Assembly (NCBI GenBank): GCA_016872355.1
Contig: VGZY01000023.1
Span: 1 to 39,245 of the forward strand
DNA length: 39,245 nt
Reading direction: 5' to 3'
From: SAR202 cluster bacterium
GTDB lineage: Bacteria; Chloroflexota; Dehalococcoidia; Lucifugimonadales; VGZY01
Positions within the stretch are counted from its first letter, which is position 1, and each line of letters opens with the position of its first letter. Shown here piece after piece: positions 1 to 39,245 of the stretch. A program made the translations under genes and the position numbers. The notes below the pieces were generated by a model that was not told the DNA's origin, searched no databases, and saw only the letters and a program-made list of their open reading frames with translations.

Positions 1-203
1 CTTCGAAACATGCCTGACGGCGGATGCCGGGGCTAAAAATTCGCCCGAACATGACATCAATTTGAAGAGGCTCGTCCAAAACCCTCTCCTCCCGAGGTAA
101 CGCAAAGGTCTCCCGAGGGAGAGGCCTTTGCGGCTCTGCGCAAAGGGTGAGGGCTACGGCTGTTCCGTCCTCCTCACAAACCGGGCACATCGGTTACACA
201 TAG
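1..203. other. Left-edge non-coding stretch
   Basis: No complete gene is visible. A plus-strand frame is open from the window edge to a stop near position 100; it could be the tail of a gene starting outside the window, but I recognise nothing in its roughly 32 residues. The rest is intergenic and holds the palindrome listed separately. Confidence 0.4.
101..132. repeat. Intergenic palindrome (hairpin repeat)
   Basis: CGCAAAGG and CTCCC on the left arm pair with GGGAG and CCTTTGCG on the right around a GAG loop, with one unpaired or mismatched base. It sits inside a longer stretch (about 82-158) rich in CCCTCTCC and GGGTGAGGG motifs. This looks like a dispersed intergenic repeat of the kind common in Chloroflexota genomes. 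It has no T-run, so a terminator role is not supported. Confidence 0.5.
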
Positions 204-425
204 CCCAACCACCCTCGTTGCCACCTCCCCATCGGCAAGCGCCACATCCGCAACCGCACCCACAGCACCGACCACGTCGCCATCTGCTTCTTCAACGCGG
301 GCTCGCTTCCCGACCCGGAAGGCGTCCTCCACGCCGCCGGCGCGTCGCTGCGCTACATCATGCTGCAGTCGTGGGGCGCAAAGGAGCAGGCGACGGTGCG
401 GCGGTATGTGATGCCGCGGTGGTAG
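204..425 (+). pseudogene. DUF1801-family protein, C-terminal remnant
   Basis: The frame from about 231 to the TAG at 423-425 encodes 64 residues ending in VRRYVMPRW. It contains FFNAGSLPDPEGVLHAAG followed by SLRYIMLQSW, which resembles the C-terminal half of DUF1801 (YdhG-like) proteins, where an [FG]FxxGAxLPDPEGLLxGxGK segment precedes a conserved [RH]xVKLRS strand. The frame is open only from 204 and has no usable start codon or ribosome binding site. The N-terminal half is missing and replaced by repeat-like sequence, so this is probably a decayed or truncated gene. Family function is uncertain. The assignment is from remembered family pattern only. Confidence 0.5.
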
Positions 426-515
426 GGACTAATTAGGCAAGGATATGATATACGCCGATGTCCGTTGGCAGGGAGAGAGGAGGGGTCATCTGCTGCAACA
501 CGGGCGCTAATACCC

Positions 516-1073
516 CTACCTCACCACCCTGTACCTGAGGTGTGTCCTTGCGCCCGTGACCTCAACCACCGCCAGCCTCTCCAGGCGTATCTCCGCCGCC
601 AGCCCATCGAACATTCGCAGGCCGCCGCCGAGTAGCACGGGCATGACGTCGATGTGCAGCTCGTCCGCGAGGCGTGCCAGCAGCGCCTGCCGCGCCACGC
701 TCGCGCCGGCGATGATCGTCACGTCCTTGTCCCCAGCCGCCGCCTTCGCCTGCCGGACCGCGCTCTCGATCCCGTCCGTCACGAACGTGAACGACAGATC
801 CCCCGTCGTGCGCGGCAACGGGCTGGGCGGCTTGTGCGTGAGGACGAATATCGGCGCCTGGTATTCGTAGTTGTCGTTGTACCACTCCGGGTGCGGCGAC
901 ATCCCGAACGTGTTCCGGCCCATGACCGCCGCGCCGGTATTTCGGATGGACTCCTTCATGGGCTCGCTCGCCTGCAGCATTTCGAAGTCCGTGTACAGAG
1001 CATCCACGCTCCCGTTGCGGTCGTTGATGTACCCGTCGACCGACATCGTCGTCCCGAGGACTACCTTTCCCAT
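516..1073 (-). CDS. RibD C-terminal/DHFR-like reductase family protein
   Basis: A 185-residue protein of the RibD_C superfamily: small NADPH-dependent reductases related to dihydrofolate reductase and to the riboflavin reductase RibD. Visible family marks are the N-terminal VVLGTTMSVDGYIND strand-loop, a central GAAVMGRNTF segment (cofactor region), and the C-terminal IDVMPVLLGGGLRMFDG motif. The length matches the stand-alone YyaP/YwjB-type branch. It lies 30 bp downstream of the first amidohydrolase on the same strand and may be co-transcribed with it. The substrate cannot be told from the sequence; members of this branch are usually of unknown specificity, and it is unlikely to be the true riboflavin or folate enzyme. 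Confidence 0.85.
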   Translation of the reverse strand: MGKVVLGTTMSVDGYINDRNGSVDALYTDFEMLQASEPMKESIRNTGAAVMGRNTFGMSPHPEWYNDNYEYQAPIFVLTHKPPSPLPRTTGDLSFTFVTDGIESAVRQAKAAAGDKDVTIIAGASVARQALLARLADELHIDVMPVLLGGGLRMFDGLAAEIRLERLAVVEVTGARTHLRYRVVR

Positions 1074-1103
1074 GCTACCTCCCAGGTGAGTGTATTCCGT
1101 CCC

Positions 1104-2369
1104 CTACACGTAATTGCCCCTGTCCACTTCCTCTCCGGCAAGGAACACCTCCCGCACCTTGCTGAGGTCGCGAATGTCCTTCGAAGGGTCGCCGTCGACG
1201 ACGATCATGTCCGCCAGCTTGCCCGGCTTCAGCGTGCCCAGCCTGTCGTCTATCCAGCAGGAGCGCGCGGAGTCGCTCGTCGAGGCGACTATCGCCTCCA
1301 TCGGCGTCATCCCGGCGTCCACGTAGGAGTCCGGCTCGAGCTGGAAAGACCCCATCGGGTAGCTGGACCACGACGAGTCGGAGCCGGCCACCATGCGCAC
1401 ACCGGCCTGGCGCATCTTCGCGAAGTGCTCCTTCTTGATGTTGTGGTTCCGCCACCCCTCCTGCCGCTCCGCCTCCTGCGCCGGGGTGAGACGGCCCGCC
1501 GCCGCCTTCTCGTCCATTATCCAGAGCTTGTTGCGGCCCTGGTGCATCGTGGGGTTCACAAATACGCCCTGCCGTGCTATTCGCTCAGATATCTCAGGCC
1601 TGTACTTCCAGGCGCCGTCCGCCTCGCGGTGATACGCGTGGATGATCGTATCCACGCCGCCCTCGAGCGCGTTGACCATGCCCTGCGACGCCGCGCAGTG
1701 GGCCGCCACATGCTTGCCGAACTTGTGCGCCTCCTCCACAATCGCCCGGATCTCCTCCATGTTGAAAGAGGGCCGCGTTGGGAGCGACGTCCCCGTGCTC
1801 CCGCCCGTCGCCGTGATCTTGATAAAGTCGACTCCCTCCTTAACAAGCTGCCGCACCGCGGCGCGGCATTCGTCCACCCCAGTCGCCTCGGTGCCAAAGT
1901 AGCCCAGGTGCCCGCCGATGATCGCGATGGGCCTGCCGGCCAGCACCATGCGCGGCCCCACGGTGACGCCCATCTCCACCGCCTTGCGGAGCATCAGCGT
2001 CGTCTGGTTCTTCGCGCCGCAGTCGCGCACGGTCGTCACGCCGGAATAGAGGTGCACTCGCGCGTTCTTTGCCGATTGCAGGGTCAGCACCTCGTCGGAC
2101 AGCGTGTTGAGCTGGTCGCCCGTGCGTCCGTCGCCGAAGCCGTTCAGGTGCACGTGACAGTCGATGAGGCCGGAGACCACCGTCTTGTCCTCGAAGACGT
2201 GTTCCTCCACCTGCGCGCCATCGGGAGCGGTGACCGACTCCCACGTCCCCACGGCGCGCACCCTGTCGCCCTCCAGCAGCACCGCGCCGCGCTCCAGGGG
2301 CGGCGCGCCCGTACCGTCGATAAGCCGGGCGGCCTTGATGAGCTTGAAGGCGACGTTTCGTGTGGACAT
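1104..2369 (-). CDS. Amidohydrolase family protein, paralog 1 (imidazolonepropionase/prolidase-like)
   Basis: A 421-residue metal-dependent hydrolase of the amidohydrolase superfamily. All ligands of a binuclear centre are visible: His72-x-His74 in DCHVH, Lys184 in DFIKITATGG (probable carboxylated lysine), His224 in AAHC, His244 in IIHA, and Asp331 in AGSD. N- and C-terminal segments (about 8-65 and 385-421) form the small beta-sandwich typical of the family, ending in ADMIVVDGDPSKDI. The family hydrolyses amide or ester bonds in small cyclic or peptide-like compounds; the substrate here is unknown. There is no signal peptide, so it is cytoplasmic. AGGAG lies upstream of the ATG. It is divergent from lipoprotein 1 and collinear, ligand for ligand, with the paralog at 4151-5464. 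Confidence 0.9.
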   Translation of the reverse strand: MSTRNVAFKLIKAARLIDGTGAPPLERGAVLLEGDRVRAVGTWESVTAPDGAQVEEHVFEDKTVVSGLIDCHVHLNGFGDGRTGDQLNTLSDEVLTLQSAKNARVHLYSGVTTVRDCGAKNQTTLMLRKAVEMGVTVGPRMVLAGRPIAIIGGHLGYFGTEATGVDECRAAVRQLVKEGVDFIKITATGGSTGTSLPTRPSFNMEEIRAIVEEAHKFGKHVAAHCAASQGMVNALEGGVDTIIHAYHREADGAWKYRPEISERIARQGVFVNPTMHQGRNKLWIMDEKAAAGRLTPAQEAERQEGWRNHNIKKEHFAKMRQAGVRMVAGSDSSWSSYPMGSFQLEPDSYVDAGMTPMEAIVASTSDSARSCWIDDRLGTLKPGKLADMIVVDGDPSKDIRDLSKVREVFLAGEEVDRGNYV

Positions 2370-2459
2370 CCGGGGCTCCTGTGCAACGCGTAATTATGGG
2401 TAAGCATGATACCCATGCTGCGAATGGCCCGCAATCTCGTCTCCGGCAACACGGTGCCG

Positions 2460-2499
2460 TATAATACGCCCACACGACCACACGAGTTACGATATTCGT
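2460..2499. promoter_or_regulatory. Divergent promoter region with ACGA-TAT-TCGT dyad
   Basis: The 176-bp gap between the divergent amidohydrolase 1 and lipoprotein 1 holds TATAAT at 2460-2465 (which reads as a TATTAT-like -10 on the other strand) and the 11-bp dyad ACGA-TAT-TCGT at 2489-2499. The same TACGATATTCGT string occurs just before hisH. No convincing -35 is seen. Confidence 0.4.
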
Positions 2500-2545
2500 C
2501 GATACCGGTGTCAACAGGCCCAGTTTCTTTGTGGAGGCGCTCGTG

Positions 2546-3307
2546 ATGCTTCGCGATATCACCTCATTCCGAAGGATTGCCTCTCTTTTCGCACTCGCGG
2601 TCCTGGCCGCGACCGCCGTTGCTTGCGGCGCGCGCGAGGACCCATTCATCCAGAACCGCGGCCTGCCGACGCCCACTTCGCCACCCGTCGTCGGCGCCGT
2701 CAACACGCCGGGCGCGAACCAGCTCCTCGCAGAGTCTGTCGCTGTAGTGCGGCTAGCGCAGTGGAACGACAAGCGCGTCCAGTTCGAGAACGCCCTGGCC
2801 GGGTACATTATGGTCTGGGGTTACGACTACCGCGTCGATATCGTCAATGGGGAGCCCAACGACTACCAGGCGGGCCTTGCCGGCAACGTCGTGGACGTAG
2901 TGATGGAAGCGGACGAGAAGTGGGTCTCGGAAAACGGCGCGGCCGCGAAGGACCTGGGCCCCTTCTCCTCCGTGCAGAACGGCACCCGCATCGCCATGGT
3001 GTCCGGGATGGAGACCAGGTACGCGGACCGCGCCACGTTCCTTTCGAAGGTGTCCCCCAGCGAGGACAAGATCGTAGAAATCTCCGGCACTATCTCCGCC
3101 GGCCGCATCGGCATCAAGCCGGAGGTCGCCGCGATGGTTTACCTCAAGAACAACGAAGCCGAATGGACGCCGTGGGTGCCGGCCGAGATCGCCGGCAAGG
3201 TCAAGCAGGCGATGGCCGACGGCAAGACCAGCCTGGTGAACCGCATCTGCATTCCCAGCGGCGCGAACGGCGTGGGGACGGGCTCTGTTTCCAGCCTGTG
3301 TAACTAG
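2546..3307 (+). CDS. Lipoprotein, OpuAC-like substrate-binding protein, paralog 1
   Basis: A predicted 253-residue exported lipoprotein. Residues 1-26 form a lipoprotein signal peptide (basic RR at 9-10, hydrophobic core, AVAC lipobox with Cys27). A short Pro-rich linker (GLPTPTSPPVVG) leads to a domain with ANQLLAESVAVVRLAQW, then WGYDYRVDIVNGEPNDYQ, DVVMEADEKWV and a late AAMVYLKNNEAEWTPW helix. This order recalls glycine-betaine-type binding proteins (OpuAC), where an xxYQxLxxGxVDVxME stretch and a C-terminal AAxxWLKEN helix occur. The family call is tentative. ATG 2546 is preferred because GGAGG at 2533-2537 precedes it by 8 bases; an in-frame GTG at 2531 lies before that site. No permease or ATPase gene is nearby. 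Lipoprotein 2 follows 70 bp later. Confidence 0.75.
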   Translation: MLRDITSFRRIASLFALAVLAATAVACGAREDPFIQNRGLPTPTSPPVVGAVNTPGANQLLAESVAVVRLAQWNDKRVQFENALAGYIMVWGYDYRVDIVNGEPNDYQAGLAGNVVDVVMEADEKWVSENGAAAKDLGPFSSVQNGTRIAMVSGMETRYADRATFLSKVSPSEDKIVEISGTISAGRIGIKPEVAAMVYLKNNEAEWTPWVPAEIAGKVKQAMADGKTSLVNRICIPSGANGVGTGSVSSLCN

Positions 3308-3377
3308 CGGGCAATCGGCCCCAGGAAATCAGGTCCGCCGCGGGAGGCGGCGACCCGCTTTTGAGTGGCGGGGAAAG

Positions 3378-4139
3378 ATGATCAAGGGACAGTCATTGAC
3401 CAGCGCCGCAGCGCTCCTCACCCTTGCCGCAGCGGCCGCAATCGCGGTCGCCTGCGCCCCGAGATCGGACCCACTCGTCGTAAACCGCGGCCTGCCGACC
3501 CCCACATCGCCCCCCGTGGTCGGCGCCATTTCCACGCCCGGGGCGAACCAGCTCCTGGCTGAGGCCGTCGGCGTCGTCCGGCTCGCGCAGTGGGACGACA
3601 AGCGCATCCAGTTCGTGAACGCCCTTGCGGGGTATATCCTCGTGTGGGGGTATGACTACCGCGTGGACATCGTCACGGGTGAGCCGGCAGACTACCAGAC
3701 CGGACTGGGCAGCAACACGGTGGACCTTGTGCTGGAGGCGGACGAGGAGTGGCTCTCCGGGAACAGCGCCACGGCGAAAGACCTGGGGGCGTTCTCGGCG
3801 GTGCAGAACGGAACGCGAATCGCGATCGTAAATGGGATGGAGACGCAATACGCGGACCTTACCGCGTTCCTGACGAAGGTCTCACCGCCGGAGGAGAAGA
3901 TCGTCGAGCTTTCCAGCACCATTTCCGCCGGCCGAACGGGGATCAAGCCGGAGGTGGCGGCGATAATGTACCTAAAGTCCAACGAGAGCGAGTGGACGCA
4001 GTGGGTGACGCCGCAGGCCGTCGCAAAGGTGAAACAGGCAATCGAGGACGGCAAGACCAGCCTGGTGAATCGCATCTGCATACCGACCGGCGCGAACGGA
4101 GTAGGCACCGGCGGCGGCCAGTCAGGACTGTGCAACTAG
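3378..4139 (+). CDS. Lipoprotein, OpuAC-like substrate-binding protein, paralog 2
   Basis: A 253-residue tandem paralog of the preceding lipoprotein, clearly alike through the mature part. The signal peptide (residues 1-25) ends in AVAC with Cys26. The GLPTPTSPPVVGA linker, the WGYDYRVDIV segment, the DLVLEADEEW segment and the AAIMYLKSNESEWTQW helix are all kept, and both proteins end in GANGVGTG-x-x-x-S-x-LCN, so a pair of Cys residues (in NRICIP and LCN) may form a disulfide. Most differences are conservative, arguing that both copies are under selection. It ends 11 bp before the convergent amidohydrolase 2. The ligand is unknown; a small zwitterionic compound is possible only if the OpuAC resemblance is right. 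Confidence 0.75.
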   Translation: MIKGQSLTSAAALLTLAAAAAIAVACAPRSDPLVVNRGLPTPTSPPVVGAISTPGANQLLAEAVGVVRLAQWDDKRIQFVNALAGYILVWGYDYRVDIVTGEPADYQTGLGSNTVDLVLEADEEWLSGNSATAKDLGAFSAVQNGTRIAIVNGMETQYADLTAFLTKVSPPEEKIVELSSTISAGRTGIKPEVAAIMYLKSNESEWTQWVTPQAVAKVKQAIEDGKTSLVNRICIPTGANGVGTGGGQSGLCN

Positions 4140-4150
4140 GCGCGTCGGTA

Positions 4151-5464
4151 CTACCAGCCTGAGTCCGGCGGGGGGACCTGCCGCTGGGCCGCGACGGACT
4201 CCTCGGAGCCCCGGTTCACGCGGCCGCCCGCCAGGAACACGTCCCTCACCTTCCACAGGTCGCGGATATCCTTCGTGGGATCGCCGTCGATGACCACCAG
4301 GTCCGCCTCCTTGCCCGCCTCCAGCGTGCCGGTGACTCCATCCACCCCAAGCGCCTGCGCCGCCCAGCCGGTGATCGACTGCACGCCCTGCGCCGCGGAG
4401 TAGCCGGACATCGTGAGGCACTCCGTCTCGTACGGAGTGTTGCCGAGCTGGTAGTCGCCCCAGGACGAGTCCGAGCCTGTAATGAGCCTCGCGCCCATCT
4501 CGATCATGCGGCCGCAGTCCTTTATGCGCACGTCAAAGTAGCGGCGGTCCTGGTCCAGCCTCGCCTGCTCGTCCGGGGTCATCGCTCCAAGCTGCGCCTT
4601 CTTGTTCAGCAGCGACCATATGCGCGCCCTGAAGACGTGGAGGGTGGGATTGACGACGGCCCCCGCCTTGACGATGCGCTCCACAACCTCAGGCCGGAAC
4701 TTGTTTGTGCCGTCCGTCTCGTTGAAGACGCAATGGATGATCATGTCCACGTTCGCGTCAAGCGAGTTCACTATCCCCTGGGTGGAAAGGCAGTGCGTGG
4801 CGGTGAGCTTCCCGAACTTGTGCGCCTCGTCCGTGATGGCAAGCAGCTCGTCCACGTTGAATGAGGGGAGCAGCCTGAAGGAGGTCTTCGTGCTCCCGCC
4901 GGTGGCGGTGATCTTGATGTAGTCCGCGCCCTCTTTGATAAGCTGGCAGGTATACGCCCGCGCTTCGTTCGGTCCGGTAACCTCGCCGCCGAAGTAGCCC
5001 ATGTGCCCGCCGATGATCGCCACGGCGCGGCCGCACAGCACCATGCGCGGCGCCTGCGTCACCCCGGCGTTCACGGAGTCGCGCAGGCGGAACATCGTCA
5101 TGTTCTTCGGCCCGTTCTCGCGCAGCGTCGTTACGCCGGTGAACAGCGCCCGCCTGGTATTGCGGGCGGCCTGCAGCGTGAGCACTTCGTCGGGGTAAAA
5201 GGCCAGCTCGTCGCCGGGTCGGCCGTCGCCCCAGCCGTTGTTGTGGGTGTGGCAATCGATCATTCCGGGCATGAGGGTCATCCCGGGGTAATCGAGGACT
5301 TCGGCCTTCGCCCCATCGGGGGCAACGACATCCCGCTCGCGGCCGACTGCGACGAGTTTCGAGCCCTTGATGAGCGCCGCCCCGCGGTCGATCGAGGGGC
5401 CGCCGCGGCCGTCCACCAGCTTCCCGGCCCGAACCAGCGTGAATTGGGCTGCGTTGGTTGCCAA
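4151..5464 (-). CDS. Amidohydrolase family protein, paralog 2
   Basis: A 437-residue paralog of the 1104-2369 protein with identical metal-ligand spacing: His72-x-His74 (DCHTH), Lys184 (DYIKITATGG), His224 (ATHC), His244 (IIHC) and Asp332 (TGSD). Shared signatures include GGHxGYFG near residue 152 and HKFGK near 215. It carries about 15 extra C-terminal residues rich in Gln and Pro. The start is a TTG preceded by GGAGGAG (5468-5474). The upstream bPH2 gene ends 15 bp before it on the same strand, indicating an operon. Substrate unknown; cytoplasmic. Differences from paralog 1 around residues 195-200 and 276-290 may mark different substrate specificity (inference). Confidence 0.9.
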   Translation of the reverse strand: MATNAAQFTLVRAGKLVDGRGGPSIDRGAALIKGSKLVAVGRERDVVAPDGAKAEVLDYPGMTLMPGMIDCHTHNNGWGDGRPGDELAFYPDEVLTLQAARNTRRALFTGVTTLRENGPKNMTMFRLRDSVNAGVTQAPRMVLCGRAVAIIGGHMGYFGGEVTGPNEARAYTCQLIKEGADYIKITATGGSTKTSFRLLPSFNVDELLAITDEAHKFGKLTATHCLSTQGIVNSLDANVDMIIHCVFNETDGTNKFRPEVVERIVKAGAVVNPTLHVFRARIWSLLNKKAQLGAMTPDEQARLDQDRRYFDVRIKDCGRMIEMGARLITGSDSSWGDYQLGNTPYETECLTMSGYSAAQGVQSITGWAAQALGVDGVTGTLEAGKEADLVVIDGDPTKDIRDLWKVRDVFLAGGRVNRGSEESVAAQRQVPPPDSGW

Positions 5465-5479
5465 GAGCTCCTCCGGTAG

Positions 5480-6139
5480 CTACTTCGTGCGCTTGTCGCC
5501 GTTGCCGTCCGACTGCTTCGGCCCCGGAGCGTTGCCGTTCGCGCCCTTTGCATCATCGGCGCCGCCGGCCGACTCCGTCGTGGAGGCCTCAGGGGATGGC
5601 AGCGCACTCGGGTCGCCGGGGGCAGACGCGGCTTCGGAGCCCGTACCGGAGGCCGACCCACCCTCCGCCCCGGCCTTCGCCTTCGCTTTGGCGATGAGGT
5701 CCATAAAGTGGCCCTCTACGTCCAGCGAGGCCGGCAGGTACATCAAGCTGGCGCGCGCGCCGCTGTCCAGCCTGACTTCTACGTGCTGGTAGCCCAGGTA
5801 TTTGCCGAACATGCCAGGTCGCGACTTCACTTCCTTGACGCGCTCCATGGGTATCTGGTACCTGCGCGTGCTCAGTATGCCGCCACGCTGGTAGATCATA
5901 AGCTCCGGCGTGAGCGCATAGGCAGTCCGCCGCCACTGGAAGAACTTTGGAACGAGGATCATTATCGAGACGACGGCGAACAGGACGGCGAAGACCTCGG
6001 GGTTGAACATGACCATTACGATCAGGATGACCAGGAGGGGCATGGAGGACCAGAGCCACGCATACTGGATCTGGGTAAGTACCACGGAGCCGGGAGGGAG
6101 ATCGTCCCACTTCCCGGTGGGCTTGGCAGGGGTAACCAT
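5480..6139 (-). CDS. Bacterial PH (bPH2/DUF304) domain membrane protein
   Basis: A 219-residue membrane protein. Two hydrophobic helices (about 27-45 and 48-65) precede a bPH2-like domain (about 68-140) containing RRTAYALTPELMIYQRGGI, then RYQIPMERVKEV, a pattern typical of the YdbS/YdbT-like DUF304 family where a basic region next to the membrane is followed by an ITxxRIxxVxxG-type strand. The C-terminal tail (about 150-219) is low complexity, rich in Ala, Gly, Ser, Pro and Lys, and probably disordered and cytoplasmic. It lies directly upstream of amidohydrolase 2 and probably shares its transcript. Molecular role unknown; family members are thought to act at the membrane. Confidence 0.75.
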   Translation of the reverse strand: MVTPAKPTGKWDDLPPGSVVLTQIQYAWLWSSMPLLVILIVMVMFNPEVFAVLFAVVSIMILVPKFFQWRRTAYALTPELMIYQRGGILSTRRYQIPMERVKEVKSRPGMFGKYLGYQHVEVRLDSGARASLMYLPASLDVEGHFMDLIAKAKAKAGAEGGSASGTGSEAASAPGDPSALPSPEASTTESAGGADDAKGANGNAPGPKQSDGNGDKRTK

Positions 6140-6171
6140 CGATCACCGCTTTCTATCTATGTCGTGCGCAC

Positions 6172-6177
6172 AGTATA
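6172..6177 (-). promoter_or_regulatory. Candidate -10 for the bPH2-amidohydrolase operon
   Basis: On the minus strand TATACT lies 33 bp before the bPH2 start codon. No good -35 is visible at the normal distance. Confidence 0.35.
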
Positions 6178-6197
6178 CAGTGGTGAAGGTGTGGCTT

Positions 6198-6545
6198 CTA
6201 CCGAATTACTCCACTGACAATAGCAGTGAGCCTGGCGTTCTCCTCGGCAAGGCGCGCTGCCTCCGCCTCGGTCTCCTGGAGGCGGTCGAGCAGCTTCATG
6301 ACCACCTCTACGCCGGCAAGGTTAACGCCCAGGTCGTCCATCAGCTCGCGAATGCGGCGTACGCGCTCCACCTCGCGGCGCGAGTAGACACGCTGGTTTC
6401 CGGAAGTGCGCTGCGGCTCCAGCAGGCCTAGCCGCTCGTAGTACCTGAGAGTCTGGGTCTGCACGCCGAGGATACGGGCGGCCACGCTTATTACGAAGCA
6501 TGGCTCGTCGTAGCCAAGTATCTCTTCTCTTTCACGGATCGTCAT
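6198..6545 (-). CDS. hspR: Heat-shock repressor HspR (MerR family)
   Basis: A 115-residue MerR-type regulator. Residues about 19-65 form the winged helix-turn-helix (VAARILGVQTQTLRYYERLGL, then GNQRVYSRREVERVRRI), followed by a coiled-coil-like helix with LMDDLGVNLAGVEVVMKLLDRL, the hallmark of HspR. HspR represses chaperone operons together with DnaK and is released on heat shock, which fits its place immediately downstream of a DnaJ-type gene and near Hsp20. It is 58 bp from that gene, with a palindromic hairpin in between. No dnaK or grpE lies in this window, unlike the classic dnaK-grpE-dnaJ-hspR order. The start is ATG 6545. Confidence 0.88.
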   Translation of the reverse strand: MTIREREEILGYDEPCFVISVAARILGVQTQTLRYYERLGLLEPQRTSGNQRVYSRREVERVRRIRELMDDLGVNLAGVEVVMKLLDRLQETEAEAARLAEENARLTAIVSGVIR

Positions 6546-6578
6546 ATCTCACCTCGAAGGTCTGCATCATCATTTGCT

Positions 6579-6607
6579 GTAGAGACGACCCTCCGGGGCG
6601 TCTCTAC
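6579..6607. repeat. GTAGAGACG palindromic hairpin overlapping a stop codon
   Basis: GTAGAGACG at 6579-6587 pairs with CGTCTCTAC at 6599-6607 (9 bp, GC-containing loop). It overlaps the TAG stop of the DnaJ-like gene (6604-6606) and separates it from hspR. It resembles dispersed intergenic palindromes and could also stabilise the upstream mRNA or lower hspR expression. Confidence 0.55.
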
Positions 6608-7488
6608 CTCTTGACGGAGCGGAGCTCCTTGAGCTTCCGGACCAGGTCCAGCTCCTCTTCGGTTAGTGTGCGCGGCATAGCGGGCCGAACGACGAAGTAC
6701 ATGTCACCCTTCGTTTCGGGCGCGCCCAGCTTCGGCATGCCCTTCCCGGAAAGCCTTATCCTCTGCCCGTTCTGGCTCTGCGGCGCAACCTTGAGGTGGA
6801 TGCGGCCCGTGAGCGTTTGCACCTCTGTCTCGCAGCCCAGGATCACGTCCTCCATCGGCAGGTCGAGGTCCGCCGATAGATCATCGCCGGTCCGCGTGAA
6901 GCGCGCATGCGGCAGCACCTTCACCTTCAAGTTCACCTGCTGCCCGGCGGGGGTTACCTTGACGATAGACCCTGTATCAACCCCGGCAGGAATACTCACT
7001 TCCACTTTAGTCTCCCTCGGGCCGAGGGTTACCGTGAGCATCAGCTTCGTTCCGCTGAACGCCTCCTCCAGGGTGATCTCGACATTTGTTTCGGCGGGAT
7101 CAACCTGCACCGGCCGCGTGCGGAACCTCCGGCCAGCCTGCGGGCCGTACCCGCCGAGGATGTCCGCGATGTCCGAGTACGGCGCGTTCCCGGATGCGCC
7201 GGGCCGCCGGACCCCGAACGGCGAGCCCGCAGCGCTGTAGGCGGACCGCTGGGCCTCGATCTCGTCGGCGTGCTTCCACTGCTCCCCGTACTTGTCGTAC
7301 TTCTTCCGCTTCTCCGCGTCCGAGAGCACCTCGTAAGCCTCGTTCACTTTCTTGAACTTTGCCTCCGCATCCTTATCGTTCGGAGCGATGTCCGGATGGT
7401 ACTTGCGGGCCAGCCGGCGGAACGCCGCGCGAATCTCTTTGTCGTCAGCGGTCCGGGGAACGCCAAGTTCCTCGTAGTAGTCAGCCAT
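6604..7488 (-). CDS. DnaJ-CTD co-chaperone (CbpA-like, no zinc finger)
   Basis: A 294-residue class II J-domain protein. The J domain (1-70) has the DnaK-activating HPD motif at 31-33 (KYHPDI). A Gly/Ala-containing linker (about 75-105) follows, then a DnaJ C-terminal substrate-binding region (about 110-280) with [13 protein letters not shown] and [20 protein letters not shown]. It lacks the CxxCxGxG zinc-finger repeats that the second dnaJ at 29751-30902 has. It acts with DnaK in protein folding in the cytoplasm. It forms a unit with hspR and is divergent from Hsp20, suggesting joint heat-shock control. Its stop codon lies within the palindrome at 6579-6607. Confidence 0.9.
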
Positions 7489-7802
7489 GTTTAACCCCTC
7501 TATACCTTAAGTGATTGCCTTAAAAAGGCTATCCAAAAGCGCAGCAGGTACGCTCCAGCGCCCAAGGGATGTCATGGCTCCGCAGTATATATACTTGGCC
7601 GAAAATTGGCTATGCCCGTGCCCGAAAGCCGTATTTCCGGCGCAGGCTATGCCATACAGACGACTATAGTTGTAGTATTTATTATAAGTCTCTTGACAAG
7701 CACGAAGTAGTAATACTAATAGATCTCTTGGATTAAGAATGCGGATGCAAGGTAACCCCGTCACCCGCATGACTCAAGAATCAGCACTGTGGAGGTAGAG
7801 AC
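7489..7802. promoter_or_regulatory. Divergent heat-shock control region (DnaJ-hspR / Hsp20)
   Basis: An AT-rich gap of 314 bp with no gene I accept. It contains CTTAAGT at 7506-7512, 18 bp before the DnaJ start, and ACTCAAG at 7772-7778, 24 bp before the Hsp20 start. Each resembles one half of the known HspR operator (HAIR, CTTGAGT-N7-ACTCAAG), but neither has a clear partner at the right spacing. TTGACA at 7693-7698 and an odd palindrome TAGTA-A-TACTA at 7708-7718 may belong to the Hsp20 promoter. No full HAIR or CIRCE element is present. Confidence 0.35.
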
Positions 7803-8300
7803 ATGGTGATGCAGCGATTCGATCCGATCTCCGAGCTCCGGCGGATGGACGACACGATCAACCGCCTCTGGCGAGGTCGGCATACCGGCGAATTGAGCGA
7901 CGGTGGAGAGGCCTGGGCCGTGCCGATGGACGTATATCAGGAGGGCGACAACATCGTAGTGAAGGCTTCTCTCCCGGGCGTAGAGCCTGAGAAGGTGCAG
8001 ATCACGCTTGAGGACGGCATTATGACCCTCAAGGCCGAGACTGGGCAGGAGCAGGAGAGGCAGGAGGGAGGGTACCTGATGCGGGAGCGCCGCAGCGGCT
8101 CGTTCTACCGCGCGCTCAGGCTCCCGGACACGGTGGACACCGACAGGGCGGAAACGACCTATGAGAACGGCGTCCTGACGGTCCACTTACCCAAGCAGGA
8201 GTCCAAGAAGGCCAAAACGCTGCAGATCAACGCCAGGGGGCAGCGCACCTCGCCGAATATGACGAGCGGCAATTCCAAGGGCGGGGAATCGACGCGGTAA
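7803..8300 (+). CDS. Hsp20/alpha-crystallin small heat-shock protein
   Basis: A 165-residue small heat-shock protein, an ATP-independent holdase that binds unfolding proteins in the cytoplasm. The N-terminal FDPISELRRMDDTINRLW is the usual start of bacterial Hsp20. The alpha-crystallin domain spans about 38-135, with PMDVYQEGDNIVVKASLPGV at its beginning and YENGVLTVHLPK near the end, matching the conserved A-x-x-x-n-GVL motif (here YENGVL). The C-terminal tail (about 145-165) is polar and carries no clear IxI/V motif. GGAGGT at about 7792 gives good spacing to ATG 7803; a second Met is two codons in. A strong terminator follows at 8371-8409. Confidence 0.93.
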   Translation: MVMQRFDPISELRRMDDTINRLWRGRHTGELSDGGEAWAVPMDVYQEGDNIVVKASLPGVEPEKVQITLEDGIMTLKAETGQEQERQEGGYLMRERRSGSFYRALRLPDTVDTDRAETTYENGVLTVHLPKQESKKAKTLQINARGQRTSPNMTSGNSKGGESTR

Positions 8301-8370
8301 GTCCGCCGGCTCGGCCTCGTCCAGGGCCGAGCAATTGTAAATAGCAGCGCCCGCGGTTAGCGCGGTCAAC

Positions 8371-8409
8371 GAGATGCCCACCCGGATTCCGGGTGGGCAT
8401 CTCGTTTTT
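8371..8409. terminator. Bidirectional rho-independent terminator
   Basis: A perfect 15-bp stem (GAGATGCCCACCCGG with its complement, ATT loop) at 8371-8403 is followed by GTTTTT. It sits between the convergent Hsp20 and VOC genes and ends 5 bp before the VOC stop codon. Confidence 0.9.
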
Positions 8410-8413
8410 ATGG

Positions 8414-8773
8414 CTATTTGCGATTCGAGATCCTGAAGATGTGGCCTTCGGGGTCCTTGCTGTCGAAGAACTCGCCGTCCTTGGTCTTCTTGATCTCCCC
8501 AACCTTCACGCCACGGCGGATAAGCTCCTCGCGGGTTGCGTTCAGGTCCTCGGCGTAGAACATCAGCTGGATGAAGTTGGAGGCCTGCTCCATCATCCCG
8601 GATGCCTGCTCCAGCGCCAGCCGCACGTTGCCGGCATTGAACTCGATCCACTCGGGAGGGGGAATCTTCAGGTTGAAGATCGGCTTGAGCTCAAGCACAT
8701 CGCGGTAGAAGGCCGTAACCTCTTCGATGTTGTTGACCAGCAACACAACTCGTCGCATCTGCCAGGTAAGCAC
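8414..8773 (-). CDS. VOC-superfamily (glyoxalase/bleomycin resistance-like) protein
   Basis: A 119-residue single-domain vicinal-oxygen-chelate protein. The two beta-alpha-beta-beta-beta modules are visible: RRVVLLVNNIEEVTAFYRDVL at the N-terminus and FIQLMFYAEDLNATREELI in the second half, ending in FFDSKDPEGHIFRISN. The usual first-strand metal ligand (His or Gln) is a Val, and the last-strand Glu is missing, so it may bind ligand without classic metal chemistry or act in a different way. Function is not assignable beyond the fold. It stands alone on the minus strand, convergent with Hsp20. Confidence 0.82.
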   Translation of the reverse strand: MLTWQMRRVVLLVNNIEEVTAFYRDVLELKPIFNLKIPPPEWIEFNAGNVRLALEQASGMMEQASNFIQLMFYAEDLNATREELIRRGVKVGEIKKTKDGEFFDSKDPEGHIFRISNRK

Positions 8774-8906
8774 GTCGCTCTCCTAACCGCCCTGCTGGGC
8801 CGAGAGAATTGTTTCGCCGGTGTGAATGATACACGCGGCGGGCACAGTGGGCTAGTGGCTGGCGGCGTCCGTTTGAAAGAAAGGCGACGGGCAACCGGCG
8901 GCAGGC

Positions 8907-8915
8907 TGCTATAAT
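8907..8915 (+). promoter_or_regulatory. Extended -10 promoter for the adenosyltransferase gene
   Basis: TGC followed by a consensus TATAAT, 36 bp before the ATG at 8952. No clear -35, as is usual for extended -10 promoters. Confidence 0.65.
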
Positions 8916-8951
8916 CTTTGGACATTCAAGGCAGGCCGCCGGAGAGACCGA

Positions 8952-9518
8952 ATGCGCATCTACACCAAGAAGGGCGATAGCGGCGAGACGGGGCTTCTAT
9001 TCGGGGGCCGCGTCTCCAAGGCCGACCCGAGGACGGACTCGTACGGGTCGGTGGATACCGCCATTTCGGCAATGGGCATGGCGCGGGCGCTCTGCGCGGA
9101 CCCGTGGGTGAAGGAGACGCTGCTCAGGACCCAGCACGAGATGTTCACCGTTGCCACAGAGCTGGCCACCAGCCCGGACCATTACGACCTGCTCAAAGAG
9201 CGCTTCTCGGTAGTTACCGCCCAGATGGTTGAGGGCCTCGAAAAGGCAATCGATGAGATTGCCGCCCAGGTCACGATGCCGAAGTCGTTCATCGTTCCCG
9301 GCGCATCCGCGGGTTCCGGGGCGCTGGACCTGGCGCGGGCGCTGGTGCGCGAGGCGGAGCGCAGGGTGGTGGCGCTGAGCGAGGCCGGGCAGGTGCAGAA
9401 CCCGGAGGTACTGCGCTATTTGAACAGGCTGTCCGACCTCCTGTTCATGCTCGCCCGTTTAGAGGACAGAGACCTACCGTTCGAGATAACAACGGGCGAG
9501 ATGAGGAAGCAGGGGTAA
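8952..9518 (+). CDS. Cob(I)alamin adenosyltransferase, PduO type
   Basis: A 188-residue PduO-family ATP:cob(I)alamin adenosyltransferase, which transfers the adenosyl group of ATP to reduced corrinoid to give coenzyme B12. The N-terminal ATP-binding segment TKKGDSGETGLLFGGRVSK (residues 5-23) is well kept, as are the C-terminal ALVREAERRVVAL helix with its Arg-x-x-Glu-Arg and the NRLSDLLFMLAR ending. The segment normally reading VDELNS/A is VDTAIS here (the family Glu replaced by Thr), a deviation worth noting. GGAGAG precedes the ATG. It is monocistronic with its own promoter; no other B12 gene is nearby. Its presence implies use of adenosylcobalamin. Confidence 0.9.
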   Translation: MRIYTKKGDSGETGLLFGGRVSKADPRTDSYGSVDTAISAMGMARALCADPWVKETLLRTQHEMFTVATELATSPDHYDLLKERFSVVTAQMVEGLEKAIDEIAAQVTMPKSFIVPGASAGSGALDLARALVREAERRVVALSEAGQVQNPEVLRYLNRLSDLLFMLARLEDRDLPFEITTGEMRKQG

Positions 9519-9538
9519 GGGTTCCGAGGCCGTACGGG

Positions 9539-9554
9539 CCCCGATTCATCGGGG
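9539..9554. other. Small hairpin after the adenosyltransferase gene
   Basis: CCCCGA-TTCA-TCGGGG forms a short stem 20 bp after the stop codon. There is no T-run, so a terminator is only a possibility. Confidence 0.3.
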
Positions 9555-9589
9555 TCTCCCCTTGAACCGGTAGAGGAACAACATAACTG

Positions 9590-9604
9590 TGATACGATAT
9601 TCGT
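9590..9604 (+). promoter_or_regulatory. hisH promoter: extended -10 overlapping a dyad
   Basis: TGA-TACGAT at 9590-9598 reads as an extended -10, and the dyad TACGA-TAT-TCGTA lies at 9593-9605. The start ATG is at 9609, so the transcript would be leaderless or nearly so. The dyad core also occurs before lipoprotein 1. Confidence 0.45.
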
Positions 9605-9608
9605 AGCT

Positions 9609-10226
9609 ATGAAACCCCTTATCGCCATTGTGGACTATAACGCCGGCAACCTGCGGAGCGTGCAAAAGGCGCTCGAACTGGTGGGCGCGCGAACGAAGAT
9701 AACGAGCGACGCCACCGACCTGGCGACAGCGAGGGGGGTTGTCTTCCCCGGGCAGGGCGCGAACGACCCCGCGATGCGGCAGCTCAAGACCCGTTCCCTG
9801 GTGGACCCCATTAAAGATGTCATACACAGCGGCAAGCCGTTTCTCGGCGTATGCCTGGGCCTCCAGCTATTGCTGGAATCGTCGGAGGAGGGCATCGTGC
9901 CGGCCCTTGGCATAATGCAGGGGACGGTCAAGCGACTCCCTCAGGGACTGAAGGTCCCCCACATAGGCTGGAACAACGTCAGCTTCAAGCGCCAGCACCC
10001 CGTATTCGAGGGAGTGCCGGACAACTCCTACTTCTACTTTGTTCACTCCTACTACGCCGACCCCGAAAGCCGGGGTATGGTGACCGGGACAACCACCTAC
10101 GGCGTGGAGTTCTGCAGCGCCGCGGCGCGCGGCAGCATGGCCGCCGTGCAGTTCCACCCGGAGAAGAGCGGCAAGGTGGGCCTCAAGATTTACGAAAACT
10201 TCGTCCGCATTGTCGCGGAGTCCTGA
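9609..10226 (+). CDS. hisH: Imidazole glycerol phosphate synthase subunit HisH
   Basis: A 205-residue class I glutamine amidotransferase subunit that supplies ammonia to HisF in histidine synthesis. The catalytic triad is present: Cys82 in GVCLGLQLL, His183 and Glu185 in VQFHPEKSG. DYNAGNLRSVQKAL (residues 9-22) and PHIGWN (118-122) are HisH signatures. The oxyanion-strand PGQGA (48-52) matches the family. It is the first gene of a his operon; hisA starts 11 bp after its stop. A Shine-Dalgarno is not evident, consistent with a very short leader. Confidence 0.96.
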   Translation: MKPLIAIVDYNAGNLRSVQKALELVGARTKITSDATDLATARGVVFPGQGANDPAMRQLKTRSLVDPIKDVIHSGKPFLGVCLGLQLLLESSEEGIVPALGIMQGTVKRLPQGLKVPHIGWNNVSFKRQHPVFEGVPDNSYFYFVHSYYADPESRGMVTGTTTYGVEFCSAAARGSMAAVQFHPEKSGKVGLKIYENFVRIVAES

Positions 10227-10237
10227 AAGCAGGCGGC

Positions 10238-10969
10238 ATGGAAGTCATTCCCGCGATAGACCTGAAGGGCGGCAAGTGCGTTCGGCTGTTTCAGGGTGAC
10301 TACGGCAAGGAGACCGTGTACTCGGAGTCTCCCGTAGCCATGGCGCGGCAGTGGGTCGCCGCAGGCGCGTCCCGGCTGCACGTGGTGGACCTTGACGGCG
10401 CAAAGGCCGGGGAGCCGGTAAACACTGCCGTGATCAAGGAGATCACATTGGCCGTCGGCGTCCCCGTCCAGGTGGGCGGCGGCATCCGCAACCTGGCGGC
10501 CGCCCGGGAGCTGACCGGCGCAGGGGTCGAGCGCCTCCTGATCGGCACGGCTGCCGTCGAGACGAATATCTTTATCGAGCACCTGTGCACAGAGCTTGGG
10601 CCGGACGCCGTCGCAGTGAGCCTGGACGCGAAGAACGGCGTCGTCATGGTAAACGGCTGGACGGAGAGCAGCTCCGTGAAGGCGAGCGAACTGCTTGCCC
10701 GCATCTCTGGGGCCGGCCTGAAACGCTTCATTTATACGGACGTGACCCGCGACGGCACACTTACCGAGCCTAACTACGGCGCAATTGAAGCGCTCCTGAG
10801 GCAAACGCGGCTGAGGATGATAGTAGCCGGCGGCGTATCATCCATCCAGCACCTTCTGAAACTCTCGGAGCTGGGTGTTGAAGGCGCGATCATCGGCAAG
10901 GCGATCTACACGGGAGATATTGACCTGGCCGCGGCCGTGAAAACGGTCGGCGGCCTGCGCAAAGGGTAA
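10238..10969 (+). CDS. hisA: ProFAR isomerase HisA
   Basis: A 243-residue (beta/alpha)8-barrel enzyme, 1-(5-phosphoribosyl)-5-[(5-phosphoribosylamino)methylideneamino]imidazole-4-carboxamide isomerase, the fourth step of histidine synthesis. The N-terminal EVIPAIDLKGGKCVRL includes catalytic Asp8. The second catalytic Asp is in YTDVTRDGTL. Phosphate-binding loops are visible as VGGGIRN (about 77-83) and VAGGVSS. The ATG at 10238 is chosen over longer open frame because homologous HisA begins here and it follows hisH by 11 bp. The order hisH-hisA matches many bacterial his operons. Confidence 0.95.
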   Translation: MEVIPAIDLKGGKCVRLFQGDYGKETVYSESPVAMARQWVAAGASRLHVVDLDGAKAGEPVNTAVIKEITLAVGVPVQVGGGIRNLAAARELTGAGVERLLIGTAAVETNIFIEHLCTELGPDAVAVSLDAKNGVVMVNGWTESSSVKASELLARISGAGLKRFIYTDVTRDGTLTEPNYGAIEALLRQTRLRMIVAGGVSSIQHLLKLSELGVEGAIIGKAIYTGDIDLAAAVKTVGGLRKG

Positions 10970-10997
10970 GATTCGGGTGGCGCCGGCGGGCGCACCG

Positions 10998-11006
10998 TGC
11001 TACAAA
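10998..11006 (+). promoter_or_regulatory. Possible internal promoter in the his operon
   Basis: TGC-TACAAA lies 37 bp before the TTG start of the methyltransferase gene, in the only sizeable gap (74 bp) of the operon. It is a weak match to an extended -10. Confidence 0.3.
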
Positions 11007-11043
11007 TTGTATAGATGTAATTGACAATCAAGAGGTCTCTAAA

Positions 11044-11565
11044 TTGGCAGTCAAACTGGACACGCACAGGCTTATCTCTCTTATCCCCATCATGCCGTAC
11101 CACAAGGTGGCCGATATCGGCGTCGGCACGAGTGGGCTAACCCCTACCCTGGCCAAGTATCTCTTCGACGGCAAGGTATTCGCTGTAGACACCAACGACG
11201 AACGCCTCAAGCCCTCTCGCGACTACGTCGAGAAGATCAAGCTGCGGAATGTGCAGCACCTAGTGTACAAACCGGGCGACAAGCTCTCCCTGGATGACGC
11301 GTCGCTTGACGGGGCCGTCATGGTGCTCTCTCTGGGCAAGTCCAGCGATCCCGACGCCCTGCTTGAAGAGACAAAGCGCGTTCTCAAGAAGGGCGGGTGG
11401 CTGGTTATCCTCGGACAGCGGCGGGCATCGAATGTAAACGGCGCCGAGGCGGAACAGTTCGTATCGGAAGATGACGCCATCTCCAAGGCCCGCTCCGCCG
11501 GGTACCGCGTGAGGGAGCAGAAGGCGTTCTCGGACACCTACTACATGCTGATGCTCAGGAAATAG
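11044..11565 (+). CDS. Class I SAM-dependent methyltransferase
   Basis: A 173-residue Rossmann-fold methyltransferase lying between hisA and hisF. Motif I is [19 protein letters not shown] (22-40), with a Val where many have Cys. An acidic ribose-binding residue follows in VFAVDTNDE (45-53). Motif IV appears as [10 protein letters not shown] (about 95-104), and post-motif [10 protein letters not shown] is typical of the Methyltransf_11/25 group. The substrate is not visible. The start is TTG with AGAGGT 7 bases upstream; the stop is 1 bp before the hisF ATG, so it is tightly coupled to hisF. No known step of histidine synthesis needs a methyltransferase. Confidence 0.82.
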
Positions 11566-11566
11566 A

Positions 11567-12391
11567 ATGCTCACGAAGCGCTTAATCCCCTGCCTGGACG
11601 TGGACAAGGGCCGCGTAGTAAAGGGCGTCAGCTTTGTGGATATCCGCGACGCCGGCGATCCTGCCACGCTCGCCGAGCTCTACGACCGCGAAGGCGCGGA
11701 CGAGCTGGTCTTTCTGGATATCACAGCGAGCTCGGATGCCCGCGACACCATGGTCGAGGTGGTGAAGCAGGTCTCCGAGAAGGTGTTCATCCCCCTTACC
11801 GTGGGCGGCGGCATCCGGTCCATCGAGGACGCGCGCCGCATGCTGGACGCGGGTGCGGACAAGGTCTCGCTCAACACCGCCGCGATCAACAACCAGCACC
11901 TAGTTTCGGACGCTTCGAAATTCTTCGGCGCGCAATGCATCGTCGTCGCCATCGACTTCAAGCGCATCTCCGGCGATACCGGCGGGCGCGAGCCAGTGAA
12001 CGGCGACAGGTCGCTCTCGCTCGATGCCGGGTCGAAGTGGGAAGTCTATACGCACGGCGGCCGCAAACCTGTCGGGATAGACGCCCTCAAGTGGGCTCAG
12101 CGCGCGGCTTACCTGGGCGCAGGCGAACTGCTCATCACCAGCATGGACGCCGACGGGCAGAAGACGGGGTACGACCTGGAGTACACCCGCGCGGTCTCGG
12201 AGTCGGTATCCATCCCTGTGATCGCCAGCGGCGGCGCCGGGACGCTCGACCACTTCCGCCAGGCGCTGGATGACGGTAAGGCGGACGCCGTGCTCGCCGC
12301 GAGCGTCTTCCACTTCGGCACGTTCAGAATCAGGGACGCCAAGGACTACCTGGCGCAACACGGCGTCCCGGTCCGACCGATCCTCGACTAG
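11567..12391 (+). CDS. hisF: Imidazole glycerol phosphate synthase subunit HisF
   Basis: A 274-residue cyclase subunit of IGP synthase; it uses ammonia from HisH to make imidazole glycerol phosphate and AICAR. The (beta/alpha)8-barrel starts with [19 protein letters not shown] (catalytic Asp11), and the second catalytic Asp is Asp130 in [19 protein letters not shown] (79-89) and the late [11 protein letters not shown] are the phosphate sites. It is about 20 residues longer than usual because of an insertion at about 134-157, between the Asp130 strand and [13 protein letters not shown]. The reading frame is intact through it. ATG lies 1 bp after the methyltransferase stop. Confidence 0.95.
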
Positions 12392-12407
12392 GACTCAGGG
12401 GAATCTT

Positions 12408-13022
12408 ATGATCAAACTCGATGCGCAGGGGCTCATCCCCGCAGTCGTGCAGGATGACAAGACCGGCGAGGTGCTGGTTATGGCATACATGAGCCCTGCT
12501 GCCCTCAAGAAGACGCTTGAAGGCCCGGACGTATGGTTCTACAGCCGCAGCCGCGGTGAGCTCTGGCACAAGGGCGACACGTCCGGTAACTACCTCAAGG
12601 TCAAGTCCGTCTCCGCCGATTGCGATGGCGATACACTCCTGGTCCGCGCCGACCCCGAAGGCCCTACGTGCCATACCGGCAACCGCACGTGCTTCTTCAA
12701 CCCGCTTGACGACATGCCGGAGGCTACGCACGTCGAAAGCGGCGCCGGGGTCCTGGACGAGCTATACGCCGTCATCCAGGACCGCAAGGTCACGATGCCC
12801 GAGAAGAGCTACACTACGCGCCTTTTCAAGGAAGGCGTGGACCGCATTGCCCAGAAGGTCATCGAGGAGGCAGGCGAGTCCGCCATCGCCGCGGTGCGTG
12901 GAAAGAACGACGAGCTGGCCGGGGAAGTCGCCGACCTGCTCTATCACACGCTGGTGATGCTGGCTGCCACGGGCGTCCGGCCGGAAGAGGTGTGGGCGAG
13001 GCTCCGCGAGAGGCGGAAGTAA
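12408..13022 (+). CDS. hisI: Bifunctional HisI/HisE (PR-AMP cyclohydrolase / PR-ATP pyrophosphohydrolase)
   Basis: A 204-residue fusion catalysing steps 2 and 3 of histidine synthesis. The HisI domain (about 1-110) has SRGELWHKGDTSGN, DCDGDTLLVRA and the metal-binding CHTGNRTCF. The HisE domain (about 115-204) has DRIAQKVIEEAGE and ELAGEVADLLYH, the alpha-helical MazG-like pyrophosphatase core. The fusion order HisI-HisE is the common one. ATG 12408 has AGGGGAA just upstream and lies 16 bp after hisF; a longer open frame upstream overlaps hisF and is not used. This is the last his gene in the window; hisG, hisD, hisC and hisB are not here. Confidence 0.95.
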   Translation: MIKLDAQGLIPAVVQDDKTGEVLVMAYMSPAALKKTLEGPDVWFYSRSRGELWHKGDTSGNYLKVKSVSADCDGDTLLVRADPEGPTCHTGNRTCFFNPLDDMPEATHVESGAGVLDELYAVIQDRKVTMPEKSYTTRLFKEGVDRIAQKVIEEAGESAIAAVRGKNDELAGEVADLLYHTLVMLAATGVRPEEVWARLRERRK

Positions 13023-13109
13023 GTCTGATCGGCCCAATTGAAAAAGAGGGTGCGCAGGCTATTGACATGCTTAATTATTCATGTAAGCCTATACAGGTGT
13101 CTGTGAGAT

Positions 13110-13155
13110 GAGTCAGTGGTATTAGTCTGCCTTGAGTATCATGGCCCATTGACTC
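13110..13155 (+). other. Structured leader of the microgene
   Basis: GAGTCAGTGG at 13110-13119 can pair with CCATTGACTC at 13146-13155 over 10 bp, including one G-U pair, leaving a 26-base loop. TTGACA stands at 13062-13067, but no -10 at proper spacing is clear (TATACA at 13090-13095 is 22 bases away). The hairpin ends 15 bp before the Shine-Dalgarno of the 29-codon frame. Confidence 0.4.
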
Positions 13156-13185
13156 CAGATGTAAGAATCTAAAGGAGGATAGGCC

Positions 13186-13275
13186 TTGATTACGATCGAG
13201 CTTGGTCACAAGCAGCCCGCCGCGAAGCCCGCTGCAAAGCCCGGTTCCGGCAAGCCCGCCAAGCCCGCCAAGTAA
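13186..13275 (+). CDS. 29-residue Lys/Pro/Ala-rich microprotein
   Basis: A short frame starting with TTG, directly preceded by AAAGGAGG (13171-13178) at the ideal 7-base spacing. It encodes a peptide beginning MITIELGHKQ and continuing as a basic tail of repeated KPA/AKP units ending PAKPAK, with 7 Lys in 29 residues. A strong bidirectional terminator follows 27 bp after the stop. The tail resembles the basic disordered C-termini of histone H1-like or HU-type nucleoid proteins, so nucleic-acid binding is one possibility; this is inference. It might be co-transcribed at the end of the his operon or from its own promoter. I recognise no family. Alternatives are a leader peptide or a remnant of a longer basic tail. 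Confidence 0.6.
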   Translation: MITIELGHKQPAAKPAAKPGSGKPAKPAK

Positions 13276-13301
13276 GGCGAGCCCCGGCTTAAGGCTGTAC
13301 A

Positions 13302-13341
13302 AAAACGAGAAGGACCCCAACGCTGGGGTCCTTCTCGTTTT
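13302..13341. terminator. Bidirectional rho-independent terminator
   Basis: AAAACGAGAAGGACCCCA pairs perfectly with its complement across an ACGC loop, giving a T-run on both strands. It ends the microgene/his transcript on the plus strand and the tRNA-Ser transcript on the minus strand. Confidence 0.9.
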
Positions 13342-13350
13342 GTTGCTACC

Positions 13351-13444
<94 letters not shown>

Positions 13445-13454
13445 AGGCGGGTGA

Positions 13455-13544
13455 TGGCGGAGAGAATGGGATTCGAACCCATGATGGAGTTGCCCCCATA
13501 CCAGTTTTCGAGACTGGCGCCTTCAACCGCTCGGCCATCTCTCC
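13455..13544 (-). tRNA. tRNA-Ser (CGA)
   Basis: The acceptor stem begins GGAGAGA and closes with TCTCTCC-like pairing (TTCTCTCC including G-T contacts). The anticodon stem CCAGT/ACTGG encloses the loop CTCGAAA, anticodon CGA. A long variable arm (ATGG/CCAT) identifies a class II serine tRNA. CCA is encoded. It is 10 bp upstream of tRNA-Ser(GGA) on the same strand, so both probably come from one transcript. Confidence 0.93.
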
Positions 13545-13576
13545 GTCTGCATGGCTGGAAAAAGCCCGCAAAGAGG

Positions 13577-13585
13577 ATTATAGCA
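13577..13585 (-). promoter_or_regulatory. Extended -10 promoter for the tRNA-Ser pair
   Basis: The minus strand reads TGC-TATAAT, 32 bp before the 5' end of tRNA-Ser(CGA), a suitable distance for a short tRNA leader. Confidence 0.65.
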
Positions 13586-13616
13586 TACCTGCAGCCGTAG
13601 CTGAAAAGCCCGGGAT

Positions 13617-13645
13617 TTGACCACGGCTATGGGCGGGAATATACT
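13617..13645 (+). promoter_or_regulatory. Sigma-70-type promoter for the enolase-superfamily gene
   Basis: TTGACC at 13617-13622 and TATACT at 13640-13645 are separated by exactly 17 bp. The ATG is 47 bp further on. This is one of the few -35/-10 promoters in the window with good boxes at ideal spacing. Confidence 0.7.
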
Positions 13646-13692
13646 GCAAACCGTTGCCTCGCATCCTTAACGCACCCCAACTGGAGCCCCGG

Positions 13693-14784
13693 ATGAAGAT
13701 CCTTGACGTTACGACCACCACCCTCTTCTACCCTGAGCCGGCGACCCCTTCCCGCCCGGCCGGCAAAGGCCGCTCACAGCTATTTGTTCACGTCAAGACG
13801 GACGCCGGAATTGAGGGTCTGGGGCTCGGACAGGCATTCCCAGGGGTGCGACAGATCGTTGAGAGCGACATCAAGAGGGTGCTTCTCGACCAGGACCCAT
13901 CCAACACCGAGCGGCTATGGGCGGAGATGCACAGGGCGGTGCTCTCCCACGGTCGTAAGGGCGCCTCAATGTGTGCCCTTTCCGCCGTGGACATCGCTTT
14001 GTGGGACCTCAAGGCGAAGGCGCTCGGCCTGCCGCTGTTCCAACTGCTCGGGGCCTATTCGGACTCCGTTGAGCTTTATGGCAGCGGCGGCGGATCGAAC
14101 CTTCCGGTTGCGGAGCTCACGCGGGAAATGAAAGCATGGACGGACCGCGGCGCGCGGCGGCTCAAGATGAAGGTGGCAAAGGACAACGGCCGCGCCGAGC
14201 GCGAGGACATCGAACGGGTCGCCGCCGTGCGGGAGGCCGTCGGCTGGAACGTCGCCCTTTACGTCGACGCGCTGGGCGCTTACTCCACCAAGCAGGCCGT
14301 CTACATGGCCCGCGAGTTCGAGGAGTACCAGGTAGGCTGGATTGAAGAGCCCGTGCAGCCGGAGGACTTCTCCGGGCTGTCGCAGGTCGCCGGCGCAACG
14401 GACATTCCCATTGCTGCCGGGGAGAATGAATACAATCTCTCCGGCCTGCGCGAGCTCCTCACGGTGGGCGGGGTCGACATTCTGCAGCCGGACGCACGTC
14501 GCATGGGGGGCGTAACTGAGTGGATGAAGGCTGCCCACCTGGCGCACGCCTTCAACACGCCCGTAGCTCCGCACGCCGGGCAGCTACTGCACATCCACCT
14601 TGGCTGCGCGGTGCCCAACTTCAAGGCCGTGGAGGCGCGGGAAAACGAGCTGGAGGCCGACATAGCCTGGTACAAGGATGTGCCGAAGCCCAGGAACGAC
14701 CGCTGGGCGCCGTTCCCGGACCGGCCGGGACTTGGGCTGGAGCTCAACCCCTACGCCGTGGAAAAGTGGTCCGTGGCAGGCTAG
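13693..14784 (+). CDS. Mandelate racemase/muconate lactonizing enzyme family protein
   Basis: A 363-residue enolase-superfamily enzyme that probably abstracts a proton next to a carboxylate, via a Mg-stabilised enolate. The catalytic set of the mandelate racemase subgroup is complete: Lys158-x-Lys160 (RLKMKVA), metal ligands Asp192 (YVDALGAY), Glu218 (WIEEPVQPED) and Glu244 (AAGENEYN), then Asp267 (QPDARRMGG) and His294 (APHAG), which form the Asp/His dyad. It is likely a sugar-acid dehydratase or racemase; the substrate is not readable. ATG 13693 is chosen because the N-terminal KILDVTTTTLFYP strand begins the capping domain here; an upstream in-frame ATG at 13654 is near the promoter. The sulfurtransferase gene follows after 35 bp. 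Confidence 0.9.
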   Translation: MKILDVTTTTLFYPEPATPSRPAGKGRSQLFVHVKTDAGIEGLGLGQAFPGVRQIVESDIKRVLLDQDPSNTERLWAEMHRAVLSHGRKGASMCALSAVDIALWDLKAKALGLPLFQLLGAYSDSVELYGSGGGSNLPVAELTREMKAWTDRGARRLKMKVAKDNGRAEREDIERVAAVREAVGWNVALYVDALGAYSTKQAVYMAREFEEYQVGWIEEPVQPEDFSGLSQVAGATDIPIAAGENEYNLSGLRELLTVGGVDILQPDARRMGGVTEWMKAAHLAHAFNTPVAPHAGQLLHIHLGCAVPNFKAVEARENELEADIAWYKDVPKPRNDRWAPFPDRPGLGLELNPYAVEKWSVAG

Positions 14785-14819
14785 CAACGCAGGCCAGACC
14801 CCATAATCAGGAGCCGATC

Positions 14820-15656
14820 GTGACGCAATCCAACCGCAATAACACCCCGCTCGTCAGCACCCAGTGGGTTGCCGAGCACCTGAACGACCCTAACGTCATA
14901 ATCGTTGAGCTTAACACCGACCTGGCTGCCGGGTATAACCAGGCCCACATCCCCGGCGCCGCCGGCTGGGACGTCCACGTGGACATTGAGGACCAGCTGA
15001 GGCGGGACGTGCCGAATATCGCCCAGTTCGAGCAGCTCATGGGCCGCTCCGGCATCGATAATGCCACAACCGTGGTGCTCTACGGCGACGGCAGGAACAG
15101 ATCTGCGACGTGGGCGTTCTGGGTGCTCAAGTACTACAGCCACTCAGACGTGCGCCTGATGAACGGCGGCCGAGACAAGTGGCTCGCGGACGGCCTGCCG
15201 ACGACCACGGACCTGCCGGCCCGCCCAGCGCGCGTCTACAGGGCAGGCGCGCCTGACAGGAGCCTGAGGGCAATGCGGGACTACGTACTCCAGAACCTGG
15301 GCAACCCATCCTTCAAGCTCCTGGACACCCGCACAACGGAGGAGTTCAACGGGCAATCGCGTCCCGGACATTCGGAGTCCGATATCTATCGCAAGGGGCG
15401 CATTCCCGGCGCCTTGCACGTCCCATGGGACGAGGCAGTTGGCGAGGACGGCGGCTTCAAACCCCTGGAAGAGCTGCGCAGCCTCTACGCTGGATTTTTG
15501 CCGAAACAGGAGATCATCTCGTACTGCCGGCTCGGCATCCGCGCCTCATATAGCTGGTTCGTGCTGTCACAACTCCTCGGCTACCCGCGCGTGAGGGTCT
15601 ACGACGGCTCCTGGACGGAGTGGGGCAACTCCTCCGGCGTCCCCATCGAGCGGTGA
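14820..15656 (+). CDS. Sulfurtransferase with two rhodanese domains
   Basis: A 278-residue thiosulfate or mercaptopyruvate sulfurtransferase. The N-terminal rhodanese domain (about 10-130) lacks the catalytic Cys (GDGRNRSATWAFW) and is structural. The C-terminal domain (about 150-278) carries Cys236 in the loop CRLGIR, closer to the thiosulfate type (CRxGx[RT]) than to the mercaptopyruvate type (CGxGV). LLDTRTTEEFNG and GRIPGALHVPW are the conserved CH2-like segments. The start is GTG 14820 with AGGAG about 6 bases upstream. No signal peptide. It sits 35 bp after the enolase-family gene in a probable operon, though no shared pathway is obvious. Confidence 0.9.
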   Translation: MTQSNRNNTPLVSTQWVAEHLNDPNVIIVELNTDLAAGYNQAHIPGAAGWDVHVDIEDQLRRDVPNIAQFEQLMGRSGIDNATTVVLYGDGRNRSATWAFWVLKYYSHSDVRLMNGGRDKWLADGLPTTTDLPARPARVYRAGAPDRSLRAMRDYVLQNLGNPSFKLLDTRTTEEFNGQSRPGHSESDIYRKGRIPGALHVPWDEAVGEDGGFKPLEELRSLYAGFLPKQEIISYCRLGIRASYSWFVLSQLLGYPRVRVYDGSWTEWGNSSGVPIER

Positions 15657-15698
15657 ACGGGCGCCAGTGACATCAGGAACGCGACGAGGAGGCAGGGC

Positions 15699-16049
15699 GT
15701 GGTCAAAGCGGTTCTTCAGCTGGAGGGCGCGGCGGTCTGCCTGGCCGCCACCCTGGCCTACTTTCTCGCCGTAGACGGCGGCCCAATTCTCTTCGCCGCC
15801 CTTATCCTCGCCCCTGACCTGTCCATGGTCAGCTTTCTTAAGAGTAGCCGCCTGGGCACCGTTACCTACAACCTTGGCCACAACTACCTCCTCGCCGGCT
15901 CTGTCGCGGGGACCGGTCTATTGCTGGACAGCAGCGTCACAGTTTCCATTGGCCTGATTCTGGCGGCCCACATTGGCATGGACCGCGCGCTGTCTTACGG
16001 GCTGAAATACCCTACCGGCTTCAAACACACGCACATGCAAAGGGTGTAG
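15699..16049 (+). CDS. DUF4260 family membrane protein
   Basis: A 116-residue integral membrane protein with about four hydrophobic segments (5-25, 28-48, 58-76, 80-95). The pattern LEG near the N-terminus, LAPDLSMVSFL, YNLGHNYLL and HIGMDRALSYGLKYPTGFKHTHMQ matches DUF4260, whose conserved D(R)xxGYGLKY and HTHL(Q) end is well kept. Function unknown. GTG start with GAGGAGG at 15686-15692. It lies 42 bp after the sulfurtransferase, same strand. Confidence 0.85.
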   Translation: MVKAVLQLEGAAVCLAATLAYFLAVDGGPILFAALILAPDLSMVSFLKSSRLGTVTYNLGHNYLLAGSVAGTGLLLDSSVTVSIGLILAAHIGMDRALSYGLKYPTGFKHTHMQRV

Positions 16050-16136
16050 CAGCCCTGTAAAACGGGACAGGCCATGTCCGGTCCACGGGTCGACGGCCGC
16101 CCAGGCGTTTTTATTCTCGGACGCCGCTCAGGCTTC

Positions 16137-16145
16137 TGATATACT
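16137..16145 (+). promoter_or_regulatory. Extended -10 promoter for the response regulator
   Basis: TGA-TATACT lies 28 bp before the ATG at 16174. No clear -35. Confidence 0.55.
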
Positions 16146-16173
16146 CTGCTTTTTACCGAACTCCGAGGCACCG

Positions 16174-16854
16174 ATGACTTCACGGCCCTCATACATGGCC
16201 CGCAACCAGAGTTCGCAGCCCGCCTACCTCGCCGCCCTTGAAGAGCATGGGATCGCCGCGCTCGTCGTCGCCGGCAAAGAGGACCTGGACGCGCTGAAGG
16301 CTGACGACCCCCAGGACGTTGTCCTTATCGATGCCGAGGCGATGCCTCGCGCGGAGCTGAAGGCCTGCGCCCGCCGCTGCGCCCAGCTCGAGGTCCCCGC
16401 CATCGCCATGGTGCCCGAAAGGATGGTCGCGTCACTCGACACCGCCCTTGAGGTCAAGGACTTCATCGTGAGCCCGCCCAGGCCCGAGGAGATGGTCAAG
16501 CGCGTCCTCAGGGCCACGGACAGGCCGAAGCCGGAGTCCGGCGGCGAGACAATCAAGGTCGGCGACCTCATAATCAACCCCACCAACTACGAGGTCAGCC
16601 TCCGCGGCCGCAGCGTCAACCTCCGATTCAAGGAATACGAGCTGCTGCACCTCATGGCCACCAACCCCGGCCGCGTCTTCACCCGCGAGATGCTCCTGGA
16701 GCGCATCTGGGGCTACGACTACCTGGGCGGCACACGCACGGTGGACGTACACGTCCGCCGACTCCGCAGCAAGATTGAGGACGCGGACAACCCCCTCATC
16801 GAGACCGTCTGGAACGTGGGCTACCGCTTCAAGGATGCCAGGCGCGCCACCTGA
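16174..16854 (+). CDS. OmpR-type DNA-binding regulator with degenerate receiver
   Basis: A 226-residue transcription regulator. The C-terminal winged helix (about 127-220) is canonical: LRFKEYELLHLMATNPGRVF, REMLLERIWGYD, RTVDVHVRRLRSKIE and VGYRF. The N-terminal domain (about 15-115) is receiver-like and keeps Asp53 in VVLIDAEAMP, but it lacks the acidic pair at the start and has Pro (SPPRP, about 100-104) where the conserved Lys-Pro is expected. It is therefore probably not controlled by ordinary phosphorylation. No histidine kinase gene is in the window. Target genes unknown. Promoter at 16137-16145; lipB has its own promoter downstream. Confidence 0.88.
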   Translation: MTSRPSYMARNQSSQPAYLAALEEHGIAALVVAGKEDLDALKADDPQDVVLIDAEAMPRAELKACARRCAQLEVPAIAMVPERMVASLDTALEVKDFIVSPPRPEEMVKRVLRATDRPKPESGGETIKVGDLIINPTNYEVSLRGRSVNLRFKEYELLHLMATNPGRVFTREMLLERIWGYDYLGGTRTVDVHVRRLRSKIEDADNPLIETVWNVGYRFKDARRAT

Positions 16855-16874
16855 AGCGCGCCCGGCCGCTGGTC

Positions 16875-16883
16875 TGCTAAGAT
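16875..16883 (+). promoter_or_regulatory. Extended -10 promoter for lipB
   Basis: TGC-TAAGAT lies 39 bp before the lipB ATG. No clear -35. Confidence 0.5.
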
Positions 16884-16922
16884 GAATTCCACGTCCCCTT
16901 TTGAGTATTCGGAGCGACTGAG

Positions 16923-17618
16923 ATGCAGACCCTCCCCGCCATCCCGATGGGCGTCACCCCCTACGCCGAGGCATGGGACCTCCAGAGGCGGCTGCACGCC
17001 CGCGTCGTCGAGGGAACGCTGCCGGGCGCAATGCTGCTGCTCCAGCACCCGCACGTCTTCACCATCGGCCGCAGGGGTAAGCCGTTCCACGTCCTTGCAA
17101 ACGAGGCGCAGCTCCGAGAGCTCGGCGTGGAGGTGCACGAGATCGACCGCGGCGGCGAGGTCACCTACCACGGCCCCGGCCAGCTCGTCGGCTACCCAAT
17201 CATCGACGTCCGCAAGGCCGGCGGCCCGCTCACGTACGTCCGCTCGCTGGAGCAGGCGATAATCGCCACGCTGGCAGACTTCGGCATCGCCGCGGAGAGC
17301 GCGGGCGGCCCCACGGGCGTGTGGGTGGGCGAGGCCAAGATCGCCGCCATCGGCGTAAAGGTCGGGCGCGGCGTCTCCACGCACGGCTTCGCCCTCAACG
17401 TAACCACGGTCCTCTCCTACTTCAGCCACATCGTCCCCTGCGGCATGCCGGACGCCCCCGTGACCTCCATTGCCTCCCTCAAGCCGCGATTCGGCACGAT
17501 GGACGCGGTTATTTCCTCCTTCTGCCGCCGATTCGGCGAGGTCGCCGGCTACGACATCGAGTTCACCACGCTCGACGCTATAGAGCCGCGCAGCGCCGCC
17601 CTGGACGCCGCGGGATGA
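16923..17618 (+). CDS. lipB: Octanoyl-[ACP]:protein N-octanoyltransferase LipB
   Basis: A 231-residue enzyme that moves octanoate from acyl carrier protein to the lipoyl domains of 2-oxoacid dehydrogenases and GcvH, the first step of lipoate synthesis. Family marks: LQHPHVFTIGRRG (about 40-52), DRGGEVTYHGPGQLVGYPI (about 79-97), the catalytic Lys in AKIAAIGVKV, and the catalytic Cys in IVPCGMPD. Length is normal. lipA is not in the window. Its TGA overlaps the ATG of the penicillin acylase gene (ATGA), so the two are translationally coupled. Confidence 0.95.
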   Translation: MQTLPAIPMGVTPYAEAWDLQRRLHARVVEGTLPGAMLLLQHPHVFTIGRRGKPFHVLANEAQLRELGVEVHEIDRGGEVTYHGPGQLVGYPIIDVRKAGGPLTYVRSLEQAIIATLADFGIAAESAGGPTGVWVGEAKIAAIGVKVGRGVSTHGFALNVTTVLSYFSHIVPCGMPDAPVTSIASLKPRFGTMDAVISSFCRRFGEVAGYDIEFTTLDAIEPRSAALDAAG

Positions 17619-19948
17619 ACGTGGCCCGCCTGCTATTCCGGGCGGCGCTGGGCACACGCCTGCCGGTGACGTCCGGCGCAATCTCCGTATCCGGCCTGAG
17701 CGGCGAGGTCCGCGTGCGCCGCGACAGCTACGGCATTCCCTACATTGAGGCAGAGACCGATGACGACGCCTGGTACGGCGTCGGCTTCTGCCAGGGGCAA
17801 GACCGGGCGTTCAAGCTGGAGGGGCTGCTGCGCGTCGCCAACGGCACACTCTCGGATATGGTGGGCCCGCAGGGGCTGCCCGTAGACCGCCTCTCCCGCC
17901 GCATCGGCTTCCGCCGCAGCGCGGCCGCCCAGCTCGCCGCCTTCTCGCCGGAGGTGCGCTCGAAGGTCGCCGCATTCGCCCGCGGCGTCACCGACGGCGC
18001 GCGCCTGGGGGCAAAGAGGCCGGCGCACGAGTTCGCGCTGGTCCGCTCCCTACCCTCTCCGTTCGCGGCGGAGGATATCGTCGCCATCTATCTTCTCCAG
18101 TGCTTCGCCCTCGCGGCAAACTGGGACCTGGAGCTCGCGCGCCTTCGCATACTCAAGGAGGACGGCCCGGAAGCGCTCCTTGCGCTGGACCCGGCCTACC
18201 CCGCCGACCACCCGGTAACATCGCCCCCCGGCGCGGTCGCCGGCGAGACGATAGGCAGACTTGAGGCCGATCTCAAAGCATACGCCGAGCTCGTCGGCAC
18301 GGGCGGCGCGTCCAACAACTGGGCTATCTCCCCTGCTCGCACGTCCTCCGGCGAGGCCGTGCTGGCCAACGATCCCCACCTGCTGCCGGTGCTACCCCCG
18401 CACTGGTACCTGGCGCACGTCCGAACTCCCAGGTGGGCCATGTGCGGCGCGCTCCTCACGGGCCTCCCAGTCTTCGCCATCGGCCACAACGGACACGTGG
18501 CCTGGGGCGTGACGCTGGGGCTGGCGGACAACACGGACCTGTTCATTGAGGAGGTGGGGCCGGACGGCGCAAGCGTCCGCGAAGGCGACCGCTTCGCACC
18601 GTGCCGGGTCGCGCGGGAGACCATCATGGTGAAGGGCCAGGCCGAGGTGCTTGAAGAGGTGCTGATCACCCCTCGCGGCCCCGTGGTGGGACCGGCGATT
18701 ATGCCGGATGCCGGCGCGCTGTCCCTGAAGGCGTTGTGGCTCCAGGCCGCCCCGGTCAACGGCTTTCTCGGCGCTCACCAGGCCCGGACAGCGCGCGAGT
18801 TCAGGGAGCTATTCCGGGACTGGCCGCACCTCTCGTTAAACGTCGTGTTCGCCGATGACAAGGGCGCAATCGGTTGGCAGCTCGCGGGGGCTGTTCCGGC
18901 GCGCCGCAAGGGGCACGGCACAATGCCCCAGGCGGGGTGGGACGCGGGCGCGGGGTGGGAAAGCGACCCGGTGGACTTCGACCGCATGCCGTACCTCCTG
19001 GACCCGCCGGAGGGCTTTGTAGCCACTGCAAACAACCAGCCGCAGCCCTCGGCCGCTGAGCCCTTTCTCGGCATCGACTGGATTGAGGGATACCGGATCG
19101 CCCGCATCCGGCAAATACTGGAGTCGCGCACAGGGTGGGATGTAAGTGCGGCCATGCAGGCGCAGATGGACCGCGTTTCGTTACCATGGGGCGAAATCAA
19201 GGAGCACGTTCTCGCCGCGCCGGTATCCACCCCGCGTGCCAGGAGGGCGGTATCTGTCCTGCGAACATGGGACGGCGTGGTCTCTGCAGACTCCCCGGGT
19301 GCGGCAGTATTCGAATTGTTCCTGGCGGAGATGACGGCCCGGACGGCGACGGCAAAGGCGCCCCGGACATGGAAGCGCGCGCTGGGAAAGGGCGATTCCG
19401 CCGTTGTCCCATGGTCGATCTTCTCCGCGCGGCGCGTCGGCCACCTTGCGAAGCTCCTGAAAACGCAGCCGACCGGCTGGTTCGACCGCACGTGGCCCCA
19501 GGAGGTCGCCGAGGCGCTCGAGGCAGTGACCGTCCGTCTGGAGGCGACGCATGGGCCGGACCCCTCCGGCTGGGCGTGGGGCCGCGTTCGCCGCCTGACG
19601 CTGCGGCACCCGGTGGGCGAACGGGCTGGCCTGGGGCGCGTCTTCAACCTGGGGCCGTTCCCTATACCCGGTGACACCAACACGGTCGCCCAGGCGGCCG
19701 TCGACCCTATAGACCCTGCCGCCAACCCGATCGTTGTCCCATCGCTAAGAATGGCCGTGGAGGTGGGCAACTGGGAGAGTTGCCGCTTCTCCATGCCGGG
19801 CGGCCAGTCCGGGAATCCCCTCTCCCCGCACTACTCGGACCTGCTCGAATTCTGGAAAAAAGGGGAGGGCGTTCCCATAGCGTGGTCGCCGGAAAATATC
19901 GACAGGGCGGCGAAATCTACGCTGGTGCTGTCCCCGGAGGCGTCCTGA
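17615..19948 (+). CDS. Penicillin acylase family Ntn hydrolase
   Basis: A 777-residue Ntn-hydrolase precursor. Ser233 in GGASNNW is the expected N-terminal nucleophile after self-cleavage, which would give an alpha chain of about 232 residues and a beta chain of about 545. Further marks are RDSYGIPYIEA and GFCQGQDRAF in alpha, then HNGHVAWGVT and ATANNQP in beta (oxyanion Asn region). The family cleaves amide bonds of penicillins, acyl-homoserine lactones or other N-acyl compounds; the substrate here is unknown. Unlike most members it shows no obvious signal peptide, so it may be cytoplasmic. It begins at ATG 17615, overlapping lipB by 4 bases; open frame further upstream is only a shadow of lipB. 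Confidence 0.9.
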   Translation: MNVARLLFRAALGTRLPVTSGAISVSGLSGEVRVRRDSYGIPYIEAETDDDAWYGVGFCQGQDRAFKLEGLLRVANGTLSDMVGPQGLPVDRLSRRIGFRRSAAAQLAAFSPEVRSKVAAFARGVTDGARLGAKRPAHEFALVRSLPSPFAAEDIVAIYLLQCFALAANWDLELARLRILKEDGPEALLALDPAYPADHPVTSPPGAVAGETIGRLEADLKAYAELVGTGGASNNWAISPARTSSGEAVLANDPHLLPVLPPHWYLAHVRTPRWAMCGALLTGLPVFAIGHNGHVAWGVTLGLADNTDLFIEEVGPDGASVREGDRFAPCRVARETIMVKGQAEVLEEVLITPRGPVVGPAIMPDAGALSLKALWLQAAPVNGFLGAHQARTAREFRELFRDWPHLSLNVVFADDKGAIGWQLAGAVPARRKGHGTMPQAGWDAGAGWESDPVDFDRMPYLLDPPEGFVATANNQPQPSAAEPFLGIDWIEGYRIARIRQILESRTGWDVSAAMQAQMDRVSLPWGEIKEHVLAAPVSTPRARRAVSVLRTWDGVVSADSPGAAVFELFLAEMTARTATAKAPRTWKRALGKGDSAVVPWSIFSARRVGHLAKLLKTQPTGWFDRTWPQEVAEALEAVTVRLEATHGPDPSGWAWGRVRRLTLRHPVGERAGLGRVFNLGPFPIPGDTNTVAQAAVDPIDPAANPIVVPSLRMAVEVGNWESCRFSMPGGQSGNPLSPHYSDLLEFWKKGEGVPIAWSPENIDRAAKSTLVLSPEAS

Positions 19949-19978
19949 GCGTTACATCTATGGCGAATGGTGTCCTGA

Positions 19979-19994
19979 ATACGAATCGTATACT
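19979..19994 (+). promoter_or_regulatory. Candidate promoter with ATACGA-A-TCGTAT palindrome
   Basis: A perfect odd palindrome at 19979-19991 overlaps TATACT at 19989-19994, which could be the -10 of the FtsX-type permease gene (start 20063). The arms share the ACGA/TCGT half-sites seen before hisH and lipoprotein 1 but with a 1-base spacer. Confidence 0.4.
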
Positions 19995-20062
19995 ATGAGA
20001 CTGTGACCTCAGGGCAGGCGGAGCCTCAACAAGAACAGGGCGCCATGGGCTGAAGCTCACTT

Positions 20063-23000
20063 ATGACATCTCTCTCAATGCCTAAACTCGTGCTCAGGCG
20101 GCTGGCGGACAACTGGATGCTTCTGTTGAGCATCTTCGCCGGTATCACCTTTGCCGCCACGCTCGTTGCCGCCGCGCCCGTCTACCTCCGCTCCCTTGAG
20201 CGCCTGGCCCTCAACCTTGAGATCGACCGCCTCGGCCGCCCTACATCCAACGTTGTCGCGTTCGCCTTCAACGTCCCCATCACGCATGAGGCTCTCACCG
20301 AAACGGAGAGCGAGTTCAACGCCATCGCCGAAGAGCACCTGGGCCCGCTCCAGGAGAGCCGGCTCCGCTACCTGATCGTCAGCAGCTACATGGCGTCCAC
20401 GCCGGCGCGCCCCATAGCTGCGCCCGGCCAGCAGCAGGTCCGCGCGCCGTGGAACGGTTACCTGAGGTCCATGTCTGACCTGGACCGTCACGTGCATTTC
20501 GTGGAAGGGCGAATGGCGGAGGAAGGCATCGCGGACGGCCCGCGGGGGCCGGTCCTTGAGGTGGTGATCAGCTCGGCGACCGCCAGGTACTTCGAGCTTG
20601 ACCTGAACGATGTCGTGGCGCTGACTACAGAGACCACCGACCCCACGCGGATCAGTGGTCGCGTGGTAGGCATAATGGAGGCGAACGATCCGGTAGAGGA
20701 CTTCTGGGCGCCTCACGCCTCTGTGTACATCGACCCAGCGCCGGAGAGGGAAGAGATAAGCGCGACCGGCGAAGTGACAATTATTGAACCGGAGATACCG
20801 ATCTTCACAACCCAGGCCGCCCTGGCGTCGGCCGTGTCTTCTGCCTACCCGGGGACACCTACAGACTCGATATGGATAATGCTCACGGACCCGCAGGTGC
20901 TCAAGCGGTGGGACAGGGCTGAGACCCAGGGCAGGCTGGTCGCATTCGAGAACGAGCTTGCGGACGTGATGCCCGGGATGACGGAGACCAGCACAGGGAT
21001 AGAGGAACTTCTGCAGGTCTTTGAGCGGAGGACGTTCTTCTCCCGAGTGCCCCTGCTGCTCCTCCAGACGATCATGGCGCTCACTACTCTCTTTTTTCTG
21101 GTGATGATGGTCGCATACCTGGTCCAGAGCCGGCAGGGGGATGCCTCCCTGATGAGGACCCGCGGCATTGGCCTGGCGCAGCTCATAAGGCTTTACACGA
21201 TTGAAGGGGTGTTCCTGACGGTTGTGGCCGCCGCGCTGGCGCCGTTTCTCGCAATGGGTGCTGTGGCGCTGGCCGGCATTCTCCCATACTTCTCCGAGAT
21301 GACCGGCGGCGGCCTGCTTCCCATCGTGCTGGACCCCGCGCCTTTCATCGCGGCGGGCCTCACCGGCCTGCTGTGCCTGGCGGTCTTTGTCGTGCCCGGC
21401 ACCTGGGGCGCGCGTGGTGGGCTACTCGTTCAGAAACTCGGCGCATCGCGCCCGCCGGCAATGCCTTTCGTCCAGCGGTACTACATTGACCTGGGCCTCC
21501 TGGCCCTCGGAGGAGTGATCTTCTGGGAGCTGTACACCCGCGGCGAGCTTGTCTCGGGCGGGCTCTTCGGAGACGCAAACGTCAATGAGCCTCTCGTGAT
21601 GGCCCCGGTCCTGTTCCTGATTGCCGTTGCCCTGCTGTTCATGCGCCTCTTCCCCCTTGTCGTGAAGTACGTTGCCGGCGAGTCACAGCAGCTTGTGCAC
21701 CTGGTCGCAGGCGCCGCCGTCGTCTCGCTCGCAGTTACCTACACCATACCTCCGGTGCTGGACGGCGGTTACTTTGAGCCCTTCACCCCGCTCCTTCTGC
21801 TCCTCTTGTTCTCGGGTGCATACATTGGCACTGCTCGCGCCTCGATGGCCTTCTACAGGGTGGCAGGCATTGTGGCTCAGGCAGGAATCGCCACGCTCTT
21901 CCTGTGGACGCGGCCCATCGACAGGGACGACCTGGTCTATTACATCCCAAGCCTGGCGCTCATTGCTTCCGTGGTCATGCAGGCGGTGTTCGACGCCTCG
22001 CGCCTCGCATTCCGTTCTGCGCCCGTTTGGGTGTCACTGAGCCTCTGGCACATGGCGCGGAACCCACTGCAGTACACGTGGGTCGTTCTGCTGCTGGTCC
22101 TGGTGACGGGCATGGGGATACTGGCGACGACGGTTGGAGGCACGCTGGAGCAGGGGCAGACTGACCGTGTGCACTACGACGTGGGAGCGGACGTGCGGGT
22201 GTCGCAGATTGACAGGCAGATGGCCGGGGACCCCCGCGCGGAGACGCTGCGCAGCAAGTACCGCACCCTGCCGGGCGTGACCGGTGTGTCGGTGGCATAC
22301 CGCGAGGGGCGATTCTCGGATGTGGACGGCGTTGAGCTTCTGGCAATAGAGCCACGGGAGTTCCAGTTCATCGGGTGGTACAGGGATGACTTTTCCCGCA
22401 GCCCATTGAATGCCGTAATGCAGGCATTGCGCTCTTATTCGCAGGCACCGAGGATCGGCGTGCCGGACGACGCGGCGCAATTCGGCCTCTGGGCAAAGAC
22501 TGACGACGCTGCAAACCAGTTCCCTTTGAGAGCGGTGCTGAGCAACGACCTAGGCGACACAACGGTCGTAACCCTGGGTCGCGTGGACAGCACGGATTGG
22601 AAGCTGCTACGGGGACAGATACCGGCTTCGTTCGACCGGCCGGCTTATCTGGTTTCCGTTCAGATTTACGAGCCGGGCCTTGGCCCCGCGCCATCGACGG
22701 GCACAGTCCTCCTCGACGACATCCACACGGTGGCCAGGGATGGAGATACCGAGAGCATAGTCGAATCGTTCGAAGGCTTCTTCACCTGGGAGCCGATCAT
22801 CACATCTTCGCTGGCGTCCGACCGCCTCTTCTCCTACGGCGACGACGCCCATTCCGGCACGCGGTCCGGCCTCTTCCAGTTCGGCCAGGCGAATGAGGGG
22901 GGCGTACGCGGCATCTACCAGAGCCCCACCGCAGGACCGGTCCCCGTGGTGGCGAGCAGCACCTATATGCAGAGGACCGGCGCGCAGCTCGGCGACACGG

Positions 23001-23728
23001 TGGTCGTGCAGGTCGGCAGCCGGCGTGTGCCGGGCGTTATCAGGGATACGGTGGAGTATTTCCCCACAATGGGCTCGCGCCCCGGCGGATTCCTGCTGGC
23101 AGACATTCACGGCCTCCTCAGCCACATCAACATCATCAGCCCCCAGACGAGTATATGGCCCAATGAGATGTTTATCTCCGCCGCCCCAGCGGCCCGCACA
23201 GAGGTGCGCCGGTCAATTGAAGCGCTCTCGTTCCGCACCGGCATCGTAATGGACCGCAATTCCAGGCTGGAGGCCGTGCGGCAAGACCCGCTCACAAACG
23301 CAGGGTGGAGCTCCCTTGTAGTGGTATCTCTCGGGGTGGCTGTGGTAGCAGCGGGAATCGGATACGCAACGTACCTGCTCACCTTCTCGGGCCGCAGCCG
23401 GAACGAGATGGGCTTCCTGAAGTCCCTCGGCCTGTCCCGCCGGCAGATGCTATCGCTGCTGGCTTGCGAGCACATCGCAATAGCCATCGTGGGGCTCGTC
23501 CTGGGCACGTGGGCCGGGTTCCAGATGAGCCGGATGATGGTATCCTCCGTAGTCGTGACAGACACCGGAGATCCGATTGTGCCGCCGTACATCTCCACAA
23601 CGGACTGGCTCCTGATGGCGCCGGCGTACCTCGCCATTCTCGCCATCTTCGGAGCGGCGCTATTCCTCCTGGACCGCAGCATCCGGCGCATCAACGTCAG
23701 CAAGATTTCGCGCATGGAAGGGCTCTAG
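20063..23728 (+). CDS. FtsX/MacB-type ABC transporter permease, large
   Basis: A 1221-residue integral membrane protein of the FtsX-like permease group. One helix near the N-terminus (about 18-38) precedes a long periplasmic-type region (about 40-320). A first FtsX block follows, with helices about 327-355, 378-405, 425-450 and several up to 640. Another helix near 665 (YTWVVLLLVLVTGMGILATTV) leads to a second extracytoplasmic region (about 690-1075), and a C-terminal FtsX block (about 1080-1210) contains MGFLKSLGLSRRQM and ends with RRINVSKISRMEGL. Such proteins move lipids or lipoproteins, or transmit force, together with an ATPase; none is encoded next to it. Monocistronic. Substrate unknown. 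Confidence 0.85.
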   Translation: MTSLSMPKLVLRRLADNWMLLLSIFAGITFAATLVAAAPVYLRSLERLALNLEIDRLGRPTSNVVAFAFNVPITHEALTETESEFNAIAEEHLGPLQESRLRYLIVSSYMASTPARPIAAPGQQQVRAPWNGYLRSMSDLDRHVHFVEGRMAEEGIADGPRGPVLEVVISSATARYFELDLNDVVALTTETTDPTRISGRVVGIMEANDPVEDFWAPHASVYIDPAPEREEISATGEVTIIEPEIPIFTTQAALASAVSSAYPGTPTDSIWIMLTDPQVLKRWDRAETQGRLVAFENELADVMPGMTETSTGIEELLQVFERRTFFSRVPLLLLQTIMALTTLFFLVMMVAYLVQSRQGDASLMRTRGIGLAQLIRLYTIEGVFLTVVAAALAPFLAMGAVALAGILPYFSEMTGGGLLPIVLDPAPFIAAGLTGLLCLAVFVVPGTWGARGGLLVQKLGASRPPAMPFVQRYYIDLGLLALGGVIFWELYTRGELVSGGLFGDANVNEPLVMAPVLFLIAVALLFMRLFPLVVKYVAGESQQLVHLVAGAAVVSLAVTYTIPPVLDGGYFEPFTPLLLLLLFSGAYIGTARASMAFYRVAGIVAQAGIATLFLWTRPIDRDDLVYYIPSLALIASVVMQAVFDASRLAFRSAPVWVSLSLWHMARNPLQYTWVVLLLVLVTGMGILATTVGGTLEQGQTDRVHYDVGADVRVSQIDRQMAGDPRAETLRSKYRTLPGVTGVSVAYREGRFSDVDGVELLAIEPREFQFIGWYRDDFSRSPLNAVMQALRSYSQAPRIGVPDDAAQFGLWAKTDDAANQFPLRAVLSNDLGDTTVVTLGRVDSTDWKLLRGQIPASFDRPAYLVSVQIYEPGLGPAPSTGTVLLDDIHTVARDGDTESIVESFEGFFTWEPIITSSLASDRLFSYGDDAHSGTRSGLFQFGQANEGGVRGIYQSPTAGPVPVVASSTYMQRTGAQLGDTVVVQVGSRRVPGVIRDTVEYFPTMGSRPGGFLLADIHGLLSHINIISPQTSIWPNEMFISAAPAARTEVRRSIEALSFRTGIVMDRNSRLEAVRQDPLTNAGWSSLVVVSLGVAVVAAGIGYATYLLTFSGRSRNEMGFLKSLGLSRRQMLSLLACEHIAIAIVGLVLGTWAGFQMSRMMVSSVVVTDTGDPIVPPYISTTDWLLMAPAYLAILAIFGAALFLLDRSIRRINVSKISRMEGL

Positions 23729-23770
23729 ACGGCCCGGTTTCCGCAGGTCCCACCGTCACCGCCCGTCACT

Positions 23771-23779
23771 TGCTATAAT
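23771..23779 (+). promoter_or_regulatory. Extended -10 promoter for argF
   Basis: TGC-TATAAT, 38 bp before the argF ATG, without a convincing -35. Confidence 0.65.
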
Positions 23780-23817
23780 AGCCACGTCTATTCACACTAC
23801 CCTGCCCGGCGCGGACG

Positions 23818-24753
23818 ATGAACACCACTTCAAAAAGCAGAAGCTTCCTTTCTATCGCGGACCTATCCCCTGAAGATGTCCTAGCCACAGTCCGATTCGC
23901 AAAGCGCCTGAAGGACAGGGAGATTTCGCCGCGGCCGCTCGAGGGGAAGATAATTGCCCTGCTGTTCGAAAAGCCCTCCCTGCGCACCCGCGTGAGCTTC
24001 GAAGTGGGAATAAGGCAGCTCGGCGGAGAGTGCATCTACCTGTCGAAGGACGATGTTGGCCTGGGGGGCCGCGAGCCGGTCGCGGACGTGGCGCGCGTGC
24101 TGGACCGCTGGGTGGACGGCATCGTCGCCAGGGTTTTCGCCCACAGAAGCCTGGAGCTCCTGGCGCAGTACACGCGCATCCCCGTTGTGAACGCTCTCTC
24201 GGAGCTGGAGCACCCATGCCAGGCGATGGGCGACCTTCTCACCATTCTGGAGCACCGCGGAAAGCTGGCAGGCCAGCGCGTGGCCTATATCGGCGACGGC
24301 AACAACGTGGCGGCGAGCCTCGCGCTCGCTTGCGCCTCCGTGGGCGCGCACTTCGTTATCGCCGTGCCGCCTGCCCCCAAATACCAGATACCTGAGGCCA
24401 TCTGGGCGCTTGCCCTGCGCAGGACCCAGGAGAGCGGCAGCAGGCTGGAAGTCGTCCGGAAGCCCCAGGACGCGGCCGCCGGCGCGGACGTCGTCTACAC
24501 CGACGTGTGGGTGAGCATGGGACAGGAGCGCGAAAACGAAGCGCGCCTGAAGGCGTTCGCGGGCTACCAGGTCAACCCGGAGCTCATGGCGCTCGCCAAG
24601 CCCACAGCTATCTTCATGCACGATCTTCCGGCGCACCACGGACTGGAGGTCTCAGAGGGCATGCTGGACCACAAGACTTCCGTCGTCTTCGACCAGGCTG
24701 AGAACCGGCTGCACGGGCAGAAAGCCGTTCTGGTGGACCTTTTCTCCGCTTAG
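23818..24753 (+). CDS. argF: Ornithine carbamoyltransferase
   Basis: A 311-residue transcarbamylase making citrulline from ornithine and carbamoyl phosphate in arginine synthesis. The carbamoyl-phosphate loop SLRTR is at 54-58 (EKPSLRTRVSFE), HPCQAMGDLLT at 132-142, YIGDGNNVAASL at 158-169, and the ornithine loop DVWVSMGQE at 229-237. The C-terminal motif normally HCLPA is HDLPA here (268-272), so the Cys that contacts substrate in well-studied enzymes is an Asp. All else fits an active OTCase rather than aspartate carbamoyltransferase. No other arg gene is present; der follows with its own promoter. Confidence 0.93.
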   Translation: MNTTSKSRSFLSIADLSPEDVLATVRFAKRLKDREISPRPLEGKIIALLFEKPSLRTRVSFEVGIRQLGGECIYLSKDDVGLGGREPVADVARVLDRWVDGIVARVFAHRSLELLAQYTRIPVVNALSELEHPCQAMGDLLTILEHRGKLAGQRVAYIGDGNNVAASLALACASVGAHFVIAVPPAPKYQIPEAIWALALRRTQESGSRLEVVRKPQDAAAGADVVYTDVWVSMGQERENEARLKAFAGYQVNPELMALAKPTAIFMHDLPAHHGLEVSEGMLDHKTSVVFDQAENRLHGQKAVLVDLFSA

Positions 24754-24769
24754 GCCGGGCCGCGCATGG

Positions 24770-24778
24770 TGCGATAAT
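24770..24778 (+). promoter_or_regulatory. Extended -10 promoter for der-plsY-gpsA
   Basis: TGC-GATAAT, 41 bp before the der ATG. No clear -35. Confidence 0.5.
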
Positions 24779-24819
24779 AGTGTTGAGCCGCATTCATACC
24801 TTAGGATCCTGGCCTACCA

Positions 24820-26151
24820 ATGACCTTCCCTCCATCCAAGCCACTAGTCGCCATAGTGGGCCGTCCGAACGTTGGCAAGTCCACGCTCTTCAACCGGCTC
24901 ATCGGCATGAACCTGTCTATCGTTTCAGACGTTGCCGGCACTACGCGCGACCGCGTAACGGCTGAGACCGTCTGGGCGGACCACCCTTTTATTGTAGTCG
25001 ACACGGGCGGACTGGACGATTTCCCACAGACGGAGATGTGGAGCAAGATCAAGGGCCAGATCGATCTTGCGATCGACCAGGCGGACGTGATCGTGATGCT
25101 TGCCGACGCGGAGGCCGGCGCCACCGCGGCGGACCGCGATATAGCGGACGTCCTGCGCCGCACCGGCAAGCCCATCGTGCTGGCCGCCAACAAGTCCGAC
25201 AACGACAAGCGCGCCGCCCAGTCGGTTGAGTTCTATGAGCTTGGCCTCGGCGACCCCGTTGCCATCAGCGCCTACCACAACTACGGCATGGACGATCTGA
25301 TGGAGCGCGTTGTGGCCCTGTTCCCGGAGACCCCCGCCATACTGGAGGTCCCGGCGGACGTCAGGGTCGCAATTGTTGGCCGGACGAACGTCGGCAAGTC
25401 CGCCCTTTCGAATGCAATCTCCGGCCAGGAGCGCTCTGTTGTGAGCTCCGTTGCGGGGACAACGCGGGACGCCCTGGACACTCTCATAATGCACGACGAT
25501 AGGCGTGTGCTGCTGATCGACACGGCGGGGCTGCGCAAGCGGGGCAGCATAGAGCAGGGCATCGAGCAGTACAGCGCCCTCCGAACAGTCAGGGCTATCG
25601 ACCGCGCCGAGGTGGCCGTGCTGGTAATGGACGCCTCCGAGCTGGCGACTGCGCAGGACACCCACGTCGCTGGGTATGTCCTGGACTCGCACAAAGCCAT
25701 CGTTCTCGCCATCAACAAATGGGACCTGGCGAAGGATCTGGAGCTGACGAAGGAGGACGCCACGGCGAAGGTGCGCGAGCGGTTCAAGTTCCTTGCGTAC
25801 GCGCCGATCGTCTTCGTCTCCGCTGAAAGGCGGGAGGGCATCAAGGATCTGCTGTATACCGCGGTGAGGGTCTCTATCGAGTGGAACAAGGGCGTGCCGA
25901 GATACGGGCTTCGCCGGACGGTCCTGATGGCTGTCGCAAAGCACCCCCCTCAGCTCCACGGGCGGCAGCAGCTCAAGGTCTACGGCATCACCCAGGACCG
26001 GACGGGCCCGCCGAGCTTCACTTTCTATGTGAACAAGTCAGACCTTGTGCACTTTTCATACGAAAGGTATCTTGAGAAGGCTATCAGGGAGGAGTACGGT
26101 TTCGAGGGCAGCCCGCTGAGAATCCGGTTCAAGGGCCGAGGGGAGCAATAA
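24820..26151 (+). CDS. der: Ribosome-associated GTPase Der (EngA)
   Basis: A 443-residue GTPase with two tandem G domains, needed for 50S ribosome maturation. The first P-loop GRPNVGKS is at 14-21 and the second GRTNVGKS at about 190-197. DxxG motifs appear as VDTGGLD and IDTAGLRKRGSIE, and NKSD/NKWD specificity motifs are present in both domains. The C-terminal KH-like domain (about 350-443) ends RIRFKGRGEQ. The length is typical. The stop codon overlaps the plsY start (TAATG), so the two are coupled. It is the first gene of a three-gene operon with plsY and gpsA. Confidence 0.97.
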   Translation: MTFPPSKPLVAIVGRPNVGKSTLFNRLIGMNLSIVSDVAGTTRDRVTAETVWADHPFIVVDTGGLDDFPQTEMWSKIKGQIDLAIDQADVIVMLADAEAGATAADRDIADVLRRTGKPIVLAANKSDNDKRAAQSVEFYELGLGDPVAISAYHNYGMDDLMERVVALFPETPAILEVPADVRVAIVGRTNVGKSALSNAISGQERSVVSSVAGTTRDALDTLIMHDDRRVLLIDTAGLRKRGSIEQGIEQYSALRTVRAIDRAEVAVLVMDASELATAQDTHVAGYVLDSHKAIVLAINKWDLAKDLELTKEDATAKVRERFKFLAYAPIVFVSAERREGIKDLLYTAVRVSIEWNKGVPRYGLRRTVLMAVAKHPPQLHGRQQLKVYGITQDRTGPPSFTFYVNKSDLVHFSYERYLEKAIREEYGFEGSPLRIRFKGRGEQ

Positions 26152-26813
26152 TGCAAATCGCGCTGCTTGCGGCCGTCGGTTACCTGCTCGGCGCAGTGCC
26201 GTTCGGACTGATCGCCGGGTACCTGTTCGGCCGCACCGACGTCCGGCAGCACGGCAGCGGCAATACCGGCATGACGAACGTCATGAGAACGGTAGGCGTG
26301 AAGGCGGCGGTGCTGGTGCTGGTCCTGGATATGGGCAAGTGCGTGGCCGCGGTGCTTATCGCCCGCGCACTGACGGACTCCCCCGCGGCGGACGCCGCCG
26401 CCACCATCTCCGCCATGGTGGGCCACACCTGGTCTGTCTACCTGAAATTCAAGGGCGGCAAAGGCACCGCAACCGGCTGGGGCGGTCTGCTGGTCCTATC
26501 TCCCATCTCCGGGCTCGTCGCCACGGCGCTCGGGGTTGCCGTCGTCGCCGGCACTCGCTGGGTATCACTGGGGTCCATCGTTGCAGCCACGGTGGGCTCC
26601 GCGGTCCTCGTTGGCCTCTGCGTCACGGGTAACGCGCCTGGCCCGTATGCCTGGTTCGGCATCGTGGGCGCGCCGATTATCGTCTTCCGCCACAAGGACA
26701 ATATCCGCCGATTGATGAAAGGCGAAGAGCGCAAGCTGGGACAGAAGACCCCCGGCGCCGCTGTTCAGGCAGAGCCCCGGTCGCGAGGAGTGCGATGGCC
26801 CGGATCGGTATAG
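26151..26813 (+). CDS. plsY: Glycerol-3-phosphate acyltransferase PlsY
   Basis: A 220-residue inner-membrane enzyme that acylates glycerol 3-phosphate with acyl phosphate to start phospholipid synthesis. The three PlsY motifs are visible: GSGNTGMTNVMRTVG (about 36-50), FKGGKGTATGWG (about 100-111) and FRHKDNIRRLMKGEERKLG (about 181-199). Five or so membrane helices are predicted from hydrophobic segments. A polar tail of about 20 residues follows the usual end. GMTN replaces the more common GATN. It overlaps der by 1 base and gpsA by 19 bases; gpsA makes its substrate. Confidence 0.95.
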   Translation: MQIALLAAVGYLLGAVPFGLIAGYLFGRTDVRQHGSGNTGMTNVMRTVGVKAAVLVLVLDMGKCVAAVLIARALTDSPAADAAATISAMVGHTWSVYLKFKGGKGTATGWGGLLVLSPISGLVATALGVAVVAGTRWVSLGSIVAATVGSAVLVGLCVTGNAPGPYAWFGIVGAPIIVFRHKDNIRRLMKGEERKLGQKTPGAAVQAEPRSRGVRWPGSV

Positions 26814-27820
26814 TCGGCGCAACGAGCTGGGGCACCACGCTGGGTATTGTGGCCGCGCGCAACGGCTCGGAAGTACGCCTGCTCGCCAGGTCGAAAGACG
26901 AGGCCGACGGCCTGCAAGCCTCGCGGGAGAACCCGCGGTTCTTGCCGGGGGCTATGTTCCCAGACTCCATGCGGGTCGAATCGTCCCCTTCCGAGGCTCT
27001 CGCCGGCGCTGATGTCGTCATAATTGCCGTGCCTTCAAGGACGATGCGCGACAACGTACGCGCAATCCGCGAATGCCTGGAAGAAAATGCCGTCCTGCTG
27101 AGCGCCTCAAAGGGCCTCGAAATCAGCTCCGGCAAGCGTATGAGCCAGGTGCTGGCAGAAGAGCTCCCCAAATCGCTCCACGGCCGTATTTGCGCCCTGT
27201 CCGGCCCCAATCTCGCGGGCGAGATCATTCAGGGCAAGCCGTCGTCTACGGTCGTCGCTTCAAAAAACCTTGAAGCTGCAAGAGCAGCACAGGCCGCCCT
27301 CACCTCGAACCGTTTCAGGGTGTACACGAATACCGATATCGTGGGCGTTGAGCTTGGCGGGGCGCTGAAAAACATCATCGCACTTGGCGCGGGAATATGT
27401 GACGGGCTGGATGTTGGCGACAACGCCAAGGCCGCTTTCATGACGCGGGGGCTTGCGGAGATCGCCCGGCTCGGCGTCGCCGCGGGGGCTGAGGCTATCA
27501 CCATGGCCGGGCTGGCCGGTATGGGCGACCTTATAGCCACGTGCTCGAGCCCGCTGAGTCGCAACCACTATGTGGGCGTGGAGCTCGCGAAGGGGCGGAC
27601 GCTCAAAGAGATACGCAACTCCATGAAGAACATCGCCGAAGGGGTGGACACAACGGCGGCCGCGGTGGAAATGGCGGCCCGGCTCAGAGTAGACTTGCCG
27701 ATTGCGCGCGTCACCTACAGGGTGCTCTTCGAAGACCTGCCCATTGGGCAAGCGATTGCGGAGCTAATGGGCCGCCCTCCGAGCCCGGAGTGGTCGGGCA
27801 TCGAAGCCGAAGGCCGCTAG
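26795..27820 (+). CDS. gpsA: Glycerol-3-phosphate dehydrogenase [NAD(P)+]
   Basis: A 341-residue enzyme reducing dihydroxyacetone phosphate to sn-glycerol 3-phosphate, the substrate of PlsY. The dinucleotide-binding loop IGIVGATSWGTTLG is at 4-17 (GATSWG for the usual GAGxWG). Other marks: ALSGPNLAGEI (about 129-139), the catalytic Lys in ELGGALKNIIALGAGI (about 185-200), and AGMGDLIATCSSPLSRN (about 236-252), the polyol-phosphate signature. It ends in a TAG that shares a CTAG palindrome with the convergent rsmE stop. The plsY-gpsA order makes a compact phospholipid-precursor unit. Confidence 0.96.
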   Translation: MARIGIVGATSWGTTLGIVAARNGSEVRLLARSKDEADGLQASRENPRFLPGAMFPDSMRVESSPSEALAGADVVIIAVPSRTMRDNVRAIRECLEENAVLLSASKGLEISSGKRMSQVLAEELPKSLHGRICALSGPNLAGEIIQGKPSSTVVASKNLEAARAAQAALTSNRFRVYTNTDIVGVELGGALKNIIALGAGICDGLDVGDNAKAAFMTRGLAEIARLGVAAGAEAITMAGLAGMGDLIATCSSPLSRNHYVGVELAKGRTLKEIRNSMKNIAEGVDTTAAAVEMAARLRVDLPIARVTYRVLFEDLPIGQAIAELMGRPPSPEWSGIEAEGR

Positions 27821-28563
27821 GACCCCAGCTCGCCCAGCTCATACATTACGGCGGATACAGCCGCTATCGAGGCGGTGTCCGCCCGCATGATGCGCCGCCC
27901 CAGAGTAACAGGGGTTGCTCCCCTCCCCTTCGCCGTCTCAACCTCCGCCGCGGTGAACCCGCCCTCAGGGCCGATCAGGATGCCCACGCCCCGGGCGTAG
28001 CGTTCGCGATTGCCGGCCAGCTCCGTCCGGAGGCCGCGCGCCGCCTCTTCCTCCCACGGAATAATGGCCGACGCGCCCGCCATTTCGCACGCTTCCGCGA
28101 AGGTCACCGGGCCGTGGACCTCCGGCAGCCGTCCCCGGCGGGAAACCTCCGAGGCTTCCTTAACGATCCTGCTCCAACGCTCCCGCCGCTTTCCGGCCCA
28201 TGCCGGACCACCATCCTGCGGCAGCATCCTTTCTGAGAAGAACGGCACGAAGGCCGACACGCCCAACTCCGTGCACTTCTGCAGTACCGTGTCCAGCTTG
28301 TCGCCCTTCAGCAAGGCGGCGAAGAGCGTTACGGGGACCGCGGCGTCTCCTTGCGCGGCCCTCTTCGCGGTGACCACGCCCTCCACACGCCCCTGGTGTA
28401 CGTCGGTCAGAGAAAGCTCGTACTCCAGCCCTGCGCCGTCCAGCAATACAACTTTCTCCCCTGCTCGCAGGCGGAGGACGCGGGCTATCTGGTGGGCGAC
28501 ATCCCCTTCGAGCATCGCCCGCGAGCCGGAAATCGCGGTGTGGCCCACGAAGAAGCGGTGCAT
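27817..28563 (-). CDS. rsmE: 16S rRNA (uracil1498-N3)-methyltransferase
   Basis: A 248-residue SPOUT-fold methyltransferase that methylates U1498 of 16S rRNA. It begins MHRFFVGH, the usual RsmE start; a longer open frame upstream lies in prmA and is rejected. The N-terminal PUA-like part (1-70) has HQIARVLRLRAGEKVVLLDG. The SAM knot shows LIGPEGGFTAAEVETAK and LGRRIMRADTASIAAV, where the family usually has LGxRILRxETA. It starts 1 bp after the prmA stop on the same strand, a common pairing. Convergent with gpsA with overlapping stop codons. Confidence 0.95.
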   Translation of the reverse strand: MHRFFVGHTAISGSRAMLEGDVAHQIARVLRLRAGEKVVLLDGAGLEYELSLTDVHQGRVEGVVTAKRAAQGDAAVPVTLFAALLKGDKLDTVLQKCTELGVSAFVPFFSERMLPQDGGPAWAGKRRERWSRIVKEASEVSRRGRLPEVHGPVTFAEACEMAGASAIIPWEEEAARGLRTELAGNRERYARGVGILIGPEGGFTAAEVETAKGRGATPVTLGRRIMRADTASIAAVSAVMYELGELGS

Positions 28564-28564
28564 G

Positions 28565-29467
28565 TCAAGACACCGTCGCCAGCATGCACACCCAATCGCC
28601 GTCCACCTCAGTGCGCTCCACGTTCGCCCCAGCCTCTTCGAGCCGCTTCGCCACCCCGTCCGCGTGCTCTGCCAGCACACCGGATACGATGAGCCGCCCT
28701 CCCGGCTTCGCGGCCTCAGTCATATGGTCCGAAAGCTCCTTCACTACTTTCGCAGAGATGTTCGCGACGACGATGTCGAAGCTCTTTGCGGGCGCCCGAT
28801 GGTCCGGCAGGCTGGCGTTGTACTGCCGAGTTGTTGCGGATACGCCGTTCTGCGCGACATTGCGATTGGCCACGGTGGCCGCCATCTCGTCGATCTCCAG
28901 CCCAACAACGCTCGATGCGCCCAGCTTGGCGGCCGAGATGGAAAGGATGCCAGAGCCGCTGCCTACGTCGAGCACGGCGCAACCAGGCTGCACAGTCTCT
29001 TCCAGCATCTGCAGGCACATCCGCGTCGTTGGGTGGTGGCCCGTCCCGAACGCCATGCCGCGGTCGAGCTCGATCACGACTTCGCCAGGCTTCGCCTCGT
29101 GCTGCCGCCAGGTGGGCACTATTACCGTGCGCCTCCCGATCTTGAGGACATGAAAATGCTGCTTCCACGCCTCCTGCCAGTCCTTCTCGTCTACCTCCGC
29201 CTGGCGGAGCCCGGAGATAGGGGCCAGGTAGGCGACAAGCCGCACGCCCACGTCGATGCGCGCACGGCGGTCGTCCGTCGTGGAATCGATCGGCAGGTAC
29301 GTCTTTATCCTCACCGATTCGCTCTTCGGAGGGGCCTCGCCCTCGTCCGGGTTGAAGCCGCCCCCCTCCTCGATGGCAACACCGCCATGGCCGTACTTGT
29401 AAAAGATCTCCGTAAGGGGCTCAACGAACTCCGGCGGAGAATCGACGCTCAACTCAATCCACTTCAA
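28565..29467 (-). CDS. prmA: Ribosomal protein L11 methyltransferase PrmA
   Basis: A 300-residue methyltransferase that trimethylates ribosomal protein L11. An N-terminal L11-binding domain (KWIELSVDSPPEFVEPL, and DWQEAWKQHFHVLKIG near 90-105) precedes the SAM domain, with GMAFGTGHHPTTRMCL, motif I VLDVGSGSGILSISAAKLG and the NISAKVVKEL strand. The start is TTG 29467, with an AGAGGA-type Shine-Dalgarno about 7 bases upstream. Sequence beyond it in frame runs into palindromic repeats and does not look like PrmA. It forms an operon with rsmE. Confidence 0.94.
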   Translation of the reverse strand: MKWIELSVDSPPEFVEPLTEIFYKYGHGGVAIEEGGGFNPDEGEAPPKSESVRIKTYLPIDSTTDDRRARIDVGVRLVAYLAPISGLRQAEVDEKDWQEAWKQHFHVLKIGRRTVIVPTWRQHEAKPGEVVIELDRGMAFGTGHHPTTRMCLQMLEETVQPGCAVLDVGSGSGILSISAAKLGASSVVGLEIDEMAATVANRNVAQNGVSATTRQYNASLPDHRAPAKSFDIVVANISAKVVKELSDHMTEAAKPGGRLIVSGVLAEHADGVAKRLEEAGANVERTEVDGDWVCMLATVS

Positions 29468-29534
29468 TTGGGTTTCCTCTTCAATAATTGTATCGGGGGC
29501 AGACCTATTGCATATCTGGTGGCGTTGACTTCGT

Positions 29535-29614
29535 AGGGGCGCACAGCAGTGCGCCCCTGCCTGCCTACGATTGCGATTGCTATTACAACGGCCGGGCGCA
29601 CTGCTGTGCGCCCC
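29535..29614. repeat. Paired inverted palindromes (GGGCGCAC element)
   Basis: Copy A (29535-29558) is a palindrome of AGGGGCGCAC and GTGCGCCCCT around AGCA. Copy B (29594-29613) is GGGCGCAC-TGCT-GTGCGCCC. Each is a hairpin, and B is the reverse complement of the core of A, so the whole 80 bp is also one large inverted repeat with about 35 bp in the middle. It lies in the prmA-dnaJ gap and resembles small dispersed or MITE-like elements. Confidence 0.7.
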
Positions 29615-29707
29615 TGCGAAATCGGCGCCTCTCGCATACCTACCCGTTAGTTGCGAACGTTCAATCCGCGGCCGCACCTCGAGGCACAACCACCCCAATC
29701 ACAGATC

Positions 29708-29733
29708 GAAGGGTCCCGATATTGGGACCCTTC
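29708..29733. terminator. Terminator after dnaJ
   Basis: GAAGGGTCCC and GGGACCCTTC pair over 10 bp around GATATT, 18 bp past the dnaJ stop on the minus strand. T-runs are weak, so termination is likely but not certain. Confidence 0.65.
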
Positions 29734-29750
29734 TAAGACAGACCGTCTTT

Positions 29751-30902
29751 CTAATCTTTCTCCGGCTCGCTCGCGAAGCTCTTCTTGAGTTTGTCGAACC
29801 ACCGCTTGTCGTGCTTGTTGTCGCGTTCATTCGTCTGGGAGCCGAAGGTCCTGGCGAGCTGCCGCATGAGGTTCTTCTGCTCTTCCGTCAGCGTCCTTGG
29901 CGTCTCCACGATCATCAGCACCATGATGTCGCCGCGCTGCTTCTTGCTTCCCAAATGAGGAATGCCCGCTCCCTTGATCCGCAGGATATCCCCGGTCTCC
30001 GTGCCTGGAGGCACCTCGAGCGGCGACTCGCCCTCAAGCGTCGGCACTTTGAGCGACGATCCAAGGGCGGCCTGGGCGATATTTACCTTTTGATTGAGTA
30101 CGAGTTCGTAGCCTTCCCTGCGGAACAACGGATGGTTTTTCACACGTACGACTACGTAGAGATCCCCCGCCGCCCCCCCATTAAATCCCGGCTCTCCCTC
30201 GCCCGTGAGGCGGATCTGCGTGCCGGACTCGATACCCGCGGGCACGGTGACGACCATCTTTCGGTTCTTCACCTCTCGGCCCGCGCCGCGGCATGCCTTG
30301 CAGGGATCGCTGATCACGCTGCCCTCACCCCTGCACATTCCACACGGTACTACCTGGACAAACTGCCCGAATATACTCTGGTGCGCTCTACGTACCTGCC
30401 CCTGCCCATTGCAGTCCGGGCACGTCGCCGCCTTTGCGCCGGGCTCGCTGCGGGCGCCTTTGCAGGCGGAACAGACTTCCGTGCGGCGGACGTTGATCTC
30501 CTCTTCCGTCCCGAAAACCGCCTTCTCGAACGGCACGGTGATGCCCGCCTGCAGGTCGGCGCCGCGCCGTGCTGCGTGGGCCGAGCGGGCGCCTGCGCCC
30601 CCGAAGAAGGCATCGAAAATGTCTCCGAAGCCGCCGAAGTTCTCAAAGCCGTCAAAGCCGCGCGCGCCGCCGTTCTGGGCCGCTGCGTGGCCGAACCTAT
30701 CGTAGTCCGAGCGCCTCTTGGCATCGCTCAGGACCTGGTAGGCCTCGTTGATCTCTTTGAACTTTTCCGCGGCGTCGACGTTCTTGTTGCGGTCCGGGTG
30801 GTGCTCGAGCGCGAGTTTTCGGAAAGCTTTCCGGATGTCTTCCTCGGAAGCCTCACGGGCGACACCAAGGACTTCATAGTAGTCGCGTTTGCTTGTTGTC
30901 AT
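29751..30902 (-). CDS. dnaJ: Chaperone protein DnaJ (class I)
   Basis: A 383-residue full-length Hsp40 that delivers substrates to DnaK. The J domain (1-70) has HPD at 35-37, the Gly/Phe-rich region spans about 78-105, and four zinc-binding repeats lie at 144-208: [32 protein letters not shown]. The first repeat ends in Arg instead of the usual Gly, but all eight Cys remain. The C-terminal domains follow to about 350, then a charged tail. Distinct from the zinc-less DnaJ-like protein at 6604-7488. Monocistronic here, with no dnaK/grpE neighbours. Confidence 0.96.
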
Positions 30903-30932
30903 ACCTGTTCTGATAAGGAAAATCTAAAGACC

Positions 30933-30961
30933 ATTATATTCAGGCGGCGATAGCCCAACAA
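30933..30961 (-). promoter_or_regulatory. dnaJ promoter
   Basis: The minus strand reads TTGTTG, 17 bp, TATAAT, with the -10 some 30 bp before the dnaJ ATG. The -35 is a partial match. No HAIR or CIRCE operator was seen around it. Confidence 0.6.
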
Positions 30962-31004
30962 GGCAACCGGCGTTCGCGCAGGCGCGTGCTATCCGTCGCA
31001 AAGA

Positions 31005-31044
31005 GTGAGGGCGCCGCGCGTGAAATGCTGCGCGACGCCCTCAC
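31005..31044. terminator. Terminator after the 386-residue surface protein
   Basis: GTGAGGGCG pairs with CGCCCTCAC, extended by CGCGC/GCGCG after one mismatch; a CTCTTT tract follows on the minus strand, 36 bp after the stop of the 31080-32240 gene. The outer arm resembles the GTGAGGG motif in the repeat near position 150, so it may also be an intergenic repeat. Confidence 0.6.
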
Positions 31045-31079
31045 GACAGACCCGGAGGGTCTGCTCAAAGGCGCATTGA

Positions 31080-32240
31080 CTAGAACCGGCCGCGGAACCT
31101 GCGGATGCCGAAGACCAGCCCGACTGGCGCTATCAGCAGGAGCATGTTCGCGAGCCCGACGGCCAGAGGCGTCGCCCTGGCATGGCAGACGAGATATCGA
31201 GCGTTGTTGGGCTGGAGATCACTGCCGCTATCGGCCGGGGCTGTGGTCGTCGTCGCAATTACCGTGGGCGAGCCCTGAGTATCGGGCGTGGCCGCCGGGG
31301 CCGTTGCCGTTGCCGTTGCCGGCGCCGCTGTCGCCGTGGGCGTCGCCGGAACAGCCGTGGCGGTGGGAGTCGGAGGCTCGACGGTCGCCGTCGGCGGCAC
31401 GGGTGTGGACGTAACCGTCGGCGGGACCGGCGTGGCGGTCGGCGGCTCAGGCGTAGGCGTGGAAAGCCCGGTGAAGACGACGCCAAAGTTGTTCTCAAAC
31501 GCGCCGCTAACGAACCTTGCGGTCGTACTAGACTTCATGCCGTTCAAGAAAAACTCGATGGGCTTGCCGATATACTTCGGGTTGCCCGGCGCGAGGACCA
31601 GGTTGACGTACCGGTCGCCATTGACTACGGCGGGTGCAGACTCGTAGTCCTCGATCCTCGCGATCAGAACGGCGCCCGAAGGCACCCTGCCTCCCACAAC
31701 GGCGATCTGCCCGGAGAACACCGCAGGATTGGCAACCTGCGGCGTAGGCGTGAATATCGGCGTGTTGGTCGGCACCGGCGTGAGCGTCGGCGTAGGGGTG
31801 ATGGTCGGAGTCGCACTTGGCGTGGGTGTCGGAGTCGGAATGCCTGCAAAGGTCAGGTTGAACCCGCTTTTGAAAGCCTCGGTCGACGGGCCGTATTTGA
31901 CCACGACCCTGTCCGTCTGGGTGGCCCGGTCTGGAGAGCCGTCCAAGTGGAAGGTGATCAGCGCGTTGTTAAAAGTGTCGTCGGGCACAGATACCAGCAA
32001 ATTGGAATAGGTGCCGTTCTTCACCTGTATTGGCTCCGACTGGTAGCGAGTGTCTATGCGCGCAACAACGTAGTGGCCGTCGGGAACCGGCTGGCCGCCG
32101 GCCGTGATGTTGCCGGTGTAGCTTTGCGGAAATATAGGCGGCGACTGGGCGTTGGCCGAGCCGGCCGCGGTTGCCGCTGAAATAGTCGCGAATAGAAATG
32201 CGGATACTACTGCAAAAAGAGTTGTCCTAATCACCATCAT
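31080..32240 (-). CDS. Secreted surface protein with duplicated domain and Thr/Pro linkers
   Basis: A 386-residue exported protein of no named family. A signal peptide (about 1-31, ending SANAQ) is followed by a beta-rich domain (about 36-133, containing YTGNITAGGQPVPDG and ITFHLDG), a TPTPT linker (about 135-168), and a second copy of the domain (about 170-262, FSGQIAVVGGRVPSG and IEFFLNG). A long Thr/Pro/Ala-rich stretch (about 263-340) follows. The C-terminus has one hydrophobic helix (LAVGLANMLLLIAPVGLVFG) ending in RRFRGRF, so the protein is probably anchored in the membrane with its domains outside. The Thr/Pro region could be O-glycosylated (inference). It is 128 bp downstream of the 904-residue surface protein gene. 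Confidence 0.8.
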   Translation of the reverse strand: MMVIRTTLFAVVSAFLFATISAATAAGSANAQSPPIFPQSYTGNITAGGQPVPDGHYVVARIDTRYQSEPIQVKNGTYSNLLVSVPDDTFNNALITFHLDGSPDRATQTDRVVVKYGPSTEAFKSGFNLTFAGIPTPTPTPSATPTITPTPTLTPVPTNTPIFTPTPQVANPAVFSGQIAVVGGRVPSGAVLIARIEDYESAPAVVNGDRYVNLVLAPGNPKYIGKPIEFFLNGMKSSTTARFVSGAFENNFGVVFTGLSTPTPEPPTATPVPPTVTSTPVPPTATVEPPTPTATAVPATPTATAAPATATATAPAATPDTQGSPTVIATTTTAPADSGSDLQPNNARYLVCHARATPLAVGLANMLLLIAPVGLVFGIRRFRGRF

Positions 32241-32292
32241 GCCTCCCGTGAATTGCGTCCCGGCCCCGTTTTGACGGGGTAGAAGCTATGTA

Positions 32293-32335
32293 AAACAGGA
32301 CCTCCCTCCAATTATATCGGAGGGAGGTCCTGTTT
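32293..32335. terminator. Strong bidirectional terminator between surface-protein genes
   Basis: A perfect 17-bp stem (AAACAGGACCTCCCTCC with its complement) around a 9-base loop. It lies after the stop of the 904-residue gene on the minus strand and before the next gene, so the two are probably transcribed separately. Confidence 0.88.
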
Positions 32336-32367
32336 ACTAACTTTCGGGCCTAATCGCTACTCGGCGC

Positions 32368-35082
32368 TTACGGGACAAGCGTACCGGCGGCGTTCAGGTA
32401 TACCCAATAGCCCTGACCGACCACAAGGAAGGCGGTGGCTGGCACCACGCTGGAGAACGTGTCGGCAAGCTCGTTGTAGTCATAGATCCTGGTGGGCGAG
32501 AGGCCGCTCATGTAGGTCGCGGCGGTCACCTCCAGAGCCTGACCGGCGGTCTTGGTGCCCGTCACATCCAGGACAGGGAGGAGGTTCCAGCCCTTGACCA
32601 AGTTCACCGTCGGGAGGGTGGTGGCGACGCCGCCGCCCGCGACAGGGATCGTGACGTTAAGGGCCTGGAACGACGTGCTGTACATCCAGTAGGCCCTGTT
32701 GGCCGTGATATGGGTCAGCGTGCCGGCCAGCGTGCCGTCCTCAGCGCGGGTAGCCGTCAGCCAGCTGCCCGGGACCGTGGGATCGTAGGTCAGCACGTAC
32801 TTGATCGGGTTCGTGGTCTTGATGACCGTGTTGATGTCGGTGTTCGCAGGGTTGTTAGGCAGCGACACCAGGTTCCAGCCCGGCCTCATCGTCAGGGAGA
32901 AGTCAGGCCGCACCTTGACCGAGAAGGCCTTGGTGATGGTCTTGGCGTTACCGGCATCATCCGTGCCCGTCAGCTTCAGCTCGTAGTTCGCAACCGGCAG
33001 ATCGCGGTTCGACAGCAGGAACTTGCCGGCGGACTCCTTGTTGATGCGGGCTGCGACATCCTCGACGACGTTCGTGCCGCCAGGAACAATCCTGGTCAGC
33101 GTAACGGCGCTAAGGGTGACGTTGCTCTTGGTGTCAAGGTTCGTCGCGATGTCCGCGACCGTGTTGGTGTAATCATCGTTGTCCGTGCCGTCTTTTCCGG
33201 CCAGCAGGCCGTACTCGCGGCCCTCGCCGGACCAGTCGATCTCAAGGAACGGGTTCGGAGAGAAGGACGTGTTCGGGTCGCCGGAACCGAGAACGCCGAT
33301 TACAGGGTTAGGAATACCGTTATCGATCTCGACCTTGATGGCGCCGGAGGCCGTGATGGCCCCAGTGCCGGCCGTCTTGGCATTGCCGGACGTGTCCGTG
33401 GCCGTCACCTTAACGTTTAAGGCGCTCGGGCGGGTGGTGGCCGTGAGCGTAGCGCGGAACAGGTTGGTGCTGATCAGCGCGCTGCCGGAGAGCGTGTTTT
33501 GCATGCCCGCGACCACGATCTGAGGCGCGGCAAGCAGCGTCTCATCGGACGAAACATCTATCGTGACGACCTCCTTGGATAGCGTCTGGGACAGCGACAC
33601 TACGATCGTCGGAGAGATGTTGTCGGTGGCGGTGCCGGAAAGGCCCGCAACGGCTACAAGGTTGCCGGCCTTGTCGGACAGCGAGCTGCCGATGACCGAG
33701 ACGGATGGCTTGGCATCGGACGCCATCGCCGCAACCGTCAGGTATACGCTGGAGGCATCCGCCGCGAACCACTCGGCAGCCGTCGGGGCCGCGTTGTTCA
33801 CGCGGAAGTCGGCAGCCTGTATGGTCGTGCCGTCGAGGAACTCATTGAATACGACGCGGATGGACGTGTTCTTGCCCTCGGACGCGGTCACGTTCGGGGC
33901 GCCGGAGGCGAAGTGCTGGCCGGTCCTTACCGGGTTGCCCGAGGCCAGCGTCGGGGCCACGGTGTCGACGCGGAAATCGTAGTCGTCGGCGACCAGGTTG
34001 GACGTGTTGCGGTCGCTATTGCCGATGTTGCCGGCCTTGTCCTTGGCGGTTACGCGCCAGACAACGGTCGTCTCACCGGCAGGGACGTTGACCGTGCTCT
34101 CAGCCCTGTAGCCGCCGGTGATCGCGTTGACCACAGGGGCCGTGGGGCTCAGAACGGTTGCAGGGGCAGTGCTCACGATCTCGAACGTAATGCTGTTAGG
34201 GGCGATCGTTGAATCGGCATCGGTGATGTCGGCGATAATGCGGACCGCCTGGGTCTTGGTGGAAAGCTGGTGCTCGGGCGTGACGACCGAGACGACAGGC
34301 TTGGTGGTCTCAACGGTAACGGAAGCCGTCCGGTTGGTGCCGCCGTCGTTATAAACGACGGTGATCACGGAGCCGCTGGTGACCGCAATCTTCGGGCGAG
34401 GCGTAGTAGCCGTCGTCGTCGAGTTGGTCAGGTCGGTGGCCGCGGCCGTGCCGAACTTGCCCTTGAAAATGCCGGTCGAAGCGCCGGTCTCAAGGACAAG
34501 CATGCTGAAGCCGGTGGCATCCTGCGTGCTGCGGACGGTGACCGAGGCGGTCTGCACATCGTGCGCAGTATAGGTGACCTGAAACGCGACAAGTGCGCTG
34601 ACGCTGGAGGTGGCCGTGTTCTTGAAGGTCAGCAGGCCGTCGGCGGCGTTGACGCCAAAGGGGTGGTATTTGGTGACGACGCCGGATGTGGACGATTGGG
34701 TCACACGGGCGAATGTCGAATCGGTGGACGTGACCGTGACATCAAGGAAGTTGACGATGCCGTCGCCGGTATTATCCAGGATCGGGAACTTGGCTACGCG
34801 GACGACGAACTCCTGGTTTGCGGCCACAACGCCATTGCCAAGGTTAGGAGTGATGTGCGCGGAATTGAAGCCGGTCGTCTCATTGCTCTGGAGGACGCCG
34901 GTGTTGAGGTCGGAGTCCTCAACCGTTACCTCAACCTCGTCCGCAGCCGTGGTCACATTGGTCACGTAAGCCTTGCTTACCGTGACGGTGCCAACTGCCG
35001 CGGATGCGGGCATAGAGGCAAAGAGAGCTACCAACAGGGACAGGACCACTAACAGAGGAACAATCCTAGCCATTCTTCTCAC
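32368..35082 (-). CDS. Large secreted multidomain surface (S-layer-like) protein
   Basis: A 904-residue exported protein. Residues 1-28 form a signal peptide ending in ASA. The body is a chain of beta-rich, Ig-like or cadherin-like units dominated by Thr, Val, Ala and Asp, with recurring VTATDTSGNAKTA, VTAKDKAGNIGN and LTGTDDAGNAKT motifs typical of bacterial surface proteins. The C-terminal 170 residues carry two GWNL motifs (RPGWNLVSLP and VKGWNLLPV), AYWMY and GYWVYL, a module I associate with Chloroflexota surface proteins. It contains almost no Cys. It is a candidate S-layer or major envelope protein, by inference. The GTG start is chosen because AAAGGGGG lies 7 bases upstream; ATG three codons later is the alternative. 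Confidence 0.82.
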   Translation of the reverse strand: MRRMARIVPLLVVLSLLVALFASMPASAAVGTVTVSKAYVTNVTTAADEVEVTVEDSDLNTGVLQSNETTGFNSAHITPNLGNGVVAANQEFVVRVAKFPILDNTGDGIVNFLDVTVTSTDSTFARVTQSSTSGVVTKYHPFGVNAADGLLTFKNTATSSVSALVAFQVTYTAHDVQTASVTVRSTQDATGFSMLVLETGASTGIFKGKFGTAAATDLTNSTTTATTPRPKIAVTSGSVITVVYNDGGTNRTASVTVETTKPVVSVVTPEHQLSTKTQAVRIIADITDADSTIAPNSITFEIVSTAPATVLSPTAPVVNAITGGYRAESTVNVPAGETTVVWRVTAKDKAGNIGNSDRNTSNLVADDYDFRVDTVAPTLASGNPVRTGQHFASGAPNVTASEGKNTSIRVVFNEFLDGTTIQAADFRVNNAAPTAAEWFAADASSVYLTVAAMASDAKPSVSVIGSSLSDKAGNLVAVAGLSGTATDNISPTIVVSLSQTLSKEVVTIDVSSDETLLAAPQIVVAGMQNTLSGSALISTNLFRATLTATTRPSALNVKVTATDTSGNAKTAGTGAITASGAIKVEIDNGIPNPVIGVLGSGDPNTSFSPNPFLEIDWSGEGREYGLLAGKDGTDNDDYTNTVADIATNLDTKSNVTLSAVTLTRIVPGGTNVVEDVAARINKESAGKFLLSNRDLPVANYELKLTGTDDAGNAKTITKAFSVKVRPDFSLTMRPGWNLVSLPNNPANTDINTVIKTTNPIKYVLTYDPTVPGSWLTATRAEDGTLAGTLTHITANRAYWMYSTSFQALNVTIPVAGGGVATTLPTVNLVKGWNLLPVLDVTGTKTAGQALEVTAATYMSGLSPTRIYDYNELADTFSSVVPATAFLVVGQGYWVYLNAAGTLVP

Positions 35083-35176
35083 TTAGCTACCCCCTTTTCG
35101 GTGTATGCTTGATTTCCAAAATAGGACCATAGTCAGCACAGACAGCGTACCGGGCCGTCCGCACCAAGCTCCTTGA

Positions 35177-35205
35177 GTTGTACATCACGCCCGAAGCTAT
35201 GTCAA
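35177..35205 (-). promoter_or_regulatory. Proximal sigma-70 promoter for the 904-residue surface protein
   Basis: The minus strand reads TTGACA, exactly 17 bp, TACAAC. Transcription would begin near 35170, giving a leader of about 90 bases. Confidence 0.65.
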
Positions 35206-35285
35206 GCTACGAGCGCTACACGTTTAAGGCATTCACGCAACCCAGGCCTGCAGTCCCAGACTGACCAAACGCCGCCACGTGTTTT

Positions 35286-35319
35286 GGAGACGCACAAGTC
35301 TCCTTGGGATCTCTCCCAA
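35286..35319 (-). other. Two adjacent hairpins in the upstream leader
   Basis: GGAGAC-GCACAA-GTCTCC at 35286-35303 is followed without a gap by TTGGGA-TCTC-TCCCAA at 35304-35319. Both stems are perfect 6-bp. They would lie near the 5' end of a transcript from the distal promoter and could protect it or bind a factor. Confidence 0.5.
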
Positions 35320-35331
35320 AGCAAGCGAAAT

Positions 35332-35358
35332 GTTATAGCACCAAGTATGCAGTGTCAA
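35332..35358 (-). promoter_or_regulatory. Distal promoter for the 904-residue surface protein
   Basis: The minus strand reads TTGACA, 15 bp, TATAAC, with TGC directly before the -10 (extended -10). The spacing is short, but the TGC may compensate. The leader would be about 240 bases. Confidence 0.55.
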
Positions 35359-35540
35359 TAAGATTAGGCGCTTACATTCCGCCTGTTCGCCGTATGGGCC
35401 GGTCAACCCACCGCGCGCCCGCGGAACGTGCCATTTCAATAACACCGCCGCTAGCGCCTTCAGCCCAATACAGAAGTAATTTTGCTCCATGAAGCATTAC
35501 CGCTGTATTACTTGAACGAGCTAGCCCAACTGTCGCAAAA

Positions 35541-35571
35541 AGAGGCGGGCGCATCTCGGGCGCCCGCCTCT
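35541..35571. terminator. Terminator after rho
   Basis: AGAGGCGGGCGC pairs with GCGCCCGCCTCT over 12 bp around a 7-base loop, followed on the minus strand by TTTTT. It lies 12 bp past the rho stop. Confidence 0.88.
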
Positions 35572-35582
35572 CCTACCGGCGG

Positions 35583-36863
35583 TCAGTCATATATCTCGTT
35601 CGCCAGGTTGGCGAGGAACTCCTGATTGTCGCGGGTCTTCGCCAACCGCTCGATCACGCGGTCGATGGCCTCGCTGGAGTACTTTGCGTCCTGATTGATC
35701 ATGTTGACCATGCGGCGCAGCAGCCACACTTTGCTGAGGGTCTGCTCGTCCAGCAGCAGCTCCTCGCGGCGAGTGCCGCTGCGGAGGATGTCTATGGCCG
35801 GGAATACGCGGCGCTCCGCAAGCTTCCGGTCCAGGTGGATTTCGAGGTTGCCCGTGCCCTTGAACTCCTCGTAGATAACGTCGTCCATGCGGGAGCCGGT
35901 ATCCACGAGGCACGCCGCAAGTATGGTCAGGCTTACGCCGTCTTCCACCTTGCGGGCCGCGCCGAAGAACTTCTTGGGCGGGTACAGCGCCACGGGGTCG
36001 ATACCGCCGGAGAGCGTCCTGCCGCTCGTGGGCACGGCCAGGTTGTAAGCGCGGGTCAGGCGCGTGAGGCTGTCCAGCAAGATCACAACATCCTTGCCGG
36101 CCTCCACAAGGCGCTTGGCGCGCTCGAGCACCAGCTCGGCGACGCGGCAATGGTCTTCCACAGGCTCGTCGAAGGTGGAGCTGTAGACCTCCCCGTCGAC
36201 CGACCGCACCATGTCGGTCACCTCTTCAGGGCGCTCGCCGATGAGGGCGACCATGAGGTGGATGTCCGGGGCGTTGGCGGTAATGCCGTTGGCGATCTGC
36301 TTGAGAAGGGTCGTCTTGCCCGCTTTGGGCGGGGAAACGATCATGCCGCGCTGGCCGCGGCCGACCGGGGCCACCAGGTCGATGAGGCGCGTGGAGAGCA
36401 TGCTGCGCTTTGTCTCGAGCGGTATCCGCTCTATGGGGGAGATCGGGGTAAGGTTCTCGAAGTGGGGGCGGTCCCTCGCGGTATCGGGGTGGAGGCCGTT
36501 GACCGCCTCCACCCTCACAAGGCCGTAATAACGCTCCCCGTCTTTGGGCGCCCGCACCTGCCCGGCCACCTGGTCGCCGGTGCGCAGGCCGAAGCGGCGA
36601 ATCTGAGACTGGGAGACGTAGACGTCCCCTGGGCTGGCGGCGACCTGGTGCTTTCCGCCCGGCCTGAGGAAGCCGTACCCCTCGTTCGTCATGGCGAGGA
36701 TGCCGGTCACGAGGAGGTGGCCGTTCTGCTCCGCCTGGGCCTGCAAGACCTTGAGCATGAGGTCCTGGCGGCGCGGAGGGGCTCCCTCATCGAGAACGCC
36801 CATGTTCCTGGCTACTTCATGCAGCTCATCGTCCGATTTTGTCTGAAGCTCTGTGATGTTCAT
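35583..36863 (-). CDS. rho: Transcription termination factor Rho
   Basis: A 426-residue hexameric RNA-dependent ATPase that ends transcription. The N-terminal Rho domain (about 1-45) and the RNA-binding cold-shock-like domain (about 50-120, [14 protein letters not shown] and [15 protein letters not shown]) are followed by the ATPase core: Walker [10 protein letters not shown] at 177-185, [13 protein letters not shown], the Walker B region [10 protein letters not shown], and the Q/R-loop segments [20 protein letters not shown] and [19 protein letters not shown]. There is no long insertion in the N-terminal part, so it is the compact form. Monocistronic, with a roughly 350-bp upstream gap that may hold an autoregulated leader (inference). 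Confidence 0.97.
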
Positions 36864-37219
36864 CTGTGACTCCGGGACTGTAAGTGACAGCCTGATGCTC
36901 CTCTTCTGCGAGGAAGAATGCGTGGTAATGCCGGTGAGGGCGCGAGTAGTTTGGGTGCAGGTCTATTGGAAGCAATTGTTGGCGAAGTAGTATGAACGTC
37001 GCTCTACGATGGGCCGCCAGATCTACCGGGTGAAGTGCTTTCGGGGGCCGAGCGGGCGCGAACAGCGACCGCAATCATAAAGGCCAGTCCGAAATGAGAA
37101 ATCTCTTGAACACGGGTTGCAAAACGTTCCTGTTGCCCAACATCCGCCGAAGCGCCGACCGTGCTCGAGAGGTTGATACAGTGAGGTAATTTAATGTTAG
37201 CACAGGCTTTACGGTGCGT
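36864..37219. other. Gap between pyrG and rho (rho leader)
   Basis: No gene is accepted. On the minus strand TATGAT (37074-37079 on the plus strand as ATCATA) could be a -10 for rho, leaving a leader of about 200 bases, but no fitting -35 is seen. An 82-codon minus-strand frame overlapping the rho start lacks family resemblance. I see no clear pyrG terminator. Confidence 0.35.
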
Positions 37220-38884
37220 CTATACCTTCACTTTGCCGGGTTGCGGCTCGGCCGCCTCCGAGATGAGCGGGAGCTGGCCGCCCTCGCGCAGCGTGTTCTT
37301 GGCCACACCGATGAACTCCCTGAACAGCGGGTGAGTCCTGTTCGGCCGCGAAAGGAATTCGGGGTGGAACTGCACGCCCAGCATGAACGGGTGGCCGGCA
37401 TGCTCCATTATCTCCACCAGCTTGCCGTCAGGCGAGAGCCCGGTAGGCCAGAGGCCGGCGTCTTCCATGCGCTCGCGGTACGCGTTGTTGAATTCGAAGC
37501 GGTGGCGGTGCCGCTCGTAGACCAGGTCCTGGTCGTACGCACGCCGGGCGATGGAATCGCCGACCAGCTTGCAGGGGTAGAGGCCCAGGCGCATCGTGCC
37601 GCCCATGGCCGTTACAGTCCGCTGGTCCGCCATCAGGTCAATCACCGGGTCCGCAGTCTTGGGATCGAATTCCGTGGAGTTCGCATGGTCCAGCCCGAGA
37701 AGAGACCTGCCGGCCTCGATGACCATGACCTGCATGCCCAGGCACAGGCCGAGGTACGGCACCTTCTGGGTGCGGGCATACTTCACCGTCTGCACCATGC
37801 CTTCGATGCCGCGCGGCCCGAAGCCTCCCGGGACAACGATGCCGCTCACCGCGCTCAGGTACTGCGCTGGGCCGTTCTCTTCCACGTCCTCCGCCCTGAT
37901 CCACTTTACCTCAAGATTACGCCCGTGGGCGATCGCCGCGTGGAGCAGAGATTCCTTGACGGAGATGTAGGAGTCCTGCAGGTCCACGTACTTGCCGACG
38001 ATCGCGATCTGCACGGGGTCCTTCGGCGCGCGTATGAGCTCCACCATACTCCGCCAGTCGGACATATCGCGCCCTGAGGCAGAGAGGGAGAGCGTGTCCA
38101 CTACCTGATCGCCCAGGCCCTCATCCTCCAGGATCAGGGGCACCTGGTACACGGAGCTCACGGTTGGCAGGCCGATGACGCCCTGGCGTGGCACGTCGCA
38201 GTAGACCGCGATCTTCGCCTTGATATCGTCGGTGACCGGGTAGTCGCTACGGCAGATAATCGAGTCCGGTTGGATTCCGATGCCGCGCAACTCCCGAACG
38301 CTGTGCTGGGTAGGCTTTGTCTTGAGCTCGCCGGTGGCGGATATATAAGGAAGATACGTTACGTGGATGTAGAAAACCTTGTTCTTGCCCACGTCGTTGC
38401 GCATCTGCCGGATCGCTTCGAGGAAAGGCAGGCCTTCGATGTCGCCGACAGTGCCGCCGACCTCGATTACGATAACGTCCGTCTTGCTTTCGGCCGCGTG
38501 GGTCGTAATCTTCTTCTTGATGGCGTCCGTTACGTGGGGGACCGTCTGGATGGTGCCGCCGAGAAATTCTCCCTTGCGCTCTCGGGCGATTACCTCGCTG
38601 TATATCTGGCCCGCGGTAATGTTGGATGAACGGGTGAGGTCAACGTCTATGAAGCGCTCGTAGTGGCCCAGGTCCAGGTCCGTCTCGCTCCCGTCCTTGG
38701 TGACGAAGACCTCCCCGTGCTGGTAGGGGGACATGGTGCCGGGGTCCACGTTGAGGTAAGGGTCAAGTTTCAAGACGGATACGGTGACGCCGCGGCTCTT
38801 GAGAATCCGGCCTATAGAGGCAACGGTTATCCCTTTGCCGACAGAACTTACGACACCGCCGGTAACAAAGATGTACTTAGTCAT
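37220..38884 (-). CDS. pyrG: CTP synthase
   Basis: A 554-residue enzyme making CTP from UTP, ATP and glutamine. The synthetase domain (about 1-268) begins [19 protein letters not shown] and contains [21 protein letters not shown]. The glutaminase domain (about 295-545) has the nucleophile Cys381 in LGLCLGMQ, and His507/Glu509 in GVQFHPEF. The length and order are standard. The promoter at 39074-39103 lies about 190 bp upstream. Monocistronic; rho is next on the same strand after 356 bp. Confidence 0.97.
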
Positions 38885-38893
38885 TGACGCGCA

Positions 38894-38911
38894 ACTCTAG
38901 GGTAATAGAGT
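38894..38911 (-). other. Hairpin just before the pyrG start
   Basis: ACTCTA-GGGTAA-TAGAGT is a perfect 6-bp stem ending about 10 bases before the pyrG ATG. It covers the only purine-rich stretch that could serve as Shine-Dalgarno (TAGAG on the minus strand), so it may affect translation. Confidence 0.35.
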
Positions 38912-39011
38912 ATTGAGAGACTTCTGCGGAGTGAGACCGACCGACCACCGGAGACCCGGGCACAATGAGGCACTTCAAGTGAGATGGATACACGTGGCAT
39001 CGGGGACATTC

Positions 39012-39040
39012 TTCAGGCTCCGCCTGAAAACGAGCGTTTT
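39012..39040. other. Two adjacent short hairpins in the pyrG leader
   Basis: TTCAGGC-TCC-GCCTGAA at 39012-39028 overlaps AAAACG-AG-CGTTTT at 39027-39040. On the minus strand they lie within the first 60 bases of the predicted transcript. An attenuator role is possible but not shown. Confidence 0.35.
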
Positions 39041-39073
39041 CCCCAAATTAAGGAATCCGCTGCCCACAGGCAG

Positions 39074-39103
39074 AGTATAGGCTTTGACGAACGGCACTGT
39101 CAA
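39074..39103 (-). promoter_or_regulatory. pyrG promoter
   Basis: The minus strand reads TTGACA, 18 bp, TATACT: a full consensus -35 and a good -10. The leader to the ATG is about 185 bases. The putative insertion sequence begins only about 20 bp upstream of the -35. Confidence 0.7.
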
Positions 39104-39126
39104 TAACTACAACGGGCGATGTCTTT

Positions 39127-39245
39127 GCTCAGTGATATTGTCAGTAGGTAACTGCTCAGTGAATATGTCAGTCCATGAGAGGACTACATTTGACCGAGCG
39201 AGAAGCGAAGAGAGCACAGATACTGAACCTTGTTCTGGAGGGGCG
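39127..39245 (+). mobile_element. Left end of an insertion sequence, cut by the window edge
   Basis: Two imperfect 19-bp direct repeats (GCTCAGTGATATTGTCAGT at 39127-39145 and GCTCAGTGAATATGTCAGT at 39154-39172) stand directly before a transposase-like reading frame. Such sub-terminal repeats are typical transposase binding sites at IS ends. The exact tip cannot be set because the other end is outside the window. Confidence 0.5.
39175..39245 (+). CDS. Transposase N-terminus, partial (ISNCY-like)
   Basis: The frame runs off the window after 23 complete codons and contains LTEREAKRAQILNLVLEG. This resembles the start of ISNCY-type transposases, which begin with an LTxKExxRxxVLxxVLEGRxxxxEAA helix-turn-helix. 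The start may be ATG 39175, or TTG 39190, which has AGAGGA 6 bases upstream. The assignment rests on a short stretch and the flanking repeats. Confidence 0.5.
   Translation, partial: MRGLHLTEREAKRAQILNLVLEG

Follow-up and report, generated by a model that had tools for sequence, protein, structure and literature searches.

A short frame on the forward strand of contig VGZY01000023.1 of a SAR202 cluster bacterium (13186-13275 of the window, i.e. the whole stretch of 39,245 nucleotides that was analysed) is very probably a real gene of a family of free-standing KP/KPA microproteins, whose members consist mainly of Lys, Pro, Ala and Gly. The fuller reading, in which the frame is translated into a free-standing H1-tail-like peptide that binds nucleic acid or the ribosome, stands at roughly even chances. 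The novelty lies in the free-standing microprotein form, its tandem arrays and its recurrence, the composition being already known from longer H1-like tails. Pfam and NCBIfam hold no model for the family members tested, and no description of such a family was found in the open-access literature searched.

The frame is preceded by a Shine-Dalgarno (SD) sequence, AAAGGAGG (13171-13178, forward strand), located 7 nt upstream of a TTG start codon (13186-13188), and runs for 29 codons to a TAA stop at 13275; both the well-spaced SD and the TTG frame had been proposed by an earlier sequence-only reading, and both are present at 13171-13275. The encoded peptide, MITIELGHKQPAAKPAAKPGSGKPAKPAK, has a net charge of +5 and contains 6 Lys (not 7, as had been counted), 5 Pro, 6 Ala and 4 KP dipeptides. 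It ends in PAK and includes AAKPAAKPG, a basic disordered segment of the KPAA type, as in the H1-like proteins of the AlgP/PhaF type, and its N-terminus, ITIELGH, is unusual for the family. Profile searches with the peptide in Pfam and NCBIfam gave no match, and a separate N-terminal domain is absent from the 29 codons. In general, the family is described by an SD of the form AAGGAG(G) at 4 to 13 nt upstream of the start, 12 to 40 codons mainly for K, P, A and G, KP dipeptides, a C-terminal K or R, and a terminator. The window frame has this SD spacing, a free-standing length of 12-40 codons, the basic C-terminus and a terminator near the stop, and stands at 82% on composition, below the stricter 85% cut. 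A microORF definition to which the window frame conforms (SD, start within 4 to 12 nt, at most 45 codons, at least 20% K/R, at least 15% P, at least 80% residues of the low-complexity set, and three KP) gave 0 matches in 30 Mb of first-order Markov sequence built from the window. Judged by these features, the window's own copy is presumably translated.

The same genome carries at least two further KP microprotein genes, each encoding 35 aa: MAHHEKPAAKPAGGKAAPAAKPSAPAAKPAAPKKK on contig 65, with a TTGACA-17-TAAGAT promoter, an SD and a terminator, and MAVPPKPASAAPGKSAAPAKPAAPSKPSAAPAKKK on contig 14, with an SD and a terminator. All three copies have TATTGACA upstream and TGTAAG further on, and the two paralogs carry TATTGACA...TGTAAGAT. 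A loose SD-KP pattern is not specific in this genome (138 versus 103 in the control, among the matches listed), and a pattern with a Lys-stop end revealed no further clear copy in it. Contig 21 of this genome (L257, 389-574, reverse strand) encodes a 61-aa YjzC-like protein (PF14168) that begins with KPG. Proteins of this type are likewise short, SD-driven and start with the KPG motif, but they have a conserved SG-Y-VGPRGG core, which the KP microproteins lack.

A protein search with the 29 residues, proposed earlier as a check of conservation, recovers only the window copy itself across 197 related genomes, because low complexity defeats such a search; family members were found by nucleotide and pattern searches instead. 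The first relatives were short nucleotide matches which, upon inspection, turned out to be complete units of SD, ATG, KPA frame and stop, usually followed by a terminator, and the pattern searches looked for an SD followed by two KP(A/G) codon pairs. Free-standing KP/KPA microproteins of 13 to 36 aa with an SD (for example, the peptide MAKQPSKPAPKKK) are found in at least seven other families of the window's order (G013, G024 with two in tandem, G026, G029 with three in tandem, G050, G073, G083 with two tandem copies of identical peptides, and G151), elsewhere in the Dehalococcoidia (G611 and G636), and sporadically in five other bacterial groups. Among 250 genomes of the order, about 9 have clear members by a strict pattern, which overlooks variants such as the window's copy; the distribution is patchy. 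One further Chloroflexi MAG (L203) has a single KP microprotein; in one set scanned, the genomes from other classes of this phylum yielded no clear case. Of 112 stretches retrieved from 84,980 species genomes in one scan, most are longer H1-like or unrelated proteins; the free-standing peptides among them belong to Clostridia, Bryobacterales (Acidobacteria), Zixibacteria, Tenericutes and Bacillota, and for most of these a promoter, a terminator-like hairpin or the two together can be recognised. Low-complexity peptides can arise repeatedly, so that a shared ancestry across phyla is not established. Nearly all relatives have AAGGAG(G) close upstream of the start, with AAAGGGGG in the first G024 copy, and the family's genes are arranged in three ways: with a promoter of their own, singly at the end of an operon, or in tandem arrays of two or three. 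A separate family of free-standing, H1-like proteins of 38 to 71 aa, starting with MFEFEPRA(L)KPGAKPAA, occurs in Burkholderiales and relatives (L123, L155, L223, L140, L159, L166 and L171).

Direct evidence, read from substitution patterns, indicates that such peptides are translated and kept under purifying selection as proteins in two other lineages, the genera g30 and g127, the window's genome being the sole one of its family in the set compared. Three genomes of g30 keep an unnamed gene followed by three tandem 13-aa frames, of which one copy is a variant with 14 aa. Between any two alignable copies there are 0 to 5 synonymous and no nonsynonymous differences, and at least 7 different synonymous changes occur in the whole set; of random changes, about 20% would be synonymous. 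Around the frames, the upstream protein is 56-71% identical and the spacers diverge; the SD is retained, and so is the terminator stem, both strands of which carry changes. Two genomes, G086 and G074, were counted as one, their cassette DNA being nearly identical. The gene directly upstream of this cassette is 66% identical between the two (L263 and L264), which suggests recombination or fast divergence of the upstream gene; the cassette is also carried by G029 (L262). Between the two copies of G083 there are 3 synonymous changes and no nonsynonymous one. In g127, a monocistronic member is kept in three genomes, together with a TTGACA...TAyAAT promoter, AAAAGGAGGTGA and a terminator; the two full-length forms have pS 0.49 versus pN 0.09, with 13 of 18 differences at third positions, and the orthologues show a 21-nt in-frame indel. 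The paralogs, the relatives, the synonymous-only divergence and the common unit architecture thus lend good support to the earlier proposal of a small protein gene overlooked for its length.

The 24 peptides collected, not all of which are independent, have 13 to 36 residues, of which K makes up 28%, P 25% and A 23%, with no aromatic residue, only one PP, almost no Arg and a net charge of +5 to +10. All 24 end in Lys or Arg, and this basic C-terminus looks like a real constraint, because the searches did not require it. Peptides of this kind are expected to be wholly disordered, and the strong SD and terminator carried by most members suggest an abundant product.

In the leader of the window unit, a promoter-like sequence that had escaped the sequence-only reading, TATTGACA-N14-TGTAAGCC (13060-13089, forward strand), can be read from the sequence and has similar counterparts upstream of the two paralogs. 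Its –35 hexamer, TTGACA (13062-13067), equals the consensus, and 16 nt further on lies TAAGCC (13084-13089), preceded by TG (13082-13083); with this weak –10 match, it is only tentatively taken as the promoter part of the unit. Downstream, the leader hairpin (13110-13155, forward strand), described before as a 10-bp structure, does exist as an inverted repeat, with 9 of 10 positions paired around a 26-nt loop, and has a z of –2.6 when folded alone. In the full leader, by contrast, it is not the minimum (–24.5 kcal/mol when forced versus –25.3 kcal/mol; leader z –1.05), and a rival fold of nearly equal energy pairs the SD with ACTCC. This ACTCC lies in the 3' arm of the hairpin and can pair either within it or with the SD (13146-13178), a possible switch. 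No comparable hairpin was noted in other family members, with the exception of G026, so that the hairpin is probably not a shared or essential part of the unit; being disfavoured in the full-leader fold and no common family feature, it was rejected as a regulatory element.

Downstream of the frame, an 18-bp perfect inverted repeat (13302-13341), an intrinsic terminator, is common to the microprotein gene and to two tRNA-Ser genes on the reverse strand (13351-13444 and 13455-13544) that converge on it. Its arms (13302-13319 and 13324-13341) are paired at 18 of 18 positions, with –32.6 kcal/mol and a z of about –10, and it ends in TTTTG on the forward and in TTTTTG on the reverse strand. Judged by the T tract, it suits the tRNA-Ser side at least as well as the microprotein gene. 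The earlier description of a perfect terminator therefore holds as to the pairing but not as to its assignment to the small gene alone: placed between convergent units and serving the tRNA-Ser genes at least equally, it is not independent evidence for that gene. A scan of the window at the Rfam gathering level found two tRNAs and nothing else. Upstream of the microprotein gene lies hisIE (PRA-CH and PRA-PH domains), and synteny with hisIE or tRNA-Ser, which had been proposed as a check, is not seen for the KP microproteins of relatives. In one Bacillota stretch (L189), a KP microprotein gene (850-924) lies near hisIE and hisF (1704-3052) in convergent orientation, a proximity that is probably a coincidence.

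Other family members have different partners. In three families, a gene for a CxxCxxCC protein (PF03692) immediately precedes the KP microproteins (L049, 182-745; L050, 9345-9902; L084, 6633-7190), but a fourth genome, G049, has the protein without a microprotein, so that a general linkage was rejected. The same outcome was reached for a second protein, partner B, which is without match in Pfam and NCBIfam and is linked to KP microproteins in g30 and G024, but has other homologues without a KP microprotein. Such variable partners, with no single pathway, fit a general rather than a pathway-bound role. Related, divergently oriented MarR-like winged-helix genes are found beside the G029 KP operon (L045, 8893-9204) and beside the G026 gene (L046, 5899-6237), and this type of regulator seemingly also adjoins partner B homologues in L265 and L268.

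Several other explanations have to be weighed. The window's own frame may be a chance ORF, its leader and terminator being parts of a small RNA or of the tRNA-Ser genes, as could be argued from the TTG start, the atypical N-terminus, the weak –10, the terminator common to the convergent tRNA genes, and the lack of a close relative with which the window copy could be compared. The empty Markov null and the two paralogs of like design in the same genome speak against it, and we consider it unlikely. Just as unlikely is a cis-acting micro-ORF, in which translating a short frame with a strong SD close to the 3' end would protect the mRNA or adjust termination, the peptide being a by-product. Many members do lie at operon ends right before the terminator, some of them in tandem, and Lys and Pro codons, which can slow ribosomes, might contribute; however, the conservation of amino acids far exceeds what translation alone requires, and in some members, monocistronic and with a promoter of their own, there is no upstream gene to protect. 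The alternative of a leader peptide, already raised in the sequence-only reading, would make the short frame followed by a terminator an attenuator that senses Lys or Pro codons and controls a downstream gene. This is extremely improbable, since the next gene is convergent, or an opposite-strand tRNA, for the window frame, both paralogs, G029, G013 and G024, the downstream genes are unrelated between members, and relatives conserve the peptide at the protein level. Attenuation is refuted for the members just named. A co-directional gene after the terminator, which an attenuator needs, is found neither for the window frame nor for the two paralogs.

Two further alternatives accept the peptide as the product but give it another target. 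The regular spacing of Pro and Lys and the positive charge would suit a ribosome-targeting or antimicrobial-type peptide that acts on the ribosomes of its own cell or on others. Known Pro-rich host-defence peptides use aromatic and Arg residues, whereas the family has no aromatic and almost no Arg residues, and no export signal or processing genes were noted; a peptide of this type is quite improbable. Binding to polyphosphate is suggested by AlgP, for whose KPAA tail it has been reported and whose KPAA repeats are required for polyphosphate granule spacing (PMC9239181). AlgP has this polyphosphate link, whereas PPK1 (PF02503) was detected in 0 of 16 carrier genomes, several of them incomplete, versus 7 of 14 named genomes of the control, in a search that covered PPK1 with PPK2 outside its scope, so that polyphosphate as the target is very improbable.

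Returning to a free-standing H1-tail-like binder of nucleic acid or ribosomes, the closest likeness is to known basic tails and peptides. The C-terminal KPAA tail of AlgP and PhaF of Pseudomonas, which is H1-like, is likewise made of Lys/Pro/Ala repeats, disordered and strongly basic. These tails, however, are long and belong to proteins that also have an N-terminal domain of their own (195 residues in AlgP), whereas the KP microproteins have 13-36 residues and no other domain. Bacterial histone H1-like proteins, e.g. those of Burkholderiales, share the K/A/P composition, and some of them are free-standing, but they mostly have 75 to 270 residues and are richer in KKA, the KP family being much shorter and richer in KP. 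Among short basic peptides, bTHX, bL36 and Sra are ribosomal or ribosome-associated; like the KP microproteins they are tiny, very basic and expected to be abundant, but their composition differs and no similarity is recognised by sequence.

DNA binding in vitro is reported for KPAA-repeat peptides, and the tail of AlgP has been likened to the H1 tail (PMC9239181); the disordered tail of PhaF also binds DNA (PMC3574117). Of the nucleic-acid-binding, H1-tail-like function suggested earlier, the resemblance of composition to these DNA-binding KPAA tails is thus borne out, and from composition we infer, as the best reading, that the peptide may bind a polyanion such as nucleic acid. In this mechanism, the window gene would give rise to a disordered peptide whose basic residues are spaced by Pro and Ala, similar to an H1 tail without a globular part. 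This peptide would bind nucleic acid electrostatically and with low specificity, and could either condense DNA or coat rRNA or mRNA.

It is possible, if somewhat doubtful, that these widespread unannotated tiny polycations are dedicated, abundant counter-ions for nucleic acid or ribosomes, i.e. free-standing equivalents of histone tails. If the reading is right, a recurrent gene family has been missed by standard annotation and can be recognised only by the architecture of its genes, as homology searches fail on peptides so short and repetitive. The tandem 13-aa copies are among the smallest protein genes with demonstrable amino-acid selection, and a free-standing histone-tail-like peptide would provide a minimal test case for the action of such a tail without a folded partner.
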